A program made the position numbers and the translations under genes. This document shows, piece after piece, positions 1-64,000 of a stretch of 64,000 nt of DNA (positions within the stretch are counted from its first letter, which is position 1; every line of letters starts with the position of its first letter). Under the pieces are notes generated by a model that ran no database searches, had not been told where the DNA came from, and saw nothing but the letters and a program-made list of their open reading frames with translations. Source of the DNA: Synechococcus sp. RedBA-s (GTDB lineage: Bacteria; Cyanobacteriota; Cyanobacteriia; PCC-6307; Cyanobiaceae). The DNA lies in contig NZ_JAGQBF010000011.1 of NCBI RefSeq assembly GCF_024345495.1, positions 1-64,000 on the forward strand, read 5' to 3'.

Positions 1-117
1 CACGGCGCCGCAGCAGCCAGCTGGGCTGCCCCTCTTGCCACTCCATTACAGCCTCTCCTGCCACAGCTCAAGCAACCAGATGCAGGCCATAGGCTGCCAA
101 AAAGCCGCGACAGCCTC

Positions 118-966
118 GTGTTCCGCAATCTGCTGATCGCCGATTCCGGCAAGGGCCACGTCGAGGAAATGGTGCGCATGCTGCGGGAACTCCCGGCGTT
201 CCGACAGGCCCGGCTCAACCTGCTGCACGTGGTGCCAGAGCAGGCCGGCGAGGATTTTCAGGAGCACTGGCAGAAAGCCTCTGGCATCGTGGCCGACGCG
301 ATCCAGCGGCTGGGGCTCGATCCCACGGAGGTGAATGCCATCATTCGCCAGGGCGACACCAAGCAGACCGTTCTCAAGGTGGCCGACGAGCTGGATGCCG
401 ATCTGATCCTGATGGGGTCGAGGGGTCTGGGGCGGCTGCAGTCAATCCTGGCCAACAGCTCCAGCCAGTACGTCTTTCAGCTCTCGACTCGGCCGATGCT
501 GCTGGTGCGCGACGACCTCTATGTGCGCCACGTGAACAGGGTGATGGTGACCCTCGACGGCACCGGCGTGGGCGATGACGCCCTCAGGATCGCCTGCGAA
601 CTGGTGCGGGAGATCCCCGGAGGAACCCTCACAGGCGTGCACATCTCCCGCCAGGACATCCAGCCCAGCCGCGGTGGCAAAAGCCCCGCCGACCTGGTGA
701 TCGACAAAGCGGTGCAGCGGGCCCGCACCCTCGGGGTGGAGCTCAAGGGTATTCATGGCACCGGCGACGTCGGCCGCGGGGTCTGTGCCATGGCCAATGA
801 GACCAAGGCCGATCTGCTGGTGATCGCCTCCCAGGACCGCAGACCCCTCGTGGCCAGGAGTCTGGTGGACATCGACCGTCTGCTGGGCAGCTCCGTGAGC
901 GATTACATCCGCGTGCATGCACCGGCACCGGTGCTGCTGGTGCGGGAGCCCGAATCAGGCCGCTGA
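118..966 (+). CDS. Universal stress protein with two Usp domains
   Basis: A 282-residue protein starting at GTG 118. It carries two UspA folds in tandem, about residues 1-140 and 145-280. The first ends with a glycine-rich GSRGLGRLQS stretch followed by a PMLLVRD strand; the second ends in PAPVLLVRE. The first glycine-rich loop resembles the ATP-binding loop of Usp proteins, while the second domain lacks one (QDRRPLVARS). Such tandem Usp proteins are soluble and linked to stress survival; the exact role here is unknown. No operon partner is visible: psbM follows on the other strand. Confidence 0.85.
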   Translation: MFRNLLIADSGKGHVEEMVRMLRELPAFRQARLNLLHVVPEQAGEDFQEHWQKASGIVADAIQRLGLDPTEVNAIIRQGDTKQTVLKVADELDADLILMGSRGLGRLQSILANSSSQYVFQLSTRPMLLVRDDLYVRHVNRVMVTLDGTGVGDDALRIACELVREIPGGTLTGVHISRQDIQPSRGGKSPADLVIDKAVQRARTLGVELKGIHGTGDVGRGVCAMANETKADLLVIASQDRRPLVARSLVDIDRLLGSSVSDYIRVHAPAPVLLVREPESGR

Positions 967-1094
967 GCCCTTAGAGCCTGCGCTGAAGACACCAAAAAAA
1001 TGCCGATGACCATGGATGTCATGGCCACCGGCGGTAGTTCAGCGTGGGAGGCCAAAGAACGTTCAAGAGGCTTTGAAACCGCCCCGAACCAGGC

Positions 1095-1202
1095 TCAACC
1101 CTGCTCGCGGCTGCTGGTCTGGATGTAGAGAACGATCAGGAAGACGGCCGGCACCAGCACGAACATGAGGCTGGCCACAAAACCCAGATCATTGGTTTCC
1201 AT
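1095..1202 (-). CDS. psbM: Photosystem II reaction centre protein M
   Basis: A 35-residue single-span membrane protein beginning METNDLGFVASLMFVLVP and ending in a short polar tail (QTSSREQG). This is an almost textbook PsbM. The protein sits at the dimer interface of photosystem II in the thylakoid membrane. It lies just downstream of the ferredoxin-like gene on the same strand, with about 60 bp between them, and divergently from psbB, so photosystem II genes cluster here. Confidence 0.95.
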   Translation of the reverse strand: METNDLGFVASLMFVLVPAVFLIVLYIQTSSREQG

Positions 1203-1262
1203 GGAAGCTTTAGGGCGGGTTGAGGGTGGCGTGGGGCGACCGTATCACCCACCGATGGGGCC

Positions 1263-1718
1263 CTACTCCACCGCTTCACCGGCCGTAGCGGTTGACTCAA
1301 GGTCGGTGGGCTCAGCTGCCGGCGGCTCCTCCGTGGCCGGCCAGGCCGTGGGCCCGGCCCCCAGGGGCTCCGCCCGGGCCGCCGCCAGCAGGGCCTCACG
1401 ATCAGCCAGGCCCGCCTGGGGCCTGGTGAGCACCACCAGCGAGCGCTGCACCAGGGCCTGACAGGCCAGACGCCAACCCTCGGGACGTCGGCGCAGCTTG
1501 CGGTCCTCCACGGCGGTGCGGGGGGTCAGCGCGCCCGGCGAGGCTTCGGCCACCACATCGACAAAGCAGGTGATGCACTGTCCGCAGCCACCACAATTGC
1601 CGAGCTGCCCCTTGAGCCCGTAGAGCTCCAGCCCTTCGCGCAGGGCCACCTCCCGCAGGTTTTCGCCGGGGTAGCACTCCACATCACGGCCCTCACGGGC
1701 GAAGCGGATCACGGGCAT
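1263..1718 (-). CDS. 2Fe-2S ferredoxin-like protein
   Basis: A 151-residue protein. The start is set at ATG 1718 because the conserved part begins MPVIRFAREG; a longer reading frame upstream looks non-coding. Cysteines cluster at residues 42, 45, 48 and 51 (NCGGCGQCITC), with a further Cys at 86 (RLACQ). That is the plant-type 2Fe-2S pattern C-x5-C-x2-C...C plus one extra Cys. The last 50 residues are a low-complexity Ala/Pro/Glu tail not needed for the fold. It lies between psbM and the divergent psbB, so an electron-transfer role tied to photosynthesis is plausible but not shown. Confidence 0.8.
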   Translation of the reverse strand: MPVIRFAREGRDVECYPGENLREVALREGLELYGLKGQLGNCGGCGQCITCFVDVVAEASPGALTPRTAVEDRKLRRRPEGWRLACQALVQRSLVVLTRPQAGLADREALLAAARAEPLGAGPTAWPATEEPPAAEPTDLESTATAGEAVE

Positions 1719-1954
1719 CAGGATCAGGCGCGGAAGCCTCCATTCTGAGCCCTGCAAGTTGCGTTTTGTAAATAACCATCCGGGTAAAGCGCCGGATCGC
1801 GCGTCACGGCTCGTTTCAGCTCGCCGGCCCCGCTCCCGCTGGCCAGGGGAACCCCTTACGATCGCAAGCACGGAACGATCCTTTTGATCGTCCACTGCTT
1901 GTGCTGGCGTCATGTCGTCACAGGCAGCTGTTCGTTACCCCGGACCTGACCCCC

Positions 1955-3514
1955 ATGGGATTGCCCTGGTATCGGGTGCACACGGTCGTGATCAACGACC
2001 CGGGCCGCTTGCTGGCCGTGCACCTCATGCACACCGCTTTGGTCGCCGGCTGGGCCGGCTCCATGGCGCTCTATGAGCTCGCCATTTTTGATCCATCCGA
2101 CTCGGTGCTCAACCCGATGTGGCGCCAGGGCATGTTCGTCATGCCGTTCATGGCCCGCCTGGGTGTAACCGGCAGCTGGAGCGGCTGGAGCATCACCGGA
2201 GAAACTGGAGTCGACCCCGGCTTCTGGAGTTTCGAAGGCGTCGCTGCCGCACACATCATTTTCAGCGGCCTGCTGTTCCTGGCCGCCATCTGGCACTGGA
2301 CCTACTGGGATCTGGAGATCTGGCAGGACCCCCGTACCGGTGAACCGGCGCTGGACCTCCCCAAGATCTTCGGCATTCACCTGCTGCTCGCCGGCCTCGG
2401 CTGCTTCGGTTTCGGCGCCTTCCACCTCACCGGAGTCTTCGGACCGGGGATGTGGGTCTCCGATCCCTACGGCCTCACGGGTCACCTTGAGAAGGTGCAG
2501 CCCGCCTGGGGACCTGAAGGATTTAACCCCTTCAACCCGGGCGGGATCGTGGCCCACCACATCGCCGCCGGCATCGTGGGCATCATCGCCGGCATTTTTC
2601 ACATCACCACTCGCCCACCGGAGCGTCTGTACAAGGCGTTGAGGATGGGGAACATCGAAACGGTGCTGGCCAGTGCCATTGCTGCGGTGTTCTTTGCGGC
2701 CTTCATCGTGGCCGGAACCATGTGGTATGGATCAGCAGCCACACCTGTGGAGTTGTTCGGCCCCACTCGCTACCAGTGGGATCAGGGCTACTTCCGCACC
2801 GAGATCAACCGCCGCGTCCAGACAGCCCTCGAGAACGGCTCCAGTGCCGAAGAGGCCTATGGATCCATCCCCGAGAAACTGGCCTTCTTCGACTACGTCG
2901 GTAACAGTCCAGCTAAGGGTGGTCTGTTCCGCGTCGGTCCGATGGTCAACGGCGATGGCCTGCCCACCACCTGGCTTGGTCACATCAGCTTCACCGACAA
3001 GGACGGCCGCAACCTCCAGGTGCGCCGCCTGCCCAACTTCTTTGAGAACTTCCCAGTGGTTCTCGAAGATGACCAAGGCATCGTCAGGGCTGATATTCCC
3101 TTCCGCCGCGCCGAAGCCCGCTACTCCTTCGAGCAGACCGGCGTGACGGCCACCATCTACGGCGGTGCCCTCAACGGCCAGACCTACACCGACCCTGCAG
3201 CTGTCAAGAAGCTGGCCCGCAAGGCCCAGTTGGGTGAAGCGTTCGAATTCGACCGCGAGACCTACCACTCCGACGGCACCTTCCGCAGCTCACCCCGCGG
3301 CTGGTTCACCTTCGGCCACGCCACCTTCGCCCTGCTCTTCTTCTTCGGGCACATCTGGCACGGCGCTCGCACCCTGTATCGGGATGTGTTCGCCGGCATC
3401 GACCCCGACCTGGGTGAGCAGGTGGAATTCGGCCTGTTCCAGAAGCTGGGAGACCGCACCACCCGCCGTCTCCCCGAGGGTTACATCCCACCGGCTGGCT
3501 CCAAGCTCAGCTGA
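1955..3514 (+). CDS. psbB: Photosystem II CP47 chlorophyll apoprotein
   Basis: A 519-residue core antenna protein of photosystem II. The start is ATG 1955 ([12 protein letters not shown]), the universal CP47 N-terminus; an earlier start in frame is unlikely. Paired His residues in hydrophobic segments ([46 protein letters not shown]) fit six membrane spans with chlorophyll ligands, and the large lumenal loop lies between spans 5 and 6. Length agrees with the family. psbT follows 24 bp downstream, the usual psbB-psbT pairing. Confidence 0.98.
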
Positions 3515-3538
3515 TCGCCCCCACTCAGGAGATTCTCG

Positions 3539-3634
3539 ATGGAGAGCTTCGCTTACATCCTCATCCTCACCCTGGCGATCGCCACCCTCTTCTTCGCGAT
3601 CGCCTTCCGCGATCCCCCGAAGATCGGCAAGTGA
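3539..3634 (+). CDS. psbT: Photosystem II reaction centre protein T
   Basis: A 31-residue protein, [19 protein letters not shown] followed by a short basic tail ending KIGK. One membrane span and the sequence are typical of PsbT, which sits at the photosystem II dimer interface near D1. The ribosome site aggag lies about 7 bp upstream. It is co-oriented with psbB and followed by a strong terminator, so psbB-psbT is probably one transcript. Confidence 0.95.
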
Positions 3635-3669
3635 GACCCTGGGTCCACTGAGGCCCCAGACCCCATTCA

Positions 3670-3694
3670 GCCCTCGCCCCGGCGGGGGCTTTTT
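3670..3694 (+). terminator. Rho-independent terminator after psbT
   Basis: A GC-rich stem (GCCCTCGC against GCGGGGGC, one G-T pair) at 3670-3689 followed by TTTTT at 3690-3694. It closes the psbB-psbT unit. Confidence 0.85.
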
Positions 3695-3863
3695 GATGTG
3701 CGCAGCCATCACCGGTAATCACCCATCAGCGGTTACCAACATCAAACGCCCTGCAAAGGACAGCGCAGTTCTGCCTCCGGCGCTGAATTGAGCACTACCC
3801 GCTTCTCAATCGGAGCGCAACTGACTACACTTTCAGGAATCAAACCGCGTGGGTCGCCAAGGG

Positions 3864-4361
3864 ATGCAATGTCCCTCCTGCCAACACACCGAGAGCCGGG
3901 TGCTGGAATCCCGATCCGCGGACAGTGGCCGCAGTGTGCGCAGGCGGCGTGAGTGCCTCCACTGCGACTTTCGCTTCACCACCTACGAACGGGTGGAAAC
4001 CGTGCCGATCACGGTGATCAAACGCACCGGCAACCGAGAGATCTTCAGCCGCAGCAAACTGCTGCATGGCCTGGTGCGCGCCTGCGAAAAAACCGGCCTT
4101 GAGCCCGCGCGTCTGGAATCCATCGTCGACGACATTGAGCTGCAACTGCAGCAGCAGCGCCACGGCCGCGAGGTGAGCAGCGCTGAGATCGGTGAACTGG
4201 TGTTGCAGCAGCTCAGCGAGATCAGCGAGGTGGCTTACGTGCGCTTCGCTTCGGTCTACAGGCAGTTCCAGGGCATCAGCGACTTCGTCGCCACCCTTGA
4301 GGGGCTCAGCGGCCGGACCTCTCGCCAGCGCCCTGATGGGGCCCTCGCCGCCGTGAGCTGA
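3864..4361 (+). CDS. nrdR: Transcriptional repressor NrdR
   Basis: A 165-residue regulator of ribonucleotide reductase genes. The start is ATG 3864 (MQCPSC), the family N-terminus; a GTG 15 bp upstream is less likely. Zinc-ribbon cysteines are at 3, 6, 31 and 34 (CPSC, CLHC), and an ATP-cone domain follows from about residue 49. The C-terminal [14 protein letters not shown] is diagnostic. It senses nucleotide levels and binds NrdR boxes near nrd promoters, none of which lie in this window. Confidence 0.95.
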
Positions 4362-4466
4362 AGGCCTGGGGAGGGTGGATTTGTATGATCGTGGATCGCG
4401 TGCGTCTGTCGGCGGGCAGGCACTCGGTTCCCTTCATTCTGCCCTGGGCAGACCGCCCCCCCTTCC

Positions 4467-5552
4467 ATGACCGTGACCCCTTCCGAGATCAGCAGCACCG
4501 AGGCCGAACTGGATCCGACGGGGGAGGCCCCGGCAGATCTTGATCCGACCAGCGAGACCTCGGCTGATCTGAACTTCGACATTCCGGAAGAGGTCCCCAC
4601 AGCCGACGACCCCAGCAGCCGCGCCGCCAGCCGCGACACCGAAGGTGCCGGCTTCTCGCTGGAGGAGTTCGCCTCCCTGCTCAGCAAGTACGACTACAAC
4701 TTCAAGCCCGGCGACGTGGTCAACGGCACCGTGTTCGCCATGGAGCCCAAGGGCGCCATGATCGACATCGGCGCCAAGACCGCAGCCTTCATGCCACTGC
4801 AGGAGGTGTCGATCAACCGGGTCGAGAACCTCTCCGACGTGCTGGAGCCCGGTGAGATCCGTGAGTTCTTCATCCTCAGCGAGGAGAACGAGGACGGCCA
4901 GCTCACCCTCTCGATCCGCCGGATCGAATACCAGCGGGCCTGGGAGCGGGTGCGTCAGCTCCAGAAGGAAGACGCCACCATCTACTCGGAGGTGTTCGCC
5001 ACCAACCGCGGTGGTGCCCTGGTGCGGGTGGAAGGCCTGCGAGGCTTCATCCCCGGCAGCCACATCAGCACCCGCAAGCCCAAGGAAGATCTCGTTGCCG
5101 ATTTCCTCCCCCTCAAGTTCCTGGAGGTGGACGAGGAACGCAACCGCCTGGTGCTCAGCCATCGCCGCGCCCTGGTGGAGCGCAAGATGAATCGCCTCGA
5201 GGTGGGCGAGGTGGTGATCGGCACCGTGCGGGGGATCAAGCCCTACGGCGCTTTCATCGACATCGGCGGTGTCAGCGGCCTGCTGCACATCTCCGAGATC
5301 AGCCACGAGCACATCGAGACCCCCCACACGGTGCTCAACGTGAACGATCAGATGAAAGTGATGATCATCGACCTCGACGCCGAGCGGGGCCGCATCTCCC
5401 TCTCCACCAAAGCCCTCGAGCCCGAACCCGGTGACATGCTCACCGATCCCCAGAAGGTGTTCGACAAGGCCGAGGAAATGGCCGCCCGCTACAAGCAGAT
5501 GCTGCTGGAGCAGGCCGAGGAGAACGAGCCCATGGGCGTCACCCTCGACTGA
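4467..5552 (+). CDS. rpsA: 30S ribosomal protein S1
   Basis: A 361-residue protein with an acidic N-terminal extension of about 70 residues and three S1 RNA-binding domains (KPGDVVNGTVFAMEPKGAMI, the middle SEVFATNRGGALVRV domain, and VGEVVIGTVRGIKPYGAFID). Cyanobacterial S1 proteins have three domains, shorter than the six of E. coli. The protein helps load mRNA on the 30S subunit. It lies 105 bp downstream of nrdR, with a HAD phosphatase gene 32 bp after it. Cyanobacteria often carry a second S1-like gene, so the symbol may appear as rps1a elsewhere. Confidence 0.93.
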   Translation: MTVTPSEISSTEAELDPTGEAPADLDPTSETSADLNFDIPEEVPTADDPSSRAASRDTEGAGFSLEEFASLLSKYDYNFKPGDVVNGTVFAMEPKGAMIDIGAKTAAFMPLQEVSINRVENLSDVLEPGEIREFFILSEENEDGQLTLSIRRIEYQRAWERVRQLQKEDATIYSEVFATNRGGALVRVEGLRGFIPGSHISTRKPKEDLVADFLPLKFLEVDEERNRLVLSHRRALVERKMNRLEVGEVVIGTVRGIKPYGAFIDIGGVSGLLHISEISHEHIETPHTVLNVNDQMKVMIIDLDAERGRISLSTKALEPEPGDMLTDPQKVFDKAEEMAARYKQMLLEQAEENEPMGVTLD

Positions 5553-5584
5553 GCGCCATAGCCTGAGGCCCCTGCACCGATCCG

Positions 5585-6397
5585 ATGGCTGAACTGCTTC
5601 TGCGTGGTCAACCCCTCGGATCGGTTGAAGCCATCCTTTTTGACAAGGACGGCACCCTCAGCCTCAGTGAGCCGGGCCTGCTGGCCCTGAGCCGCGCCAG
5701 GCTCCAGGCCTGCCTGGAGCATCTGCCTGAAGCCAGCCGCCCCCAGTTCCAGCACCTGCTGGAGCGGGCCTACGGCCTGGAGAGCGATCGGCTCCACCCG
5801 GCGGGCACCACCGCCGTGGCCAGCCGCCAGCACAACCTGATCTCCACCGCCACCGCGTTCTGTCAGGTGGGTCTGGGATGGCCGGATGCCCTGGCCCACA
5901 GCGAAGCCGTGTTCGCGGCCACCGATCCGACCAGAGATCCGGCCACAGATCCAGCCGTAGATCGTGAGCTCATCCATGGCCAGGGGCCGCGTCCGGGCGA
6001 GGCGCCCCTGGCACCGCTCACCGAGGGGGTGAAGCCCCTGCTGCTGGAGCTGCACCGCTCGGGCGTGCTGCTGGCGGTGATCAGCAACGATGACAGCGAG
6101 GGAATCCATCGCTTCCTGGGCGGCCATGGGCTCTCCGAGCTGTTCCAGGAGATCTGGAGCGCCGACATGCGACCGCTGAAGCCGGATCCAGCGGCCGTGC
6201 ACGGGCTCTGCTCCAGGCTTGGCGTCAACCCTTCGGCCTGTGCCCTGATCGGGGATGCCAGCAGTGATCTGCGCATGGCCGAGGGGGCGGGGGTGGGCCT
6301 GGCCCTGGGCTACAGCGCCGGCTGGAGCAGCAGGCCGCCGCTGCCGGAGCATCTGCCCCATCTCGATCACTGGCAGGAGTTGGGAGTCGGGCGATAA
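5585..6397 (+). CDS. HAD-family hydrolase (phosphoglycolate phosphatase-like)
   Basis: A 270-residue soluble phosphatase. The HAD motif I is [10 protein letters not shown], with the nucleophile Asp20 and acid/base Asp22. Motif II is LAVISNDD, the conserved Lys is in RPLKPDP, and motif IV is [16 protein letters not shown]. An alpha-helical cap lies between motifs I and II. The repeated [11 protein letters not shown] stretch in the cap is unusual. Substrate cannot be told from sequence; phosphoglycolate phosphatase is one possibility. It sits just upstream of metK. Confidence 0.85.
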
Positions 6398-6429
6398 GCT
6401 CAGTCATCTTGATGACCGTGCAAGCCGGG

Positions 6430-7692
6430 ATGAGCCGTTACGTCTTCACCTCTGAATCGGTCACAGAGGGCCATCCCGACAAGATCTGCGATCAGATCAG
6501 CGATGCCGTTCTCGATGCTCTGCTGAGCGCCGACCCCGCCAGCCGGGTGGCCTGCGAAACCGTGGTCAACACGGGGCTCTGCCTGGTCACCGGCGAGGTG
6601 AGCACCACCGCCCGGGTCGACATCACCAGCCTGGTGCGATCGGTGATCGCCTCAATCGGCTACAGCGGCGCCAAAGCCGGTGGCTTCGATGCCAACAGCT
6701 GCGCGGTGCTCACTGCCCTCGACCAGCAATCCCCTGATATCGCACAGGGCGTTAATGAAGCCGACGACCACGACGGCGACCCGCTTGATCTGGTGGGAGC
6801 CGGCGATCAGGGGATCATGTTCGGCTTCGCCTGCGACGAAACCCCGGAGCTGATGCCCCTGCCCATCAGCCTTGCCCACCGGCTCGCGCGCCAGCTGGCC
6901 CAGGTGCGTCACGACAACACCCTTCCCTACCTGCTCCCCGATGGGAAGACCCAGGTGAGTGTGGTCTATGAGAACGATCGACCTGTTGCGATCGACACCC
7001 TCCTGATCTCCACCCAGCACCTGGCGGAGATCGACGGCATCAGTGACGAAGCAGGCCTGCGCCAGCGCATCGCCGATGACCTCTGGACCCATGTGGTGAT
7101 CCCGGCCACGGCCGATCTGCCGCTGCAACCCGAGCGCGGGGCGGTGCGTTTTCTGGTCAATCCCACCGGCAAGTTCGTGGTGGGCGGCCCCCAGGGTGAT
7201 GCGGGCCTGACAGGCCGCAAGATCATCGTTGACACCTACGGCGGAACGGCGCGTCACGGCGGCGGAGCTTTCTCGGGCAAGGATCCCACCAAGGTGGATC
7301 GTTCCGCGGCCTATGCCGCCCGCCATGTGGCCAAGAGCCTGGTGGCGGCTGGCCTGGCCCGGCGAGTGGAGGTTCAGCTCAGCTATGCGATCGGCGTGGC
7401 CAAACCGGTGAGCATCCTGGTGCAGAGTTCCGGCACCGGCAGGATCAGCGACGACGATCTCACCGCCCTGGTGCAGGAGCACTTCGACCTGCGCCCCGGG
7501 GCGATCATCGAGACCTTCGGCCTGCGCGAACTTCCTCGTCAGCGGGGCGGCCGCTTCTATCAGGATGTGGCCGCCTATGGCCACTTCGGTCGGCCCGACC
7601 TCAACCTGCCCTGGGAAGACGTGAGTGAGGCGGCCGCCAGGCTGCAGCAGGCCACGGCCGATCATGTCCCCGTGGGCCAGCCAGCCGCCTGA
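6430..7692 (+). CDS. metK: S-adenosylmethionine synthetase
   Basis: A 420-residue cytosolic enzyme making S-adenosylmethionine from ATP and methionine. The start is set at ATG 6430 ([20 protein letters not shown]), the usual N-terminus; ATG 6412 in the same frame is the alternative. Signature motifs are [12 protein letters not shown] and [16 protein letters not shown], which bind methionine/ATP, Mg and K. Length is normal. SAM from this enzyme also feeds the speD product further along. Confidence 0.96.
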
Positions 7693-7745
7693 ACTCCGCG
7701 CTCAGCTGCCCTGGCGACGACGAGCTCCACCCCCTGGCTGCGGGG

Positions 7746-9038
7746 GTGGATGCCGGCAGCGGTGGCCTCCGCCTGGCGGTGATCGATGCCCAGGGACAGG
7801 TGCTGAGTGAGCAGGCCACGGCTTATCCCAGCAGCTTCAACGACCCAGGGAGCTGGCGGCAGGGTCTGGTGGCGCTGGTGCAGGCCCTGCCCGCCCAGCT
7901 CAGGCGGCGGTTGGCCGCCATCAGCGTCGATGGCACATCGGGCACCCTGCTGGCCTGCCGCTCGGACGGCACACCCCTGGGACCCGCCCTGGCCTACAGC
8001 CAGGCCTGCCCTGAGCAGGCGCAAGCCCTCACGGCGCTGGTGCCCGCCGGCTGCGCCGCCGCCAGTGTCACCGGCAGCCTGGCCCGGGCCCTGCGCCTGC
8101 TGGCCTCGCCCACGGGGAGGACTGCGGCAGCCGGAGCAGGTGCTGATCTGCTTCTGCGCCACCAGGCCGACTGGCTGATGGGCTGGTTGCTGGGCGACTG
8201 GCGCTGGGGCGAAGAAGGCAACAACCTGCGCCTGGGCTGGGATCTCAGGCGACAGTGCTGGGCCGGTGAGCTGGAGCGGCAAGCGTGGGCGGCAGCGCTG
8301 CCAGAGGTGGTCGAAAGCGGCACGGTGCTGGGACCACTGGCTCCCGGCTGCGCCGCTGAGCTGGGGCTGCCGGGCTCCTGCCTGGTGGTGGCCGGCAGCA
8401 CCGACGCCAACGCCGGAGTGCTGGCGGCCGATCCGGCCCCTGGCGACGGGATCACCGTGCTGGGCACCACCCTGGTGCTGAAACAGTTTGTGTCGGAGCC
8501 GATCGAGGCCCCGGGGCTGAGCTGCCATCGGCTGGGGGGGCGCTGGCTGGTGGGCGGAGCCTCCAACGCCGGTGGCGGCGTGCTGCGCCAGTTCTTCAGT
8601 GATGCCGAGCTGGAGCGGCTCAGCCGTCAGATCGATCCATCCAGGCCCAGCGGACTGCACTACCGGCCCCTGCCAGCGAAGGGGGAGCGTTTCCCCCTCG
8701 ACGACCCGGATCTGCTGCCGATCCTGGAGCCCAGGCCCGTGAGCGATGCACTCTTTCTCCAGGGGCTGCTGGAAGGGCTGGCCCGGATCGAGGCCCAAGG
8801 TTGGCTGCGCCTGGCTCAACTGGGTGCCCCCCCACTGCGGCGGGTGATCAGCCTGGGGGGCGGTGCACGCAATCCCCAATGGCGTCAGCTGCGCCAGCAG
8901 GCGATCGCAAGGCCAGTGCTCAACCGTCCGGGCCTCACGGCGGCCCAGGGCATGGCGCGGCTGGCCCTGGGCTCCCTCAGGGCGACCGGCCCAACGCCGA
9001 AGATGGAGGGGCCTGCCCCCCTTCCCAAGAGCCCATGA
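7746..9038 (+). CDS. FGGY-family carbohydrate kinase
   Basis: A 430-residue sugar kinase of the actin/hexokinase fold. The N-terminal phosphate loop is VDAGSGGLRLAVID, a second motif ISVDGTSGTLLA follows, and the C-terminal ATP site holds SLGGGARNPQWRQLRQQ. Xylulokinase or ribulokinase-like activity is likely; substrate is uncertain. GTG 7746 is the only usual start in frame after metK, but it is very close to the first motif, so an upstream non-standard start is possible. The next small gene overlaps its stop by 4 bp (ATGA). Confidence 0.82.
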   Translation: MDAGSGGLRLAVIDAQGQVLSEQATAYPSSFNDPGSWRQGLVALVQALPAQLRRRLAAISVDGTSGTLLACRSDGTPLGPALAYSQACPEQAQALTALVPAGCAAASVTGSLARALRLLASPTGRTAAAGAGADLLLRHQADWLMGWLLGDWRWGEEGNNLRLGWDLRRQCWAGELERQAWAAALPEVVESGTVLGPLAPGCAAELGLPGSCLVVAGSTDANAGVLAADPAPGDGITVLGTTLVLKQFVSEPIEAPGLSCHRLGGRWLVGGASNAGGGVLRQFFSDAELERLSRQIDPSRPSGLHYRPLPAKGERFPLDDPDLLPILEPRPVSDALFLQGLLEGLARIEAQGWLRLAQLGAPPLRRVISLGGGARNPQWRQLRQQAIARPVLNRPGLTAAQGMARLALGSLRATGPTPKMEGPAPLPKSP

Positions 9039-9154
9039 GCGACCGCCTGCGGACCGTGATCTCGATGACCCTGTTCGTGGTCCTGGCCGGCTATGTCGGC
9101 TTCAGCGCCATCCGGCTGGGACTGCTGCTCTGGCAGCGGTTCGCGCTGGTCTGA
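9035..9154 (+). CDS. Small single-span membrane protein
   Basis: A 39-residue protein (MSDRLRTVISMTLFVVLAGY...) with one hydrophobic span at residues 10-32 and a basic N-terminus. Its start overlaps the kinase stop (ATGA), which implies translational coupling. No family is recognised. The position and the clean start/stop support a real gene. Confidence 0.55.
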   Translation: MSDRLRTVISMTLFVVLAGYVGFSAIRLGLLLWQRFALV

Positions 9155-9198
9155 GTCCGGTCTCCGCCACAATCGACAGGAACCATTGCCCTGCCCCC

Positions 9199-9468
9199 AT
9201 GGCCAGCGATCCCCTCAGCGAAGCCGTCAGTGATCGGATCTGCCGCCACATGAACAAGGACCACGGCTCCGCCGTGCTGGCCTACGCCCGCCACTACGGC
9301 GGAGCACAGCAGGCCAGCGCCGCTCGAATGCTGCGGGTCGGCCCCGAGGCTATGGAGCTCGAGGTGGATGGCGCCCACCTCTCAGTGCCCTTCGATCACG
9401 TGCTCAGCGACAGCGAGGATGCCCACCGCACCCTTGTGGCGATGCTCAAGGGTCTGCCCGAGGCCTGA
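9199..9468 (+). CDS. DUF2470-domain protein
   Basis: An 89-residue soluble protein beginning MASDPLSEAVSDRICRHMNK. The ICRHMNKDHGSAVLAYARHY stretch matches the DUF2470 domain, also found at the C-terminus of heme-utilisation and pyridoxamine-oxidase-like proteins such as the chloroplast glutamyl-tRNA reductase binding protein. By analogy it may bind heme or regulate tetrapyrrole flow; this is inference. It stands alone between a kinase unit and comF. Confidence 0.75.
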   Translation: MASDPLSEAVSDRICRHMNKDHGSAVLAYARHYGGAQQASAARMLRVGPEAMELEVDGAHLSVPFDHVLSDSEDAHRTLVAMLKGLPEA

Positions 9469-9500
9469 GCTGATGGGAACACTGGGCGACAAGGTCACTC

Positions 9501-10310
9501 GTGTTCCGGGAGAACAGCGCCATGGTCCAGGCCCTGTGGAGGGGATGCCTCCAGCTGATCACCCAGGCCACCTGTCCGCTCTGCGGCCGCGCCAGCGAAG
9601 CTGAGCGCGGAGAGAATCATCACCAGCCGCAGCCCTGCCAGGCCTGCCGCCACTCACTGGATCTCGAGACCCAGCCCGATCAGCCCGGGGGTCTGTGCGG
9701 CCTCGAGCCCATGCCCTGGTGGGCCCTGGGCTGGTATCAGGGGGGGTTGCGCCACCTGCTGCTGCGCCAGCGGCGCGAGCCCGGCAGTCAGGCGATCCCC
9801 TGCCTGGCCAGCTGCCTGGCCGCCACCCTGCCCGCCTCTCTGCGGGGGCTGAGTGTCGTGGCGATCCCCAGCTGGAAACGGCGGGCCAACCCCCTGCCCC
9901 TGCTGATCTGCCAAGGGCTGGGGCTGCCCAGCGTGGCCCCCCTGGAGCGCAGCAGGGCCACGCTGGGACAGCACCACCTCAACCGCCGCCTGCGGGCGCT
10001 TAACCAGGAGGGGGCTTTCCGGGTGATCCCCAGCGGCGTCTCCCGCAGCCGGCGCTCCCGCCAGGGCCTGCTGTTGGTGGATGACATCCTCACCACCGGA
10101 GCTACGGCCATGGCCGCCGCCGCTGCCCTCAGGGAGGCTGGATACCCGGTAATGGGGCTGCTCTGTCTGGCCCGGACGCCTGCTCCAGGCCGTGATCTAA
10201 GATCCTCAAGTGCTGCCATGCGGCCGGCCGGGATAGCTCAGTTGGTAGAGCAGGCGACTGAAAATCGCCGTGTCCCCAGTTCAAATCTGGGTCCTGGCAT
10301 TTTGTTCTGA
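9501..10310 (+). CDS. comF: ComF-family phosphoribosyltransferase
   Basis: A protein of up to 269 residues. Near the N-terminus is a zinc-type CPLCGRA...CQACR pair, and the phosphoribosyltransferase loop LLLVDDILTTGATA lies near residue 195. ComF proteins take part in DNA uptake (natural transformation) in other bacteria. The reading frame has no stop before the tRNA-Phe gene and runs through it in the sense direction. About 35 C-terminal residues are therefore encoded by tRNA sequence and its flanks. Family members usually end near the arginine-rich segment before it. Confidence 0.8.
   Translation: MFRENSAMVQALWRGCLQLITQATCPLCGRASEAERGENHHQPQPCQACRHSLDLETQPDQPGGLCGLEPMPWWALGWYQGGLRHLLLRQRREPGSQAIPCLASCLAATLPASLRGLSVVAIPSWKRRANPLPLLICQGLGLPSVAPLERSRATLGQHHLNRRLRALNQEGAFRVIPSGVSRSRRSRQGLLLVDDILTTGATAMAAAAALREAGYPVMGLLCLARTPAPGRDLRSSSAAMRPAGIAQLVEQATENRRVPSSNLGPGILF
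10227..10299 (+). tRNA. tRNA-Phe (GAA)
   Basis: A 73-nt cloverleaf. Acceptor GCCGGGA pairs with TCCTGGC (one G-T), the D arm is GCTCAGTTGGTAGAGC, the anticodon loop is CTGAAAA with GAA, and the T arm holds GTTCAAATC. CCA is not encoded. It lies inside the 3' end of the comF reading frame. Confidence 0.96.
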
Positions 10311-10381
10311 ACTCCCTCGTTCCAGCGGGCCAGACCCACCAACTCCGCTGGGTGTTTTCGAAGCTGAGCTGATCTGACGCG

Positions 10382-10618
10382 ATGCGAACCCCTCCCGAGC
10401 AACCCTCCAACCAGCAGTTCAGCAACGCGGACAGCTACGCCATGGCCTTCGATGAGGCCTGGGGACAGATCGGCAACCTCGATCCCGCCGATTCGGCCGC
10501 CCGTGAAGCCGCCCTTGAGGGGGTGATCGGTGCCTTGAGCGAGCACCCTTTCGCCCTCAAGGAGCCTGAGCTGGTGCGCCAGGTGGCGGAATTCCGCCTG
10601 CGCCTGCTCAAGCGCTGA
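10382..10618 (+). CDS. Conserved small hypothetical protein
   Basis: A 78-residue soluble acidic protein (MRTPPEQPSNQQFSNADSYA...). It has two helical segments after a Gln/Asn-rich start and no membrane span or cysteines. I do not recognise a family. Codon use is like its neighbours. It precedes the cpcT-like gene by 37 bp on the same strand, so co-transcription is possible. Confidence 0.55.
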   Translation: MRTPPEQPSNQQFSNADSYAMAFDEAWGQIGNLDPADSAAREAALEGVIGALSEHPFALKEPELVRQVAEFRLRLLKR

Positions 10619-10655
10619 GGGCACGGCTGGAGGCCGGCCCCATAGGATTGGCCCC

Positions 10656-11267
10656 ATGACCAGCTCCCTGCCGCGCCTGGTCCGGATGCTGAGCGCCGGG
10701 TTCAGTAACCAGGAGCAGGCTTTCGAGAACCCCCCCCTGTACGCCCACATCCTGGTGCGCTTCCGGCCGCTGCCGCATCTGGATCCAGGCTCGCTTCTGC
10801 TGGAGCAGTGGTATGCCTTCGCCCCTGGCCAGCCCTACCGCATCCGCGTGCTGCGAGCGGAGAACGCGTCGGATGGCAGCCTGCGCATCCTCAACCACGC
10901 CCTCCACGACGAGCGACGGTTCTGGGGAGCGGTGGAGGATCCTGAGCGCATGGCGCAGATCCAAACGGAGGATCTGCGCCTGCTCGACGGTTGCACCTAT
11001 GTGGTGCAAGAGAAGGGTGAGGGCTTCGTCGGGGAGGTCGAACCCGGCTGCCGTTGCCTGGTGGAACGCAAGGGCTCCACGGCCTACCTCGTGAGCAGCT
11101 TCGAAATCGACGGCACGTCGATGCGCACAATCGACAGGGGAAACGACCCCGCCACCCATGAGCAGCTCTGGGGATCCCTGGCGGGGCCGTTTGAATTCCA
11201 GCGCACCGAGGACTTCAGCCCGGAAATCCCCAAAGCCTGGCTGGAGTGCTGGAAGCTTGGCTCGTGA
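10656..11267 (+). CDS. cpcT: CpcT/CpeT-family bilin lyase (CpcT-like)
   Basis: A 203-residue lyase of the CpcT/CpeT family. Family hallmarks are LSAGFSNQEQAF, AHILVRFRPLP, LEQWYAF, QPYRIRVLR, GEVEPGCRCLVER and DRGNDPATHEQLWGS. CpcT attaches phycocyanobilin to Cys153 of CpcB. It opens the phycobilisome locus, upstream of cpcBA, and a second family member (21865) sits with cpeS. I therefore assign this copy to phycocyanin and that one to phycoerythrin; the assignment is by context, not by residues. Confidence 0.8.
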   Translation: MTSSLPRLVRMLSAGFSNQEQAFENPPLYAHILVRFRPLPHLDPGSLLLEQWYAFAPGQPYRIRVLRAENASDGSLRILNHALHDERRFWGAVEDPERMAQIQTEDLRLLDGCTYVVQEKGEGFVGEVEPGCRCLVERKGSTAYLVSSFEIDGTSMRTIDRGNDPATHEQLWGSLAGPFEFQRTEDFSPEIPKAWLECWKLGS

Positions 11268-11439
11268 AGCCTTGCGCTGCCCGTGAGCAGGGCAGGGGCT
11301 CTAGCCACTCCACTCAATCACCAAGCTTGAACCGGCACCATGCCGAGATGAAGCAAACCCCCGCAATTCGGTGCAGTCTCTGAAGATGTGTGAGGTCTTT
11401 GCAGTAGGGGTTCTGCTCAGACAGCGCGCCAAGCGTCAA

Positions 11440-11929
11440 GACCTTGTCGCCCAGGGCTCCATGGCCTGTCCAGGCTCAAGCAAATCCCATCGCCCTGCAC
11501 GCCCGAGTGCCCAGCCTGGCCGGGATCAGCGAGGAAGATCCACTGGGTGCTGCCATCGGTGGGCTACTCCTTCGGAGAAGGCTTCGCCTAGGTCTGCAGC
11601 GCCCGGTTGATCACCTCCGCCACCGTGTCGTCCTCATAGGTGCGAGGCCGTCCAGGGCGGAGCTTGTCATGCAGCCCTTCCAGGCCCAGCTCCCGACACC
11701 GCTTGCGCCACTTGCCGACCGTCATCCCCGTCAGCCCCATTCGCTTGGCGATAGCCGTGTTGGTTTCGCCAGCACCACAGGCCAGCACGATCTGGGCGCG
11801 CTGCACGATCGAATGAGGTAGCGAGCGAGAGCTGGCGATGCACTGCAGTTGCCGAACCTCGTCATCGCTGAGGACCAGCGGTGGCATCGGACGACCAAGC
11901 GCCACGGAGCCACTCGGGTAACACCCCAC
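11440..11929 (-). pseudogene. IS630-family transposase remnant
   Basis: The N-terminal helix-turn-helix part of an IS630 transposase is intact (start about 11887, MPPLVLSDDEVRQLQCI, then RMGLTGMTVGKWRKRC and LRPGRPRTY). It stops at 11588. Beyond the stop the same frame continues with PTDGSTQW, the motif expected after ALQT, but about 27 bp containing two TAG stops lie between them. Further on, a frameshift leads to SSLIPARLG, another transposase-like stretch. The DDE catalytic part is lost. No terminal repeats were recognised. Confidence 0.75.
11567..11589. repeat. Tandem mini-hairpins inserted in the transposase remnant
   Basis: CTCCTTCGGAG (11567-11577) is followed by AGGCTTCGCCT (11579-11589); each is a 4-bp stem around TTC. 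Such short palindromic units resemble dispersed repeats known from other cyanobacteria. Their insertion explains both the stops and the break in the transposase motif. Confidence 0.5.
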
Positions 11930-12381
11930 TATTCTGGATGTTATTTCCGGGACGGCACACCTAGGATAATAGTTTGGTCAAAACAATTCTGATAGGGTGA
12001 ATCTACGTGATCGCCCACCAGAGCTCAGAAGAACGGAACCGCAGGCTGCCTCGGTATCTGGGGATCTATGAAGGCCACAGGCCCCTCTCGGATCTCGCTG
12101 GCCTCAGCCCTCACTGAGTGCCTACGGCGGACGCTGATCCCTTAATGCCTTGGAGGGACTGCACAGCTGGGCACTCTCCCAAAGATGACCGTTTGTGAAT
12201 CCTCGCCCAAGGGAACGGCAAGGGGGTTAACAATACTCATGTCAGCGGAAGCCCTTCTGGCTATCGGCAGGCTCAGTCGGCCCATAGCCAGAAACTACGC
12301 ACTTGACTCTCGAGGGCGCAAGTTGCGCACTCTCACACAACTCACGACCCCCATCCGTCGAGAACAGGAGCTTTTTAATCA
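11930..12381 (+). other. Intergenic region upstream of cpcBA
   Basis: About 450 bp without a convincing gene, so it probably holds the phycocyanin promoter and leader. A 36-residue reading frame (GTG 12007 to TGA 12117, containing YLGIYEGHRPLSDLAG) is a weak leader-ORF candidate. A small hairpin GCGCAAGTTGCGC sits near 12319. The ribosome site AGGAG lies about 10 bp before cpcB. No promoter boxes can be called with confidence. Confidence 0.4.
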
Positions 12382-12900
12382 ATGTTCGACGCTTTCACCA
12401 AGGTCATTGCCCAGGCTGATGCCCGAGGCGAATTCCTCAGTTCTGGACAGATCGACGCCCTGGGGTCGATTGTTGCTGATAGCAACAAGAGAATGGATGC
12501 CGTCAACCGGATCACCTCCAACGCTTCCACGATCGTTGCCAATGCAGCCCGCGATCTGTTCGCTCAGCAACCGGCGCTGATCGCACCCGGGGGCAACGCT
12601 TACACAAGCCGCAGGATGGCCGCATGCCTACGTGACATGGAGATCATCCTCCGCTACATCACGTATTCCATTTTCACCGGAGACACATCCGTTCTCGAAG
12701 ATCGTTGCCTCAACGGCCTGCGGGAAACCTATCTTGCCCTTGGCACTCCTGGCGCTTCCGTCGCCGAAGGTGTACGCAAAATGAAGGATGCCTCCATTGC
12801 CATCGTCAACGATCGCGGCGGCATCACATCGGGCGATTGCAGCAACTTGATCTCCGAAATCGGCACCTACTTTGATCGCGCCGCCGCCGCCGTGGCCTGA
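12382..12900 (+). CDS. cpcB: Phycocyanin beta subunit
   Basis: A 172-residue rod phycobiliprotein. Bilin sites are Cys82 ([13 protein letters not shown]) and Cys153 (SGDCSNLI); Asn72 in PGGNAY is the residue methylated in this family. The N-terminus [20 protein letters not shown] is typical of C-phycocyanin. It lacks the extra Cys pair near 50/61 of phycoerythrin. It pairs with CpcA, whose gene starts 45 bp downstream, to form the alpha/beta monomers of the inner rods on the cytoplasmic face of thylakoids. Confidence 0.96.
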
Positions 12901-12945
12901 TCAGCATTTCATTTCAGGACATTCCTTACGCTCCCCCCCTCACCC

Positions 12946-13437
12946 ATGTCGAAGACTCCGCTAACCGAGGCTGTCGCAGCTGCCGACTCCCAAGGCCGCT
13001 TTATAAGCAACACCGAAATCAACGCTGCCTTCGGACGCTTCACTCGAGCCAAGTCGGCTCTTGAGGCTGCTAAAGGATTGACAGCCAAAGCAGACACCCT
13101 TGTGAATGGTGCCGCTCAAGCCGTCTACAGCAAGTTCCCCTACACCACCCAGATGCAGGGGCCCACGTATGCTGCCGACCAACGCGGGAAGGACAAGTGC
13201 GCCCGTGATATCGGTTACTATCTGCGCATGGTCACCTACTGTCTTGTTGCTGGTGGCACCGGTCCGATGGACGAATATCTGATCGCTGGCATCGATGAGA
13301 TCAACCGTACCTTTGAACTTTCTCCCTCCTGGTACGTGGAGGCCCTGAAATACATCAAGGCCAACCACGGAATGAGTGGAGAGCCTGGAACCGAGGCGAA
13401 CAACTACATCGACTATGCCATCAACGCGCTTGTCTGA
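12946..13437 (+). CDS. cpcA: Phycocyanin alpha subunit
   Basis: A 163-residue protein with one bilin site, Cys85 (Cys84 in standard numbering), in [20 protein letters not shown]. The N-terminus [19 protein letters not shown] and C-terminus [13 protein letters not shown] are classical. The single Cys site with CpcE/CpcF encoded at 35-36.7 kb suggests phycocyanobilin attachment; no rpcG-type isomerase lyase is visible. It forms an operon with cpcB and is followed by a terminator. Confidence 0.96.
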
Positions 13438-13479
13438 AGCAGGCAAGGCGACCTAAGATCGCCAATTCTCAATGATACT

Positions 13480-13502
13480 GGCCTCCTTCGGGGGGCCTTC
13501 TT
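13480..13502 (+). terminator. Terminator after cpcBA
   Basis: Stem GGCCTCC / GGGGGCC with a TTCG tetraloop at 13480-13497, followed by TTCTT. The ultra-stable tetraloop and position 42 bp after cpcA support a terminator or mRNA-stabilising hairpin. Some read-through to the linker gene is possible. Confidence 0.75.
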
Positions 13503-13671
13503 CATGTCTGTGCCAGCCAAATGGGATCACTTCACAGACAGAGCATTTACCCTCTGTTCAATGAACCTCAATCCGCGAGCAGGGAAAGTCACGATTGATG
13601 TGGATTCCCTCTTCCCGCCCCCATAAACTCCATCTTCTAGAGGAAGATTTCATTCAAACTATCAAGTAACC

Positions 13672-14448
13672 ATGGCACTGCCTTTGCTTCCTGTTAGTAC
13701 GCTTACAATGAATGCGAGGGTCACCAGCTTCGCCCTGGCCGATGAGGAATGGAGCCGACAGTCCCAGTCGGCCGCGCGCAGCATCGCCGGGACCTGCGAT
13801 CGTCGTGATCTGGATATCCAGATCGAGCAGGCCTATCGACAGATCTTCTTCCACGCCTTCAAGGTGGACCGCGATCCCATGCTGGAATCCCAGTTGCGCT
13901 CCGGGCAAATCACCATGCGGGACTTCGTGCGTGGCCTACTGTTGTCGCAGAAATTCCGCGACGACTTCTACCGCTGCAACAGCAACTATCGAATGGTCGA
14001 GCAGACCATCGGCCGAGTGCTTGGGAGGCCCGTCTACGGTGACCAGGAACGCATCGCGTATTCGATTCTGATCGCCCAGCGTGGTCTTCCTTCCCTAGTG
14101 GATGCACTCCTGGATTCCGAAGAGTACATGCAGACCTTCGGTAACGATACGGTGCCCTTCCAGCGATCCCGTGTTCTGCCTGGACAGCCGGTGGGCACAA
14201 TGCCCTTCAACCAACAAGCCCCTCGCTATGGAGCCTACTGGCGGGACAGCATCGCCAAGCGGGCTCCCGCACAGTCGCTGACGTGGCAGAACAGCACCAT
14301 GGGTCAACTGCCTGACTGGCTGGCCAATGCCCCCGCTCCATGGGCTCGCAAGCTCTGGCTGAACACCGTCGCGGCAGGGGGCTTCGTGATCACTGGATTG
14401 ATGCTTTGGATCGCGCTTTCCATGCTCAGCACCGGTGGGCCGGGCTAG
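13672..14448 (+). CDS. cpcL: Membrane-anchored rod linker (CpcL/CpcG2 type)
   Basis: A 258-residue linker. The N-terminus MALPLLPVSTLTMNARVTSF is that of CpcG rod-core linkers, and the PBS linker domain covers about residues 38-180 (YRQIFF, LESQLRSGQITMRDFVRGLL, YRMVEQTIGRVLGRPVY, DALLDSEEYMQTFGNDTVP). Instead of a soluble tail it ends in a hydrophobic span at about 229-251 (LNTVAAGGFVITGLMLWIAL). In Synechocystis and Anabaena this architecture marks CpcL, which ties phycocyanin rods to the membrane near photosystem I/NDH-1 without a core. No ordinary cpcG is in the window. Confidence 0.8.
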   Translation: MALPLLPVSTLTMNARVTSFALADEEWSRQSQSAARSIAGTCDRRDLDIQIEQAYRQIFFHAFKVDRDPMLESQLRSGQITMRDFVRGLLLSQKFRDDFYRCNSNYRMVEQTIGRVLGRPVYGDQERIAYSILIAQRGLPSLVDALLDSEEYMQTFGNDTVPFQRSRVLPGQPVGTMPFNQQAPRYGAYWRDSIAKRAPAQSLTWQNSTMGQLPDWLANAPAPWARKLWLNTVAAGGFVITGLMLWIALSMLSTGGPG

Positions 14449-14521
14449 TGCTCGAGAGGCTGGAAACCGAGCGAGTTCCTGGCAAGTACCAGATGGGAGA
14501 GCACACCGCAGAGAGACTGTC

Positions 14522-14986
14522 ATGAATGATTCTTGTCACAGGCTTCTCACCCTGCTGAAGTCATCTTATGGCCAGCATGACATCGTCGTCGACGAAGGTC
14601 AAACTGATCTACGCATAAATCTTCTCCCCGAAACCATCGATCTGTGGGGGGCTACTTACTCTCAGACAGACAACCCCGGCAACAATCTTCTGCTTGCCTG
14701 TTCCAGTTCAAGTGGACCAATTGAGGACACTTCATTGACCTGGGTCGTAGGCTCAGCGATCCGCCATGTTCATGTCAGCAGCGAGGATGAGTGTCGGCAG
14801 CTATTTCATGCTCTCGGACTGAAACCTGGGCTAGCAGATGCGATCGTCCGCCATTGTCCTGGTATAGCGAATGGAGCCATCTGGGCGTTGTATAATGAAC
14901 GACATGGACATCTAGTAGCAACTCCCGTGGTCTCTGCAGGGTTGGGACGTGAGGCAATGGCCAGGTTAGCCTCGATCTCCTCATGA
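14522..14986 (+). CDS. Unknown protein in the phycobilisome cassette
   Basis: A 154-residue protein beginning MNDSCHRLLTLLKSSYGQHD. I do not recognise a family. It is soluble, alpha/beta in appearance, with a serine-rich stretch (ACSSSSGP) near residue 60 and four cysteines. It begins 73 bp after the CpcL-type linker and ends 25 bp before the phycobiliprotein-like gene, on the same strand, so it probably belongs to that transcript. Its sequence is visibly less GC-rich than the housekeeping genes. Confidence 0.6.
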   Translation: MNDSCHRLLTLLKSSYGQHDIVVDEGQTDLRINLLPETIDLWGATYSQTDNPGNNLLLACSSSSGPIEDTSLTWVVGSAIRHVHVSSEDECRQLFHALGLKPGLADAIVRHCPGIANGAIWALYNERHGHLVATPVVSAGLGREAMARLASISS

Positions 14987-15011
14987 AGGCAAAATCATCG
15001 ATGCTGCAGAA

Positions 15012-15614
15012 GTGATGGCGAAAAGCTTGCCTGAGATAATTGAAGGGGCTCGCATCCTTGGTCTTGCTCATGACAAGACCCTCCCGGCGAATGTTCGTGC
15101 AATTTTCCGGTGTGCTGATGATGCGAGCAGGCCTTTGACCACAAAGGAATTCGATGAGATTTGCCAGTTCTCCTGCATTGATTCCGAACCACTACGCCTG
15201 CTTCAAGAGAACGCCTCACAAGTAGTAGCAGACGTCAAGAGAAGACTGGTGGCAGAGGATCCTGGCCTGATCAAGCCCGGTGGATCACTTTTCCCGGAAA
15301 ATCGCTCCGAGGCATGCTGGCGCGACTGCTGGCATTTTCTCCGCATCGCCATCTATGCCGTGGCCGCTGATCGGCAGACATTCACGCACCCACCAGGAGT
15401 CAGCGGCTTACGTGTACTTTATCGAGAACTGGCCGTTCCTATCGACAGCATGGCCAAGGCTTTATGCTACCTGCGTGAAGTCGCATCTATTCACTACGGA
15501 TCGCTCGGCGGAAGCAAGGATACCTGGCGCCTGGAAATGGTCATTCGCCATCTGGAGGAGATGATCAGGGAGTTCTCTTGTCAAGCTGGAGAGGCAGGAG
15601 CCACTGTTCTGTGA
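15012..15614 (+). CDS. Divergent phycobiliprotein-family protein
   Basis: A 200-residue homologue of phycobiliprotein subunits. The segment from about residue 66 (ENASQVVADVKRRLVAEDPG) to 150 follows the beta/allophycocyanin pattern (NAS-IVANAAR-LFAEQP, then PGG, then LRxxxYA). The bilin motif is kept: Cys102-Trp-Arg104-Asp105 in ACWRDCWHFLRIAIYAVAAD matches C-x-R-D at Cys82/84 of true subunits. The N-terminus is about 20 residues longer, and the Asn72 position is Ser (PGGSLF). It is too divergent for CpcA/B, CpeA/B or standard ApcA/B/D/F. It could bind a bilin, act as a specialised terminal emitter, or chaperone. Confidence 0.75.
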   Translation: MMAKSLPEIIEGARILGLAHDKTLPANVRAIFRCADDASRPLTTKEFDEICQFSCIDSEPLRLLQENASQVVADVKRRLVAEDPGLIKPGGSLFPENRSEACWRDCWHFLRIAIYAVAADRQTFTHPPGVSGLRVLYRELAVPIDSMAKALCYLREVASIHYGSLGGSKDTWRLEMVIRHLEEMIREFSCQAGEAGATVL

Positions 15615-15724
15615 TGTTTTATTTCTATATCGTGGGGCGCTCACTTCCCAGTGGATGAACAAGGCTCCCCAGCAGTAACGTAACCTGGGAGAGTTGCATC
15701 TTTACAGATTGTTTCTAAGTATTC

Positions 15725-16426
15725 ATGGGCCTCGTGCATAGCGCATCGCAATCCTCCATAGTGCCTGGTTGGCTTCCTCCGGAATCCAAACTCCCTTCCA
15801 ACCAGGCCATCGATCGTGCTTTCGACGCTAGAGGAGCTGATTGGCGTGGGCTGGATCTCGGTGCTACTGATCTCACAGAAGCACGTCTTTGTCGTGTCGA
15901 TTTAAGGGGAACGAATCTGAGTGAATGCACACTCGATGGAGCCGATCTGCGACTAGCTCGATATGACGGCATGACCATCTGGCCAGACAACTACGAGTAT
16001 CGAGATTCCGGTGCAGTAGGTCCTAAGGCCAAGTTAAGCGGCCACTTTCTCAATAGCGCCGATCTTTCCGGCATGGACCTGAGCGGCTCCCTATTGATGG
16101 GTGCATACCTCAGCGGCGCAGATCTCAGCGGTGCTTGCCTGAGAGGAGTGCGCCTGGCAGGAGCGGATCTGCGTCATGCCGTGCTGCGCGGTGCTCTTTG
16201 CGAAGGGGTGCGTTTCTCAGGTTGTCAGCTGGATTATGCCGATTTTCGTTGGGCGAGCCTGACTGATGCTGACCTTTCAGCAGCCGAATCGATCCGTGGT
16301 TCCGACTTCACGAGCTCATCAGGGCTGGACTCGATTCGAGAGACCCTGATCGGACGGCCGTTCCAGGAGCTGGACTGTTGGAACCCTCTCACTCGCCATA
16401 CGACCCGCGACAGCCTGATGACCTAA
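15725..16426 (+). CDS. Pentapeptide-repeat protein
   Basis: A 233-residue protein built on A(D/N)LXX repeats, first at about residues 38-80 (GADWRGLDLGATDLTEARLC) and again at 107-190 (SADLSGMDLSGSLLMGAYLS). Between them is a non-repeat insert with WPDNYEYRDSGAVGP. Such proteins fold as right-handed quadrilateral beta helices; function cannot be predicted from the repeats. No signal peptide or membrane span is seen, so it is probably cytoplasmic. It lies between the phycobiliprotein-like gene and ferrochelatase on the same strand. Confidence 0.8.
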   Translation: MGLVHSASQSSIVPGWLPPESKLPSNQAIDRAFDARGADWRGLDLGATDLTEARLCRVDLRGTNLSECTLDGADLRLARYDGMTIWPDNYEYRDSGAVGPKAKLSGHFLNSADLSGMDLSGSLLMGAYLSGADLSGACLRGVRLAGADLRHAVLRGALCEGVRFSGCQLDYADFRWASLTDADLSAAESIRGSDFTSSSGLDSIRETLIGRPFQELDCWNPLTRHTTRDSLMT

Positions 16427-16444
16427 ACATTACCGCCTGCATGT

Positions 16445-17644
16445 ATGGACCATCACCCTCCCACAGACCATGCCAAGGTCGGCGTGGTTCTCCTGAACCT
16501 CGGAGGCCCTGAGCGGATTGAGGATGTCGCCCCGTTTCTCTATAACCTATTCTCCGATCCGGAAATCATCCGGCTTCCAACCCCGGTGCTGCAGAAGCCC
16601 CTGGCTTGGCTGATCAGCAGCCTGCGCAGCAACAAGTCCAAGCAAGCTTATCGCTCGATTGGCGGGGGTTCCCCTCTACGCCGCATCACCGAGCAGCAGG
16701 CCCGCGAACTGCAGAGCGAGCTGCGGGCGCGAGGAATCGAGGCCACAAGCTACGTAGCCATGCGCTATTGGCATCCCTTCACCGAGTCGGCCGTGGCCGA
16801 CATCAAAGCGGACGGGATGGATCAGGTGGTGGTGTTGCCTCTCTACCCCCATTTCTCGATCAGTACCAGCGGGTCCAGCTTTCGGGAACTGCAGCGCCTG
16901 CGTAGAGCTGATCCAGACTTCGCAAAGCTTCCGATCCACTGCATCCGCGGTTACTACGACGACCCCGGCTACTTAGGGGCCATGGCCGAACTGATCTCTC
17001 GGGAGATTCAGGCCTGTCCCGAACCCGGCAGCGCCCATGTGTTCTTCAGCGCCCATGGCGTGCCCAAGAGCTACGTGGAAGTGGCGGGCGATCCCTATCA
17101 GAACGAGATCGAGACCTGCGCCCGCCTGATCATGGAAAGACTGGCCCGCGACCTAGGCCACTCAAACCCTTGCACCCTGGCCTACCAGAGCCGGGTGGGC
17201 CCAGTGGAGTGGCTGAAGCCCTACACCGATGAAGCCCTGCATGAGCTTGGTGAAGCAGGCGTGAAGGATCTGGTGGTGGTGCCCATCAGCTTCGTGAGCG
17301 AGCACATCGAGACCCTCGAGGAAATCGACATCGAATACCGGGAGATCGCCACACAGGTGGGCATCCTCAACTTCCGCCGTGTACCGGCCCTCGACACCAC
17401 CCCCTCCTTCATCCACGGGTTGGCCGATCTGGTGCAGAAAGCCCTGGCCGGGCCGGAGGTAAACCTTGACCAGGCAGCCACACTTCACATCAAGGTGAAG
17501 CTGTATCCACAGGACAAGTGGGCCTGGGGCTGGAACAACAGCTCGGAAGTGTGGAACGGGCGGCTTGCTATGTTGGGAACCTTGGTAATCCTGATGGAAC
17601 TACTGAGCGGCAACGGGCCTCTGCACGCCATCAATCTGCTTTGA
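16445..17644 (+). CDS. hemH: Ferrochelatase with C-terminal chlorophyll-binding-like domain
   Basis: A 399-residue enzyme inserting iron into protoporphyrin IX. Motifs include [32 protein letters not shown] with the catalytic His, and [16 protein letters not shown]. After a linker the last 45 residues carry a CAB/Hlip-like helix [20 protein letters not shown], typical of cyanobacterial and plant plastid ferrochelatases, which anchors the enzyme in the membrane. Its position inside the phycobilisome locus is unusual and suggests coupling of heme supply to heme oxygenase (28626) and bilin synthesis. Confidence 0.95.
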
Positions 17645-17758
17645 GATAGGGTGTCACTACCCTCAGCTTCCTCCCTCCAGTTGAGCTTTATTAAGAACTC
17701 AGGGAGAAGGGGCAGGGACATATGATTATAACGGAGTCACTCAAGACCTGCGTTCATA

Positions 17759-18634
17759 ATGGCTTTTGGTCCCGCCTCGCTCCTAGGCGTCGAAAGGTTT
17801 GACAGCCAGGATCCGCTTGAACTGTTACCAAACGATACAGACGCCAAAAAAGAACAGCTCATCCGTGCCGTGTATCGGCAGGTGCTCGGCAACTCCTATG
17901 TGATGGAAAGCGAGCGCCAGCTGGTCCCCGAATCGCAGTTCAAGCTGGGCGAGCTCAGCCTGCGCGAGTTCGTACGCAGCGTTGCCAAAAGTGAGCTGTA
18001 TCGCACTCGTTTTTTTGATTCCTGCCCTCGCTACCGCTACATCGAGCTGGCCTTCCGCCACCTCCTGGGCCGGGCCCCAGCCGACTTTGCCGAGATGCGC
18101 GTCCATGCCGAACTTCTCGATAGCAAAGGATACGAAGCGGATATCGACAGTTTCATAGATTCAACGGAATATCAAGACACTTTCGGTGAGTGGACAGTCC
18201 CCTTCCACCGTGGCTGGAAGACCGAAAGCTGCAAAACCTTGCAGGAATTCACTTGGAGCTTCCAACTGCTCCGTGGTGCCAGCAGCAGTAGCTTCAAAGG
18301 CAATCTATCCGGCAAGGCAGCACGACTAGGTGGCAATGTCTATGTAAATCGCCCACTCCCGGTTGTTCCTCCCTCCTCCACGGATACACAAGGATGGAGC
18401 TTCAGGCCTTCTGCCAATTTCCAAGACGCCGCAACGCGACTGGGAGTCGGTGCCGGCCAGGAGGGTCGCATCTATCGGGTTGAAGTAACGGCCTACAGGG
18501 CCAAATCGATCCGGCCGATTTCACGCTACAAAAAGTCCAATCGGACTTATTTCGTCCCCTTCAACAAGCTGTCTCAAACCTACAAGGAAATTCACCGTGA
18601 AGGTGGAGTGATTGCCAGTATCACTCCAAACTGA
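17759..18634 (+). CDS. cpeC: Phycoerythrin-associated rod linker CpeC
   Basis: A 291-residue linker with an N-terminal PBS linker domain (about residues 30-170: IRAVYRQVLGNSYVMESERQ, ELSLREFVRSVAKSELYRTR, IELAFRHLLGRAP) and a C-terminal CpcD domain (about 235-288: RIYRVEVTAYRAK ... FVPFNKLSQTYKEIHREGG). The start MAFGPASLLGVERFD and the segment FQLLRGASSSSFKGNLSGKA agree with CpeC of phycoerythrin operons rather than with CpcC. It first opens the linker run cpeC-double linker-linker-cpeS-cpeT-cpeR. Confidence 0.82.
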   Translation: MAFGPASLLGVERFDSQDPLELLPNDTDAKKEQLIRAVYRQVLGNSYVMESERQLVPESQFKLGELSLREFVRSVAKSELYRTRFFDSCPRYRYIELAFRHLLGRAPADFAEMRVHAELLDSKGYEADIDSFIDSTEYQDTFGEWTVPFHRGWKTESCKTLQEFTWSFQLLRGASSSSFKGNLSGKAARLGGNVYVNRPLPVVPPSSTDTQGWSFRPSANFQDAATRLGVGAGQEGRIYRVEVTAYRAKSIRPISRYKKSNRTYFVPFNKLSQTYKEIHREGGVIASITPN

Positions 18635-18688
18635 TAAGCGAAATTTTCATTTCCCCCTTGCCGACTCCCCCTCGCCACCTGCAAAACC

Positions 18689-20218
18689 ATGTCTTCCCAG
18701 TCAGCAGCCCTGAGCTTTGGTGCCACCACTCTCCTCGATGCACCTGCTTCTTACAAGCTCGGCGCCGATGAAACGAGCCTGAACCTCGTGATCAGCGCCT
18801 CTTACCGGCATGTGTTCGGCAACACCATGCCCATGGAAAGCGAGCGTATTGACTCTGCCGAATCACAACTTCGCAACGGCACCATCTCGGTACGCGATTT
18901 TGTCCGCTGCCTGGCCAAGTCACCCTTCTATCGCTCACGCTTTTACGAAGCCGTTGCGCCTCACCGTTCGGTTGAACTGGCCATCAAGCATCTGCTGGGG
19001 CGACCTCCCATCGACGAGGCTGAGGTGAGCACGCACGTAGCTATAATCGCCAACGAAGGCTTTGAAGCGGATGTCGACGCCCTGATCGATTCCGACGAGT
19101 ACGCCTCAGCCTTTGGAGAACATACGGCACCCCATATCCGTTCCTGGAACAGCCCAGAAGGGGCAGCACAGTCGTCCTTCAATCGCATCGCCGCGCTGGA
19201 GCAGAGCTTCGCTGGCAGCGACATCGCAATGGGGTCACGTAGCCAGTTGCTGACCAACCTCGCCATGGGACAGCCAATAACCATTCGTCTGCCGGCACAT
19301 GCTTACCTCACCCAGTCCGGAAGAAGCTTTTCTGGCTCGGGTATGAGCAGTCGAGGAGCCTTTGCTCCTGTGCGCCGAAGCAGCAGCGATGGCGGTGATA
19401 GCTCAAGCCTGAGAGGTGATCTGTATGTGGGCTTCGGTCTTGGCCAGCGCAGTCAGGAGGTCTTCCAGCGTTGCCAGGGAGACACTGCCGACCAGATCCA
19501 GGCACTGATCCGTGCCACCTACCGGCAGGTGATGGGTAACCCTCATCTGATGGAAAGCGAGCGCGTGCTCACCTCAGAAAGCAAGTTCATCGAGGGTTAT
19601 CTGAGCACCCGTGAGTTCGTGCGTTCCATTGCCTGCTCCCAGGAATACCGTCGCCGCTTTTTTGAAACCAACGCTCCCTATCGTTTCGTAGAGCTCAACT
19701 TCAAGCACCTGCTCGGCCGCGCACCTAACTCCCAGGCGGAAGTGAGTGAACACATCCGCCTGCTGGCTGAAAACGGCTATGAGGCAGACATCAGCAGCTA
19801 CCTCGATAGCACCGAATATCAGACGTACTTCGGTGAAGATACAGTTCCCTTCCCCCGTATCCAGACGGAGAATGGCCGCGACCAGATCGGCTTCAATCGC
19901 CACCTGTCGCTGGTGGCGGGATATTCAAGCAGTGACACCATTCAGAATTCCTCAAGTCTGGTGAATTCGCTGGCGGCCAAAGCGCTCCCTGCCGGATGGA
20001 GCAACACAACCGTGCGGATCAATCGCTCGAGTGTTTTCAGCGGCTCTGTAGATCCCACCACAAAAAGGTATCGGATCGTTGTACAAGCGCAACCCGCTGG
20101 AGGGCGCCAGCGCACCCCGAATGCCAGCTATCTGGTATCCGGCAAGGACATGACGACCCAACTGGGTTATATCCATCGCCGTGGGGGCCGAATTGTCTCG
20201 ATCACGGAAGTGGCCTGA
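18689..20218 (+). CDS. Double-domain phycobilisome rod linker
   Basis: A 509-residue linker with two full PBS linker domains, about residues 30-165 (ISASYRHVFGNTMPMESERI, VELAIKHLLGRPP) and 270-405 (IRATYRQVMGNPHLMESERV, VELNFKHLLGRAP), plus a C-terminal CpcD domain (YRIVVQAQPAGG ... LGYIHRRGGRIVSITEV). The domains are joined by a Ser/Gly-rich stretch around residues 205-250. Ordinary rod linkers have one such domain, so this protein could span two hexamers. The second half resembles CpeD. It lies 54 bp after cpeC. Confidence 0.82.
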   Translation: MSSQSAALSFGATTLLDAPASYKLGADETSLNLVISASYRHVFGNTMPMESERIDSAESQLRNGTISVRDFVRCLAKSPFYRSRFYEAVAPHRSVELAIKHLLGRPPIDEAEVSTHVAIIANEGFEADVDALIDSDEYASAFGEHTAPHIRSWNSPEGAAQSSFNRIAALEQSFAGSDIAMGSRSQLLTNLAMGQPITIRLPAHAYLTQSGRSFSGSGMSSRGAFAPVRRSSSDGGDSSSLRGDLYVGFGLGQRSQEVFQRCQGDTADQIQALIRATYRQVMGNPHLMESERVLTSESKFIEGYLSTREFVRSIACSQEYRRRFFETNAPYRFVELNFKHLLGRAPNSQAEVSEHIRLLAENGYEADISSYLDSTEYQTYFGEDTVPFPRIQTENGRDQIGFNRHLSLVAGYSSSDTIQNSSSLVNSLAAKALPAGWSNTTVRINRSSVFSGSVDPTTKRYRIVVQAQPAGGRQRTPNASYLVSGKDMTTQLGYIHRRGGRIVSITEVA

Positions 20219-20306
20219 TCCAAGCAGGGGCCATCTGCCCGGCTGGCTCGCTGAGCAACCTGTACATTCCTTTCTCTCCCCCGACTTCAACTGTTTTCTC
20301 TTCGCC

Positions 20307-21053
20307 ATGCCAGTGATCACCAGACAAGCAACAACTTCAGTGCAAGATTATTCTCATGCACAGATGGTGCTGCGATCCGTCTACCGCCAGGTCTTCGGCA
20401 ACGCCCATCTGATGGATGAGGAGCTGGTATTAACTGCTGAAAGTCTCTTCCTCCAAGGGGACCTCGCAGTCCAGGGACTGGTTGCAGCCTTGGCCAGCTC
20501 AGACACCTACCGCCGACACTTCCTTGACAAGAATGGGCCATACCGCTTTGTGGAGCTCAATTTCAAGCATCTGCTCGGAAGGGCTCCCCGCGATCAGGCC
20601 GAAGTGAGCGAGCATGTTCAACGCTTAGCTAACGAGGGGTATGAAGCCGAGATCGCTAGCTATGTTTACTCCCCAGAATACATAGGAGCCTTCGGCTTCG
20701 ACACGGTGCCTTACTGGCGCACAACTCATACCCAAACCGGGGAAAGTAACCTCACCTATACGCGTTCATTAAAACTCAAGGGCGGACAAGCTTCCTTTGA
20801 CGGTAGCTCCTCTTCCAAGCTTCAGCTCAGTCTTGCCACAGGTGACGCTCCTTCCGTGGCCGTTCGCGGCGGCAGAGGCGGCAGCACGAACCGGAATGAC
20901 AGACGCTTTCGGATCAACTGGACTACCGCCTCTCCTAGCGGACTCAACCGCAGGGCTGTGCAGGTCTCCATTGTTCCGTTTAGCAGTCTCACTTCAACGC
21001 TGCAAAGCCTGCAGCGACGCGGAGGCTCCATTGTATCTATTGTAAATGATTAA
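20307..21053 (+). CDS. Phycoerythrin rod linker (CpeD/CpeE-like)
   Basis: A 248-residue linker from ATG 20307 (MPVITRQATTSVQDYSHAQM). It has a PBS linker domain at about residues 18-150 (LRSVYRQVFGNAHLMDEELV, FVELNFKHLLGRAPRDQAEV) and a short CpcD-like end (VQVSIVPFSSL ... LQRRGGSIVSIV). It is close to the second half of the preceding double-domain linker, so the two probably arose by duplication. It is the last linker before the 22-bp hairpin and cpeS. Confidence 0.78.
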   Translation: MPVITRQATTSVQDYSHAQMVLRSVYRQVFGNAHLMDEELVLTAESLFLQGDLAVQGLVAALASSDTYRRHFLDKNGPYRFVELNFKHLLGRAPRDQAEVSEHVQRLANEGYEAEIASYVYSPEYIGAFGFDTVPYWRTTHTQTGESNLTYTRSLKLKGGQASFDGSSSSKLQLSLATGDAPSVAVRGGRGGSTNRNDRRFRINWTTASPSGLNRRAVQVSIVPFSSLTSTLQSLQRRGGSIVSIVND

Positions 21054-21080
21054 CTGACCGCCCCTGTCTCTGGCTAAGAT

Positions 21081-21131
21081 AGTTGCATGCTCACATGGCA
21101 CTCTGCCCAAGTGCCATGTGAGCATGCAACT
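21081..21131 (+). terminator. Perfect 22-bp inverted repeat (hairpin)
   Basis: Left arm 21081-21102 begins AGTTGCATGCTCACATGG; right arm 21110-21131 is its exact reverse complement; the 7-nt loop is CTGCCCA. It lies 28 bp after the third linker gene. No T run follows, so it is either a processing/stability hairpin or a bidirectional stop rather than a classical terminator. Confidence 0.7.
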
Positions 21132-21331
21132 CTGAATCACGCCACCTTCCCGCCATTTGTGCGCTCAGCCTTCTCGCATGGAACAGCAGTTGAATCGCCA
21201 GCCAGCCCCAGTAGTGCGACAACCCTCTCACCAAGGCTCTGCCATGGACATCATGATTCATAGCCTGGTGAGCATGGTGCAGGCAGGCAGACCAAAACCT
21301 TCCGTAAGTCATGGATCGAGTCTCCTTGTGC

Positions 21332-21868
21332 ATGACCATTGAGCGTTTTTTAACTCGATCTCAAGGCCAGTGGCGGTCGATGCGTTCAGCCCATTCGCTT
21401 GCCTTTCGACAGTTTGAGGATGTCCTCAGTCATATTGAAATTGTACTGTTATCTACAGACCATCCAGATGTAAGCGACATCCTTACCCGTGAATCCATAG
21501 ACTCTGCCACTATATTCTCTCCATTCCAGATGTCATGGGAGGCAGATTCGGACTGGGAACCAGACGACCCTTCCGCTACATCCAAGGGCTCCTGCATTCT
21601 GATTCCCATTCCCGAGAATGATCGAGCTGGAAAGTTAGTCCGTAGTGTTGGCTATGCTGAAGCAGAGAGCGCTGCTTCAGCATATCACTTTCTTGACGAT
21701 GATACCTTTGTTCTCCACACAACTTATGGCCAATCCATTGCCGAAGAACGAATCTGGTTTATATCCGAACATGTCCGCTGTCGCTCCTCAGTTCTGCGTA
21801 CATCAGCCGGGTCTGGAGTGTTGCAAACATCCTTTGCTTCTGAGGTGAGGCGTATAGCAACAGAATGA
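21332..21868 (+). CDS. cpeS: CpeS-family phycoerythrobilin lyase
   Basis: A 178-residue lipocalin-fold lyase. The start is set at ATG 21332 because the family opens M-I--F---S-G-W (MTIERFLTRSQGQWRSMRS); ATG 21311 is an alternative. Other hallmarks are HSLAFRQFEDV, ILIPIPENDRAGKLVRSVGY and RIWFISEHVRCRSSVL. CpeS attaches phycoerythrobilin to Cys82 of CpeB. It precedes cpeT and cpeR exactly as in the cpeCDESTR operon of other phycoerythrin makers. Confidence 0.85.
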   Translation: MTIERFLTRSQGQWRSMRSAHSLAFRQFEDVLSHIEIVLLSTDHPDVSDILTRESIDSATIFSPFQMSWEADSDWEPDDPSATSKGSCILIPIPENDRAGKLVRSVGYAEAESAASAYHFLDDDTFVLHTTYGQSIAEERIWFISEHVRCRSSVLRTSAGSGVLQTSFASEVRRIATE

Positions 21869-22500
21869 TGGATGCCAAACAAGCTGCCCACTTCGTAAAG
21901 ACTCTCTCTGGCCGATTTAGCAATCATGATCAGGCCCGAGGAGAGCCTTCTAAGTTTTCCCATATCAATATTTTTTTTAGGCCCCTTCCTTGGAATCTTT
22001 TTCAGGGACCCTGGTTCTACTCCGAACAGAGCTACGATTACGATCCTTGGCGGCCATACCGACAAGGGGTTCATCACATGGTGGTATCCGCCGATCATAT
22101 TCTCATGCTCAATTTTGGGCTCCGCAATGGCATACGTTGTGCTGGCGGTGGTACAAAACCCGATCTCTTGAATGGGTTAGAACGGGAGGATCTGCTGCCC
22201 CGACCCGGCTGCGCGATGGAATTCCGTGTCACGACTACCGATCGTTACTCCGGTGAAGTCGAGCCGGGCTGCCAATGCCTTATTCCGCGAGGAGGTCAAA
22301 TGACCTATCTCGTGAGTGAAGTTGAGTTTGATGATCACCAATGGATCAGCAGAGATCGCGGCTTCGACCCTGCCACCCATACCTATCGCTGGGGCTCCGA
22401 ATACGGCCCACTCCGCTTCAAACGGCTGGAACGTTACGCTGATCATCTCGGCGCTGACTGGCTGAGGGACAATCAAGCTGCTCAACCCGAAACGGCATGA
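21865..22500 (+). CDS. cpeT: CpeT-family bilin lyase
   Basis: A 211-residue member of the CpcT/CpeT family that overlaps the end of cpeS by 4 bp. Hallmarks are LSGRFSNHDQA, INIFFRPLPW, YSEQSYDYDPWRPYRQGV, YSGEVEPGCQCLIPR and DRGFDPATHTYRWGS. CpeT attaches phycoerythrobilin to the C-terminal Cys (about 165-167) of CpeB. The overlap with cpeS and with the next gene (4 bp) points to one translationally coupled unit. Confidence 0.85.
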   Translation: MMDAKQAAHFVKTLSGRFSNHDQARGEPSKFSHINIFFRPLPWNLFQGPWFYSEQSYDYDPWRPYRQGVHHMVVSADHILMLNFGLRNGIRCAGGGTKPDLLNGLEREDLLPRPGCAMEFRVTTTDRYSGEVEPGCQCLIPRGGQMTYLVSEVEFDDHQWISRDRGFDPATHTYRWGSEYGPLRFKRLERYADHLGADWLRDNQAAQPETA

Positions 22501-22808
22501 GCATACACAGCCCAGAAAAGCAACTTCAAACCTGGATTCGCTCCCATCACTTGATCTGTGATGGCACAGACTTCATTTTTGAAACGGTTGATCAGAGCTT
22601 GATTGATCGATTTGAATCGTGCCTGACATCACTTGGTGGACGGATACTGTCTGTCAAGGATGTTGGCCAATGGCCTATGGGCCCACGCCGGAGCTTCAAA
22701 ATCCTCAGAGCCGTTGCGAGAGTACCACGGCCTATGTGCAATGGAACTGTCAGCTACTGGGCAAATCATGGAAGCCACCGAACCCGCTATTCAGAGATCA
22801 GCCAGTAG
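22497..22808 (+). CDS. cpeR: CpeR-like phycoerythrin regulator
   Basis: A 103-residue soluble protein. The N-terminus WIRSHHLICDGTDFIFETVD and the segment VGQWPMGPRRSFKILRAVA agree with what I recall of CpeR proteins, and the position directly after cpeT matches the known cpeS-cpeT-cpeR order. In Fremyella, CpeR is needed to activate cpeBA in green light. By analogy this protein may control the cpeB promoter at about 28 kb. Its end overlaps the convergent cpeY by 18 bp. Confidence 0.7.
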   Translation: MSIHSPEKQLQTWIRSHHLICDGTDFIFETVDQSLIDRFESCLTSLGGRILSVKDVGQWPMGPRRSFKILRAVARVPRPMCNGTVSYWANHGSHRTRYSEISQ

Positions 22809-24131
22809 CGCACGGACTTGCCTCCTTTTGCTTTCTACATAGAGATCGGGATCACGACGCAGGATCATTTCCGCTAAGCCGGAAATGCTTGTGAGGGATC
22901 CCTGCGTGACTAATTCCTGCATAGCCATCAAGGCAGCATATCTACACTCCCAACTGGCTTCCTCCTGCGCATCCATCAAATCTGACAGACGTGAGGACAG
23001 CCGTTCAGGATTTAAACGCAACAGTGAGAGAATAGCGGCAGGACGGGACTTCACAAATTGTGGCCTGCGATTTTGAATGGCAGTTTCACAAAGGTCCTCC
23101 ACGCAATCCTGCGCATCTCCCCAGCTTGCAATCCGCCCAAACAGCCGCAGGAAGAAATAGTGGGCTCCATAATCGTTATGGGCTTCCTCCATCCAACGCT
23201 GCTCTAGGAGAGGCCAGAGTGACACCCCAGGATGAGTGCTCATGGCTTGAAGAGCAAGATAGCAACGACTGAAGTCGGTACCAAACAACTCATTGATCAG
23301 AAAGGAAATCTCTGGTACTTCATCATAGCGATGAACAACCTGGACATCTTCCGGCTGATCCAAGAGCAGCCTATCGAGAGTTTCCAGAAGCGACAGGCCC
23401 TGATGAAGTGGCTCAGCTTCCGGCCAAAGCAGCCGAAGGGCTCGAAGCCGAAAGACTGAGGAGACCGGCGACTGCAGAACCTGGGGAAGCAGCCCTGCGG
23501 CCCTGGAATTGATCACATCCTGGATCGCCGACTGTCGATCCATCTGGTTGGCAAGAAACAAGTGCTCTGCCAGCTCACTGACTCTCTCATGGCTTCCCGA
23601 CAGGGTGGCGACTGCCGCCAGAGCAGCCCCACGCACTCCTGGCAATTCATCATCCTGAAGGAGTTCGATCGCCGGAAGGGCCTCAATTACCCCTAAGCCA
23701 GCCAGACTCTGAGCCAGTATGCGCCGGTTCTGCCCGGTATCTGCCAACAACATGATCATCTGGTTGAGGATGCGTGGATCCTGGCAACCCAGTTGTTGCA
23801 GGGCCCACGCTGCATTTTCTACTAGGTAGTGATCCTCACTCAGGAGACATCTGCCGATGCTTGTGATGGCATCCTTACAGCCAAGGCGCGCCAGCACCTC
23901 CACCGCCTTTCGCCTGGCCAGACGAGTGGGTTGGCTGTCGTCGTTGTCATCAAGCAGGCTCAGCAGTGCCAGCTCAGAACGCGGACCGGGAAAGTTGATC
24001 ATGTGGGCTGCAGCCATGTAGCGATCGCTGCTTGACTCAAGCTGCTCCACCGGCAAGGCAAGAATGCGCAATGCCTCATCGTGACTGAGGCCGGGATGGA
24101 GGTTGTTGAAGCGACCGGAATCGCCCATCAT
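22791..24131 (-). CDS. cpeY: Phycoerythrobilin lyase CpeY
   Basis: A 446-residue HEAT-repeat lyase of the E/F type. The start is ATG 24131; a GTG 6 bp upstream is possible. The conserved beginning LPVEQLESSSDRYMAAAHMI, RLARRKAVEVLARLGCKDAI and VENAAWALQQLG fit CpeY. CpeY attaches phycoerythrobilin to Cys82 of CpeA, helped by CpeZ, which is encoded at 26 kb. It is transcribed opposite to the cpeC-cpeR unit and meets cpeR tail to tail. Confidence 0.85.
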   Translation of the reverse strand: MMGDSGRFNNLHPGLSHDEALRILALPVEQLESSSDRYMAAAHMINFPGPRSELALLSLLDDNDDSQPTRLARRKAVEVLARLGCKDAITSIGRCLLSEDHYLVENAAWALQQLGCQDPRILNQMIMLLADTGQNRRILAQSLAGLGVIEALPAIELLQDDELPGVRGAALAAVATLSGSHERVSELAEHLFLANQMDRQSAIQDVINSRAAGLLPQVLQSPVSSVFRLRALRLLWPEAEPLHQGLSLLETLDRLLLDQPEDVQVVHRYDEVPEISFLINELFGTDFSRCYLALQAMSTHPGVSLWPLLEQRWMEEAHNDYGAHYFFLRLFGRIASWGDAQDCVEDLCETAIQNRRPQFVKSRPAAILSLLRLNPERLSSRLSDLMDAQEEASWECRYAALMAMQELVTQGSLTSISGLAEMILRRDPDLYVESKRRQVRALLADL

Positions 24132-24282
24132 TGTCACCCAGATCTAGCGATACTCCATTGTCCCATTTACGTGTTCCCTTTCCCCGGTTTGTCCCCTAAC
24201 GAAGAGTGTTGTATACGATCATTGCGAAAGGAGGAACCAACGAGATTTTTTGGCATGATGCGATCCTCTCGCACAATATCCT

Positions 24283-24537
24283 ATGGGGCCATCTCTCACC
24301 GACGCACTCGTCGTCACCGTGGCCTATCCGCAGACTCCCCAACGCCTCTCCACCAGAGTCCTGAGGATTCCACTGCAAAGCCTCAGCAGCATGATGAACG
24401 GCCTCCACCAGCAAGGTGCCGTCGTCACCCATGTGGGAGCATCCATCGCCGAACATTCGGAATCTGCTCCCACAGCCGGAGAGAACACCCCGGAGGACAG
24501 GCCATCACGTAAACGTGCCAGCAACAAGAAGGGGTGA
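24283..24537 (+). CDS. Small CpcD-domain linker
   Basis: An 84-residue protein. Residues 8-52 (VVTVAYPQTPQRLSTRVLRI ... MMNGLHQQGAVVTHV) look like a stand-alone CpcD domain, the fold that caps rods or fills their central cavity. The last 30 residues are a polar tail ending in a basic cluster (SRKRASNKKG), unusual for CpcD. It is divergent from cpeY and convergent with the following gene. It could be a terminal rod cap for phycoerythrin discs; this is inference from sequence and place. Confidence 0.65.
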   Translation: MGPSLTDALVVTVAYPQTPQRLSTRVLRIPLQSLSSMMNGLHQQGAVVTHVGASIAEHSESAPTAGENTPEDRPSRKRASNKKG

Positions 24538-24569
24538 TGGAGCACTTCAAGCGAGCCCCTAGCCACTCA

Positions 24570-25010
24570 CTAGCCCTCTGCAGGATCAAGCACCAGCTCG
24601 AAGACACCATCGGCAGGTCGGCCCGCCTTCAGGGCTTGCCAGTTGATGGACGCAAGAAAGGCATCGGCATCCACCGTCTCCACGATGTCAACCCCCCAGG
24701 CACCCAGCTCCAGTGGAGATCCGGGTGCAGATGGTATGTCCTTGCGGCCGCCCAGAGCCAGGATCGTGTGGTTCGTGTCGTGGCCGTGGTGCCTCCGCAG
24801 CAAGGCCCAGCCCTCCAAGAGTTCCCTGGCCAGCGCCGTCGAGTCCGCTGTGCTCTCCATCCTGATCAACCAGTGAGGATGGGACAGAGCCTCAGCCTTG
24901 GTGATGCTGGAGCAGTGAAGCGGTAGCCCCTCAGCCAGTTGTTGGGCATCCCATGGCGGCACAGATCCACTCTGAACCTGCAGGTTGTGGGACAGCAGAA
25001 ACGTGGTCAT
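24570..25010 (-). CDS. DUF2656-like protein
   Basis: A 146-residue soluble protein beginning MTTFLLSHNLQVQSGSVPPW, with LALGGRKDIPSAPGSPLELG and WGVDIVETVDADAFLASINW in its second half. It resembles the DUF2656 family, which I recall from phycobilisome regions of picocyanobacteria; I cannot confirm this without a search. Function is unknown. It is divergent from cpeF by 78 bp, so the two may share a control region. Confidence 0.6.
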   Translation of the reverse strand: MTTFLLSHNLQVQSGSVPPWDAQQLAEGLPLHCSSITKAEALSHPHWLIRMESTADSTALARELLEGWALLRRHHGHDTNHTILALGGRKDIPSAPGSPLELGAWGVDIVETVDADAFLASINWQALKAGRPADGVFELVLDPAEG

Positions 25011-25088
25011 GGGAGCCCTTGGAAGCTTGACATGTTACTTGCCACATCACCAGTCACCACGATGGCTTCCATGCTGAGACAATGACCC

Positions 25089-26024
25089 ATGCTCCTCCCA
25101 GATGCCTTGAGCAGCGAGCCCACCGGGATTCCAGCCACACCTCCAGCCGTCTTCCTCAGCGAGTCAGAGGCCTCCCTGCTCGCCGCAGATCTCAAGAGGC
25201 AACTTCGTTCAGGTGAACGCCCCCAAGGCGACGAGATGCTGATCGAAAAAATGGTGGCAGGGCTGGGAGATCCACGTGGCCTGATGCGTCTCACGTTCGC
25301 CGAAAGCCTTGGTGCGATCGGCACAGCAGCCGTACCGGCTCTCTGCCACGCACTGCGCACCCATGAGAATGTGACTGTTCGCCGTGCAGCCGCGAAAACC
25401 CTCACCCTGATCGCCGATCCTGGAGCTCTGCCTGTTCTGGTTGAAGCCCTGCTGAACGATGGGGATCCGGTGGTGCAGGGATCGGCCGTCGGCGCAATGG
25501 CCGCCACCGGAGAGTGTGCCGTGGAAGCGTTGATTGCTGTACTCTCCAGCAGCGAGAGTAGCTCCATGCATCTGGGCCTGGCCAGTTGGGGGCTTGCCTT
25601 CGTTGGCGCCCAGGCACCCGCTGCCCTGCGACGCGCCGCACGGTCCTCCCACACGGAGGTGAGGATCGCAGCCATTGCTGCTCTCGGTGAGCAAATTCAG
25701 TCCCTCGATGACCAAGAAGCCCGAGAGCTGGTGATCGAGGCCCTTGGCGATTCCGCTGAACTCGTACGAGCCGAAGCCGTCATCCTGCTCGGTAAACTCC
25801 ACGAGCCGACCTGGGCAACTCCTCTACTGACACCCTTGCTCGGCGACAACTCGGCTCAGGTGCGCAAGAACACGGCCCTCTCTCTGATGAAACTAGGGGC
25901 GATCGACGCCCTACCAGACCTGGAGTCAGCTGCAGGCAGCGAAGCCAGCCCTGAGGTGAAACCCATCCTGATTCTCTCCATTCAGCAACTGAGGCAGCAT
26001 CAAGAGGACAGCAGGGAAGGCTGA
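25089..26024 (+). CDS. cpeF: Bilin lyase CpeF (MpeU/MpeV group)
   Basis: A 311-residue HEAT-repeat protein. The block LTFAESLGAIGTAAVPALCH, VRRAAAKTLTLIADPGALPV and LGLASWGLAFVGAQAP marks the CpeF/MpeU/MpeV group of E/F-type lyases. In Fremyella CpeF attaches a doubly linked phycoerythrobilin to Cys50/61 of CpeB, the pair kept here in CpeB. Its 3' end overlaps that of the convergent cpeZ by 25 bp. MpeU/MpeV-like isomerase activity cannot be excluded from sequence alone. Confidence 0.78.
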   Translation: MLLPDALSSEPTGIPATPPAVFLSESEASLLAADLKRQLRSGERPQGDEMLIEKMVAGLGDPRGLMRLTFAESLGAIGTAAVPALCHALRTHENVTVRRAAAKTLTLIADPGALPVLVEALLNDGDPVVQGSAVGAMAATGECAVEALIAVLSSSESSSMHLGLASWGLAFVGAQAPAALRRAARSSHTEVRIAAIAALGEQIQSLDDQEARELVIEALGDSAELVRAEAVILLGKLHEPTWATPLLTPLLGDNSAQVRKNTALSLMKLGAIDALPDLESAAGSEASPEVKPILILSIQQLRQHQEDSREG

Positions 26025-26671
26025 CGCCCACGCAGATCATCCACCCTTACCAGGGCGGAGGTCACAGACTCCAGTACATAGGCGTCGGTGTCTTCGCAGG
26101 CTGCCAACTGGGCCAGGCAGATGGAGACATCAGGATGATCGATGTTGACAAGGGCATTCACCGCTGCCACAGCCTGAGCCTCGTTGCTTCCCCGGCAGAC
26201 TTGGATCAACAGCGGAAGGGCCTGTTCCCCCACCTGGCCGAGGGCCATCACTGCCGCAATGGCCACCACGGGGGACTCGTCATCCAGAGCGGTCTTGAGG
26301 ACAGCCATGGCTTCGCTGGGGAATTGAAGGCCGGGGAGATTCGAGGCGATCTGGGCATAGGCCTTCACGCAACTGGCGCGAACGGTGCCATCGTGGCTTG
26401 TCTGAAATTTCTGTGCCAGGGGCAGCATCGCCGGCTCCCCGAATGCACCCAGGGCTCGCACCGCAGCCCGCCGTCGAACAACGTCCTCATGATCGAGCAG
26501 GAGGATAAGACGCGGCAGGGAAGCCTCGGAGTGGTGGCGGACCATGGCGAGGAAGGCCTCGGTCTGCACGTAGGGATTGGGATGCGCGAGATCGACGAAC
26601 AGCTGATCAAGAGCGCTGGCGCTGGTGGCAGGAGTCATCGAGAGGAGGCCTTGTGAGGACGGAGGGGCCAT
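26000..26671 (-). CDS. cpeZ: Lyase accessory protein CpeZ
   Basis: A HEAT-repeat protein of 223 residues from ATG 26671, or 212 from ATG 26638. Conserved parts are LFVDLAHPNPYVQTEAF, LILLLDHEDVVRRRAAVRAL and PVVAIAAVMALGQVGEQAL. CpeZ acts with CpeY on CpeA and has chaperone-like roles. The gene begins right behind the cpeBA terminator, so its expression probably depends on read-through from cpeBA. The first start lies immediately next to the terminator's T run. Confidence 0.83.
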   Translation of the reverse strand: MAPPSSQGLLSMTPATSASALDQLFVDLAHPNPYVQTEAFLAMVRHHSEASLPRLILLLDHEDVVRRRAAVRALGAFGEPAMLPLAQKFQTSHDGTVRASCVKAYAQIASNLPGLQFPSEAMAVLKTALDDESPVVAIAAVMALGQVGEQALPLLIQVCRGSNEAQAVAAVNALVNIDHPDVSICLAQLAACEDTDAYVLESVTSALVRVDDLRGRQPSLLSS

Positions 26672-26677
26672 AGAACG

Positions 26678-26704
26678 AAAAAAAGGGAGGCCCAAAGGCC
26701 TCCC
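26678..26704 (-). terminator. Terminator after cpeBA
   Basis: Stem GGGAGGCC/GGCCTCCC with a 4-nt loop at 26685-26704, followed on the minus strand by seven T (26684-26678). It lies 30 bp after cpeA and just before cpeZ. Confidence 0.9.
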
Positions 26705-26733
26705 CACTGGAGGATCAGCCGATCAGACCGCCC

Positions 26734-27273
<540 letters not shown>

Positions 27274-27281
27274 TCAGCCGA

Positions 27282-28254
<973 letters not shown>

Positions 28255-28470
28255 ATGTCAGAACCCAGCCTTCAGGAACTGAACGACTCCATCGAGGTCC
28301 TTGCCGCCTACAGGGATCGCCTGGTGGCTGATGTCACGGCCATGGGCCAGCGTCTCAAGCTCCCCCAGAGGCAGGTGGACTCCACCCTCACCTCCCACGC
28401 CGAACTGCAGCGCATCGAGGCTGTCCTGGCACAACTGGTCAGCCAACGGGACACCAGCTCTTCCACCTGA
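28255..28470 (+). CDS. Small conserved protein upstream of heme oxygenase
   Basis: A 71-residue helical protein from ATG 28255 (MSEPSLQELNDSIEVLAAYR ...), the point where typical coding sequence begins; a longer frame from 28102 reads through the control region and is less likely. Helices around LNDSIEVLAAYRDRLVADVT and AELQRIEAVLAQLVSQRD suggest a coiled coil. I do not recognise a family. It is followed by the heme oxygenase gene, 155 bp downstream. Confidence 0.6.
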   Translation: MSEPSLQELNDSIEVLAAYRDRLVADVTAMGQRLKLPQRQVDSTLTSHAELQRIEAVLAQLVSQRDTSSST

Positions 28471-28625
28471 TCCAACCCTGAGCTCAGCCGGCGGTGGGTG
28501 GATCAGTCGCGACACATCGCCACCGGTTGTTTTCAAGAGTTTCCTTAAGGCCCTCCGGCTGATGGACGTATTCAGGGGGTGGGCACTTGTAGCGTTCAAG
28601 ACTGCCCTCTTCCGCCTCCCTCCCC

Positions 28626-29339
28626 ATGCCTGTCGCACTTGCTTCCCAATTGAGGGAGGGAACCAAAAAAGCCCACACGATGGCCGAGAACACCGGTTTT
28701 GTGAGCTGCTTCCTCAAGGGGGTGGTGGACAAGGCCAGCTACCGCACCCTGGTGGCCGACCTCTGGTATGTGTACAGCGCCATGGAAGAGGCGATCGGCA
28801 AGCTCACCGCTCATCCAGTGGTCGGGCCGATCGCCTTCGCCGAGCTCAACCGCCGCGAGGCCCTTGAGCAGGATCTCACCTTTTACTACGGAGGCGACTG
28901 GCGCCAGAAGATCCAGGCCACACCTGGCGCACAGTCTTATGTGGCCCGTCTGCATCAGGTGGCCAAGGACGCTCCAGAGCTGCTGGTGGGCCATCACTAC
29001 ACCCGCTACATCGGCGATCTCTCCGGCGGCATCATTCTCAAGAACATCGCCCAGAAGGCGATGAACCTGAGCGAGCACGACGGCCTGCGCTTCTACGAGT
29101 TCGACGCCATCGCCGACGAGAAGGCGTTCAAGACCAACTACCGCGCCACCCTCGACGCACTGCCGATCGACCAGGGCACAGCTGATCGCATCGTGGCCGA
29201 GGCCAACGAGGCCTTCCTCTGCAACATGAGGATGTTCCAGGAACTGGAGGGCAACCTGGTGGCGGCCATCGGAAAGGTGCTCTTCGGCTTCCTCACCCGT
29301 CGCCAGCGGGCCGGCAGCACCGAGGCTGTCGCCGCCTGA
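28626..29339 (+). CDS. ho1: Heme oxygenase
   Basis: A 237-residue all-helical enzyme that opens heme to biliverdin IX-alpha using reduced ferredoxin, the first step of bilin synthesis. The proximal His is in LREGTKKAHTMAENTGF, and the distal helix is RYIGDLSGGIILKNIAQ. Length and motifs are standard. It heads an operon with a lyase, pebA and pebB, spaced by only a few bases. Confidence 0.95.
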   Translation: MPVALASQLREGTKKAHTMAENTGFVSCFLKGVVDKASYRTLVADLWYVYSAMEEAIGKLTAHPVVGPIAFAELNRREALEQDLTFYYGGDWRQKIQATPGAQSYVARLHQVAKDAPELLVGHHYTRYIGDLSGGIILKNIAQKAMNLSEHDGLRFYEFDAIADEKAFKTNYRATLDALPIDQGTADRIVAEANEAFLCNMRMFQELEGNLVAAIGKVLFGFLTRRQRAGSTEAVAA

Positions 29340-29343
29340 TTCG

Positions 29344-29955
29344 ATGCAGACCGCACCACCTTTGACCATGGCGGAGTTCCTGGCCGCCAGTGCCGGCACT
29401 TGGTTGACGCGCCGCGCCGTTCACCATCTCGATCATCAGGACGATGAAGCCGGCGATTCCAACCTCACAATCGAGCCATTCGAGGCCTCCGATTCGGTGG
29501 TTCAGCGGGTCTGCGACAGCCTTGGGCTGGCCTCATCAGCCCAAGTGGCGGGCGGAGCTCGCTTCTGGTGGGAAAGCAACCTCAAGGAGGGGAGCCGCAG
29601 TGACGAGCAGGCGGCCGTGCTGGTCGATGTGGTGGATGACCAGAATCCCCGCCAGGGGTTTCTGCTGCGGGACAAGGGCTACATCGAGAAGCAGCCGGTG
29701 ATGAGCACCTACTCCTTTGCCGATGACGGCCTGTTGACGATTACCACCCGCTATGACACAAATGTCGGCGTGGAGCGTTGCTGGTTTGTGACCGAGGGGG
29801 TACGAATCCGTGTCAGCAGTGTGCAGTTTCTCGATGGAGTCAGCATGACAACCTATTGCACAGAGCTGCGCTGCCCCAGCACCGATCAGCTGGAAGCCAT
29901 CTCTGCTCAAGCCCAGAGTCGTTTCCACCTCTCCACCCCAGCGACTGGCCACTGA
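29344..29955 (+). CDS. CpcS/CpcU-family bilin lyase
   Basis: A 203-residue lipocalin-fold lyase of the CpcS/CpeS family. Conserved parts are MAEFLAASAGTWLTRRAVHH, AAVLVDVVDDQNPRQGFLLR, DKGYIEKQPVMSTYSFADDG and RCWFVTEGVRIRVSSV. It differs clearly from the cpeS product. Because cpcBA need loading at Cys82 of CpcB, I suggest a CpcS/CpcU role, but phycoerythrin work is possible given its place 4 bp after ho1 and 15 bp before pebA. Confidence 0.72.
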   Translation: MQTAPPLTMAEFLAASAGTWLTRRAVHHLDHQDDEAGDSNLTIEPFEASDSVVQRVCDSLGLASSAQVAGGARFWWESNLKEGSRSDEQAAVLVDVVDDQNPRQGFLLRDKGYIEKQPVMSTYSFADDGLLTITTRYDTNVGVERCWFVTEGVRIRVSSVQFLDGVSMTTYCTELRCPSTDQLEAISAQAQSRFHLSTPATGH

Positions 29956-31481
<1,526 letters not shown>

Positions 31482-31961
31482 GATCAGCCCTACAGGCAGA
31501 AAGGAATGGCCTTGCCAGCCCCAACTATCTCTCCCATCCTATTGGCTGATGGGTTGTCTGGTTAGGGCTCGATCGCTCAATGGCTGCCTCCCCGCATTCC
31601 TATCGCCGGGATGGAACTTCGGGCATGCTCCTGGGCCTGATGCACCACCGCCAGGGCATGCCATGGGCCTCTTTGAGGTGCCGCCACTCCTCGCATCGAA
31701 GGGTGCGACATCCTGCAGAGTGGCGGCGAGATCAACTTGGCCGAACCGGAGCTGACTGCTCGCCGTGGCCGCTTGCGCCGTTAGCTCTCGCCTTAGATCA
31801 GGAAGCTCGTGCTGCGGTCCACCAGTCGGTCGCCCGGAGCCACCGGCATGGCGCTGGTGGAGAGGACATTCTCTTACCCGATGAACGGCTGGTCGCTGGG
31901 CACCAGCAGGGATTTCCGTCATCAGCAGTGGTGAGAGTTATCCATGGTGTCAATCTCACCG
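31482..31961. other. Gene-poor stretch after pebB
   Basis: About 480 bp with no reading frame I can support. Around 31685-31786 a short frame (CDILQSGGEINLAEPELTAR, ending in a stop) looks like a decayed C-terminus, but the sequence before it is in another frame. It marks the start of a disturbed region between the bilin operon and cpcE. Confidence 0.35.
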
Positions 31962-32204
31962 TTAATCGTCGATTCGATAGACGCTGAACTCCTTGGTGAC
32001 AGACCTGTCTTCACTGGCTTCATGCCCTGCCTGGCCAAAGGTCACCTGAAACCACCATTGGCGACAGTCATCACTGCGTTGCTTCACCTTATAGCTCCGC
32101 ATCTCCTGGTCCCTGAGGGCCAGAACGAGGGCGTCACCACTGCAACCTGGGCAGGTCACCCGAAGTTCCTCAAGTCCCTCCGCAGTGATCCGGTAGCTGG
32201 GCAT
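31962..32204 (-). CDS. Small hypothetical protein
   Basis: An 80-residue protein from ATG 32204 (MPSYRITAEGLEELRVTCPG ...). Codon use favours G/C at third positions, as in real genes here. It has a CPGC pair at residues 19-22 and two adjacent Trp (QWWFQVTFG). No family is recognised. It might bind a metal through its three cysteines, but that is speculation. It is alone on the minus strand in a disturbed region. Confidence 0.45.
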   Translation of the reverse strand: MPSYRITAEGLEELRVTCPGCSGDALVLALRDQEMRSYKVKQRSDDCRQWWFQVTFGQAGHEASEDRSVTKEFSVYRIDD

Positions 32205-32335
32205 TGGAACGGCACGCCTCAAGCCACTCTCTCAAGCGAGGCCGACCTGAAAACCACCTGCATGGAGAAAAACAGTAGCCTTCGCCACGCTTTCCCATCA
32301 ACTCTAGGCTAATCTTTACGAAATGCAACAGTCAA

Positions 32336-33253
32336 GTGACCTCCTCTCCGGATCTGGCTTCGCTCTACCAGCTGCTGGCCAACCAGCAGCGGCCCACCCT
32401 GCCCTCAGGTGAGCAGCGGGCCATCCTGGGCTGTGGCTACGTCGGTGAAGCGGTCGCCAAGGCCTGGAGGGAGCAGGGGCATGAACTCTGGGGAACCACA
32501 ACCCGTCATGAACGCTTGATCGAATTGGCTGAACTTGTTGATACGCCAGTTGTTTTTGATTCCACAGACTCTAGCAGCAGCCTAGATTTTACTAGAAATC
32601 TTGATGGAATACTGGTGTCCTTTGCGCCCTCAAAGAGCGCTCATGTTGACATTAATCAATATCGGGAGACATTCCTTGGAGGCCTGGAGTTATTGATTAA
32701 TTCGGTAAGGCATCGTTCAAGTAAATCACCACTTCAGTTGGTTCACTTGAGCAGTTGCGGCGTTTATGGAAATCGGCGCGGAGCAATGACCGACGAGACT
32801 GACCAGCTCGGCTGTCTTCACCCCGTCAATGAGGTCCTGGCAGGAGCTGAAGAGATTATTCAATCGGTCCGCTCAGAGACAGTCAACGTCTGCATTCTAC
32901 GGCTGGGCGGCATCTATGGCCCTGGCCGCGATATTCCTGGCATGCTCCTTTCAGCAGCAGGCAGCACGATTCAGCGCAATGGTCACAATGTGCCTTGCTG
33001 GGTCCATCTTGATGATATTGTTCGTGGAGTAAATTTTGCTTTCGAGCACAACCTCAACGAGATCTACAATCTGGTGAATGATACCCAGTACACCGGTCAG
33101 GAACTTACGGACCGCTTGTGCGAACAGGCTGGCCTACCACCAGCGAAATGGCTGTCGGTGGACACGGCCGATCGCGTGCTCAATGCGAGAGTGAGCAATG
33201 CCAAACTCAAGCGAATTGGCTTCACTTTGACTCAGCCTTGCATGGTGGGCTGA
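32336..33253 (+). CDS. NAD(P)-dependent epimerase/dehydratase family protein
   Basis: A 305-residue protein (GTG start at 32336) of the extended short-chain dehydrogenase group. The nucleotide loop is AILGCGYVGEAVAKAW, the active-site region is LVHLSSCGVYGNRRG, and LRLGGIYGPGRDIPGMLL follows. The usual Tyr-x3-Lys is not obvious (HPVNEVLAGAEE), so catalysis may be altered. The first 160 bases are GC-rich like the chromosome, while 32550-33100 is much richer in A and T, which hints at recombination with foreign DNA. Confidence 0.75.
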   Translation: MTSSPDLASLYQLLANQQRPTLPSGEQRAILGCGYVGEAVAKAWREQGHELWGTTTRHERLIELAELVDTPVVFDSTDSSSSLDFTRNLDGILVSFAPSKSAHVDINQYRETFLGGLELLINSVRHRSSKSPLQLVHLSSCGVYGNRRGAMTDETDQLGCLHPVNEVLAGAEEIIQSVRSETVNVCILRLGGIYGPGRDIPGMLLSAAGSTIQRNGHNVPCWVHLDDIVRGVNFAFEHNLNEIYNLVNDTQYTGQELTDRLCEQAGLPPAKWLSVDTADRVLNARVSNAKLKRIGFTLTQPCMVG

Positions 33254-33399
33254 TAACGCCGTTCATCTCTGCGAGACAGCTGATACTTCTCATCGTATTC
33301 AATGATCAGATGTACAAAGCTCTTGGTACTTACAGGCAGCCAAAATTCAGATCAAATGGTCCTTGGGGCAAGCTTCCTGGCACACTGCATAGAGGCCTT

Positions 33400-34168
33400 G
33401 ATTAGGTAGCAAGCTGCGCAAGCAGGTCTTGCCGCCTAGACTGGTATACATGTACCAGTTGTGTTTGCCATGTCTATGAATCAGATTCAGTTCCAGGCCG
33501 ACCTGTCGCTGCCAAGGTTCATCGAGCTCTACGGCACCGAGGAAAAATGCGTAGCCCTTGGGCTTCTGCGAAGCAGTAGCCGCCCTGGAGCAGGCGCGCT
33601 GGCCTGATGGTTTCCGTTGCCGCCGCTGTGATTGCAAGGAGTACGGACTGATCCACGGCAGGCGCCACAAGCGCTATCAATGCCGGAGCCGTCGCCATCA
33701 GGCCACCCTCACGGCCGGAACCATCCTGGAGGCGACAAAGTTGCCTTTGACCACCTGGTTTCTCGCTTTCTACCTGGTGGGCCAGGCCAAGACTGGCATC
33801 TCCTCACTCGCTCTGAGGCGTCATCTCGGCGTGAACTACCGCACGGCATGGCTGGTTCACAACAAGATCAGGCAGGCGATAGTCGGTTGCCTGCATCAAT
33901 CTGTGGTGGTGAAAGGACGCCATCCCAATGAACTGCCGGAATTCCGCTGGATCAACATGGTGCTGAGTAACTTGAAAACCAGCTTCAGTGGCACCTTCCA
34001 TGCCCTGAAATTCGATAAGTACGTTGATCGCTACCTGGGTGCCTTCAATTACCGCTTCAACCGGCGCTTCAACTTGGCAGCGATGACCGAGCGTGTGGTT
34101 CATGCCATCTGCAGCTGCGGCGCTCGGCCGGAGCGCGTCCTGAGGAGTGCGGAGCTTGCTACATAATC
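33400..34168 (+). mobile_element. Decayed IS1595-family insertion sequence
   Basis: Bounded by inverted repeats: left GATTAGGTAGCAAGCTGCGC (33400-33419) against the reverse complement of the right end, GATTATGTAGCAAGCTCCGC (34149-34168), 18 of 20 identical. The transposase inside is frameshifted and deleted. No target-site duplication could be seen beside either end. Confidence 0.75.
33471..34166 (+). pseudogene. Broken IS1595 transposase
   Basis: The frame opens with MSMNQIQFQADLSLPRFIEL (33471), shifts near 33553, and continues as GFCEAVAALEQARWPDGFRC with the zinc-ribbon CRRCDC...YQCRSRRHQ. The helix ALRRHLGVNYRTAWLVHNKI is kept. Then, instead of the DDE core, it jumps to FSGTFHALKFDKYVDRYLGA, the C-terminal part. 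The product therefore lacks the catalytic domain and must be inactive. Confidence 0.75.
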
Positions 34169-34802
34169 AAGTACATTGTTGACCCAGCTGGATCTGATTC
34201 TCCACGGGTCAGATCCATTCCAGCGCTCTCTCGCCCGTACCAGGTCGTCAACCCCTGCCAGTCGCCATCAAAACTGGCTTGCATCAGATCCCACTAACGA
34301 TCAGCTCCTGTGTTGCTCTGGCTGGTCGTACTTGCCATGGCGCTCAGTCCAGAATCCGGATCGTCATCGCCTGATTCTCTCAGGACAAAGAAACGTCCAG
34401 CTAACAGTAGACCTTTTGGAGGTGAAGTTCGGCGGCACCGGCTCGGGGTGGCGAAGCTGCTTCTCATGTCTGAGCAGAGGAGAAGCCCCTGCTCAGACAT
34501 GAGCGGAGTTCCTGTAGACGCCGTTCTGAAAGAGCTGAGTGGCGCCCACCCGCTGGTGGACGGAGACAAGAGTGATGATCTCGTTGTAGTGGCACGGATT
34601 CAGCGCAGGGTGCAACTACTGCACTAGATGATCACCTGATCACTGACATACAAGGCAATTCACGAGAAGATTCTGGCCATTTTGCCTGTGAGGGCATAGA
34701 CTTTGCAGGCAATGCAAAAGACCAATGTTCAGTCAAGAATGTGTCCACAACATCAAGCAGCAATTTCGGACGAAGTACCGCTCTCCACTGTATTTTCTGC
34801 AT
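34169..34802. other. Intergenic stretch with a 15-bp palindrome
   Basis: About 630 bp between the IS1595 element and a gene fragment, without a supportable gene. It contains a perfect inverted repeat (34463-34503) described separately. Short frames exist but show no coding bias that I can trust. Confidence 0.4.
34463..34503. repeat. Perfect 15-bp inverted repeat
   Basis: CTCATGTCTGAGCAG at 34463-34477 and its exact reverse complement at 34489-34503, with an 11-nt spacer. No T run follows. It may be a remnant terminator, a protein site, or a mobile-element end. Confidence 0.6.
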
Positions 34803-35006
34803 TTACGTCTTCACATCAATGGTGATCTGCACCCTCTCCCGATAGGCGTTGAAGCAGTGGCCCTCGGTGGTGATCCGCAGGGCGGTGCCCTCCCAGAGAG
34901 CACAGTTGAGGCGGAACACAAGGGGCACGTAGCTGGCGGCGAGGCTCACCGATGAGATCCCCTCGAAGCAGGCGTCTGGTGACCCAGTGGCTGCGAGGGA
35001 GAGCAT
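34803..35006 (-). pseudogene. 3' fragment of an unidentified gene
   Basis: The minus strand reads ISSVSLAASYVPLVFRLNCA and continues to RERVQITIDVKT then TAA, with strong G/C third-position bias as in genuine genes. There is no credible N-terminus upstream: the frame opens only 15-20 residues before. I read it as the tail of a gene whose front was lost when the region was rearranged. Family unknown. Confidence 0.4.
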
Positions 35007-35169
35007 GGGCCTCGAAGAGCCTGGATAACGGGGTTTCTGCCAAGACCCAGCGCCAAAGAAACGATCCCGCCGCCGGAGTGCTCATCAGGACATGGGGAGA
35101 TGGGGAGATGGGGCCCATCGGATGGATGCAATGGCAACATCAATGGTTCCCCTATGCACCGTGCGGGCC

Positions 35170-35994
35170 ATGGCTGGCACTGCTGATCTGGATTCCGCCA
35201 TGGCCACAGCCGGCGAACCCATCTCGGAGGAGGAAGCGTTGCAGCGCCTACGCCAAAGCGAGGATCAATCCCATCAGTACTACGCCGCCTGGTGGCTGGG
35301 CCGTATGCGTAGCCGCCATCCGGAGACAGTGCCCCTGCTTCAGGCGGCCTTGCGTCGGCGCCAGCCCCGCGCGGTTTCGTCCGGTGTGGAAGAGAATGCC
35401 GTGGCCCGCAATGCCGCCCGGGCGCTGGGAAAGCTAGGAGATCCACAGGCGATCCCCGATCTGCTTGCTACCCTTGAGGACGAGGACGACGGGCTGAGGG
35501 AAGCGGCGGCGCGAGCTCTTGGGGAACTCCGTGCAAGGGAGGCTGTTTCGCCGATCTGCGCCCGCTTGGCCAGCGATCAGGCAGGGCAACCCCTTCCCAA
35601 CAGCCTGAGGTTACGAGAACCCTGCGAGGCCCTGATCGAGGCCCTGGGGGACATCGGCCTAGTCGCTCCCGATGTAGTGGACGTGATCCAGCCTTTCGCC
35701 ATCCACGAGCGGCCCCTGATCCGCAGCGCCGCCGCGAGGGCCCTTTTCCAGCTCACACAAGATCGGCGCTGGGGACACAACTTGATCGAACTGCTTGAAC
35801 ATCCCCAGCTGCAGGTCCGACGTTCCGCACTGATGGACCTGGGCGCCGTGGGTTGGCGACCGGCGCTCGAACCGATCCGGGACACCCTGGCTGAAAACAG
35901 CCTCAAACTGATCGCCCTGCGGGGGCTGGTGGAACGGGGCCAAGCCCCCCCTGACACCGAGACTGTGCTTAGGGCGATGGACGACTTGCTTTGA
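35170..35994 (+). CDS. cpcE: Phycocyanobilin lyase subunit CpcE
   Basis: A 274-residue HEAT-repeat lyase subunit. The start is put at ATG 35170; 35122 and 35200 are alternatives in the same frame. The beginning ISEEEALQRLRQSEDQSHQY, YYAAWWLGRMRSRHPETVPL and AVARNAARALGKLGDPQAIP is typical of CpcE. With CpcF it attaches phycocyanobilin to Cys84 of CpcA. cpcF overlaps its end by a few bases. Confidence 0.88.
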   Translation: MAGTADLDSAMATAGEPISEEEALQRLRQSEDQSHQYYAAWWLGRMRSRHPETVPLLQAALRRRQPRAVSSGVEENAVARNAARALGKLGDPQAIPDLLATLEDEDDGLREAAARALGELRAREAVSPICARLASDQAGQPLPNSLRLREPCEALIEALGDIGLVAPDVVDVIQPFAIHERPLIRSAAARALFQLTQDRRWGHNLIELLEHPQLQVRRSALMDLGAVGWRPALEPIRDTLAENSLKLIALRGLVERGQAPPDTETVLRAMDDLL

Positions 35995-36713
35995 ATAAGA
36001 CAGGAGCCGATGGGCTGAGCCTGGTCAGGCCCTTCATCAGAGCCGTGGAGCGCGCCGACAGCGCGGATGGGCTGCAGAAGGCGACCAAAAATCTGGCTGG
36101 AGCCATCGCTGCTCTAGCGAAGGCAGATCATCAGGATGAGTCGCACTGCGATCCCGAGACCTGGGACGTGATTGATTGCCTGCTCCAAGTGCTTGGATTC
36201 AACAATCCTGGGGCCGCCGTGGCTGCTGTGGACGGGTTGATCGCGATCGGCCCTCCTGCTGTGGAGCCGCTGCTGGGCAGCCTCGATGAACGGAACTACG
36301 GAGCCCGGGCCTGGGCGGTGCGTGCCCTCGCAGGGATCGGCGACGTGCGCGGACTCGACCTCCTCGAGAGCGCCCTAGCCTGCGACATCGGGCCCAGCGT
36401 GCGGCGGGCCGCGGCCCGGGGCCTGGGTCAGCTCCGCCTTGAGGCCCTGCCCCAGATCGATCAAATCAACGTAAGGCAGCGTTGTCTCGACGCGCTTCTG
36501 GGCGGTGGCGGCGATGGCGAATGGGTGGTCCGCTACGCCGTGACGGTGGGACTGGAGCAACTGCTGCTCGGCATGGGCAGGGCAGAGCCTGGGCATCGCT
36601 CCGGACTGCAGGCCCTGCAGGAGCTGGCCGGCGAGCCCGGGGATGACACCCCGGTGGTGCGACTGCGGGCCGGGCTGGCCCTGAGCCGCCTCGCTGGCGG
36701 GGCGGGGGGCTGA
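35991..36713 (+). CDS. cpcF: Phycocyanobilin lyase subunit CpcF
   Basis: A 240-residue HEAT-repeat partner of CpcE. The start is a TTG at 35991 that overlaps the cpcE stop. Conserved parts are LLGSLDERNYGARAWAVRAL, SALACDIGPSVRRAAARGLG and EWVVRYAVTVGLE. The phosphatase gene follows with a 1-bp overlap, so cpcE-cpcF-phosphatase is one unit. Confidence 0.88.
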   Translation: MNKTGADGLSLVRPFIRAVERADSADGLQKATKNLAGAIAALAKADHQDESHCDPETWDVIDCLLQVLGFNNPGAAVAAVDGLIAIGPPAVEPLLGSLDERNYGARAWAVRALAGIGDVRGLDLLESALACDIGPSVRRAAARGLGQLRLEALPQIDQINVRQRCLDALLGGGGDGEWVVRYAVTVGLEQLLLGMGRAEPGHRSGLQALQELAGEPGDDTPVVRLRAGLALSRLAGGAGG

Positions 36714-37198
36714 TGGAGCGCTCCCGTCTGTTGTTCGTCTGCCTGGGCAATATCTGCCGCTCCCCCGCCGCAGAAGGGGTGTTCCTGCACCACCTGCAGC
36801 TGCGGGGTCTGGAAAAATCCTTCAATGTCGATTCGGCCGGCACGGGCCACTGGCATGCCGGTCAGCCTGCCGATGCCCGAATGCGCGCCGCGGCTGCCGG
36901 GCGCGGCATCCACCTGCCCAGCCGTGCTCGCCAGATCGTGGTCGCCGATCTGGATCAGTTTGATCACATCCTCACTATGGATGACGACAACCTGGCGGCG
37001 GTCCAGGCCATGACCCGGGGCCGTAAATCCAGGGCCCAGATCAGACCGATCACCCAGCACTGCCGCAGACACCGCGTCCGTGAGGTGCCCGATCCCTACT
37101 ACGGGGGCGCCGATGGCTTCGAGGGGGTGCTGAATCTGCTCGAGGATGCCTGCACGGGCCTGCTCGACGACCTGCTGGCCACCAGCACCCCCTCCTAG
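36713..37198 (+). CDS. Low-molecular-weight protein tyrosine phosphatase
   Basis: A 161-residue enzyme. The P-loop CLGNICRSP (Cys11) gives the C-x5-R signature, and the general acid Asp is in VPDPYYGG. It removes phosphate from tyrosine of proteins or acts on small phosphoesters. It is fused in transcription to cpcE/cpcF by a TGATG overlap. A role in phycobilisome control is possible but not demonstrated by the sequence. Confidence 0.9.
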   Translation: MERSRLLFVCLGNICRSPAAEGVFLHHLQLRGLEKSFNVDSAGTGHWHAGQPADARMRAAAAGRGIHLPSRARQIVVADLDQFDHILTMDDDNLAAVQAMTRGRKSRAQIRPITQHCRRHRVREVPDPYYGGADGFEGVLNLLEDACTGLLDDLLATSTPS

Positions 37199-37253
37199 CC
37201 CTCGGAACGATGAGCCGACGGCTGGCTGGGAGCCCAGAACCGGACCCCGCCAC

Positions 37254-38846
37254 TCAGGCTGCTGCGCCAGCCTCCGGTGCTGGCCAGGCCTCTTCGGGAA
37301 TGCGCTCCCTGAACAGATCCATCAGGGTCGTGATCACCTCCTCGATGGCCAAGCCATCGGTGATCAGCTCCACCGCATCCTCGGCCTGGAGCAGGGGAGC
37401 CACCTCGCGGCTGGAATCCTGACGGTCGCGCTCGGCGATCTGCACCTCCAGCTCCGCCAGGGGCGGCACGGCAAACCCCCGCTGCTCCAGATCCTGGGCC
37501 CGCCGACGGGCCCGCTCCGCCACCGTGGCGGTGAGGAACACCTTGAGATCCGCATCCGGGAATACGGCGGTGCCGATGTCACGGCCCTCCGCCACCAGCC
37601 GGCCCCGGGCGCCGAGGGCCCGCTGCTGCTGGGTGAGCGCCTCGCGCACGCAGGCATGGGCCGCCACCTGTGACACCTGGGCCGTGACATCGGGATGGCG
37701 GATCGCCTGGCTCACGTCGTGGCCATTGACGATCACCGATTGCTCACCACTGGCCTCCAGGTCGAGGCTGAGCTCCAGCCCCTCCAGCAGCGGCTCCACC
37801 TCCGCCGCCACAGCTGGATGGGCCCCATGGCGCAGCACCCACCAGGTCACCGCCCGGTACATGGCTCCGGTGTCGAGGTAGATCAGGCCGAGGCGGCGGG
37901 CAAGGACCCGGGTGACCGTGCTTTTGCCTGCCCCGGCGGGGCCATCGATGGCGACGATCGGAGGACGGTTCATCAGCACAAGGTGATCAATCAGGCGGCT
38001 GGGGCCGCAGCGGACGGCTACCGCCAGCAGCAACGGCCCCTTGGGTGGGGGGGAAGCGTCCAGGGGGCGCAGCCGCCGGGCCTCCACCATCTCCACATAC
38101 TCCACCGCCAGATCGGCCCGCCCCAGCTCGGCCTGAACCAACCGCTCCAGCCGGGCGGGATCCCGCTCACCGCTCTCCCAGGCCCGCCGCCCCAGGGCCA
38201 GGGCAGCGGGCAGGCGTGCCGCCTGGCCTCGCTCCAGCTTCGAGAGATAGCGATTGCGGGAGCTGGCCGCCAGACCATCACTTTCCCGCCAGGTGGCACA
38301 TCCCTGGACCCGCAGTGGCAAGGCCAGATCCGCCACGATCCGCCGAAGGATCACCAGTTGCTGCCAGTCTTTCTCGCCCAGCAGCAAACGATCAGGGCGC
38401 ACCAGGGCCAGCAGCCGAGCCACCACCGTCGCCACCCCTTCGAAATGGCCCCCACGGCTGCGGGCGCAGAGCCCCTGGAGCAGAGCGGGAGGAGGCAGCA
38501 CCTTGGTCAGCTCAGCCTCACCGCCGGGGAACAGCTCAGCCACACTGGGGGCGAACAGGGCCGTGGCCCCCGCCGCGGCAGCCAGGGTGCCATCCGCCAG
38601 AGGGTCGCGCGGATAGCGCTCGAAGTCTTCGCCGGGGCCGAACTGGAGCGGATTGACGAACACGCTCACCAGCACCCGCGGCGGTGGCCCCGAGGCGGAC
38701 AGGGGAGCGGCCGCCCGCTCGATCAGGTGGCGGTGACCCTTGTGCAGGGCGCCCATGGTGGGCACGAAGTGGAGGGGAGCGGCCGGCGGCTCGCCGGCGG
38801 GCCTGCACCAGCGGCGCAACTCATCACAGGTGTGCAGCAGCTGCAT
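37254..38846 (-). CDS. panC/cmk: Bifunctional pantoate-beta-alanine ligase / cytidylate kinase
   Basis: A 530-residue fusion typical of cyanobacteria. The start is ATG 38846 (MQLLHTCDELRRWC). The N-terminal half is PanC (FVPTMGALHKGHRHLIERA, VSVFVNPLQFGPGEDFERYP, LLLGEKDWQQL), which makes pantothenate for CoA. From about residue 295 comes Cmk (IVAIDGPAGAGKSTVTRVLA, IYLDTGAMYRAVTWW, GRDIGTAVFPDADLKVFLTA), which phosphorylates CMP and dCMP. An rlpA gene lies upstream on the same strand. Confidence 0.95.
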   Translation of the reverse strand: MQLLHTCDELRRWCRPAGEPPAAPLHFVPTMGALHKGHRHLIERAAAPLSASGPPPRVLVSVFVNPLQFGPGEDFERYPRDPLADGTLAAAAGATALFAPSVAELFPGGEAELTKVLPPPALLQGLCARSRGGHFEGVATVVARLLALVRPDRLLLGEKDWQQLVILRRIVADLALPLRVQGCATWRESDGLAASSRNRYLSKLERGQAARLPAALALGRRAWESGERDPARLERLVQAELGRADLAVEYVEMVEARRLRPLDASPPPKGPLLLAVAVRCGPSRLIDHLVLMNRPPIVAIDGPAGAGKSTVTRVLARRLGLIYLDTGAMYRAVTWWVLRHGAHPAVAAEVEPLLEGLELSLDLEASGEQSVIVNGHDVSQAIRHPDVTAQVSQVAAHACVREALTQQQRALGARGRLVAEGRDIGTAVFPDADLKVFLTATVAERARRRAQDLEQRGFAVPPLAELEVQIAERDRQDSSREVAPLLQAEDAVELITDGLAIEEVITTLMDLFRERIPEEAWPAPEAGAAA

Positions 38847-38860
38847 GGTGGCGCTGAACG

Positions 38861-38890
38861 AAAAACCCACCCGGCGGTTTGCCGGATGGG
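38861..38890 (-). terminator. Terminator after rlpA
   Basis: Minus strand stem CCCATCCGGC/GCCGGGTGGG with loop AAACC, followed by TTTTT (38865-38861). It lies between rlpA and panC/cmk and 15 bp before the latter's start. Confidence 0.8.
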
Positions 38891-38923
38891 CCACTCAAGG
38901 GAAAGGTCTGGAAGGGCTGAACC

Positions 38924-39481
38924 CTACTGAACCACTTCCAGTCGGACCTGGGCCACGCCGCTGGCGACCAGACCGAGGTTCTGGGCAGCGCCGTGGGCCA
39001 GATCGATGATGCGGTTGCCGTGGAAGGGTCCCCGGTCATTGATGCGCACAATGGCGCTGCGGCCATTCCTGAGATTGGTGACCTTCACCTTCGTGCCGAA
39101 GGGCAGGGTGCGGTGAGCCGCGGTCATGGTGCCGGGGCGGAACACTTCGCCATTGGCGGTGCGGTTGCCGAAGAAGCCAGGGCCGTACCAGCTGGCTTCA
39201 CCGGTGCCGGCCAGCTTGAAACGACGGGGAGTGGGGGCCGGAGCGGTGGGAGCGGAGGGGGCCTCAAGGGCCGGGGCTTCGCTGTTCTGCTGGCGAATGG
39301 CGACGGTCTGGGAGGGCTGAACCGACTCGGAGCGCTCGACGGCAGGTGCCGTGAGGGCCGGGGTGGCCATGGCGATGCGGGGCGAGGATTCAGTGCGAGC
39401 CGAATTGGCCAGCACAGGCAGGGCGATGCCACTACCGGAGAGCAGGAGGGCAAGGGCCCCGAGGGGGAAAGTGCGACGCAT
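38924..39481 (-). CDS. rlpA: RlpA-like septal ring lytic transglycosylase/lipoprotein
   Basis: A 185-residue secreted protein. A signal peptide (MRRTFPLGALALLLSGSGIA ... LANS) is followed by a Pro/Ala-rich spacer to about residue 90, then the double-psi beta-barrel domain: GTGEASWYGPGFFGNRTANG, MTAAHRTLPFGTKVKVTNLR, VRINDRGPFHGNRIIDLAHG. The catalytic Asp lies in NDRGPF. There is no lipobox Cys, so it is probably periplasmic rather than lipidated. It trims peptidoglycan strands at division sites in other bacteria. Confidence 0.88.
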   Translation of the reverse strand: MRRTFPLGALALLLSGSGIALPVLANSARTESSPRIAMATPALTAPAVERSESVQPSQTVAIRQQNSEAPALEAPSAPTAPAPTPRRFKLAGTGEASWYGPGFFGNRTANGEVFRPGTMTAAHRTLPFGTKVKVTNLRNGRSAIVRINDRGPFHGNRIIDLAHGAAQNLGLVASGVAQVRLEVVQ

Positions 39482-39880
39482 AACAAACGAGACCCACCAC
39501 AGTGAGGCAACGGACTTCGAATTGAAGGGTCGTTACTTGATGAATCGCGCTAACGATTGGAAGAGCTGATAGCGCAAATCGAGCGGTGGTGTCCCTGACA
39601 AAAAATCACGACCTCGAAAACTTACAGGAAGTCTGAGGAAGTGAGTTGAGCGACTTGGCCGCAAGACTTGATCAGGAGGAGTGATCAATGGCGAAATCCC
39701 TGTCAGCCACAGTGGAGAGAACCGCATGGGACCGAGATATCGATCAGCGACACCAATCACAGCCATCAGCAGAGCTGATCGAATCCTGTGCCAATCGGGC
39801 AGGCGGCTGGCGAATGGACACTGGTCCGCCGGCATCGGAGGATCAGCGGCGATGAGGATCTGCCCAGCAGGAGCAACGCC
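39482..39880. other. Intergenic region between rlpA and purM
   Basis: About 400 bp separating divergent genes. It should hold both promoters. I see no supported gene, repeat or terminator in it. Confidence 0.35.
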
Positions 39881-40915
39881 ATGGATTACCGCACCGCCGG
39901 AGTGGATGTGGCCGCCGGCAGGGCCTTCGTCGAGCGGATCCGCACCAGTGTCGAGAGCACCCGCCGGCCTGAGGTGCTCGGTGGCCTGGGGGGATTCGGC
40001 GGACTGTGCCGGCTGCCCGAGGGATTGCGACGCCCATTGCTGGTGGCCGGCAGTGATGGGGTGGGAACCAAGCTGGAGCTGGCCCAGGCCCACGGGCGCC
40101 ACCACGCCGTGGGGCTTGATCTGGTGGCGATGTGCGTCAACGACGTGATCACCAGTGGGGCTGAGCCCCTGTTCTTCCTCGATTACATCGCCACCGGCAA
40201 GCTCGCCCCCGAGGCCATGGCCTTGGTGGTGGAGGGGATCGCCGACGGCTGCCGCCAGAGCGGCTGCGCCCTGCTGGGGGGCGAGACAGCTGAAATGCCG
40301 GGCTTCTACGCCCCCGGCCGCTACGACCTGGCCGGCTTCTGCGTGGCCGTGGTGGAGGAGGACGACTTGATCGACGGCCGGCAGGTGCGACCAGGCGACC
40401 GGATCCTGGCGGTGGCCAGCAGTGGTGTTCACAGCAATGGCTTTAGCCTGGTGAGGCGGATTCTTGCCAGCAGCGGCACCAGCGAGGCCGTCACCCTGCC
40501 GGGCGATGGCCGGCCGGTTATCGCGGCGCTGCTGGAGCCCACGCTGCTTTATGGCGCCCTGGTGAAGGCCCTGCGCCAGCAGGCGGTGCCCATCCATGCC
40601 ATGGCCCACATCACCGGCGGTGGATTGCCCGAAAACCTGCCCCGCTGCCTGCCGGAGGGAACCCGCGGCCGGATCGAAGCCAGCAGCTGGGAGCGGCCCG
40701 AGCTGTTCCGCTGGCTGCAGGACGAAGGCGAGGTGCCGGAAGCCGATCTGTGGAACACCTTCAACCTGGGGGTCGGCTTCTGCCTGGTGGTGCCGGAGCC
40801 GGCCGTCGCCGGAGCTCTGGAGGTGTGCGGGCGACTGGGGCACCAGGCCTGGCCCCTTGGGGTGGTGGAGGCCGGGGCCCTTTGCCCCCAGCCCCTGGCG
40901 GGTTTGCCGTACTGA
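39881..40915 (+). CDS. purM: Phosphoribosylformylglycinamidine cyclo-ligase
   Basis: A 344-residue AIR synthetase. The start is ATG 39881 ([20 protein letters not shown]) with GGAG upstream. Motifs are [48 protein letters not shown] and [14 protein letters not shown]. It forms the imidazole ring in purine synthesis. Length is normal. Confidence 0.96.
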
Positions 40916-41004
40916 CAGCCCCATCCCCGCTGCTGGCAGATTGCAGCAGGCTTCGCTGCCCTTGATCGCTGGCGGCGCACCCGGGAATCCATACGTCCTT
41001 AACC

Positions 41005-41676
41005 ATGCAGACCTCCAGCACCCGCATCACCCGACGGCGCAGCTCAGCGGGCCCCCAGCCGGCGGCACCACCGCGGCGGCTGAATGCTCCTCCCCAGGGT
41101 CGCAGCGTCAGTCGACCCACTTATCTCACCCTGCGCGACCACGGCAAGGTGTTCGTGGCCGACCTGCCTCGCCTCTCCGAGGGCCAGCTCACGCGGGTGG
41201 CCACCGAAGCGCAGGAGGTGCTCGAGAGCCTTCAGCGGCGCCTGGAGGAGCTGGATCAGCTGGCCACCCTCCAGCCAGCCGATCAGGAGACGCAGATCAG
41301 GGCCAGCACCAAACGGGGCGTCACCGAACGTTTTCTGCAGGCCATCGAGGAGGAGCAGTGCGAACGACGCAACAATCCGGCTCTGCGCGCCGCGGCGGGA
41401 GAATCGATCGCGCGGGCCTTCCTGGAACTCTCCCGCCACCGCCTGCCGGGGGCCACGTTCGACTCCCTGCTGCAGGAGGCCCTCAGCGCCTGTGACGAGC
41501 ACAGCTCAAAAGCGGATGGAGCTGACTCGGGTTCCTCGTCCAAAGCGGGATCCAGCTCGGCCCCGGGCGGTGCCGCCGCTCCGGTTAACAACCTCCCCAC
41601 TTCCAGACCGGCGGCGCTGCCCGTGGTGCTCTCCCCCGACCCCACGGACAGCTCTGCGGCAACGGAATCGAGCTGA
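41005..41676 (+). CDS. Conserved hypothetical protein
   Basis: A 223-residue soluble protein. The N-terminus is basic and Pro/Ala-rich; a helical core spans residues 45-155 (YLTLRDHGKVFVADLPRLSE ... SLLQEALSACDE), and the last 65 residues are Ser/Ala-rich low complexity. I do not recognise a domain. It lies 90 bp after purM and faces the aldo/keto reductase gene tail to tail. Confidence 0.65.
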   Translation: MQTSSTRITRRRSSAGPQPAAPPRRLNAPPQGRSVSRPTYLTLRDHGKVFVADLPRLSEGQLTRVATEAQEVLESLQRRLEELDQLATLQPADQETQIRASTKRGVTERFLQAIEEEQCERRNNPALRAAAGESIARAFLELSRHRLPGATFDSLLQEALSACDEHSSKADGADSGSSSKAGSSSAPGGAAAPVNNLPTSRPAALPVVLSPDPTDSSAATESS

Positions 41677-41691
41677 TCCTCGATCACCGTC

Positions 41692-42666
41692 TCAATCACT
41701 GAGGAACGGGTTGGCGGGCATCCTCACCGGCAGGGCCAGGGCCTGGCGGTCGAGGGCGAGGCATTCCTGATCGTTCATCTCCCAGGCCAGTGCCGCCGCC
41801 GCCGCATCGACCTGCTCGGGACTGCGCAGGCCGGGGATCGGCATCGCCCCGTGGGCCCGGCACCAGTTCAGTGCCACCTCACTCACCTGGGCACCGCGCT
41901 CAGCCGCCATCTCCCGCATCAGGGCCAGCAGCGGTTCGATCTTCGGCAGCAGCCGCCGGAACAGCAGCCCCCGTGGCCCCTTGGGCCAGCCGGCGCCACT
42001 GCCCGGCCGGACTCGGTCGCCAAGCAGGCCCAGGGCCATGGGGCTGTAGGCGATCAGATCCACCCCCAGCTCCCGGCAACAGTCCCCGAGTTCGCCACCG
42101 CTCACCGCCTCAGGGGCCAGCAGAGACACCTGCACCTGAAGACTGGCCAGGCGCACCCCCCGCTCGGCCAGCCGCCGCTGCACCTGCCTCAGACGCCTGG
42201 GCCCCATGTTCGAGACCCCCAGGCTCTCCACCTCGCCGGCCGCCACGAGGTCCGCCAGTCCCTCCAGCAGGGGGGCCTCCTGCCAGGGGGCGTAGCGGGC
42301 GGTGCTCCAGTGCAGCTGCACCCGATCAAGGCGACCGCCCAACCGCTGACAGGAAGCCCTGAAGGCCCGCTCATAGCCTCGGCGACCCAGGCGCCAGGGG
42401 AAGGGGGCCAGCTTGGTGGCCACGCACAGTCGGTCACGTTGCTGGGGGGACACGGCTTGGAGGAAGCCACCGAGCAACGCTTCGCTGCGGCCGGTGAAGC
42501 GGCCGGTGCCATAGGAGTCGGCGGTGTCGAAGAAACGAAATCCCAGGGCCACCGCCCGTTGGAACGTGGCCTCCAGGGCCTGGTCATGGAGCTCGGGCCT
42601 GTACCCCCAGAGGAACTGGTTACCCCAGGCCCAGGTGCCCACGCCGATCGAGACGGACTGCGCCAT
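41692..42666 (-). CDS. Aldo/keto reductase
   Basis: A 324-residue TIM-barrel NADPH oxidoreductase. The start is set at ATG 42666 (MAQSVSIGVGTWAWGNQFLW); ATG 42696 is an alternative. Catalytic residues sit in FFDTADSYG (Asp, Tyr), CVATKLAPFPW (Lys) and VQLHWST (His). NADPH binding is near IPGLRSPEQVDAAAAA. Substrate unknown. It is divergent by 40 bp from a small zinc-ribbon gene. Confidence 0.9.
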   Translation of the reverse strand: MAQSVSIGVGTWAWGNQFLWGYRPELHDQALEATFQRAVALGFRFFDTADSYGTGRFTGRSEALLGGFLQAVSPQQRDRLCVATKLAPFPWRLGRRGYERAFRASCQRLGGRLDRVQLHWSTARYAPWQEAPLLEGLADLVAAGEVESLGVSNMGPRRLRQVQRRLAERGVRLASLQVQVSLLAPEAVSGGELGDCCRELGVDLIAYSPMALGLLGDRVRPGSGAGWPKGPRGLLFRRLLPKIEPLLALMREMAAERGAQVSEVALNWCRAHGAMPIPGLRSPEQVDAAAAALAWEMNDQECLALDRQALALPVRMPANPFLSD

Positions 42667-42705
42667 GGATCTCCGGGCTGCGAGCGATCTCGTCATGATC
42701 GGGGC

Positions 42706-42882
42706 ATGACCTCCCCAGCCGCACAGAACCAATCGCCAACGCCTGTGCCACCGCCGGGATCCCAGGCGCTGCAGACCCCGGAGCCGCCGCCCAGCGAGCC
42801 GGTGCTCTGCAACCACTGCGGCCGCACCGCCAGCAACGAGATCAGCTGTCAGGGCCACTGCGTAGCCGATTCGGACTACTGA
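42706..42882 (+). CDS. Small cysteine-rich (zinc-ribbon-like) protein
   Basis: A 58-residue protein with a Pro-rich first half and a C-terminal VLCNHCGRTASNEISCQGHC motif: four cysteines arranged C-x2-C-x9-C-x3-C, suited to bind zinc. Family not recognised. Codon use matches real genes. Divergent from the aldo/keto reductase. Confidence 0.6.
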   Translation: MTSPAAQNQSPTPVPPPGSQALQTPEPPPSEPVLCNHCGRTASNEISCQGHCVADSDY

Positions 42883-42938
42883 CTCAGAAGCTGGGGTCAG
42901 GGCGGTTCCACAATGGTGGCCCTGCGCGTGGGTTCCCC

Positions 42939-43499
42939 TTGGCCGTCAGCACCCCCCTTCCCAAGTCATTCAGGCCCCCCAGCGGCGCCAGGCGGGGCAC
43001 CGGCCGGGCGGCACTACTGCTGGCCGGAGTGCTGCTCAGTCTGCTGATCCCCGCAGCAGGCGTTCGGGCCCAGGAGAACAAACCCACCGACTTCGGCCGG
43101 GTGCAACGGAGCACCCGCAGCTGCCAGCGCAACTTGGCCGCGGCCAGCCCTGGCCCCTGCTCGGAACTGCGCTTTGAGCAGAACCAGCAGGGACTGCTGA
43201 ACATCCGCTTCGTCGGCGCCGGCCGTGGCGAAATCTCCTCCAACCTGGTCACCTTCGTGGGACTGGTGAAGGACGGCGGGGCCGGGCTGCACTGCAGCGA
43301 GGGTCGTTGCCGCCTGAAGGGTCCCCTCAGCACCGAAATCACCAGCGTGAGTGAGCTGGGCTTCGATCAGCGCGGACTGCCCACCAGCCTGCCCAGCGCC
43401 TGGCCCGCCGATGGCACCTGCAGGGTGGAGAAGAACGAGGTGCGCTGCGAAGCCAAGTCACCCACAGGGGAGCGCTGGGAAGCCAGCGCCGAACTGTGA
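42939..43499 (+). CDS. Secreted hypothetical protein
   Basis: A 186-residue protein with a TTG start and a signal peptide (RGTGRAALLLAGVLLSLLIP, cleavage probably near GVRAQ). The mature part has six cysteines (RSCQRN, GPCSEL, LHCSEGRCR, GTCRVE, VRCEAK), enough for three disulfides, so it should act in the periplasm or outside. No family is recognised. Its stop overlaps a possible GTG start of the following frame. Confidence 0.6.
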   Translation: MAVSTPLPKSFRPPSGARRGTGRAALLLAGVLLSLLIPAAGVRAQENKPTDFGRVQRSTRSCQRNLAAASPGPCSELRFEQNQQGLLNIRFVGAGRGEISSNLVTFVGLVKDGGAGLHCSEGRCRLKGPLSTEITSVSELGFDQRGLPTSLPSAWPADGTCRVEKNEVRCEAKSPTGERWEASAEL

Positions 43500-43538
43500 A
43501 CGACCCCTCCGGCAACCCGCCGGCGGGGGGGAGATCAG

Positions 43539-43609
43539 AGGCGGCACCCAGATTCGAACTGGGGGTAAAGGATTTGCAATCCTCTGCCTTACCACTTGGC
43601 CATGCCGCC
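43539..43609 (-). tRNA. tRNA-Cys (GCA)
   Basis: A 71-nt cloverleaf on the minus strand. Acceptor GGCGGCA pairs with TGCCGCC, discriminator T, anticodon loop TTGCAAA with GCA, T arm AGTTCGAATCT. CCA is not encoded. Confidence 0.96.
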
Positions 43610-43642
43610 AGACCAGGGGCGAACCCCCTTGCTGCGGATCGT

Positions 43643-44896
43643 ATCAGCCGTCCTCAGCAGCCCCGGCTGCTGCTGCTCAGCAACGGCCATGGGGAGGATC
43701 TGATCGGTTTGCGCATCCTGCAAGCGCTGCATCAGCGGCGCCCGCAGGTGCTGATCGGTGTCCTGCCGCTGGTGGGGGAGGGGGAGACCTACCGGCAGGC
43801 GGAGCAGGAGGGCTGGCTGCACCGGCTGGGCCCCCGCCAGCGGCTGCCCAGCGGCGGCTTCAGCAACCAGAGCCTCTCCGCGCTGCTGCGTGATCTGGGG
43901 GCGGGACTGGGCGGCCTGAGCTGGCGCCAGTGGCAGCTGGTGCGTCGCTGGGGTGCCAGCGGCGAGCCGATCCTGGCGGTGGGGGATCTGCTGCCCCTGC
44001 TGCTGGCCTGGGCCAGCGGCGCGCCCTACGGCTTCGTGGGCACACCCAAAAGCGATTACACCTGGAGGAGTGGGCCCGGCCGCGACCCCATCGCCGACTG
44101 CTACCACCGCTGCAAGGGCAGTGAATGGGATCCCTGGGAATGGTCCCTGATGGCCGATCGTCGCGCCCGGCTGGTGGCGGTGCGCGATGGCCTCACTGCC
44201 CGGGGGCTGAGGCGCCAGGGGGTGGCGGCACTGGCGCCCGGCAACCCGATGATGGATCAGCTGGATCGACGACCCCTGCCGGAGGTGTTGGGCCAGCGGC
44301 GGCGGATCGTGCTGCTCTGCGGCAGCCGGCTGCCGGAAGCCCTCGCCAATGCCCGGCGGCTGCTGGCGGGCCTGGCCTGCTCGCCGGCCAGGGAGCCACA
44401 GGTGGTGCTCTGCCCCACCGGCTCCCGCCCCAGCCGCGGCGACCTGGAGCCGATCCTGCGCGCCCAGGGCTACCGCGAGGTAGAGCTCCCGCAGGGTTGC
44501 GGCGGCAGCTCTGCCTGGCAGGTCCAACAGCGGCTGCTGCTGCTGGGGCCTGGCTGCTTCGAGCGCTGGGCCGGCTGGGGGGAGGTGGGTCTGGCCACCG
44601 CCGGCACCGCCACCGAGCAACTGGTGGGCCTAGGGGTGCCCGTGCTTTCGCTGCCTGGGCCGGGGCCGCAGTTCAAGCGCGGGTTCGCCCAGCGCCAGAG
44701 CCGGCTGCTGGGGGGGGCGGTGCACCCCTGCGCCTCCGGGCAGGAGCTGGCCCTCGAACTAGAGCGGCTGCTGAGGGATGGCCAGCGACGCCAGCACCTC
44801 GGGGCCATCGGCCGGCAGCGGATGGGGACGTCCGGCGGCAGCGAGCGCCTGGCGGAGCTGGTGGACCGCCGGCTGCTGGCCCAGCCCCAGGGATGA
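43643..44896 (+). CDS. LpxB-like glycosyltransferase family protein
   Basis: A protein of about 417 residues related to lipid-A-disaccharide synthase. It opens with RLLLLSNGHGEDLIGLRIL, and has YGFVGTPKSDYTW and a nucleotide-sugar site LATAGTATEQLVGLGVPVLS. No ATG, GTG or TTG lies in frame between the tRNA-Cys gene and the conserved start; the nearest plausible initiator is ATC 43643. A GTG at 43496 would need translation through the antisense of the tRNA. Biological substrate unknown. Confidence 0.8.
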   Translation: MSRPQQPRLLLLSNGHGEDLIGLRILQALHQRRPQVLIGVLPLVGEGETYRQAEQEGWLHRLGPRQRLPSGGFSNQSLSALLRDLGAGLGGLSWRQWQLVRRWGASGEPILAVGDLLPLLLAWASGAPYGFVGTPKSDYTWRSGPGRDPIADCYHRCKGSEWDPWEWSLMADRRARLVAVRDGLTARGLRRQGVAALAPGNPMMDQLDRRPLPEVLGQRRRIVLLCGSRLPEALANARRLLAGLACSPAREPQVVLCPTGSRPSRGDLEPILRAQGYREVELPQGCGGSSAWQVQQRLLLLGPGCFERWAGWGEVGLATAGTATEQLVGLGVPVLSLPGPGPQFKRGFAQRQSRLLGGAVHPCASGQELALELERLLRDGQRRQHLGAIGRQRMGTSGGSERLAELVDRRLLAQPQG

Positions 44897-44927
44897 TGGG
44901 CTCTCACCTCACCCAGGCCCATCCCCG

Positions 44928-45185
44928 ATGCCAGCACCGATCGACCGGGCCTACGCCACCGTCACCGGTCAGCTGGCCACCCTGCTGGGGGTGAGCATCG
45001 CCGCAGCCCGGCGCCGGGTCGATCAGCAGGCCGCCCGGGAGGGAACGCGAGCGGCGGGCGAGCGCATCACCATCGCCGAGCGCATGATCCAGGAGGCCCA
45101 GGGAGGGGCCAGGGCCCAGGGTCAGCTGCTGGATGAGCTGCTGGTGGCCGAAGACGACGACAGCGGCTTCATGGTCGAGGACTGA
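44928..45185 (+). CDS. Conserved hypothetical protein
   Basis: An 85-residue helical, acidic-tailed protein (MPAPIDRAYATVTGQLATLL ... DDDSGFMVED). The segment GVSIAAARRRVDQQAAREG suggests a helix-turn-helix-like or coiled-coil arrangement. No family is recognised. It follows the LpxB-like gene by 31 bp on the same strand. Confidence 0.6.
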   Translation: MPAPIDRAYATVTGQLATLLGVSIAAARRRVDQQAAREGTRAAGERITIAERMIQEAQGGARAQGQLLDELLVAEDDDSGFMVED

Positions 45186-45245
45186 CCGCAGGGCTCATTG
45201 ATCGCAGAACCCACTGGAGCTGGCCACATTGGTTCGCCTCGAGCC

Positions 45246-45932
45246 TCAGCGCGACTGGGAGGAATGCTCGAACACCGAGCCGAAGCGACTGCGGTCGAGA
45301 TCGGCAAACACCGGCAGGCAGGCGAAGCAGCGGCGGGCCAGATCCAGGCGCCCCTCCCGCTCGAGGATGGCGGACAGGGCGTCACGGGCTGCCAGCAGAT
45401 AGCGCACGTCGTTGGCCGCATAGATCAGCTGGGCCTCGCCCAGATCCTCCACCCGTCCCCAGTCGCTGCTCTGCGACTGCTTGTCGAGTTCCACCCCCAC
45501 CAGCTCCTGCACCACCTCCTTGAGCCCGTGGCGAGAGCTGTAGGTGCGGGCCAGGCGACTGGCCACCTTGGTGCAGAACAGTGGCGCCACGGCAATGCCC
45601 AGTCCTTCCCCCAGGGCCGCCAGGTCGAAGCGGGCGAAGTGAAACACCTTCTCGATCGCCGCACTCTCCAGCAGCTGGCGCAGGCGGGGCGCCTCCTGCT
45701 GGCCCCGGGCGATGCGGATGCAGCAGACGTTGTCGAGATGGTCGGCGATCTGAACCAGGCACAAACGGTCGCGGCCATGGATCAGCCCCATCGCTTCGGT
45801 GTCCACCGCCAGGGCCGGGGCCTGGGCCAGCAGGCTGAGCCAGTCGGCGTCGAGATCCCCCTCGAACACAGCGAAGCGATGGGGGGTGGGGGAGAGGGCC
45901 GAGGGCATGAGCGGGGGAGCAACCGACGCCAT
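45246..45932 (-). CDS. Ribonuclease D / 3'-5' exonuclease
   Basis: A 228-residue DEDD-type exonuclease. Exo I is LAVDTEAMGLIHGRDRLCLV (Asp, Glu), Exo II is FHFARFDLAALGE (Asp), and Exo III is QLIYAANDVRYLLAARDALS (Tyr, Asp). No HRDC domain, so it is shorter than E. coli RNase D, as usual in cyanobacteria. It trims RNA 3' ends, probably tRNA precursors. Divergent from the next gene. Confidence 0.88.
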   Translation of the reverse strand: MASVAPPLMPSALSPTPHRFAVFEGDLDADWLSLLAQAPALAVDTEAMGLIHGRDRLCLVQIADHLDNVCCIRIARGQQEAPRLRQLLESAAIEKVFHFARFDLAALGEGLGIAVAPLFCTKVASRLARTYSSRHGLKEVVQELVGVELDKQSQSSDWGRVEDLGEAQLIYAANDVRYLLAARDALSAILEREGRLDLARRCFACLPVFADLDRSRFGSVFEHSSQSR

Positions 45933-45979
45933 CGTGCCGAAAGGGGGAGAATGGAGCTCCTCCGCACTGGATCCCCCGC

Positions 45980-46546
45980 GTGCCGTCGCTCCTGTCCCCC
46001 ACCCTGGGCTCCACCCTGCTGCTGACCCTGCTGATGACCATCGGCCTGGTGTTCTTCCTGCGCGCCGCCAGCAAGGACCGCACCACGGTGGTGGATGTGC
46101 AGTCGCCGCGGCCGGCCCTCGAGGTGCTCGACGGCCTCAGCCAGTGGCTGAAGCAACGGGGCTGGCAGGCGGAGGACGGCGATCCCGAGCGACGGCTGCT
46201 GCGCTTCCGCGGCCAGGTGGGAGCCAGCGGCACCCTGGCGCTGCTGCTCTCGCTGCTGGGGACGGTCGGGGCGGCCTGCCTGGGCCTGGTGCTGCGTCAG
46301 CTGCTGCCGGCGCTGGGCTGGTGGCCGCTGCTGCTGGCCCTGATCGGTCCGATGGCGGGGCTGGTCTACCGGCGGCGGGCCGCCCGCCAGGAGCTGGTGG
46401 AACTGCGCCTGGTCAGCGCCGACGACGCTCCCCTCAGCCAGCTGCGCCTACGGGCCCACCGCGACGAGTTGATCGCCCTGGAACTGGAGCTGGGGCCCCG
46501 CCTGCAACTGGCCAGTGACGGCACCCTGCTCAGTTCCCCCATCTGA
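45980..46546 (+). CDS. Cofactor assembly of complex C subunit B (CCB-like)
   Basis: A 188-residue membrane protein with an N-terminal span (residues 8-27) and a hydrophobic pair at about 82-130 (GTLALLLSLLGTVGAACLGL ... WWPLLLALIGPMAGLVYRRR). The layout and KDRTTVVDVQSPRPALEVLD agree with the CCB2/CCB4-type proteins that attach heme c(i) to cytochrome b6. This is assigned by family resemblance from memory, so moderate confidence. Confidence 0.65.
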   Translation: MPSLLSPTLGSTLLLTLLMTIGLVFFLRAASKDRTTVVDVQSPRPALEVLDGLSQWLKQRGWQAEDGDPERRLLRFRGQVGASGTLALLLSLLGTVGAACLGLVLRQLLPALGWWPLLLALIGPMAGLVYRRRAARQELVELRLVSADDAPLSQLRLRAHRDELIALELELGPRLQLASDGTLLSSPI

Positions 46547-46557
46547 ATCCCCGGACC

Positions 46558-47364
46558 ATGCCCCCCCATCCCCAGCCTCCAATCCCGCGTCGGCCCCGGG
46601 CGCAACCACGCCCCCTGCGCTGGGCTCTGTTGGGGCTGAGCCTGGTGCTGGTGCTGGGCAGCGCCGCCGAAGCCCCGGCCATGCTCGCCATCGACCCGCT
46701 CACCGGGCCGCGCACACCACTGAACAAAGACTGGATCGGCCGCCGGTCGCTGGCGGCGGGCACACCGATCCTGGTGATGGCCGGCCACGCCGATTCCCAG
46801 GGCATGGCCGGATCAGGCACCAGCGGTGAAGCGGTGGATCGTTTCGGGGCCCAGCCGATGATCCCCGGCATCCGTGATGAGCTCTACTGGAATCTGCTCA
46901 CCGCCGAGCGGGTGGTGGCCTTGGGACGCCAGCGCGGTCTTCCGATCAGCCTCTACGTGCCAGCTCAACGCAGCATCGCCGACGGGGATGATCCCCGCAC
47001 CAACTGGAGTGTGGGCAAGGAGCATGTGCGCCGGGGGGGGTACGCCATGGAGATCCACTACGACGCCTACGGACCGGATGGCTTCGGCTCCGGTCTGATC
47101 CCGCCCCTGCACCAAGCCCCCAGCCTGCTCGACGAAAGCCTGGCCGCTGCCTTCGGGGCCTTTCCCTTTCAGTTCCGAGGCGGACTGGGAGCACCGCGCC
47201 GCGGCATCGCCATCCTCGAGATCGGCAAGCTGGAGAGTCCGCTGGAGTCGACCCTGAGGGATCCCGGCAGCCGGGATGCGGCGCTCAACGCCATCGCCGA
47301 GCGGGTGGTGACGGCCCTGGAGCAGGGCCTCAGCCCTGTGCAAAGGCGGCGTCCCCAGAGCTAG
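46558..47364 (+). CDS. Secreted N-acetylmuramoyl-L-alanine amidase-like protein
   Basis: A 268-residue exported protein with a signal peptide (WALLGLSLVLVLGSAAEAPA). Conserved-looking pieces are ILVMAGHADSQGMAG, AMEIHYDAYGPDGFGSGLIP and IAILEIGKLESPLE, which recall the zinc amidase fold (His, Glu, His, Glu). The assignment is by motif only. It follows the CCB-like gene by 11 bp. Confidence 0.6.
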   Translation: MPPHPQPPIPRRPRAQPRPLRWALLGLSLVLVLGSAAEAPAMLAIDPLTGPRTPLNKDWIGRRSLAAGTPILVMAGHADSQGMAGSGTSGEAVDRFGAQPMIPGIRDELYWNLLTAERVVALGRQRGLPISLYVPAQRSIADGDDPRTNWSVGKEHVRRGGYAMEIHYDAYGPDGFGSGLIPPLHQAPSLLDESLAAAFGAFPFQFRGGLGAPRRGIAILEIGKLESPLESTLRDPGSRDAALNAIAERVVTALEQGLSPVQRRRPQS

Positions 47365-47373
47365 CCGGGCGGT

Positions 47374-48462
47374 TCAGTCGAAAGCCCCCCGGGCCCGGCA
47401 GAGCTCTTCCAGGGCAGCATCCCCGCTCCAGTCCTGGGGGGTGGTGAACACCTCACTGACCAGTGCTTCGCGGCTACCGGGCTCGGGCCCATACCCGTAC
47501 TCCCAGCGCACCAGAGGGGGTAGCGACATCAGGATCGATTCGGTGCGGCCGTTGGTCTGCAGGCCGAAGATCGTGCCGCGATCGAACACCAGATTGAATT
47601 CCACGTAGCGGCCTCGGCGGTAGAGCTGGAACTGGCGTTCCCGATCTCCGTAGGGGATGCCATGGCGCTTCTCGACGATCGGCACGTAGCTGGGCAAAAA
47701 GGCATTGCCGCAGGCACTCGCCAGCTGGAACAACTGCTCCCAGCTGTGGGGAGAGGCTCCAACCCTCGCCGCTGCGGCCGCAGCCGGTCCGCTGGGATCC
47801 TGTCCCTTGTAGAGCGCGCCGGTGGGGTCCTGGTAGTCGTAGAAGATGCCGCCCACACCCCGGGTTTCATCGCGGTGCTTCAGGAAGAAATATTCATCGC
47901 ACCAGGGCTTGAAGACGCGATACAGGCTGGGATCCACGCTGTCACAGGCCCCCTGCAGGCTGCGGTGAAAGTGACGGGCATCCGCGAGGAAGGGGTAGTA
48001 GGGGGTGAGGTCGGCGCCACCTCCGAACCACCAGACCGGCCCCGCCTCGAAGTAGCGGTAGTTGAGGTGCACCGTGGGCACGTAGGGATTGCGGGGATGG
48101 AGCACCATTGAGGTGCCTGTGGCGAACCAGCGCTGGCCGGCGGCCTCAGGCCGTTGGCTGAGGATCGAGGGGGGCAGCTGATCGCCTTCCACCTCGGAGA
48201 AGTTCACCCCGCCCTGCTCGAAGATCCGACCGGCCTTCATCACCCGCGAGCGGCCGCCGCCGCCCTCCGGCCGCTCCCAGCTCTCCTCCTGAAACACCCC
48301 TTCGCCATCCAGGGCCTGGAGGCCAGCGCAGATGCTGTCCTGAAGGCCCATCAGCAGGGCGCGGGCCCGGGCGCGGGAGTCGGCCGGCGGATGCTCCAAG
48401 AGCTGGGCTCCCCCAGGGTTCGTCTCCCCATCGGCCACGCCCGTCTGTCCCTGCTCCGCCAC
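47374..48462 (-). CDS. hemF: Coproporphyrinogen III oxidase, oxygen-dependent
   Basis: A 362-residue enzyme turning coproporphyrinogen III to protoporphyrinogen IX. Motifs are [70 protein letters not shown] and [20 protein letters not shown]. It acts in heme and chlorophyll synthesis, upstream of the ferrochelatase encoded at 16.4 kb. The start at ATG 48462 is likely, though the first 20 residues are not conserved. Confidence 0.95.
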
Positions 48463-48592
48463 TGACGATCACGCCCCAGCGGACGTTCGAAACCTCTCCA
48501 CCATTCCAGCCCGTGGAACCGGGGCACAACCCTTCGAGAGCCTCTGTCATGGGGGCGGCCCCTAGGATCAGCCCTGATGCCGGCACCCACGG

Positions 48593-49699
48593 ATGGCCAC
48601 CGCTGAACAGGCTCTCGCCGCCCTCCAGCCCCTCTGCGACGCGGGCACCGGACGGAGTCTGCTCGAACTGGGCTGGATCCAGCAGGTGCGTCCCCAGGGG
48701 AGCCGCGTGGTCTTCAGCCTGGCGTTGCCGGGTTACGCCACCAGCCAGCGGGAGCGGATCGCCACCGAAGCGCGCGAGGCGCTGATGGCCATCGAGAGCA
48801 TCGAGGATGTTCAGATCGAGCTGGCGCAGCCCAGCGCTGGCGGGCGGCCCGAGGGTTCACCGATCGGCGGCGCCGGCCATGGCCCCGGCGGCGGCGGCAC
48901 CCTCCCCGAGCGCCAGGGCATCCCCGGCGTGGGCCGGATCATCGCCGTGAGCAGTGGCAAAGGCGGCGTGGGCAAGAGCACCGTGGCCGTGAACCTGGCC
49001 TGTGCCCTGGCCCAGAGCGGCCTGCGGGTGGGTCTGCTCGACGCTGACATCTATGGCCCCAATGCCCCGACCATGCTGGGTGTGGCCGACCGCACTCCCG
49101 AAGTACGCGGCAGCGGCAACGAGCAGGTGCTGGTGCCGATCGAGACCTGCGGCATCGCCATGGTGTCGATGGGGCTGCTGATCCAGGAGAACCAGCCGGT
49201 GGTGTGGCGGGGGCCGATGCTCAACGGCATCATCCGCCAGTTCCTCTACCAGTCGGACTGGGGTGAGCGCGACGTGCTGGTGGTGGACCTGCCGCCCGGC
49301 ACCGGCGATGCCCAGCTCACCCTGGCCCAGGCGGTGCCAATGGCCGGAGTGGTGATCGTGACCACCCCCCAGCGGGTGTCGCTGCAGGACGCCCGCCGCG
49401 GTCTGGCCATGTTCCTGCAGATGGGGGTTCCCGTGCTCGGCGTGGTCGAGAACATGAGCAGCTTCATCCCACCCGACCGGCCCGAGGCCAGCTACGCCAT
49501 CTTCGGCAGTGGCGGCGGGGCCATCCTCGCCGCCGAAGCCGATGTGCCCCTGCTGGCCAAGCTGCCCCTGGAGATGGCCGTGGTGGATGGGGGCGACCAG
49601 GGGCAACCGGTGGTGATCGCCCAACCCGAGTCGGCCACGGCCCGCGCCTTCCAAGGCCTGGCCCAGCGGATCAGCAGCCTCAGCCTGGCCGCCGCCTGA
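48593..49699 (+). CDS. mrp: Mrp/ApbC-type iron-sulfur carrier ATPase
   Basis: A 368-residue P-loop protein. An N-terminal FeS-assembly domain (residues 1-90) is followed by the ATPase: VSSGKGGVGKSTVAVNLACA (deviant Walker A), GLLDADIYGPNAPTMLGV and DVLVVDLPPGTGDAQLTLAQ. Proteins of this kind (NBP35/ApbC/HCF101) pass FeS clusters to targets; HCF101 in plastids serves photosystem I, and psaD lies nearby. The CxxC near the C-terminus is not obvious here. rodA follows 5 bp later. Confidence 0.9.
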   Translation: MATAEQALAALQPLCDAGTGRSLLELGWIQQVRPQGSRVVFSLALPGYATSQRERIATEAREALMAIESIEDVQIELAQPSAGGRPEGSPIGGAGHGPGGGGTLPERQGIPGVGRIIAVSSGKGGVGKSTVAVNLACALAQSGLRVGLLDADIYGPNAPTMLGVADRTPEVRGSGNEQVLVPIETCGIAMVSMGLLIQENQPVVWRGPMLNGIIRQFLYQSDWGERDVLVVDLPPGTGDAQLTLAQAVPMAGVVIVTTPQRVSLQDARRGLAMFLQMGVPVLGVVENMSSFIPPDRPEASYAIFGSGGGAILAAEADVPLLAKLPLEMAVVDGGDQGQPVVIAQPESATARAFQGLAQRISSLSLAAA

Positions 49700-49704
49700 T
49701 CCCG

Positions 49705-50979
49705 ATGGCCTTGCTGGGCAGCCGGCGCAGCATGTTCTCAGCGGCCAAACCGGCTCGCCGGCGGCTTCTTGAGGGGGTGGATCTGATGCTGTGGGGCATC
49801 CCCCTGGCCATGGTGGCGGTGGCCGGCATCCTGATCGCCAGCACCCAGCGCCAGGCCCCTTACGCGATCTGGTACCAGCACTGGATCATTGCCGCTGTGG
49901 GACTGGGCCTCGCCCTGGTGCTGGCCCGGATTCCGCTGGAGCGCTACCAGCCATTCCGCTGGCTGATCTACGGGGCGATGGTGGCCAGCCTGATGGCGGT
50001 GCGGGTGGTGGGGGTCAGCGCGCTGGGTGCCCAGAGCTGGATCAACATCGCCGGCTTCAACGTGCAGCCCTCGGAGTTCGCCAAAGTGGCTGCGATCCTG
50101 CTGCTGGCCGGTGTGCTGGCCCGGCATCCGGTGGAGCGGCCCGTTGACCTGATCCGGCCGGTGGCCATGATCAGCGTGCCCTGGCTGCTGGTGTTCGTGC
50201 AGCCCGATCTGGGCACCTCGCTGGTGTTCGGAGCGGTACTGCTGGTGATGATGTTCTGGTCGGGGATGCCAGGGGCCTGGCTGCTGCTGCTGCTCTCGCC
50301 CCTGTTCAGCGCCATCCTGGCGGGCACCATTCCCTGGGCCCTGGTGGCCTGGGTGCCGGCCATGGCTGTGCTGGCCTGGCGCTCCCTGCCATGGAAGTCC
50401 CTGGCCGCGTCGGTCACTCTGGTGATTCAGGGGATGTTCGCCCTCGGCACCCCCTGGCTCTGGGCCCACGGCCTCAAGGAGCACCAGCGGGCACGACTCA
50501 CCATGTTTCTCGATCCCTCCCAGGATCCCCTCGGTGGGGGGTACCACCTCCTGCAGAGCACGGTGGGCATCGGTTCAGGGGGGCTCTGGGGCACCGGACT
50601 GATGCAGGGCCACCTCACCCTGTTGCGCTTCATCCCCGAACAGCACACCGACTTCATCTTCAGTGCCCTGGGGGAGGAGACCGGCTTCATCGGCTCCACC
50701 CTGGTGGTGGTGGGATTCGTGCTGCTGATGTGGCGCCTGCTCCAGATCGCCGGGCGGGCCCGCAGCGATTACGAATCGCTGGTGGTGGTGGGGATCGGCG
50801 CGATGCTGATGTTTCAAGTGGTGGTAAACATCAACATGACCATCGGTCTGGGCCCGATCACCGGCATTCCCCTGCCCTGGCTGAGCTATGGCCGCTCCGC
50901 CATGCTGGTGAACTTCATCTCTCTGGGGCTGTGCGCCTCGGTGTCGCGCCACGGGCGCCCGCCTCAGCGGCGATGGTGA
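49705..50979 (+). CDS. rodA: Rod-shape-determining protein RodA (SEDS family)
   Basis: A 424-residue polytopic membrane protein with about ten spans. Signature pieces are VQPSEFAKVAAILLLAG, WLLVFVQPDLGTSLVFGAVL, FIPEQHTDFIFSALGEETGF and GLGPITGIPLPWLSYGRSAM. SEDS proteins polymerise glycan strands of peptidoglycan for elongation. It lies 5 bp after mrp and overlaps the histidine kinase start by 7 bp. Confidence 0.93.
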   Translation: MALLGSRRSMFSAAKPARRRLLEGVDLMLWGIPLAMVAVAGILIASTQRQAPYAIWYQHWIIAAVGLGLALVLARIPLERYQPFRWLIYGAMVASLMAVRVVGVSALGAQSWINIAGFNVQPSEFAKVAAILLLAGVLARHPVERPVDLIRPVAMISVPWLLVFVQPDLGTSLVFGAVLLVMMFWSGMPGAWLLLLLSPLFSAILAGTIPWALVAWVPAMAVLAWRSLPWKSLAASVTLVIQGMFALGTPWLWAHGLKEHQRARLTMFLDPSQDPLGGGYHLLQSTVGIGSGGLWGTGLMQGHLTLLRFIPEQHTDFIFSALGEETGFIGSTLVVVGFVLLMWRLLQIAGRARSDYESLVVVGIGAMLMFQVVVNINMTIGLGPITGIPLPWLSYGRSAMLVNFISLGLCASVSRHGRPPQRRW

Positions 50980-52370
50980 GCCTGGCCGCCCTGCGGGCGC
51001 GGCTGGCCCAGGGGGTCCCGGCGGGCCGCAGCGACGACGACACCGCCAGACGGCAATGGTGGGCGGCGCTGGCCACCCTGCAGGATGACTTTCTGCCGCC
51101 CCTGCAGCCGCTGCGGGGGGTCTGGCTGGCCTCGCCGCTGCCGGCGCTCTATGAACCCGAGCTGCTGGAACCCCTGCAGGGCTGGGTCTGGGCACCGCCC
51201 CAGATCGCCGGCAACCTCAGCCCCTCGGGGCCCCTGCTGCCCATTCCGGGCAGCAGGGGCAGCGCTGGGGCGCCGTCCCCAGGCCACGCCAGCAGCTACG
51301 AACGCCTGGCCCTCGAGCCCGAAGACGGCACCGACCCCCTGCTGGTGCTGATCACACCCAAGCTGCAGCTGGCCATGGCCCTAGAGGGCCCTCCGCGGCA
51401 GCGGCAGTTGCTGCTGCGCTTCGATCCCACCACCCTCTCGGAAACGCTGGCTCTGGTGGATCAGCGCCTGCGGGCCACCGCCCCCCAGGCCGCCCTAAAG
51501 CTGCGCCAGGCCCTGCAGGCCCTCGGGCCGCTGAGCAGTGAGGAGACCATGGCGCTGCGCTTCTGGCCGAGGTTGGCGGAGCGGCTGGCGGCGATGGCCC
51601 CGAGCCTCACCCTGCAGCCCCTGGTCCAAGGCCGGGACGACGGGCAGAGGGAGAGCAGCGGTGAGCTGGCCCTGCTCGAGGCCCTTACCCATGAGGTGCG
51701 CACTCCCCTGGCCACGATCCGCACCCTGATTCGCTCATTGCTGCGGCGCGCTGACCTGCCGTCGGTGGTGCGTCAGCGGCTGGAGCAGATCGACGGGGAG
51801 TGCAGCGAACAGATCGATCGCTTCGGCCTGATCTTCCATGCGGCCGAACTCCAGCGCCAGCCTCGGCCCCGCCAGACCCTGGCCCGCACCGACCTGGCCC
51901 AGCTGCTGCAGGGCTTCGAGGAGCTCTGGCAACGGCAGCTGGGTCGCCGGGGCCTGAAACTGAAGCTGGAGATCAGCGCGCAGCTGCCGCCAGTGCTGAG
52001 CGATCCGAGCCGGCTGGAGACGATGCTGGGCGGCCTGGTGGATCGCTTCATCCGCAGCCTGCCCTCGGGCAGCACGGTGCTGATCCGGCTGCAGCCGGCA
52101 GGCTCGCGCTTGAAGCTGCAACTGCGCTGCACCGAGCCACCCGCACGGGAAGCATCCCCCCCCGACGCCCCTGAGCAGGACGCCGCCGCCGATGTGGGCC
52201 CCGTGCTGCGCTGGAATCCGCTCACCGGCAGCCTGCAGTTGAGCCGCCAGGCCACCCAGCGGCTATTTCATAGCCTGGGGGGCCGTTTCACCGAACGGAC
52301 CGGCCAGGGACTGACCGTGTTCTTTCCAGTAGCAGACCACAGCAACGAAGGCGACGGCAACGTTTGTTGA
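50973..52370 (+). CDS. Two-component sensor histidine kinase
   Basis: A 465-residue protein. The dimerisation/phospho-acceptor helix is LLEALTHEVRTPLATIRTLI (His), followed by a HATPase-like region (TMLGGLVDRFIRSLPSGSTV ... GQGLTVFFPV). The N boxes are degenerate, so catalysis may be weakened. The N-terminal 230 residues have no clear transmembrane span, suggesting a cytoplasmic sensor. No response regulator gene is adjacent. It precedes psaD by 117 bp. Confidence 0.8.
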   Translation: MVSLAALRARLAQGVPAGRSDDDTARRQWWAALATLQDDFLPPLQPLRGVWLASPLPALYEPELLEPLQGWVWAPPQIAGNLSPSGPLLPIPGSRGSAGAPSPGHASSYERLALEPEDGTDPLLVLITPKLQLAMALEGPPRQRQLLLRFDPTTLSETLALVDQRLRATAPQAALKLRQALQALGPLSSEETMALRFWPRLAERLAAMAPSLTLQPLVQGRDDGQRESSGELALLEALTHEVRTPLATIRTLIRSLLRRADLPSVVRQRLEQIDGECSEQIDRFGLIFHAAELQRQPRPRQTLARTDLAQLLQGFEELWQRQLGRRGLKLKLEISAQLPPVLSDPSRLETMLGGLVDRFIRSLPSGSTVLIRLQPAGSRLKLQLRCTEPPAREASPPDAPEQDAAADVGPVLRWNPLTGSLQLSRQATQRLFHSLGGRFTERTGQGLTVFFPVADHSNEGDGNVC

Positions 52371-52437
52371 CGGGTGTGAAGAGAGCCGCGCCTGTGGCAG
52401 GACCCCCCAGATTGCAGTGCTAGCTTCCAGCCGACAT

Positions 52438-52471
52438 GGTCCGCCGACTCACTGATGGGTCCGCCGACTCA
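52438..52471 (+). repeat. 14-bp direct repeat upstream of psaD
   Basis: GGTCCGCCGACTCA occurs at 52438-52451 and again at 52458-52471, 20 bp apart start to start, ending 16 bp before psaD. It may be a regulatory site pair or a leader feature. Confidence 0.55.
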
Positions 52472-52487
52472 ACCATCCCCAACAGCC

Positions 52488-52919
52488 ATGACAGCAACGG
52501 CGCTGAGCGGTCAACTCCCCAAGTCCATCGGCAGCACGGGCGGTCTGCTCAACTCCGCCGAAACCGAGGAGAAGTACGCCATTACCTGGACCAGTGGCAA
52601 GGGCCAGGTGTTTGAGCTTCCCACCGGTGGAGCTGCGGAGATGAATGTGGGCGAGAACATCATGTACTTCTCCCGCAAGGAGCAGTGCCTGGCGCTCGGC
52701 ACCCAGCTACGCACCAAGTTCAAGCCTCGCATCGAGGATTACAAGATCTACCGCATTTTCCCGGGCGGAGATACCGAGTATCTGCATCCGAAGGATGGCG
52801 TTTTCCCCGAGAAAGTGAACGAAGGTCGTCCGATCGTGGGCCACAACCCCCGCAGCATCGGCCAGAACCCCGATCCCTCCACCCTCAAGTTCTCCGGACG
52901 CAACACCTTCGACTCCTGA
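52488..52919 (+). CDS. psaD: Photosystem I subunit II
   Basis: A 143-residue stromal subunit of photosystem I that docks ferredoxin. The start is ATG 52488 ([20 protein letters not shown]). Conserved core: [38 protein letters not shown] and [20 protein letters not shown]. Length is normal. A strong terminator follows. Confidence 0.97.
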
Positions 52920-52970
52920 GTCCAGGTGGGAATCAGCCCCTGGGCGTGATTCCTCCAACCTTTAGAAAGG

Positions 52971-52995
52971 CGGGGCCGGGTGCCCCGTTTTTTTT
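52971..52995 (+). terminator. Terminator after psaD
   Basis: CGGGGC stem, CGGGT loop, GCCCCG, then eight T (52988-52995). It ends the psaD transcript and lies just upstream of trpE. Confidence 0.92.
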
Positions 52996-53012
52996 GTCTG
53001 CCCGTTGCCGTG

Positions 53013-54536
53013 ATGCCCTCTCCCGATCGCAACGCATTCCTCGCCCAGGCGGCGGGCGGCAGCACCTTCATCCCCCTCTGGAAGCGCTGGCCCGCTGACC
53101 TGGAAACCCCGCTCACCACCTGGCTGAAGGTGGGGTCCGCCAGCGGCCATGGCGTGCTGCTGGAGTCGGTGGAGGGGGGCGAGCAGCTGGGGCGGTGGAG
53201 CTTTGTGGTGGCCGATCCGCTCTGGACCCTCACCGTGCGCGGCGAGGACGGCGTTCAGTGCTGGCGCGATGGCCGTCAGGCCCATTTGCGGGGCAACCCC
53301 TTCGAACTGCTCTCCGGCTGCCTGGCCTCGCTCCGGCCCAGCACCATCCCCGGCCTGCCGCCCCTGGGGCAACTGTTCGGTTTCTGGGGCTACGAGCTGA
53401 TCCGCTGGATCGAGCCCAGCGTGCCCGTCCACCCCAGCGACCCCGGCGGCCCGCCCGACGGCTGCTGGATGCTGGCCGACAGCCTGCTGGTGTTCGATCA
53501 GGTGAAACGTCAGATCACGGCCGTGGCCTACGCCGACCTCAGCGGCGGCGCCGATCCCCTGCAGGCCTACGCCGAGGCCGTCGCCCGGATCCAGTCACTG
53601 GAGGAGCGCATGCACGGCCCGCTTCCTGACGGCGTCAGCCCCCTGCGCTGGGAGGCTGAGCCCACGCTGGAGCTGGACACCCGCAGCAACCGCAGCCAGA
53701 CCGATTTCGAGGCAGCGGTGGTGGCCGCCCGGGAGCACATCGCCGCCGGTGACGTCTTCCAGCTGGTGCTCAGCCAGCGGCTGGAGACCCGCATCCAGCA
53801 GGACCCCTTCGATCTCTACCGCAGCCTGCGGATGGTGAACCCATCCCCCTACATGGCCTTCTTCAATTTCGGCGGCTGGTATCTGATCGGCTCCAGCCCC
53901 GAGGTGATGGTCAAGGCCGAGCCGGTGGCCGGCGGCATCCGGGCCTCCCTGCGCCCGATCGCCGGCACCCGCCCGCGCGGGGTGGATGAGGCCCACGACC
54001 TGGCCCTGGAAGAGGAGCTGCTGGCCGATCCCAAGGAACGCGCCGAGCACGTGATGCTGGTGGATCTGGGACGCAACGACCTGGGCCGGGTCTGCCGGCC
54101 GGGCACGGTGGAGGTGACCGAGCTGATGGTGGTGGAGCGCTACTCCCACGTGATGCATATCGTCAGCCAGGTGGAGGGCCTGCTCGATTCAGGCCACGAT
54201 GTCTGGGATCTGCTCAAGGCCTCCTTCCCCGCCGGCACCGTCAGCGGCGCCCCCAAGATCCGGGCCATGCAACTGATCCACCAGCACGAACCAGATGCCC
54301 GCGGCCCCTACTCCGGGGTGTACGGGGCGGTGGATCTGGCCGGTGCCCTCAACACCGCCATCACGATCCGCACCATGGTGGTGCTCCCCGACGGCGAGGG
54401 GGGCTGGCGGGTGCAGGTGCAGGCCGGGGCAGGCCTGGTGGCCGATTCCCAGCCGGCCGCCGAGTATCAGGAAACACTCAACAAGGCCCGCGGTCTGCTC
54501 AAAGCCCTGGCCTGCCTGCAGGGGAGCGGCACATGA
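53013..54536 (+). CDS. trpE: Anthranilate synthase component I
   Basis: A 507-residue chorismate-utilising enzyme making anthranilate for tryptophan. The start is ATG 53013 (MPSPDRNAFLAQAAGGSTFI), just after the psaD terminator. Motifs include SPYMAFFNFGGWYLIGSSPE, IAGTRPRGVDEAHDLALEEE, VMLVDLGRNDLGRVC and FPAGTVSGAPKIRAMQLIHQ. It needs a TrpG glutaminase encoded elsewhere. gshA overlaps its stop by 4 bp. Confidence 0.92.
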   Translation: MPSPDRNAFLAQAAGGSTFIPLWKRWPADLETPLTTWLKVGSASGHGVLLESVEGGEQLGRWSFVVADPLWTLTVRGEDGVQCWRDGRQAHLRGNPFELLSGCLASLRPSTIPGLPPLGQLFGFWGYELIRWIEPSVPVHPSDPGGPPDGCWMLADSLLVFDQVKRQITAVAYADLSGGADPLQAYAEAVARIQSLEERMHGPLPDGVSPLRWEAEPTLELDTRSNRSQTDFEAAVVAAREHIAAGDVFQLVLSQRLETRIQQDPFDLYRSLRMVNPSPYMAFFNFGGWYLIGSSPEVMVKAEPVAGGIRASLRPIAGTRPRGVDEAHDLALEEELLADPKERAEHVMLVDLGRNDLGRVCRPGTVEVTELMVVERYSHVMHIVSQVEGLLDSGHDVWDLLKASFPAGTVSGAPKIRAMQLIHQHEPDARGPYSGVYGAVDLAGALNTAITIRTMVVLPDGEGGWRVQVQAGAGLVADSQPAAEYQETLNKARGLLKALACLQGSGT

Positions 54537-55681
54537 GCGATCGCCTGCTGCTCAAAGGCTTTGAAGTGGAATTGTTCACCGGCCGGGCCGACGGCACCGT
54601 GGTGGGGGTGGCGGAGCAGGTGGCGGTCCAGCTCGAGGGGTTCGTCACCGAACCGGACCACCGCAACCTCGAGTACATAACCCCGCCGGATGCCGACTAC
54701 GCCCGCCAGCTGGAGCTGCTGCTGGAGCCGAGGAGGCGACTGCGCCGCTGGCTGGACGAGCGCGGCTTGACCCTTCTGCCGGGCAGCACCCTCAGCCTGG
54801 GGGACAGCCAGCGCTTCGAGCGCTCCGACCCCTCGAACCCTTATCACGGCTACATCGAGGCCACCTACGGCACCAGGGTGGTGACCGCCAGCGTGCACAT
54901 CAACCTCGGGCTCACCGAGATGGGGGGCCTGTTCGCCGGCTGCCGGCTGCTGCGCTGCGAAGGCGCCCTGCTGCTGGCCCTCAGCGCCAGTTCACCCTTC
55001 CTCGATGGGGCCGCCACCGGCGCCCACTCCCAGCGCTGGCTGCAGTTCCCGCTCACCCCGCCCACGGTGCCGCTGTTTCTCGATCATCAGCACTACATCA
55101 CCTGGATGGAGGCCCAGCTGGCGGCCGGTGCCATGCGCAACGTGCGCCATCTCTGGACCTCCGTGCGGCCCAACGGGGACGCCCGGCCCCACGACCTCAA
55201 CCGGCTGGAGATCCGGATCTGCGACCTGATCAGCCATCCCCGCCAGCTCCTGGCCGTCACGGTGTTCGCGGAACTGCGCCTGCTGCAGCTTCTCGACACT
55301 CCCCAGCTCCATGACCCCCTGAGCGCCAGCCGGCTGGGGCCGGATGAGCTGGCCAAGCTGGCCGACCGCAACGACCGCGCCGCCGCCCGCCACAGCCTCA
55401 GGGCCATCCTTCATGACTGGCGCACGGGGGAGGAGATCGAAGCCGCTGCCTGGATTCAGCGGGAGCTGGAGCAGATGGCGCCGCTCGCCGCCAAACTCGG
55501 CCTCAGTCCCTGGCTGGAGCCGCTCCACACCATGCTGCGCCAGGGCAATGAAGCCATGCGCTGGCTGGAGCGGCACGACGCCGGAGTGCCATTGAGCCGG
55601 ATCCTGGCCGATGGAGTCACGGCCATGGGGCTGGCCGAAGTGGAACCAGCACCACGCAACACAGCGGCCTCTCACCCTTAG
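54533..55681 (+). CDS. gshA: Glutamate-cysteine ligase, cyanobacterial type
   Basis: A 382-residue enzyme for the first step of glutathione synthesis. It belongs to the plant/cyanobacterial GCL group: [45 protein letters not shown] and [20 protein letters not shown]. The ATGA overlap with trpE suggests translational coupling, an odd pairing functionally. ppc follows 2 bp later. Confidence 0.9.
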
Positions 55682-55683
55682 GG

Positions 55684-58600
55684 ATGATCATGGAGTCTTC
55701 CTCGCCTGCGCCGGCCCCCATGCGGCAGCCCCTGTCCGCCCCATCCTCCGTTCTGGCCCAGGCAGTTCCCACGGCTCCAGCCCCCCGAGTCACCCGGCTG
55801 CTGGGTGAGCGTCTGGAGCTGGTGGAGGATCTCTGGCAAACGGTGCTGCGCAGCGAGTGCCCGCCCGATCAGGCCGAGCGGCTGCTGCAGCTCAAGCGAC
55901 TGAGCGACCCAGCGGAAGCGGCCGATGGCACGATCGACACCACAGCCACCATTGTTCAGCTGATCCGCGAGATGGACCTCTCGGAGGCGATCGCCGCAGC
56001 CCGCGCCTTCTCGCTCTATTTCCAGCTGGTCAACATCCTCGAGCAGCACATCGAGGAAGACAGCTATCTGGCCAGTCTGCAAGAGGCCTCCACTCCCTCC
56101 AGCCCCGATCCCTTCGCCCCACCGCTGGCCAGCCAGACCGATCCGGCCACCTTCCGTGAGCTGTTCACCCGCCTACGCGGGCTGAATGTGCCCCCCGCTC
56201 AGATCGAGAACCTGCTGCGGGAACTCGACATCCGCCTGGTGTTCACGGCCCACCCCACCGAGATCGTGCGCCACACCGTGCGCCACAAACAGCGGCGGGT
56301 GGCGGCCCTGATCCACCGCCTGCAGCAGGACAGCCCCAGCGAGCTGCAGGACGAGCGCAGCCTGCGGCTGCAGCTGGAGGAGGAGATCCGGCTGTGGTGG
56401 CGCACCGACGAGCTGCATCAGTTCAAGCCCTCAGTGCTTGATGAAGTGGATTACGCCCTTCACTACTTCCAGCAGGTGCTCTTCGATGCGATGCCGCTGC
56501 TGCGCCAGCGCATCATCAATGCCCTCTCCTATAGCTACCCGGATGTGGAGGCACCGCGTGATGCCTTCTGCACCTTCGGATCCTGGGTGGGCTCCGACCG
56601 CGATGGCAACCCCTCCGTCACCCCGGACATCACCTGGCGCACCGCCTGTTATCAGCGCCAGCTGATGATCGAGCGCTACATCACAGCGGTATCGGGCCTG
56701 CGCGACCAGCTCAGCATCTCGATGCAGTGGTCCCAGGTGAGTGCTCCCCTGCTGGAGTCGCTGGAGATGGACCGGCTGCGCTTCCCGGAGATCTACGAGG
56801 AGCGGGCCGCCCGCTACCGGCTGGAGCCCTACCGGCTCAAGCTCAGCTACATCCTCGAACGTTTGCGCCTCACCCACCAGCGCAACCAGCAGCTGGCCGA
56901 AGCCGGCTGGGAATCCCCCTGCGAGAATGCCGGTCCATCAGTGCTGAGCACGGGCACCGGGCCCATGGCCGCCGCACCGCCCGAACTGCACTACGGCTCG
57001 GTGAACGAGCTGCGTCAGGATCTGGAACTGCTGCGCGACAGCCTGGAGACCACCGGCCTGAGCTGTGAACCGCTGCAGACCCTGCTCAGCCAGGTGCACA
57101 TCTTCGCCTTCTGCCTGGCCAGCCTTGACATCCGCCAGGAGAGCACCCGCCACAGCGATGCCCTCGATGAACTGAGTCGTTACCTGCAGCTGCCCATTCC
57201 CTATGGGGAGATGGAGGAGGAGCAGCGCGTGGAGTGGCTGCTGCAGGAACTGAAGACCCGCCGACCGCTGCTGCCGCCGGCCGCCCGCTGGAGCCCGGCC
57301 ACCGACGAGACCTTCGCGGTGTTCCGCATGCTGCAGCGGCTGCAGCAGGAATTCGGCCCCCGCATCTGCCGCAGCTACATCATCTCGATGGCCCATACGG
57401 TCTCCGACCTGCTGGAGGTGCTGCTGCTGGCCAAGGAAGCCGGCCTGGTGGATCCCAAAGCGGTGCAGACCCAGCTGCTGGTGGTGCCCCTGTTTGAAAC
57501 GGTGGAGGATCTGCAGCGGGCGCCGGCGGTGATGCAGCGCCTGTTCTCGGAGCCCTTCTACCGGACCCTGCTGGCCAGCAGCGCCGAAACCGACAAGCCC
57601 CTGCAGGAGGTGATGCTCGGCTACTCCGACAGCAACAAGGATTCGGGCTTCCTCTCGAGCAACTGGGAGATCCACAAGGCCCAGATCGCCCTGCAGCAAC
57701 TGGCCAGCGAGCACGATGTGGCGCTGTGCATCTTCCACGGCCGGGGTGGCTCCGTGGGACGGGGCGGCGGGCCGGCCTACCAGGCGATCCTGGCCCAGCC
57801 CAGTGGCACCCTCAACGGCCGCATCAAGATCACCGAGCAGGGGGAGGTGCTGGCTTCCAAATACTCCCTGCCGGAGCTGGCGCTCTACAACCTCGAAACA
57901 GTCACCACCGCCGTGCTGCAGAACAGCCTGGTGGGCACGAACGTGGACGCCATCCCGAGCTGGAACGAGCTGATGGGCCTCCTGGCAGCCCGCTCCCGGG
58001 TGCATTACCGCCGGCTGGTGCATGAGAACCCCGACCTGGTGACCTTCTTCCAGCAGGTCACACCGATCGAGGAGATCAGCAAGCTGCAGATCTCCAGCCG
58101 CCCCACCCGCCGCAAGAGTGGAGCCAAGGATCTCTCCAGCCTGCGGGCGATCCCCTGGGTGTTCGGTTGGACCCAGAGCCGCTTCCTTCTGCCCAGCTGG
58201 TTCGGTGTGGGGGCGGCCCTGCAGGAGGAACTCGATAACGATCCCGACCAGCTGGAGTTGCTGCGTCTGCTGTATCAGCGCTGGCCCTTTTTCCGGATGC
58301 TGATCTCCAAGGTGGAGATGACCCTCTCGAAGGTGGATCTCGACCTGGCTCACCACTACGTGCAGGCCCTGGGTCGCCCCACTCACCGCGAGGCCTTCGA
58401 GCAGATCTTCCAGGTGATCGCCGCCGAGTTCGAGCTCACCCGTGATCTGGTGCTGAAGATCTCCGGCCACGGCCGACTGTTGGATGGCGATCCGGCCCTG
58501 CAGCTCTCCGTCGATCTGCGCAACCAGACGATCGTTCCCCTGGGCTACCTGCAGGTGGCCCTGCTGCGGCGCTTGCGCGACCAGAACCGGCAGCCGCCGA

Positions 58601-58719
58601 TGAGCGAAGCCAGCAGCGGTGATGGCCAGGATGGCCGCACCTATAGCCGCAGCGAACTGCTGCGCGGCGCCCTGCTCACCATCAACGGCATCGCCGCAGG
58701 CCTGCGCAACACCGGTTGA
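55684..58719 (+). CDS. ppc: Phosphoenolpyruvate carboxylase
   Basis: A 1011-residue anaplerotic enzyme making oxaloacetate from PEP and bicarbonate. Catalytic motifs are [18 protein letters not shown] (His), [20 protein letters not shown] and [20 protein letters not shown], with [11 protein letters not shown] replaced near the C-terminal signature; the end is [11 protein letters not shown]. The length and C-terminus are normal. The start is ATG 55684, or 55690 as an alternative. Confidence 0.97.
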
Positions 58720-58726
58720 GCGGCAC

Positions 58727-59260
58727 TTGATTCCCTTCAGAAGCCAACCACCAGCCCCGCGTCTGCCCGAGGGCTACCGCACCGAGACCGAGCCCCCCGA
58801 GAGCGGGGAGTTGAACGGCCTGCTGATGGCCTGCGGCGAGGCGAGGCGCGATGAACGGCGCCTGGCCCTGGTGCTGGAGCGCAGCGCCTGGCAGTTGTGC
58901 GTGCGGGATTCACAGGGACGCCTGGTGGGCTTCGTGCGGGCCACCAGCGATCAGGCCCTCAACGCCAACCTCTGGGATCTTTCGGCCTGGCCGCGGGACC
59001 CCCAGCAGACCACCGTGCTGGCGGTGCTGGTGCACGGCGCCCTCAGTCGCCTGCGGCGGGAACTGAGTGGCTGCAGCATTTCGGTGGCGGCACCGCCGGA
59101 GGCCCTATCAGCCCTTCAACAGCACGGCTTCCTGGTGGACCCCGGTGGCATCCGGGCCATGGGCCTGGTGCTCACCAGCAACACAGAGAGCGAGCAGGGG
59201 AAGCCGAATGAAGCGAGCATGGAGGGACTCGAACCCCCGACATTCAGAACCGGAATCTGA
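58727..59260 (+). CDS. GNAT-like acetyltransferase
   Basis: A 177-residue protein from TTG 58727. The middle (WQLCVRDSQGRLVGFVRATS, TTVLAVLVHGALSRLRRELS, ALSALQQHGFLVDPGGIRAM) resembles the GNAT acetyl-CoA fold. The last 15 or so residues are encoded opposite the tRNA-Arg gene, because no stop occurs before it. It follows ppc by 7 bp. Substrate unknown. Confidence 0.65.
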   Translation: MIPFRSQPPAPRLPEGYRTETEPPESGELNGLLMACGEARRDERRLALVLERSAWQLCVRDSQGRLVGFVRATSDQALNANLWDLSAWPRDPQQTTVLAVLVHGALSRLRRELSGCSISVAAPPEALSALQQHGFLVDPGGIRAMGLVLTSNTESEQGKPNEASMEGLEPPTFRTGI

Positions 59261-59287
59261 CGCTCTATCCAACTGAGCTACATGCCC
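59214..59287 (-). tRNA. tRNA-Arg (CCG)
   Basis: A 74-nt cloverleaf on the minus strand. Acceptor GGGCATG pairs with CATGCTC (one G-T), discriminator G, anticodon loop TTCCGGT with CCG, T arm GGTTCGAGTCC. CCA is not encoded. It overlaps the 3' end of the acetyltransferase frame on the other strand. Confidence 0.94.
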
Positions 59288-59347
59288 GAGCGGGGAGGTC
59301 ATCCCTGTCCCGGTGGTCGTAGCTTACCCGCACGTCGCTCCTGACCC

Positions 59348-60517
59348 ATTCGGCTGCATCGCCTGGAGCTGCTCGATTTTCGCAACTACACCCAGCTTTC
59401 GCTCGAGCTCACAGCCCCGCGGCTGCTCGTGATCGGCGCCAATGGCGAGGGCAAGTCGAACCTGCTGGAGGCGGTGGAGCTGCTGGGCAGCCTGCGTTCC
59501 CAGCGCAGCAGCCACGACCGCGATCTGATCCGCCATGGCCAGAGCCGGGCGCTGGTGCGCGGCTGGTGCGCTGATGACGACTCCCCTGGAGCGGACGGGC
59601 CAGCGCCGCAGCTCAATCAGCTGGAGCTGGAACTGGAGATGAGGCGCCAGGGGGGGCGCCAGGCCCGCCGCAACGGCCGGACCCTGGAGCGCCAGCTCGA
59701 CCTGGTGGGCCCTCTGCGCTGCGTGGGCTTCAGCGCCCTCGATCTGGAGCTGGTGCGGGGAGAGCCCGCCCTGCGGCGTCAGTGGCTCGATCGGGTGGTG
59801 CTGCAGCTGGAGCCGGTGTACGGGGAGTTGCTGGCCCGCTACGGCCGCCTGCTGCGCCAGCGCAGTCAGCTGCTGCGCCGGGGCCTCAGCCAGGGGGAGC
59901 AACAACTGACTTCGCTGCTCGACGCTTTCGATCTGCAGATGGCCCTGATCGGCACGCGCCTGCACCGCCGCCGCCGCCGCGCCCTGGCCCGGCTGCAGCC
60001 GCTGGCCGCCGCCTGGCAGGAGCGGCTCAGCGGCGGCCGCGAGCGGCTGGAGTTGCGCTACCAGGCCGGCAGCCGCCTGGAAGGGGAGGAAGCGGAAGCC
60101 CCCTGGCGGGAGGCACTGCTGGAGCAATTGCTGCGGCAGCGCCCGGAGGAACGCCGGCTGGGGGTCTGCCAGGTGGGTCCCCAGCGCGATGAGGTGGCAC
60201 TGCTGCTGGGGGAGGAGCCCGCCCGCCGCTTCGGCTCCGCCGGCCAGCAGCGCACCCTGGTGCTGGCCCTGAAACTAGCGGAGCTGGAGCTGGTGCAGCA
60301 GCTGTGGGGAGAGCCGCCGCTGCTGCTGCTCGATGACGTGCTGGCGGAGCTGGACCCCAAGCGTCAGGAGTTGCTGCTGGAGGTGGTGGGCAAGGGGCAC
60401 CAGTGCCTGGTGAGCGCCACCCACCTGACCTCATTCAGCGCCACCTGGCAGGGGGGCGACTCCCAGCTGGTGCGGATCTGCCGGGGGGCGCTGGCGGATT
60501 CAGACCATGAACCGTAG
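59348..60517 (+). CDS. recF: DNA replication and repair protein RecF
   Basis: A protein of about 389 residues. The Walker A loop is [20 protein letters not shown], the signature motif is [20 protein letters not shown], and Walker B is [14 protein letters not shown]. RecF loads RecA with RecO/RecR on gapped DNA. The conserved first strand [19 protein letters not shown] begins just after an in-frame stop at 59342-59344, and no ATG, GTG or TTG lies before it, so the start is probably ATT 59348 (or CTG 59354). GTG 59429 would delete the first strands. Confidence 0.88.
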
Positions 60518-60564
60518 TGAACCTGAAGGGATGCGTAGAGTGCAGCCTTGTGTGCCCGCATTCG

Positions 60565-61047
60565 ATGACCCAGACCCTGCCCTGCCTCCACCCCAACCCG
60601 GGATGGAGTGGAGCTCAAAGCCCCAAAAGCCCTGCGAGCCAGCCCCCCACGACGAGCGACATGGTGGGGAAACATTGCATCCTCGAGCTCTATAACTGCG
60701 ATTCCAAGAAGCTCGACGACGAAGCCTTTCTCAGAGACGCCATCACGATTGCAGCGAAACGTGCCGGCGCCACCCTGCTCAATCTGATCACCCACCGCTT
60801 TGAACCGCAGGGGGTCACGGGCCTGGCCCTGTTGGCTGAATCCCACATCTCGATCCACACCTGGCCAGAGTCGGGCTATGCGGCGGTGGATGTGTTCACC
60901 TGTGGCGATCACACCATGCCCGAGCGAGCCTGTCAGGTGCTGGCCGATGAGCTGGAGGCCTCCAGCCGCAACCTCAAGAGCTTCCGCCGGGAAACCCCTG
61001 ATTCGATAAGCGAACAGATCAGGGAACCGCTCGGTCTGGCTGCCTGA
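60565..61047 (+). CDS. speD: S-adenosylmethionine decarboxylase proenzyme
   Basis: A 160-residue proenzyme from ATG 60565 ([18 protein letters not shown]); ATG 60661 ([14 protein letters not shown]) is an alternative. It cleaves itself before Ser in [20 protein letters not shown] to make a pyruvoyl cofactor. [20 protein letters not shown] is diagnostic. It supplies decarboxylated SAM for spermidine. Its end overlaps the convergent larE by 29 bp. Confidence 0.92.
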
Positions 61048-61927
61048 GCCCGGGCGAAGCCGGTGGCGCCGGTGCTGCTGGCTGCAGGTTCGCCTCACGG
61101 TTGAGCCTGCCGCTGATCAATCCCTCCAGATCGAGGCTGACAGCCGCGAACCCCAGGGATCGGAACGCCTCCACCAGCTCCTGGCGCGGCAACCAGCTGA
61201 ACAGGTCGTCGAGTTGATCGGCCGGAATCTCCACACGGGCGGTCGCCCCCTGGCAGCGCACCCGCAGCTGCTCCACTCCCCGCTGGCGCAGCCAGTCTTC
61301 GGCGGCGGCCACCCGCTGCAGACGGGAGGCCGTGACCGGCTCGCCGTAGGGGAAACGCGACGCCAGGCAGGGCTGGGCCGGCTTGTCCCACCAGGGGAAA
61401 CCCAGGGCTCTGGAGATCTGGCGCACGGCCGCCTTGTCGAGGCCGTGCTCCGCCAGAGGCGAGCGCACACCCCGCTCACGGGCGGCCCGGATGCCTGGGC
61501 GATGGTCGCCGAGGTCGTCCTGGTTCACCCCATCAAGCACCTGAATCGTGCCGCCCGTGAGCGAGGCCAGCAGGCCATGCAGTTCCCGCTTGCAGGCGTA
61601 GCAGCGGTCGGTGGGATTGCTGCTGTAGGCGGGATCCTCCAGTTCGCGGGTGGCCAGTTCCCGGTGCTGGACCCCCATCCATGCCGCCTGGGAGCGCGCT
61701 TCCTGCAGCAGGTGGGGTGCCAGGGCCGGCGACACTCCAGTGACCGCTTCGGCGCCGGCCCCCAGTTGTTCGGCGGCGATGGCCGCCACCAGGGCACTGT
61801 CGACCCCACCGGAGTAGGCCACCAGTGCTGTGCCCAGCCCCCTGACGCTCTGGCGCAGCTGGGCAAGGGCCAGCTCCAGAGGCGCTGGCAGGAATTCCAC
61901 CAGCGGATGGAGGGCCGGGGAAAGCAT
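61019..61927 (-). CDS. larE: ATP-dependent sacrificial sulfur transferase LarE
   Basis: A 302-residue PP-loop enzyme. The P-loop is [20 protein letters not shown], and the sulfur-donor cysteine region is [15 protein letters not shown] followed by [20 protein letters not shown]. LarE donates sulfur to make the nickel-pincer cofactor of lactate racemase in other bacteria; larB/larC are not visible here, so the cell may use it for something else or encode them elsewhere. Confidence 0.88.
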
Positions 61928-61973
61928 GGACTCGAGCAGGGGTCGTTAGGATCCAACCGTAGAAGGCCTGGCC

Positions 61974-63137
61974 ATGGCACCGACCTCCAGCGCGGCCTCC
62001 GGTGCGCCATCCCGCGCCATCGGCATCCGAACGGCCGCCGGCAGCCATGAGCGCAGCCACGGCCAGTTGCACGTCTACGACGGCGACGGCAAGGGCAAGA
62101 GCCAGGCTGCCCTCGGGGTGGTGCTGCGCACCATCGGCCTGGGAATCTGCGAGCGCAAGCGCACCCGGGTGCTGCTGCTGCGTTTCCTCAAGGGCCCCGG
62201 CCGCGCCTACGACGAGGATTCGGCGATCGAAGCCCTGCAGCAGGGCTTCCCCCACCTGATCGATCAGGTGCGCACCGGCCGCGGCGACTATTTCAGCGCC
62301 GAGGAGGCCACCCGCTTCGATCGACAGGAGGCCCAGCGGGGCTGGGACATCGCCCGCGGGGCCATCGCCAGTGCCCTCTATTCCGTGGTGGTGCTGGATG
62401 AGCTCAGCCCGGTGCTCGACCTCGGACTGCTGGAGGTGGAGGAGGTGGTGCGCACCCTGGCCGCCAGGCCGGCGGGCATGGAGGTGATCGTCACCGGCCG
62501 GGGGGCGCCGCGATCACTGGTGCAACTCGCCGACCTCCACTCGGAGATGCGGGCCCACCGACGCGGCTCCAACGACAGCGAGGGGATCACCGGCATCGAG
62601 ATCTACACCGGTGAAGGCAAGGGGAAGTCCACCAGCGCCCTGGGCAAGGCCCTGCAGGCGATCGGTCGGGGCATCAGCCAGGACAAGAGCCACCGCGTAC
62701 TGATCCTGCAATGGCTCAAGGGCGGCAGCGGCTACACCGAAGATGCGGCGATCGCGGCCCTGCGCGAGAGCTATCCCCACTTGGTGGATCATCTCCGCTC
62801 CGGCCGCGATGCCATCGTCTGGAGGGGTCAGCAGCAGCCGATTGACTATGTGGAAGCGGAGCGAGCCTGGGAAATTGCCCGGGCTGCCATCTCTAGTGGG
62901 CTCTACAAAACAGTGATCCTCGATGAGCTCAATCCCACCGTTGATCTGGAGCTGCTGCCGGTGGAGCCGATCATGCAGACCCTGCTGCGGAAACCAGCCG
63001 AAACTGAGGTGATCATCACCGGACGTTGCAAAAATCCCCCCGCTTATTTTGATCTGGCCAGTGTGCATTCCGAGATGGTTTGCCACAAGCACTACGCCGA
63101 GCGCGGCGTCGATCTCAAGCGGGGAGTGGATTACTGA
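61974..63137 (+). CDS. Tandem corrinoid adenosyltransferase (CobO-like) protein
   Basis: A 387-residue protein with two CobO/CobA-type P-loop domains in a row: GQLHVYDGDGKGKSQAALGV (residues 30-190) and IEIYTGEGKGKSTSALGKAL (about 205-387). Each also has a Walker-B-like element, SVVVLDELSPVLDLGLL and KTVILDELNPTVDLELL. CobO transfers adenosyl to cobalamin precursors; the duplicated form suggests an intramolecular pair or a divergent function. Start ATG 61974. Confidence 0.8.
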   Translation: MAPTSSAASGAPSRAIGIRTAAGSHERSHGQLHVYDGDGKGKSQAALGVVLRTIGLGICERKRTRVLLLRFLKGPGRAYDEDSAIEALQQGFPHLIDQVRTGRGDYFSAEEATRFDRQEAQRGWDIARGAIASALYSVVVLDELSPVLDLGLLEVEEVVRTLAARPAGMEVIVTGRGAPRSLVQLADLHSEMRAHRRGSNDSEGITGIEIYTGEGKGKSTSALGKALQAIGRGISQDKSHRVLILQWLKGGSGYTEDAAIAALRESYPHLVDHLRSGRDAIVWRGQQQPIDYVEAERAWEIARAAISSGLYKTVILDELNPTVDLELLPVEPIMQTLLRKPAETEVIITGRCKNPPAYFDLASVHSEMVCHKHYAERGVDLKRGVDY

Positions 63138-63150
63138 GTGGCAGGGGCAC

Positions 63151-64000
63151 TCAGTAGATCGGCACGGCAGGGTCCACCTGCTCACTCCAGGCCTGAATGC
63201 CGCCGCTGACGTTCACACCTTCGATGCCATGGCGACCCAGGGCCAGCAGAGCCTTGGCGCTGCGTCCCCCCAGCTTGCAGTGCACATAGAGCCGTTTCCC
63301 CTCAGCCAGGCGGCGCACAGTCTCAATGGCCTCACCGCTCTCGATCCGGTCAAGGGGCATCAGCACCGAGCCGGGGATCACGGCGATGTCGGCTTCGGGG
63401 GGGTTGCGCACATCCAGCAGCAGGAACTCCTCCAGTTGGCCGTCGATCACGGTCTTGAGCTCGACCACGGTGATGCTGGGCACGCTGCCGGATTCCTCCT
63501 GACCCGGCGCCGTGCCGCCCACACCGCAGAACTCCTGGTAGTCGATGAGTTCGGTGATCACCGGCCGCTCGGGATTGGGGCGCAGTTTGAGCTCGCGGAA
63601 CTTCATGGCCAGGGCATCGAAGAGCAGCAGCCGGCCGCTGAGGCTTGTGCCGATGCCGATGATGATCTTCACGGCCTCGGTGGCCTGGATCATGCCGATG
63701 ATGCCGGGCAACACGCCCACCACACCGCCCTCGGCGCAGGAGGGGACCATGCCCGGCGGCGGCGGCTCAGGGAAGAGATCGCGGTAGTTGGGGCTTTCGG
63801 CATCGAGGTTGAACACCGTGGCCTGGCCCTCGAAGCGGAAGATCGAGCCGTACACATTCGGTTTACCCAGCAGCACGCAGGCGTCGTTGACCAGGTAGCG
63901 GGTGGGGAAATTGTCGGTACCGTCGCAGACCAGGTCGTAGGGCTCGATGATCTCGAGTGCGTTCTCGCTGGTGAGTGCTGTCTCGTAGAGATCCACCTGG
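63151..64000 (-). CDS. moeB: MoeB/ThiF-like adenylyltransferase with C-terminal rhodanese domain (partial)
   Basis: The last 281 residues of a gene whose N-terminus lies beyond the window. The visible part has the E1-like fold end (YDLVCDGTDNFPTRYLVNDA, VPSCAEGGVVGVLPGIIGMI) and a rhodanese domain (VELKTVIDGQLEEFLLLDVR ... RLYVHCKLGGRSAKALLAL with the active-site Cys in HCKLGGRS). Such MoeB-rhodanese fusions activate sulfur-carrier proteins for molybdopterin or thiamin. Convergent with the CobO-like gene. Confidence 0.88.
   Translation of the reverse strand, partial: QVDLYETALTSENALEIIEPYDLVCDGTDNFPTRYLVNDACVLLGKPNVYGSIFRFEGQATVFNLDAESPNYRDLFPEPPPPGMVPSCAEGGVVGVLPGIIGMIQATEAVKIIIGIGTSLSGRLLLFDALAMKFRELKLRPNPERPVITELIDYQEFCGVGGTAPGQEESGSVPSITVVELKTVIDGQLEEFLLLDVRNPPEADIAVIPGSVLMPLDRIESGEAIETVRRLAEGKRLYVHCKLGGRSAKALLALGRHGIEGVNVSGGIQAWSEQVDPAVPIY

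Follow-up and report, generated by a model that had tools for sequence, protein, structure and literature searches.

The window, that is, the whole stretch of 64,000 nucleotides of Synechococcus sp. RedBA-s DNA that was analysed, contains a series of phycobilisome-related genes in the order cpcB, cpcA, a gene for a CpcG-type linker, unk4, aplA, unk5, hemH, linker genes, cpeS and cpeT. All of the window features given below lie on the forward strand. The genes for phycocyanin beta (cpcB/rpcB, 12382..12900) and phycocyanin alpha (cpcA/rpcA, 12946..13437) score over the cut-offs of their curated models (TIGR01339, 327 bits, and TIGR01338, 301 bits, respectively), and the gene that follows them (13672..14448) encodes a CpcG-type rod-core linker, which matches PF00427 and reaches 174 bits, under the cut-off, with the NCBIfam CpcG1 model. 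Next come unk4 (14522..14986), which encodes 154 amino acids and lies directly upstream of aplA, in agreement with the upstream position given for it by Six et al. 2007 (PMC2246261), and aplA itself (15012..15614), which encodes an allophycocyanin-like phycobiliprotein. Downstream of aplA are unk5 (15725..16426), which encodes a protein with pentapeptide repeats that belongs to the phycobilisome rod region (PF00805; Six et al. 2007), and hemH (16445..17644), which encodes a ferrochelatase (PF00762, E 2e-117) and has been noted in Type IIB phycobilisome clusters (PMC6363710). At its C-terminus the ferrochelatase also matches the chlorophyll a/b-binding family, though weakly and under the cut-off (E 0.009). 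Separately, the linker gene at 18689-20218 encodes a 509-residue protein in which a single frame carries two PBS_linker_poly domains and then a CpcD domain.

The surroundings of aplA are those of the Type IIB phycobilisome cluster published for freshwater and brackish Synechococcus, of which the window is a further instance. Type IIB clusters are described as having cpcBA upstream of aplA, plus a ferrochelatase (PMC6363710), and AplA is drawn in a figure comparing phycobilisome cluster types, IIB included (PMC6776005). The window shares with them cpcBA upstream of aplA, hemH and cpeT, as well as the single phycoerythrin pair in the genome, and differs in nothing notable. The gene region of marine Synechococcus is similar: Six et al. 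2007 (PMC2246261) report aplA from all PEII-containing strains, where it precedes cpcGII and is itself preceded by unk4. In the RCC307 and WH7803 loci the order is unk4-aplA-cpcG-unk5, and unk4 is upstream of aplA both there and in the window. A cpcG gene is also nearby in both cases, although it lies upstream of aplA in the window and downstream in the marine strains.

The aplA frame is open over 200 codons, ends in TGA and begins with two neighbouring start codons, GTG at 15012 and ATG at 15015. In a more distant orthologue (locus L017, 48% identical) the start aligns with the ATG, and on the basis of this alignment a product of 199 amino acids from ATG 15015 appears more likely than one of 200 amino acids from GTG 15012. 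Residues are numbered below from the ATG; note that the cysteine of the C-W-R-D motif is Cys101 in this numbering and Cys102 when counted from the GTG. Since congeners keep an intact copy at 93-94% protein identity, aplA is a real gene. A viral origin was considered and ruled out, as viral contigs contained no relatives.

The first-pass annotation had proposed a divergent phycobiliprotein homologue at 15012-15614, and the profile searches bear this out: PF00502 matches residues 34-161 with an E-value of 5.1e-28 and 98.4 bits (cut-off 22.2), and the PDB sequence matches listed for the protein are phycobiliproteins or derivatives of these. An identity as an NblB-like protein is ruled out by Pfam and NCBIfam, according to which the product is a phycobiliprotein and not a HEAT-repeat protein. 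Among the NCBIfam subunit models, the best score is that of ApcA (58.8 bits, cut-off 270), followed by CpeB (51.8 bits, cut-off 275) and ApcB (50.5 bits, cut-off 228). Every curated model that is matched, namely ApcA, ApcB, CpcB, CpeA and CpeB, gives a score far under its cut-off, and the protein is therefore none of these subunits. Together with the tree described next, these scores uphold the earlier distinction of the protein from CpcA/B, CpeA/B and ApcA/B/D/F.

A maximum-likelihood tree of 54 phycobiliproteins was rooted at its midpoint; some of the AplA terminal branches are long. A 100/100 branch of this tree separates 18 AplA rows from all canonical subunits, ApcD and ApcF included, a split that under a midpoint root represents the two sides of a branch and not proof of a rooted AplA clade. 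The window protein is outside all of the standard subunit groups and belongs to a picocyanobacterial set of eight (99/99) together with RCC307 and WH7803, while the AplA side also holds homologues from Tolypothrix, Calothrix and Moorena. Named relatives occur in Synechococcus RCC307 and WH7803, Tolypothrix, Calothrix, Moorena, Oscillatoria and others, and a Black Sea strain is among the closest. The picocyanobacterial AplA branch is long, with about 30-40% identity to the filamentous homologues.

Divergence from all curated subunit models could also be read as the mark of a new, unclassified family of bilin proteins, but we give this reading almost no credence: the window row groups with the AplA of RCC307 and WH7803, strains in which aplA has been published and which share its side of the 100/100 branch, and both the tree and the synteny of the two loci, with unk4 upstream of aplA, refute it. 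The suggestion of a specialised, non-standard protein of bilin-binding type is correct insofar as both tree and alignment put the protein outside the canonical clades; the protein is AplA, however, rather than an unclassified novelty. The gene was named in 2004 and located in the gene region of marine Synechococcus in 2007 (Six et al. 2007, PMC2246261). It is already described and widely conserved, and the window copy is a further member, found in a cluster type that has been published.

For the comparison of individual residues, 36 canonical subunits were aligned with 55 AplA rows, some of which are duplicated between the two source sets. The Cys, the Trp at Cys+1, the Arg and the Asp of the C-W-R-D motif are each present in 55/55 AplA rows, and in the window protein they correspond to Cys101-Trp-Arg-Asp104, encoded at 15315..15326, which is the predicted bilin attachment site. 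The site noted in the first pass is thus retained, Cys and Arg/Asp included, and the protein is predicted from these residues to carry a bilin. An alignment of orthologues from 14 genomes gives the same picture: C-W-R-D is invariant, G-G-x-L is near-invariant and the N-terminal extension is present. Relative to the position of ApcA Met1, in an alignment with ApcA/B/D/F, CpcA/B and CpeA/B, this extension comprises 23 residues in the window protein (codons 15015..15083) and 23-25 in the family. This is slightly shorter than in the Apl class of 2004, where Montgomery and co-workers reportedly found about 28 amino acids relative to allophycocyanins. Membership of the phycobiliprotein family, an N-terminal extension and the bilin site are all common to the window protein and to the AplA/Apl class of Fremyella diplosiphon and marine Synechococcus.

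The position of ApcA Asn71 (Asn72 in the first-pass annotation) is occupied by Asn in all ApcA/B/D/F, CpcB and CpeB rows of the alignment, whereas the AplA rows mostly have Gly, Ala, Asp or Ser; the window protein has Ser. The residue at Cys+5 is Trp in 48, Phe in 6 and Tyr in 1 of the 55 AplA rows, and it is Trp106, the second Trp, in the window protein. The Apl class is also reported to have substitutions at positions that matter for alpha-beta contacts and tertiary structure. In the alignment, several otherwise conserved positions are changed in AplA (ApcA Asn71, Cys+1, Cys+5 to Cys+7 and Asp100), and ApcA Asp12, Arg90 and Tyr94 are retained. The extension, the Ser and the extra Trp had been listed as peculiarities of this protein; they are indeed present, but all of them are traits of the AplA family, and in the alignment none of the odd residues is particular to the window protein.

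Compared with ApcA and ApcD, the protein has in common the bilin-site residues Cys, Arg and Asp and its best equivalog score, that of ApcA; it differs in scoring far under the 270-bit cut-off, in lying across the 100/100 branch, in lacking the Asn, and in having extra Trp residues and an N-terminal extension. A minor energy-transfer subunit within the phycobilisome, either a terminal emitter or a quencher, would be consistent with the allophycocyanin-like sequence, the conserved bilin site and the aromatic residues adjoining it. We consider such a subunit quite improbable, since ApcA Asn71 is lost, Trp, His or Phe are found at Cys+5 to Cys+7, the N-terminus is extended, and the AplA of F. diplosiphon is cited by Six et al. 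2007 (PMC2246261) as having no phycobilisome link.

An AlphaFold2 model of AplA, calculated from a 37-row alignment, has a mean pLDDT of 91.9, and the best 50 Foldseek matches of this model are all phycobiliproteins, although the overall superposition is poor, with an rmsd of about 8 A. Residues 143-191 are modelled as one long C-terminal helix where two are usual in phycobiliproteins. We do not take this single helix literally because Pro occurs close to that point in several orthologues, and absence of the canonical G-H turn is accordingly not claimed.

The neighbouring unk4 is conserved beside aplA in picocyanobacteria, and the two genes are probably co-transcribed. Its product has neither a meaningful Pfam match nor a PDB sequence match; the structure model is confident (pLDDT 90.1), and a fold search of it against the PDB gave no match with E < 1. 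The possibility that unk4 encodes a known type of lyase was dropped on these results.

The distribution of AplA was compared with that of phycoerythrin beta (CpeB) in 291 cyanobacterial genomes. Scores of the AplA profile leave a clean gap between genomes with at least 146.8 bits and those with at most 112.8 bits, and CpeB was called by its curated cut-off. Both proteins are found in 69 genomes, AplA only in 9, CpeB only in 14 and neither in 199 (Fisher p 3e-42, shared ancestry not corrected for). Nine of the 14 CpeB-only genomes belong to the picocyanobacterial family of the window; among the 247 non-picocyanobacteria, 53 genomes have both, 9 AplA only and 5 CpeB only. Within the genus of the window, AplA is present in 4/4 genomes with CpeB and in 0/5 without it. 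Among the nine AplA-only genomes are several fragmented assemblies. Two others, G046 and G065, are near complete and lack phycoerythrin beta, yet keep a clear AplA and a high-scoring homologue of the HEAT-repeat family described below, so that the tie between AplA and phycoerythrin is not absolute. The 2007 marine pattern might suggest that AplA is specific to phycoerythrin II, but this does not hold in general: the 12 PF00502 matches in the window genome include only a single phycoerythrin alpha/beta pair, and aplA is present in many filamentous genomes. That aplA tracks phycoerythrin across cyanobacteria is a modest new result of the present analysis.

Outside picocyanobacteria, the neighbours of aplA in 38 loci include pebA/pebB, CpeS-like, CpeT, HEAT-repeat lyase-like and phycoerythrin linker genes. 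One HEAT-repeat family of about 219 amino acids lies near aplA in 27 of the 38 loci; it is NblB-like at 103 bits, where the NblB equivalog cut-off is 300. For example, in locus L091 such a gene (5063-5722, reverse strand) is divergent from aplA, and homologues stand beside aplA in many genomes. A genome search with a profile of this family found it, at 219 bits or more, in 57 of the 62 AplA-containing non-picocyanobacterial genomes, in 40 of them at most 3 kb from aplA and in 39 divergent from it. At the same threshold it was found in 0/44 picocyanobacteria, the best score in the window genome being 107 bits, and the window aplA differs from most loci outside picocyanobacteria in having no NblB-like HEAT neighbour. 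Note that the profile was built from aplA-adjacent genes, that some species repeat between the two sets, and that the HEAT gene itself tracks phycoerythrin, being present in 56/58 CpeB-containing non-picocyanobacterial genomes; for these reasons the HEAT protein is only a candidate partner of AplA. A comparison with HEAT-repeat proteins of the NblB or CpcE-CpcF type concerns this neighbour, AplA itself being unrelated to NblB. In loci L077, L080, L089, L098 and L115, from Moorena, Hydrococcus and Calothrix, aplA is followed directly by a CpeS-like gene, whose product is a candidate AplA lyase.

These neighbourhoods bear on the possibility that AplA works with HEAT-repeat lyase-like proteins on phycoerythrin, as a factor for maturation, bilin carriage or assembly/turnover. 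The divergent HEAT gene, the CpeS-like genes that directly follow aplA in some Moorena, Hydrococcus and Calothrix, and the pebA/pebB genes that adjoin aplA in many loci all point this way, but the HEAT gene follows phycoerythrin about as closely as AplA does, so that adjacency may only mirror the phycoerythrin region, and it is below threshold in all 44 picocyanobacteria, the window genome included. We regard this role as plausible at somewhat less than even odds. A more specific proposal is that AplA and the NblB-like HEAT protein, encoded divergently in the majority of cyanobacteria with phycoerythrin other than picocyanobacteria, together make up an undescribed module that handles or senses bilins in phycoerythrin biogenesis, with unk4 replacing the HEAT protein in picocyanobacteria; this seems rather unlikely at present.

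Antenna-type globin biliproteins are as a rule no photoswitches, and this general knowledge speaks against the other role to be weighed, that of a photosensor for light colour, bilin-dependent and located outside the phycobilisome, whose signal would regulate the phycoerythrin genes. AplA also lacks a fused output domain, and the neighbours of aplA include no conserved signalling protein apart from a scattered cluster in 7 loci. On the other hand, the invariant bilin site and the tracking of phycoerythrin agree with a sensor, and Six et al. 2007 (PMC2246261) cite the F. diplosiphon AplA as a photosensor of unknown function without a link to the phycobilisome. Like the maturation role, this one is a serious possibility that falls short of being probable, and we rate sensor and maturation factor about equally likely.

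The favoured interpretation, which covers both roles, is that AplA serves the phycoerythrin system as a bilin protein that is not part of the antenna. A lyase would attach one bilin to Cys101, Arg103 and Asp104 would hold it, and the protein would remain separate from the phycobilisome and be dedicated to assisting the phycoerythrin system, either as a light-colour sensor or as a maturation/assembly factor. In F. diplosiphon, AplA was reportedly found by Montgomery and co-workers in 2004 to have a covalent chromophore and to be absent from phycobilisomes. Taken jointly, it is highly probable that the window gene is aplA, of the Apl class, and that its product would be a bilin accessory of the phycoerythrin system outside the phycobilisome.

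AplA has been known since 2004, and among the papers searched we found no later functional study and no established function. What is new here is modest: the co-occurrence of AplA and phycoerythrin in 291 genomes and the divergent pairing with a HEAT gene outside picocyanobacteria. The sole part of wider interest is that the phycoerythrin link and the divergent NblB-like HEAT neighbour provide concrete partner and lyase candidates for AplA.
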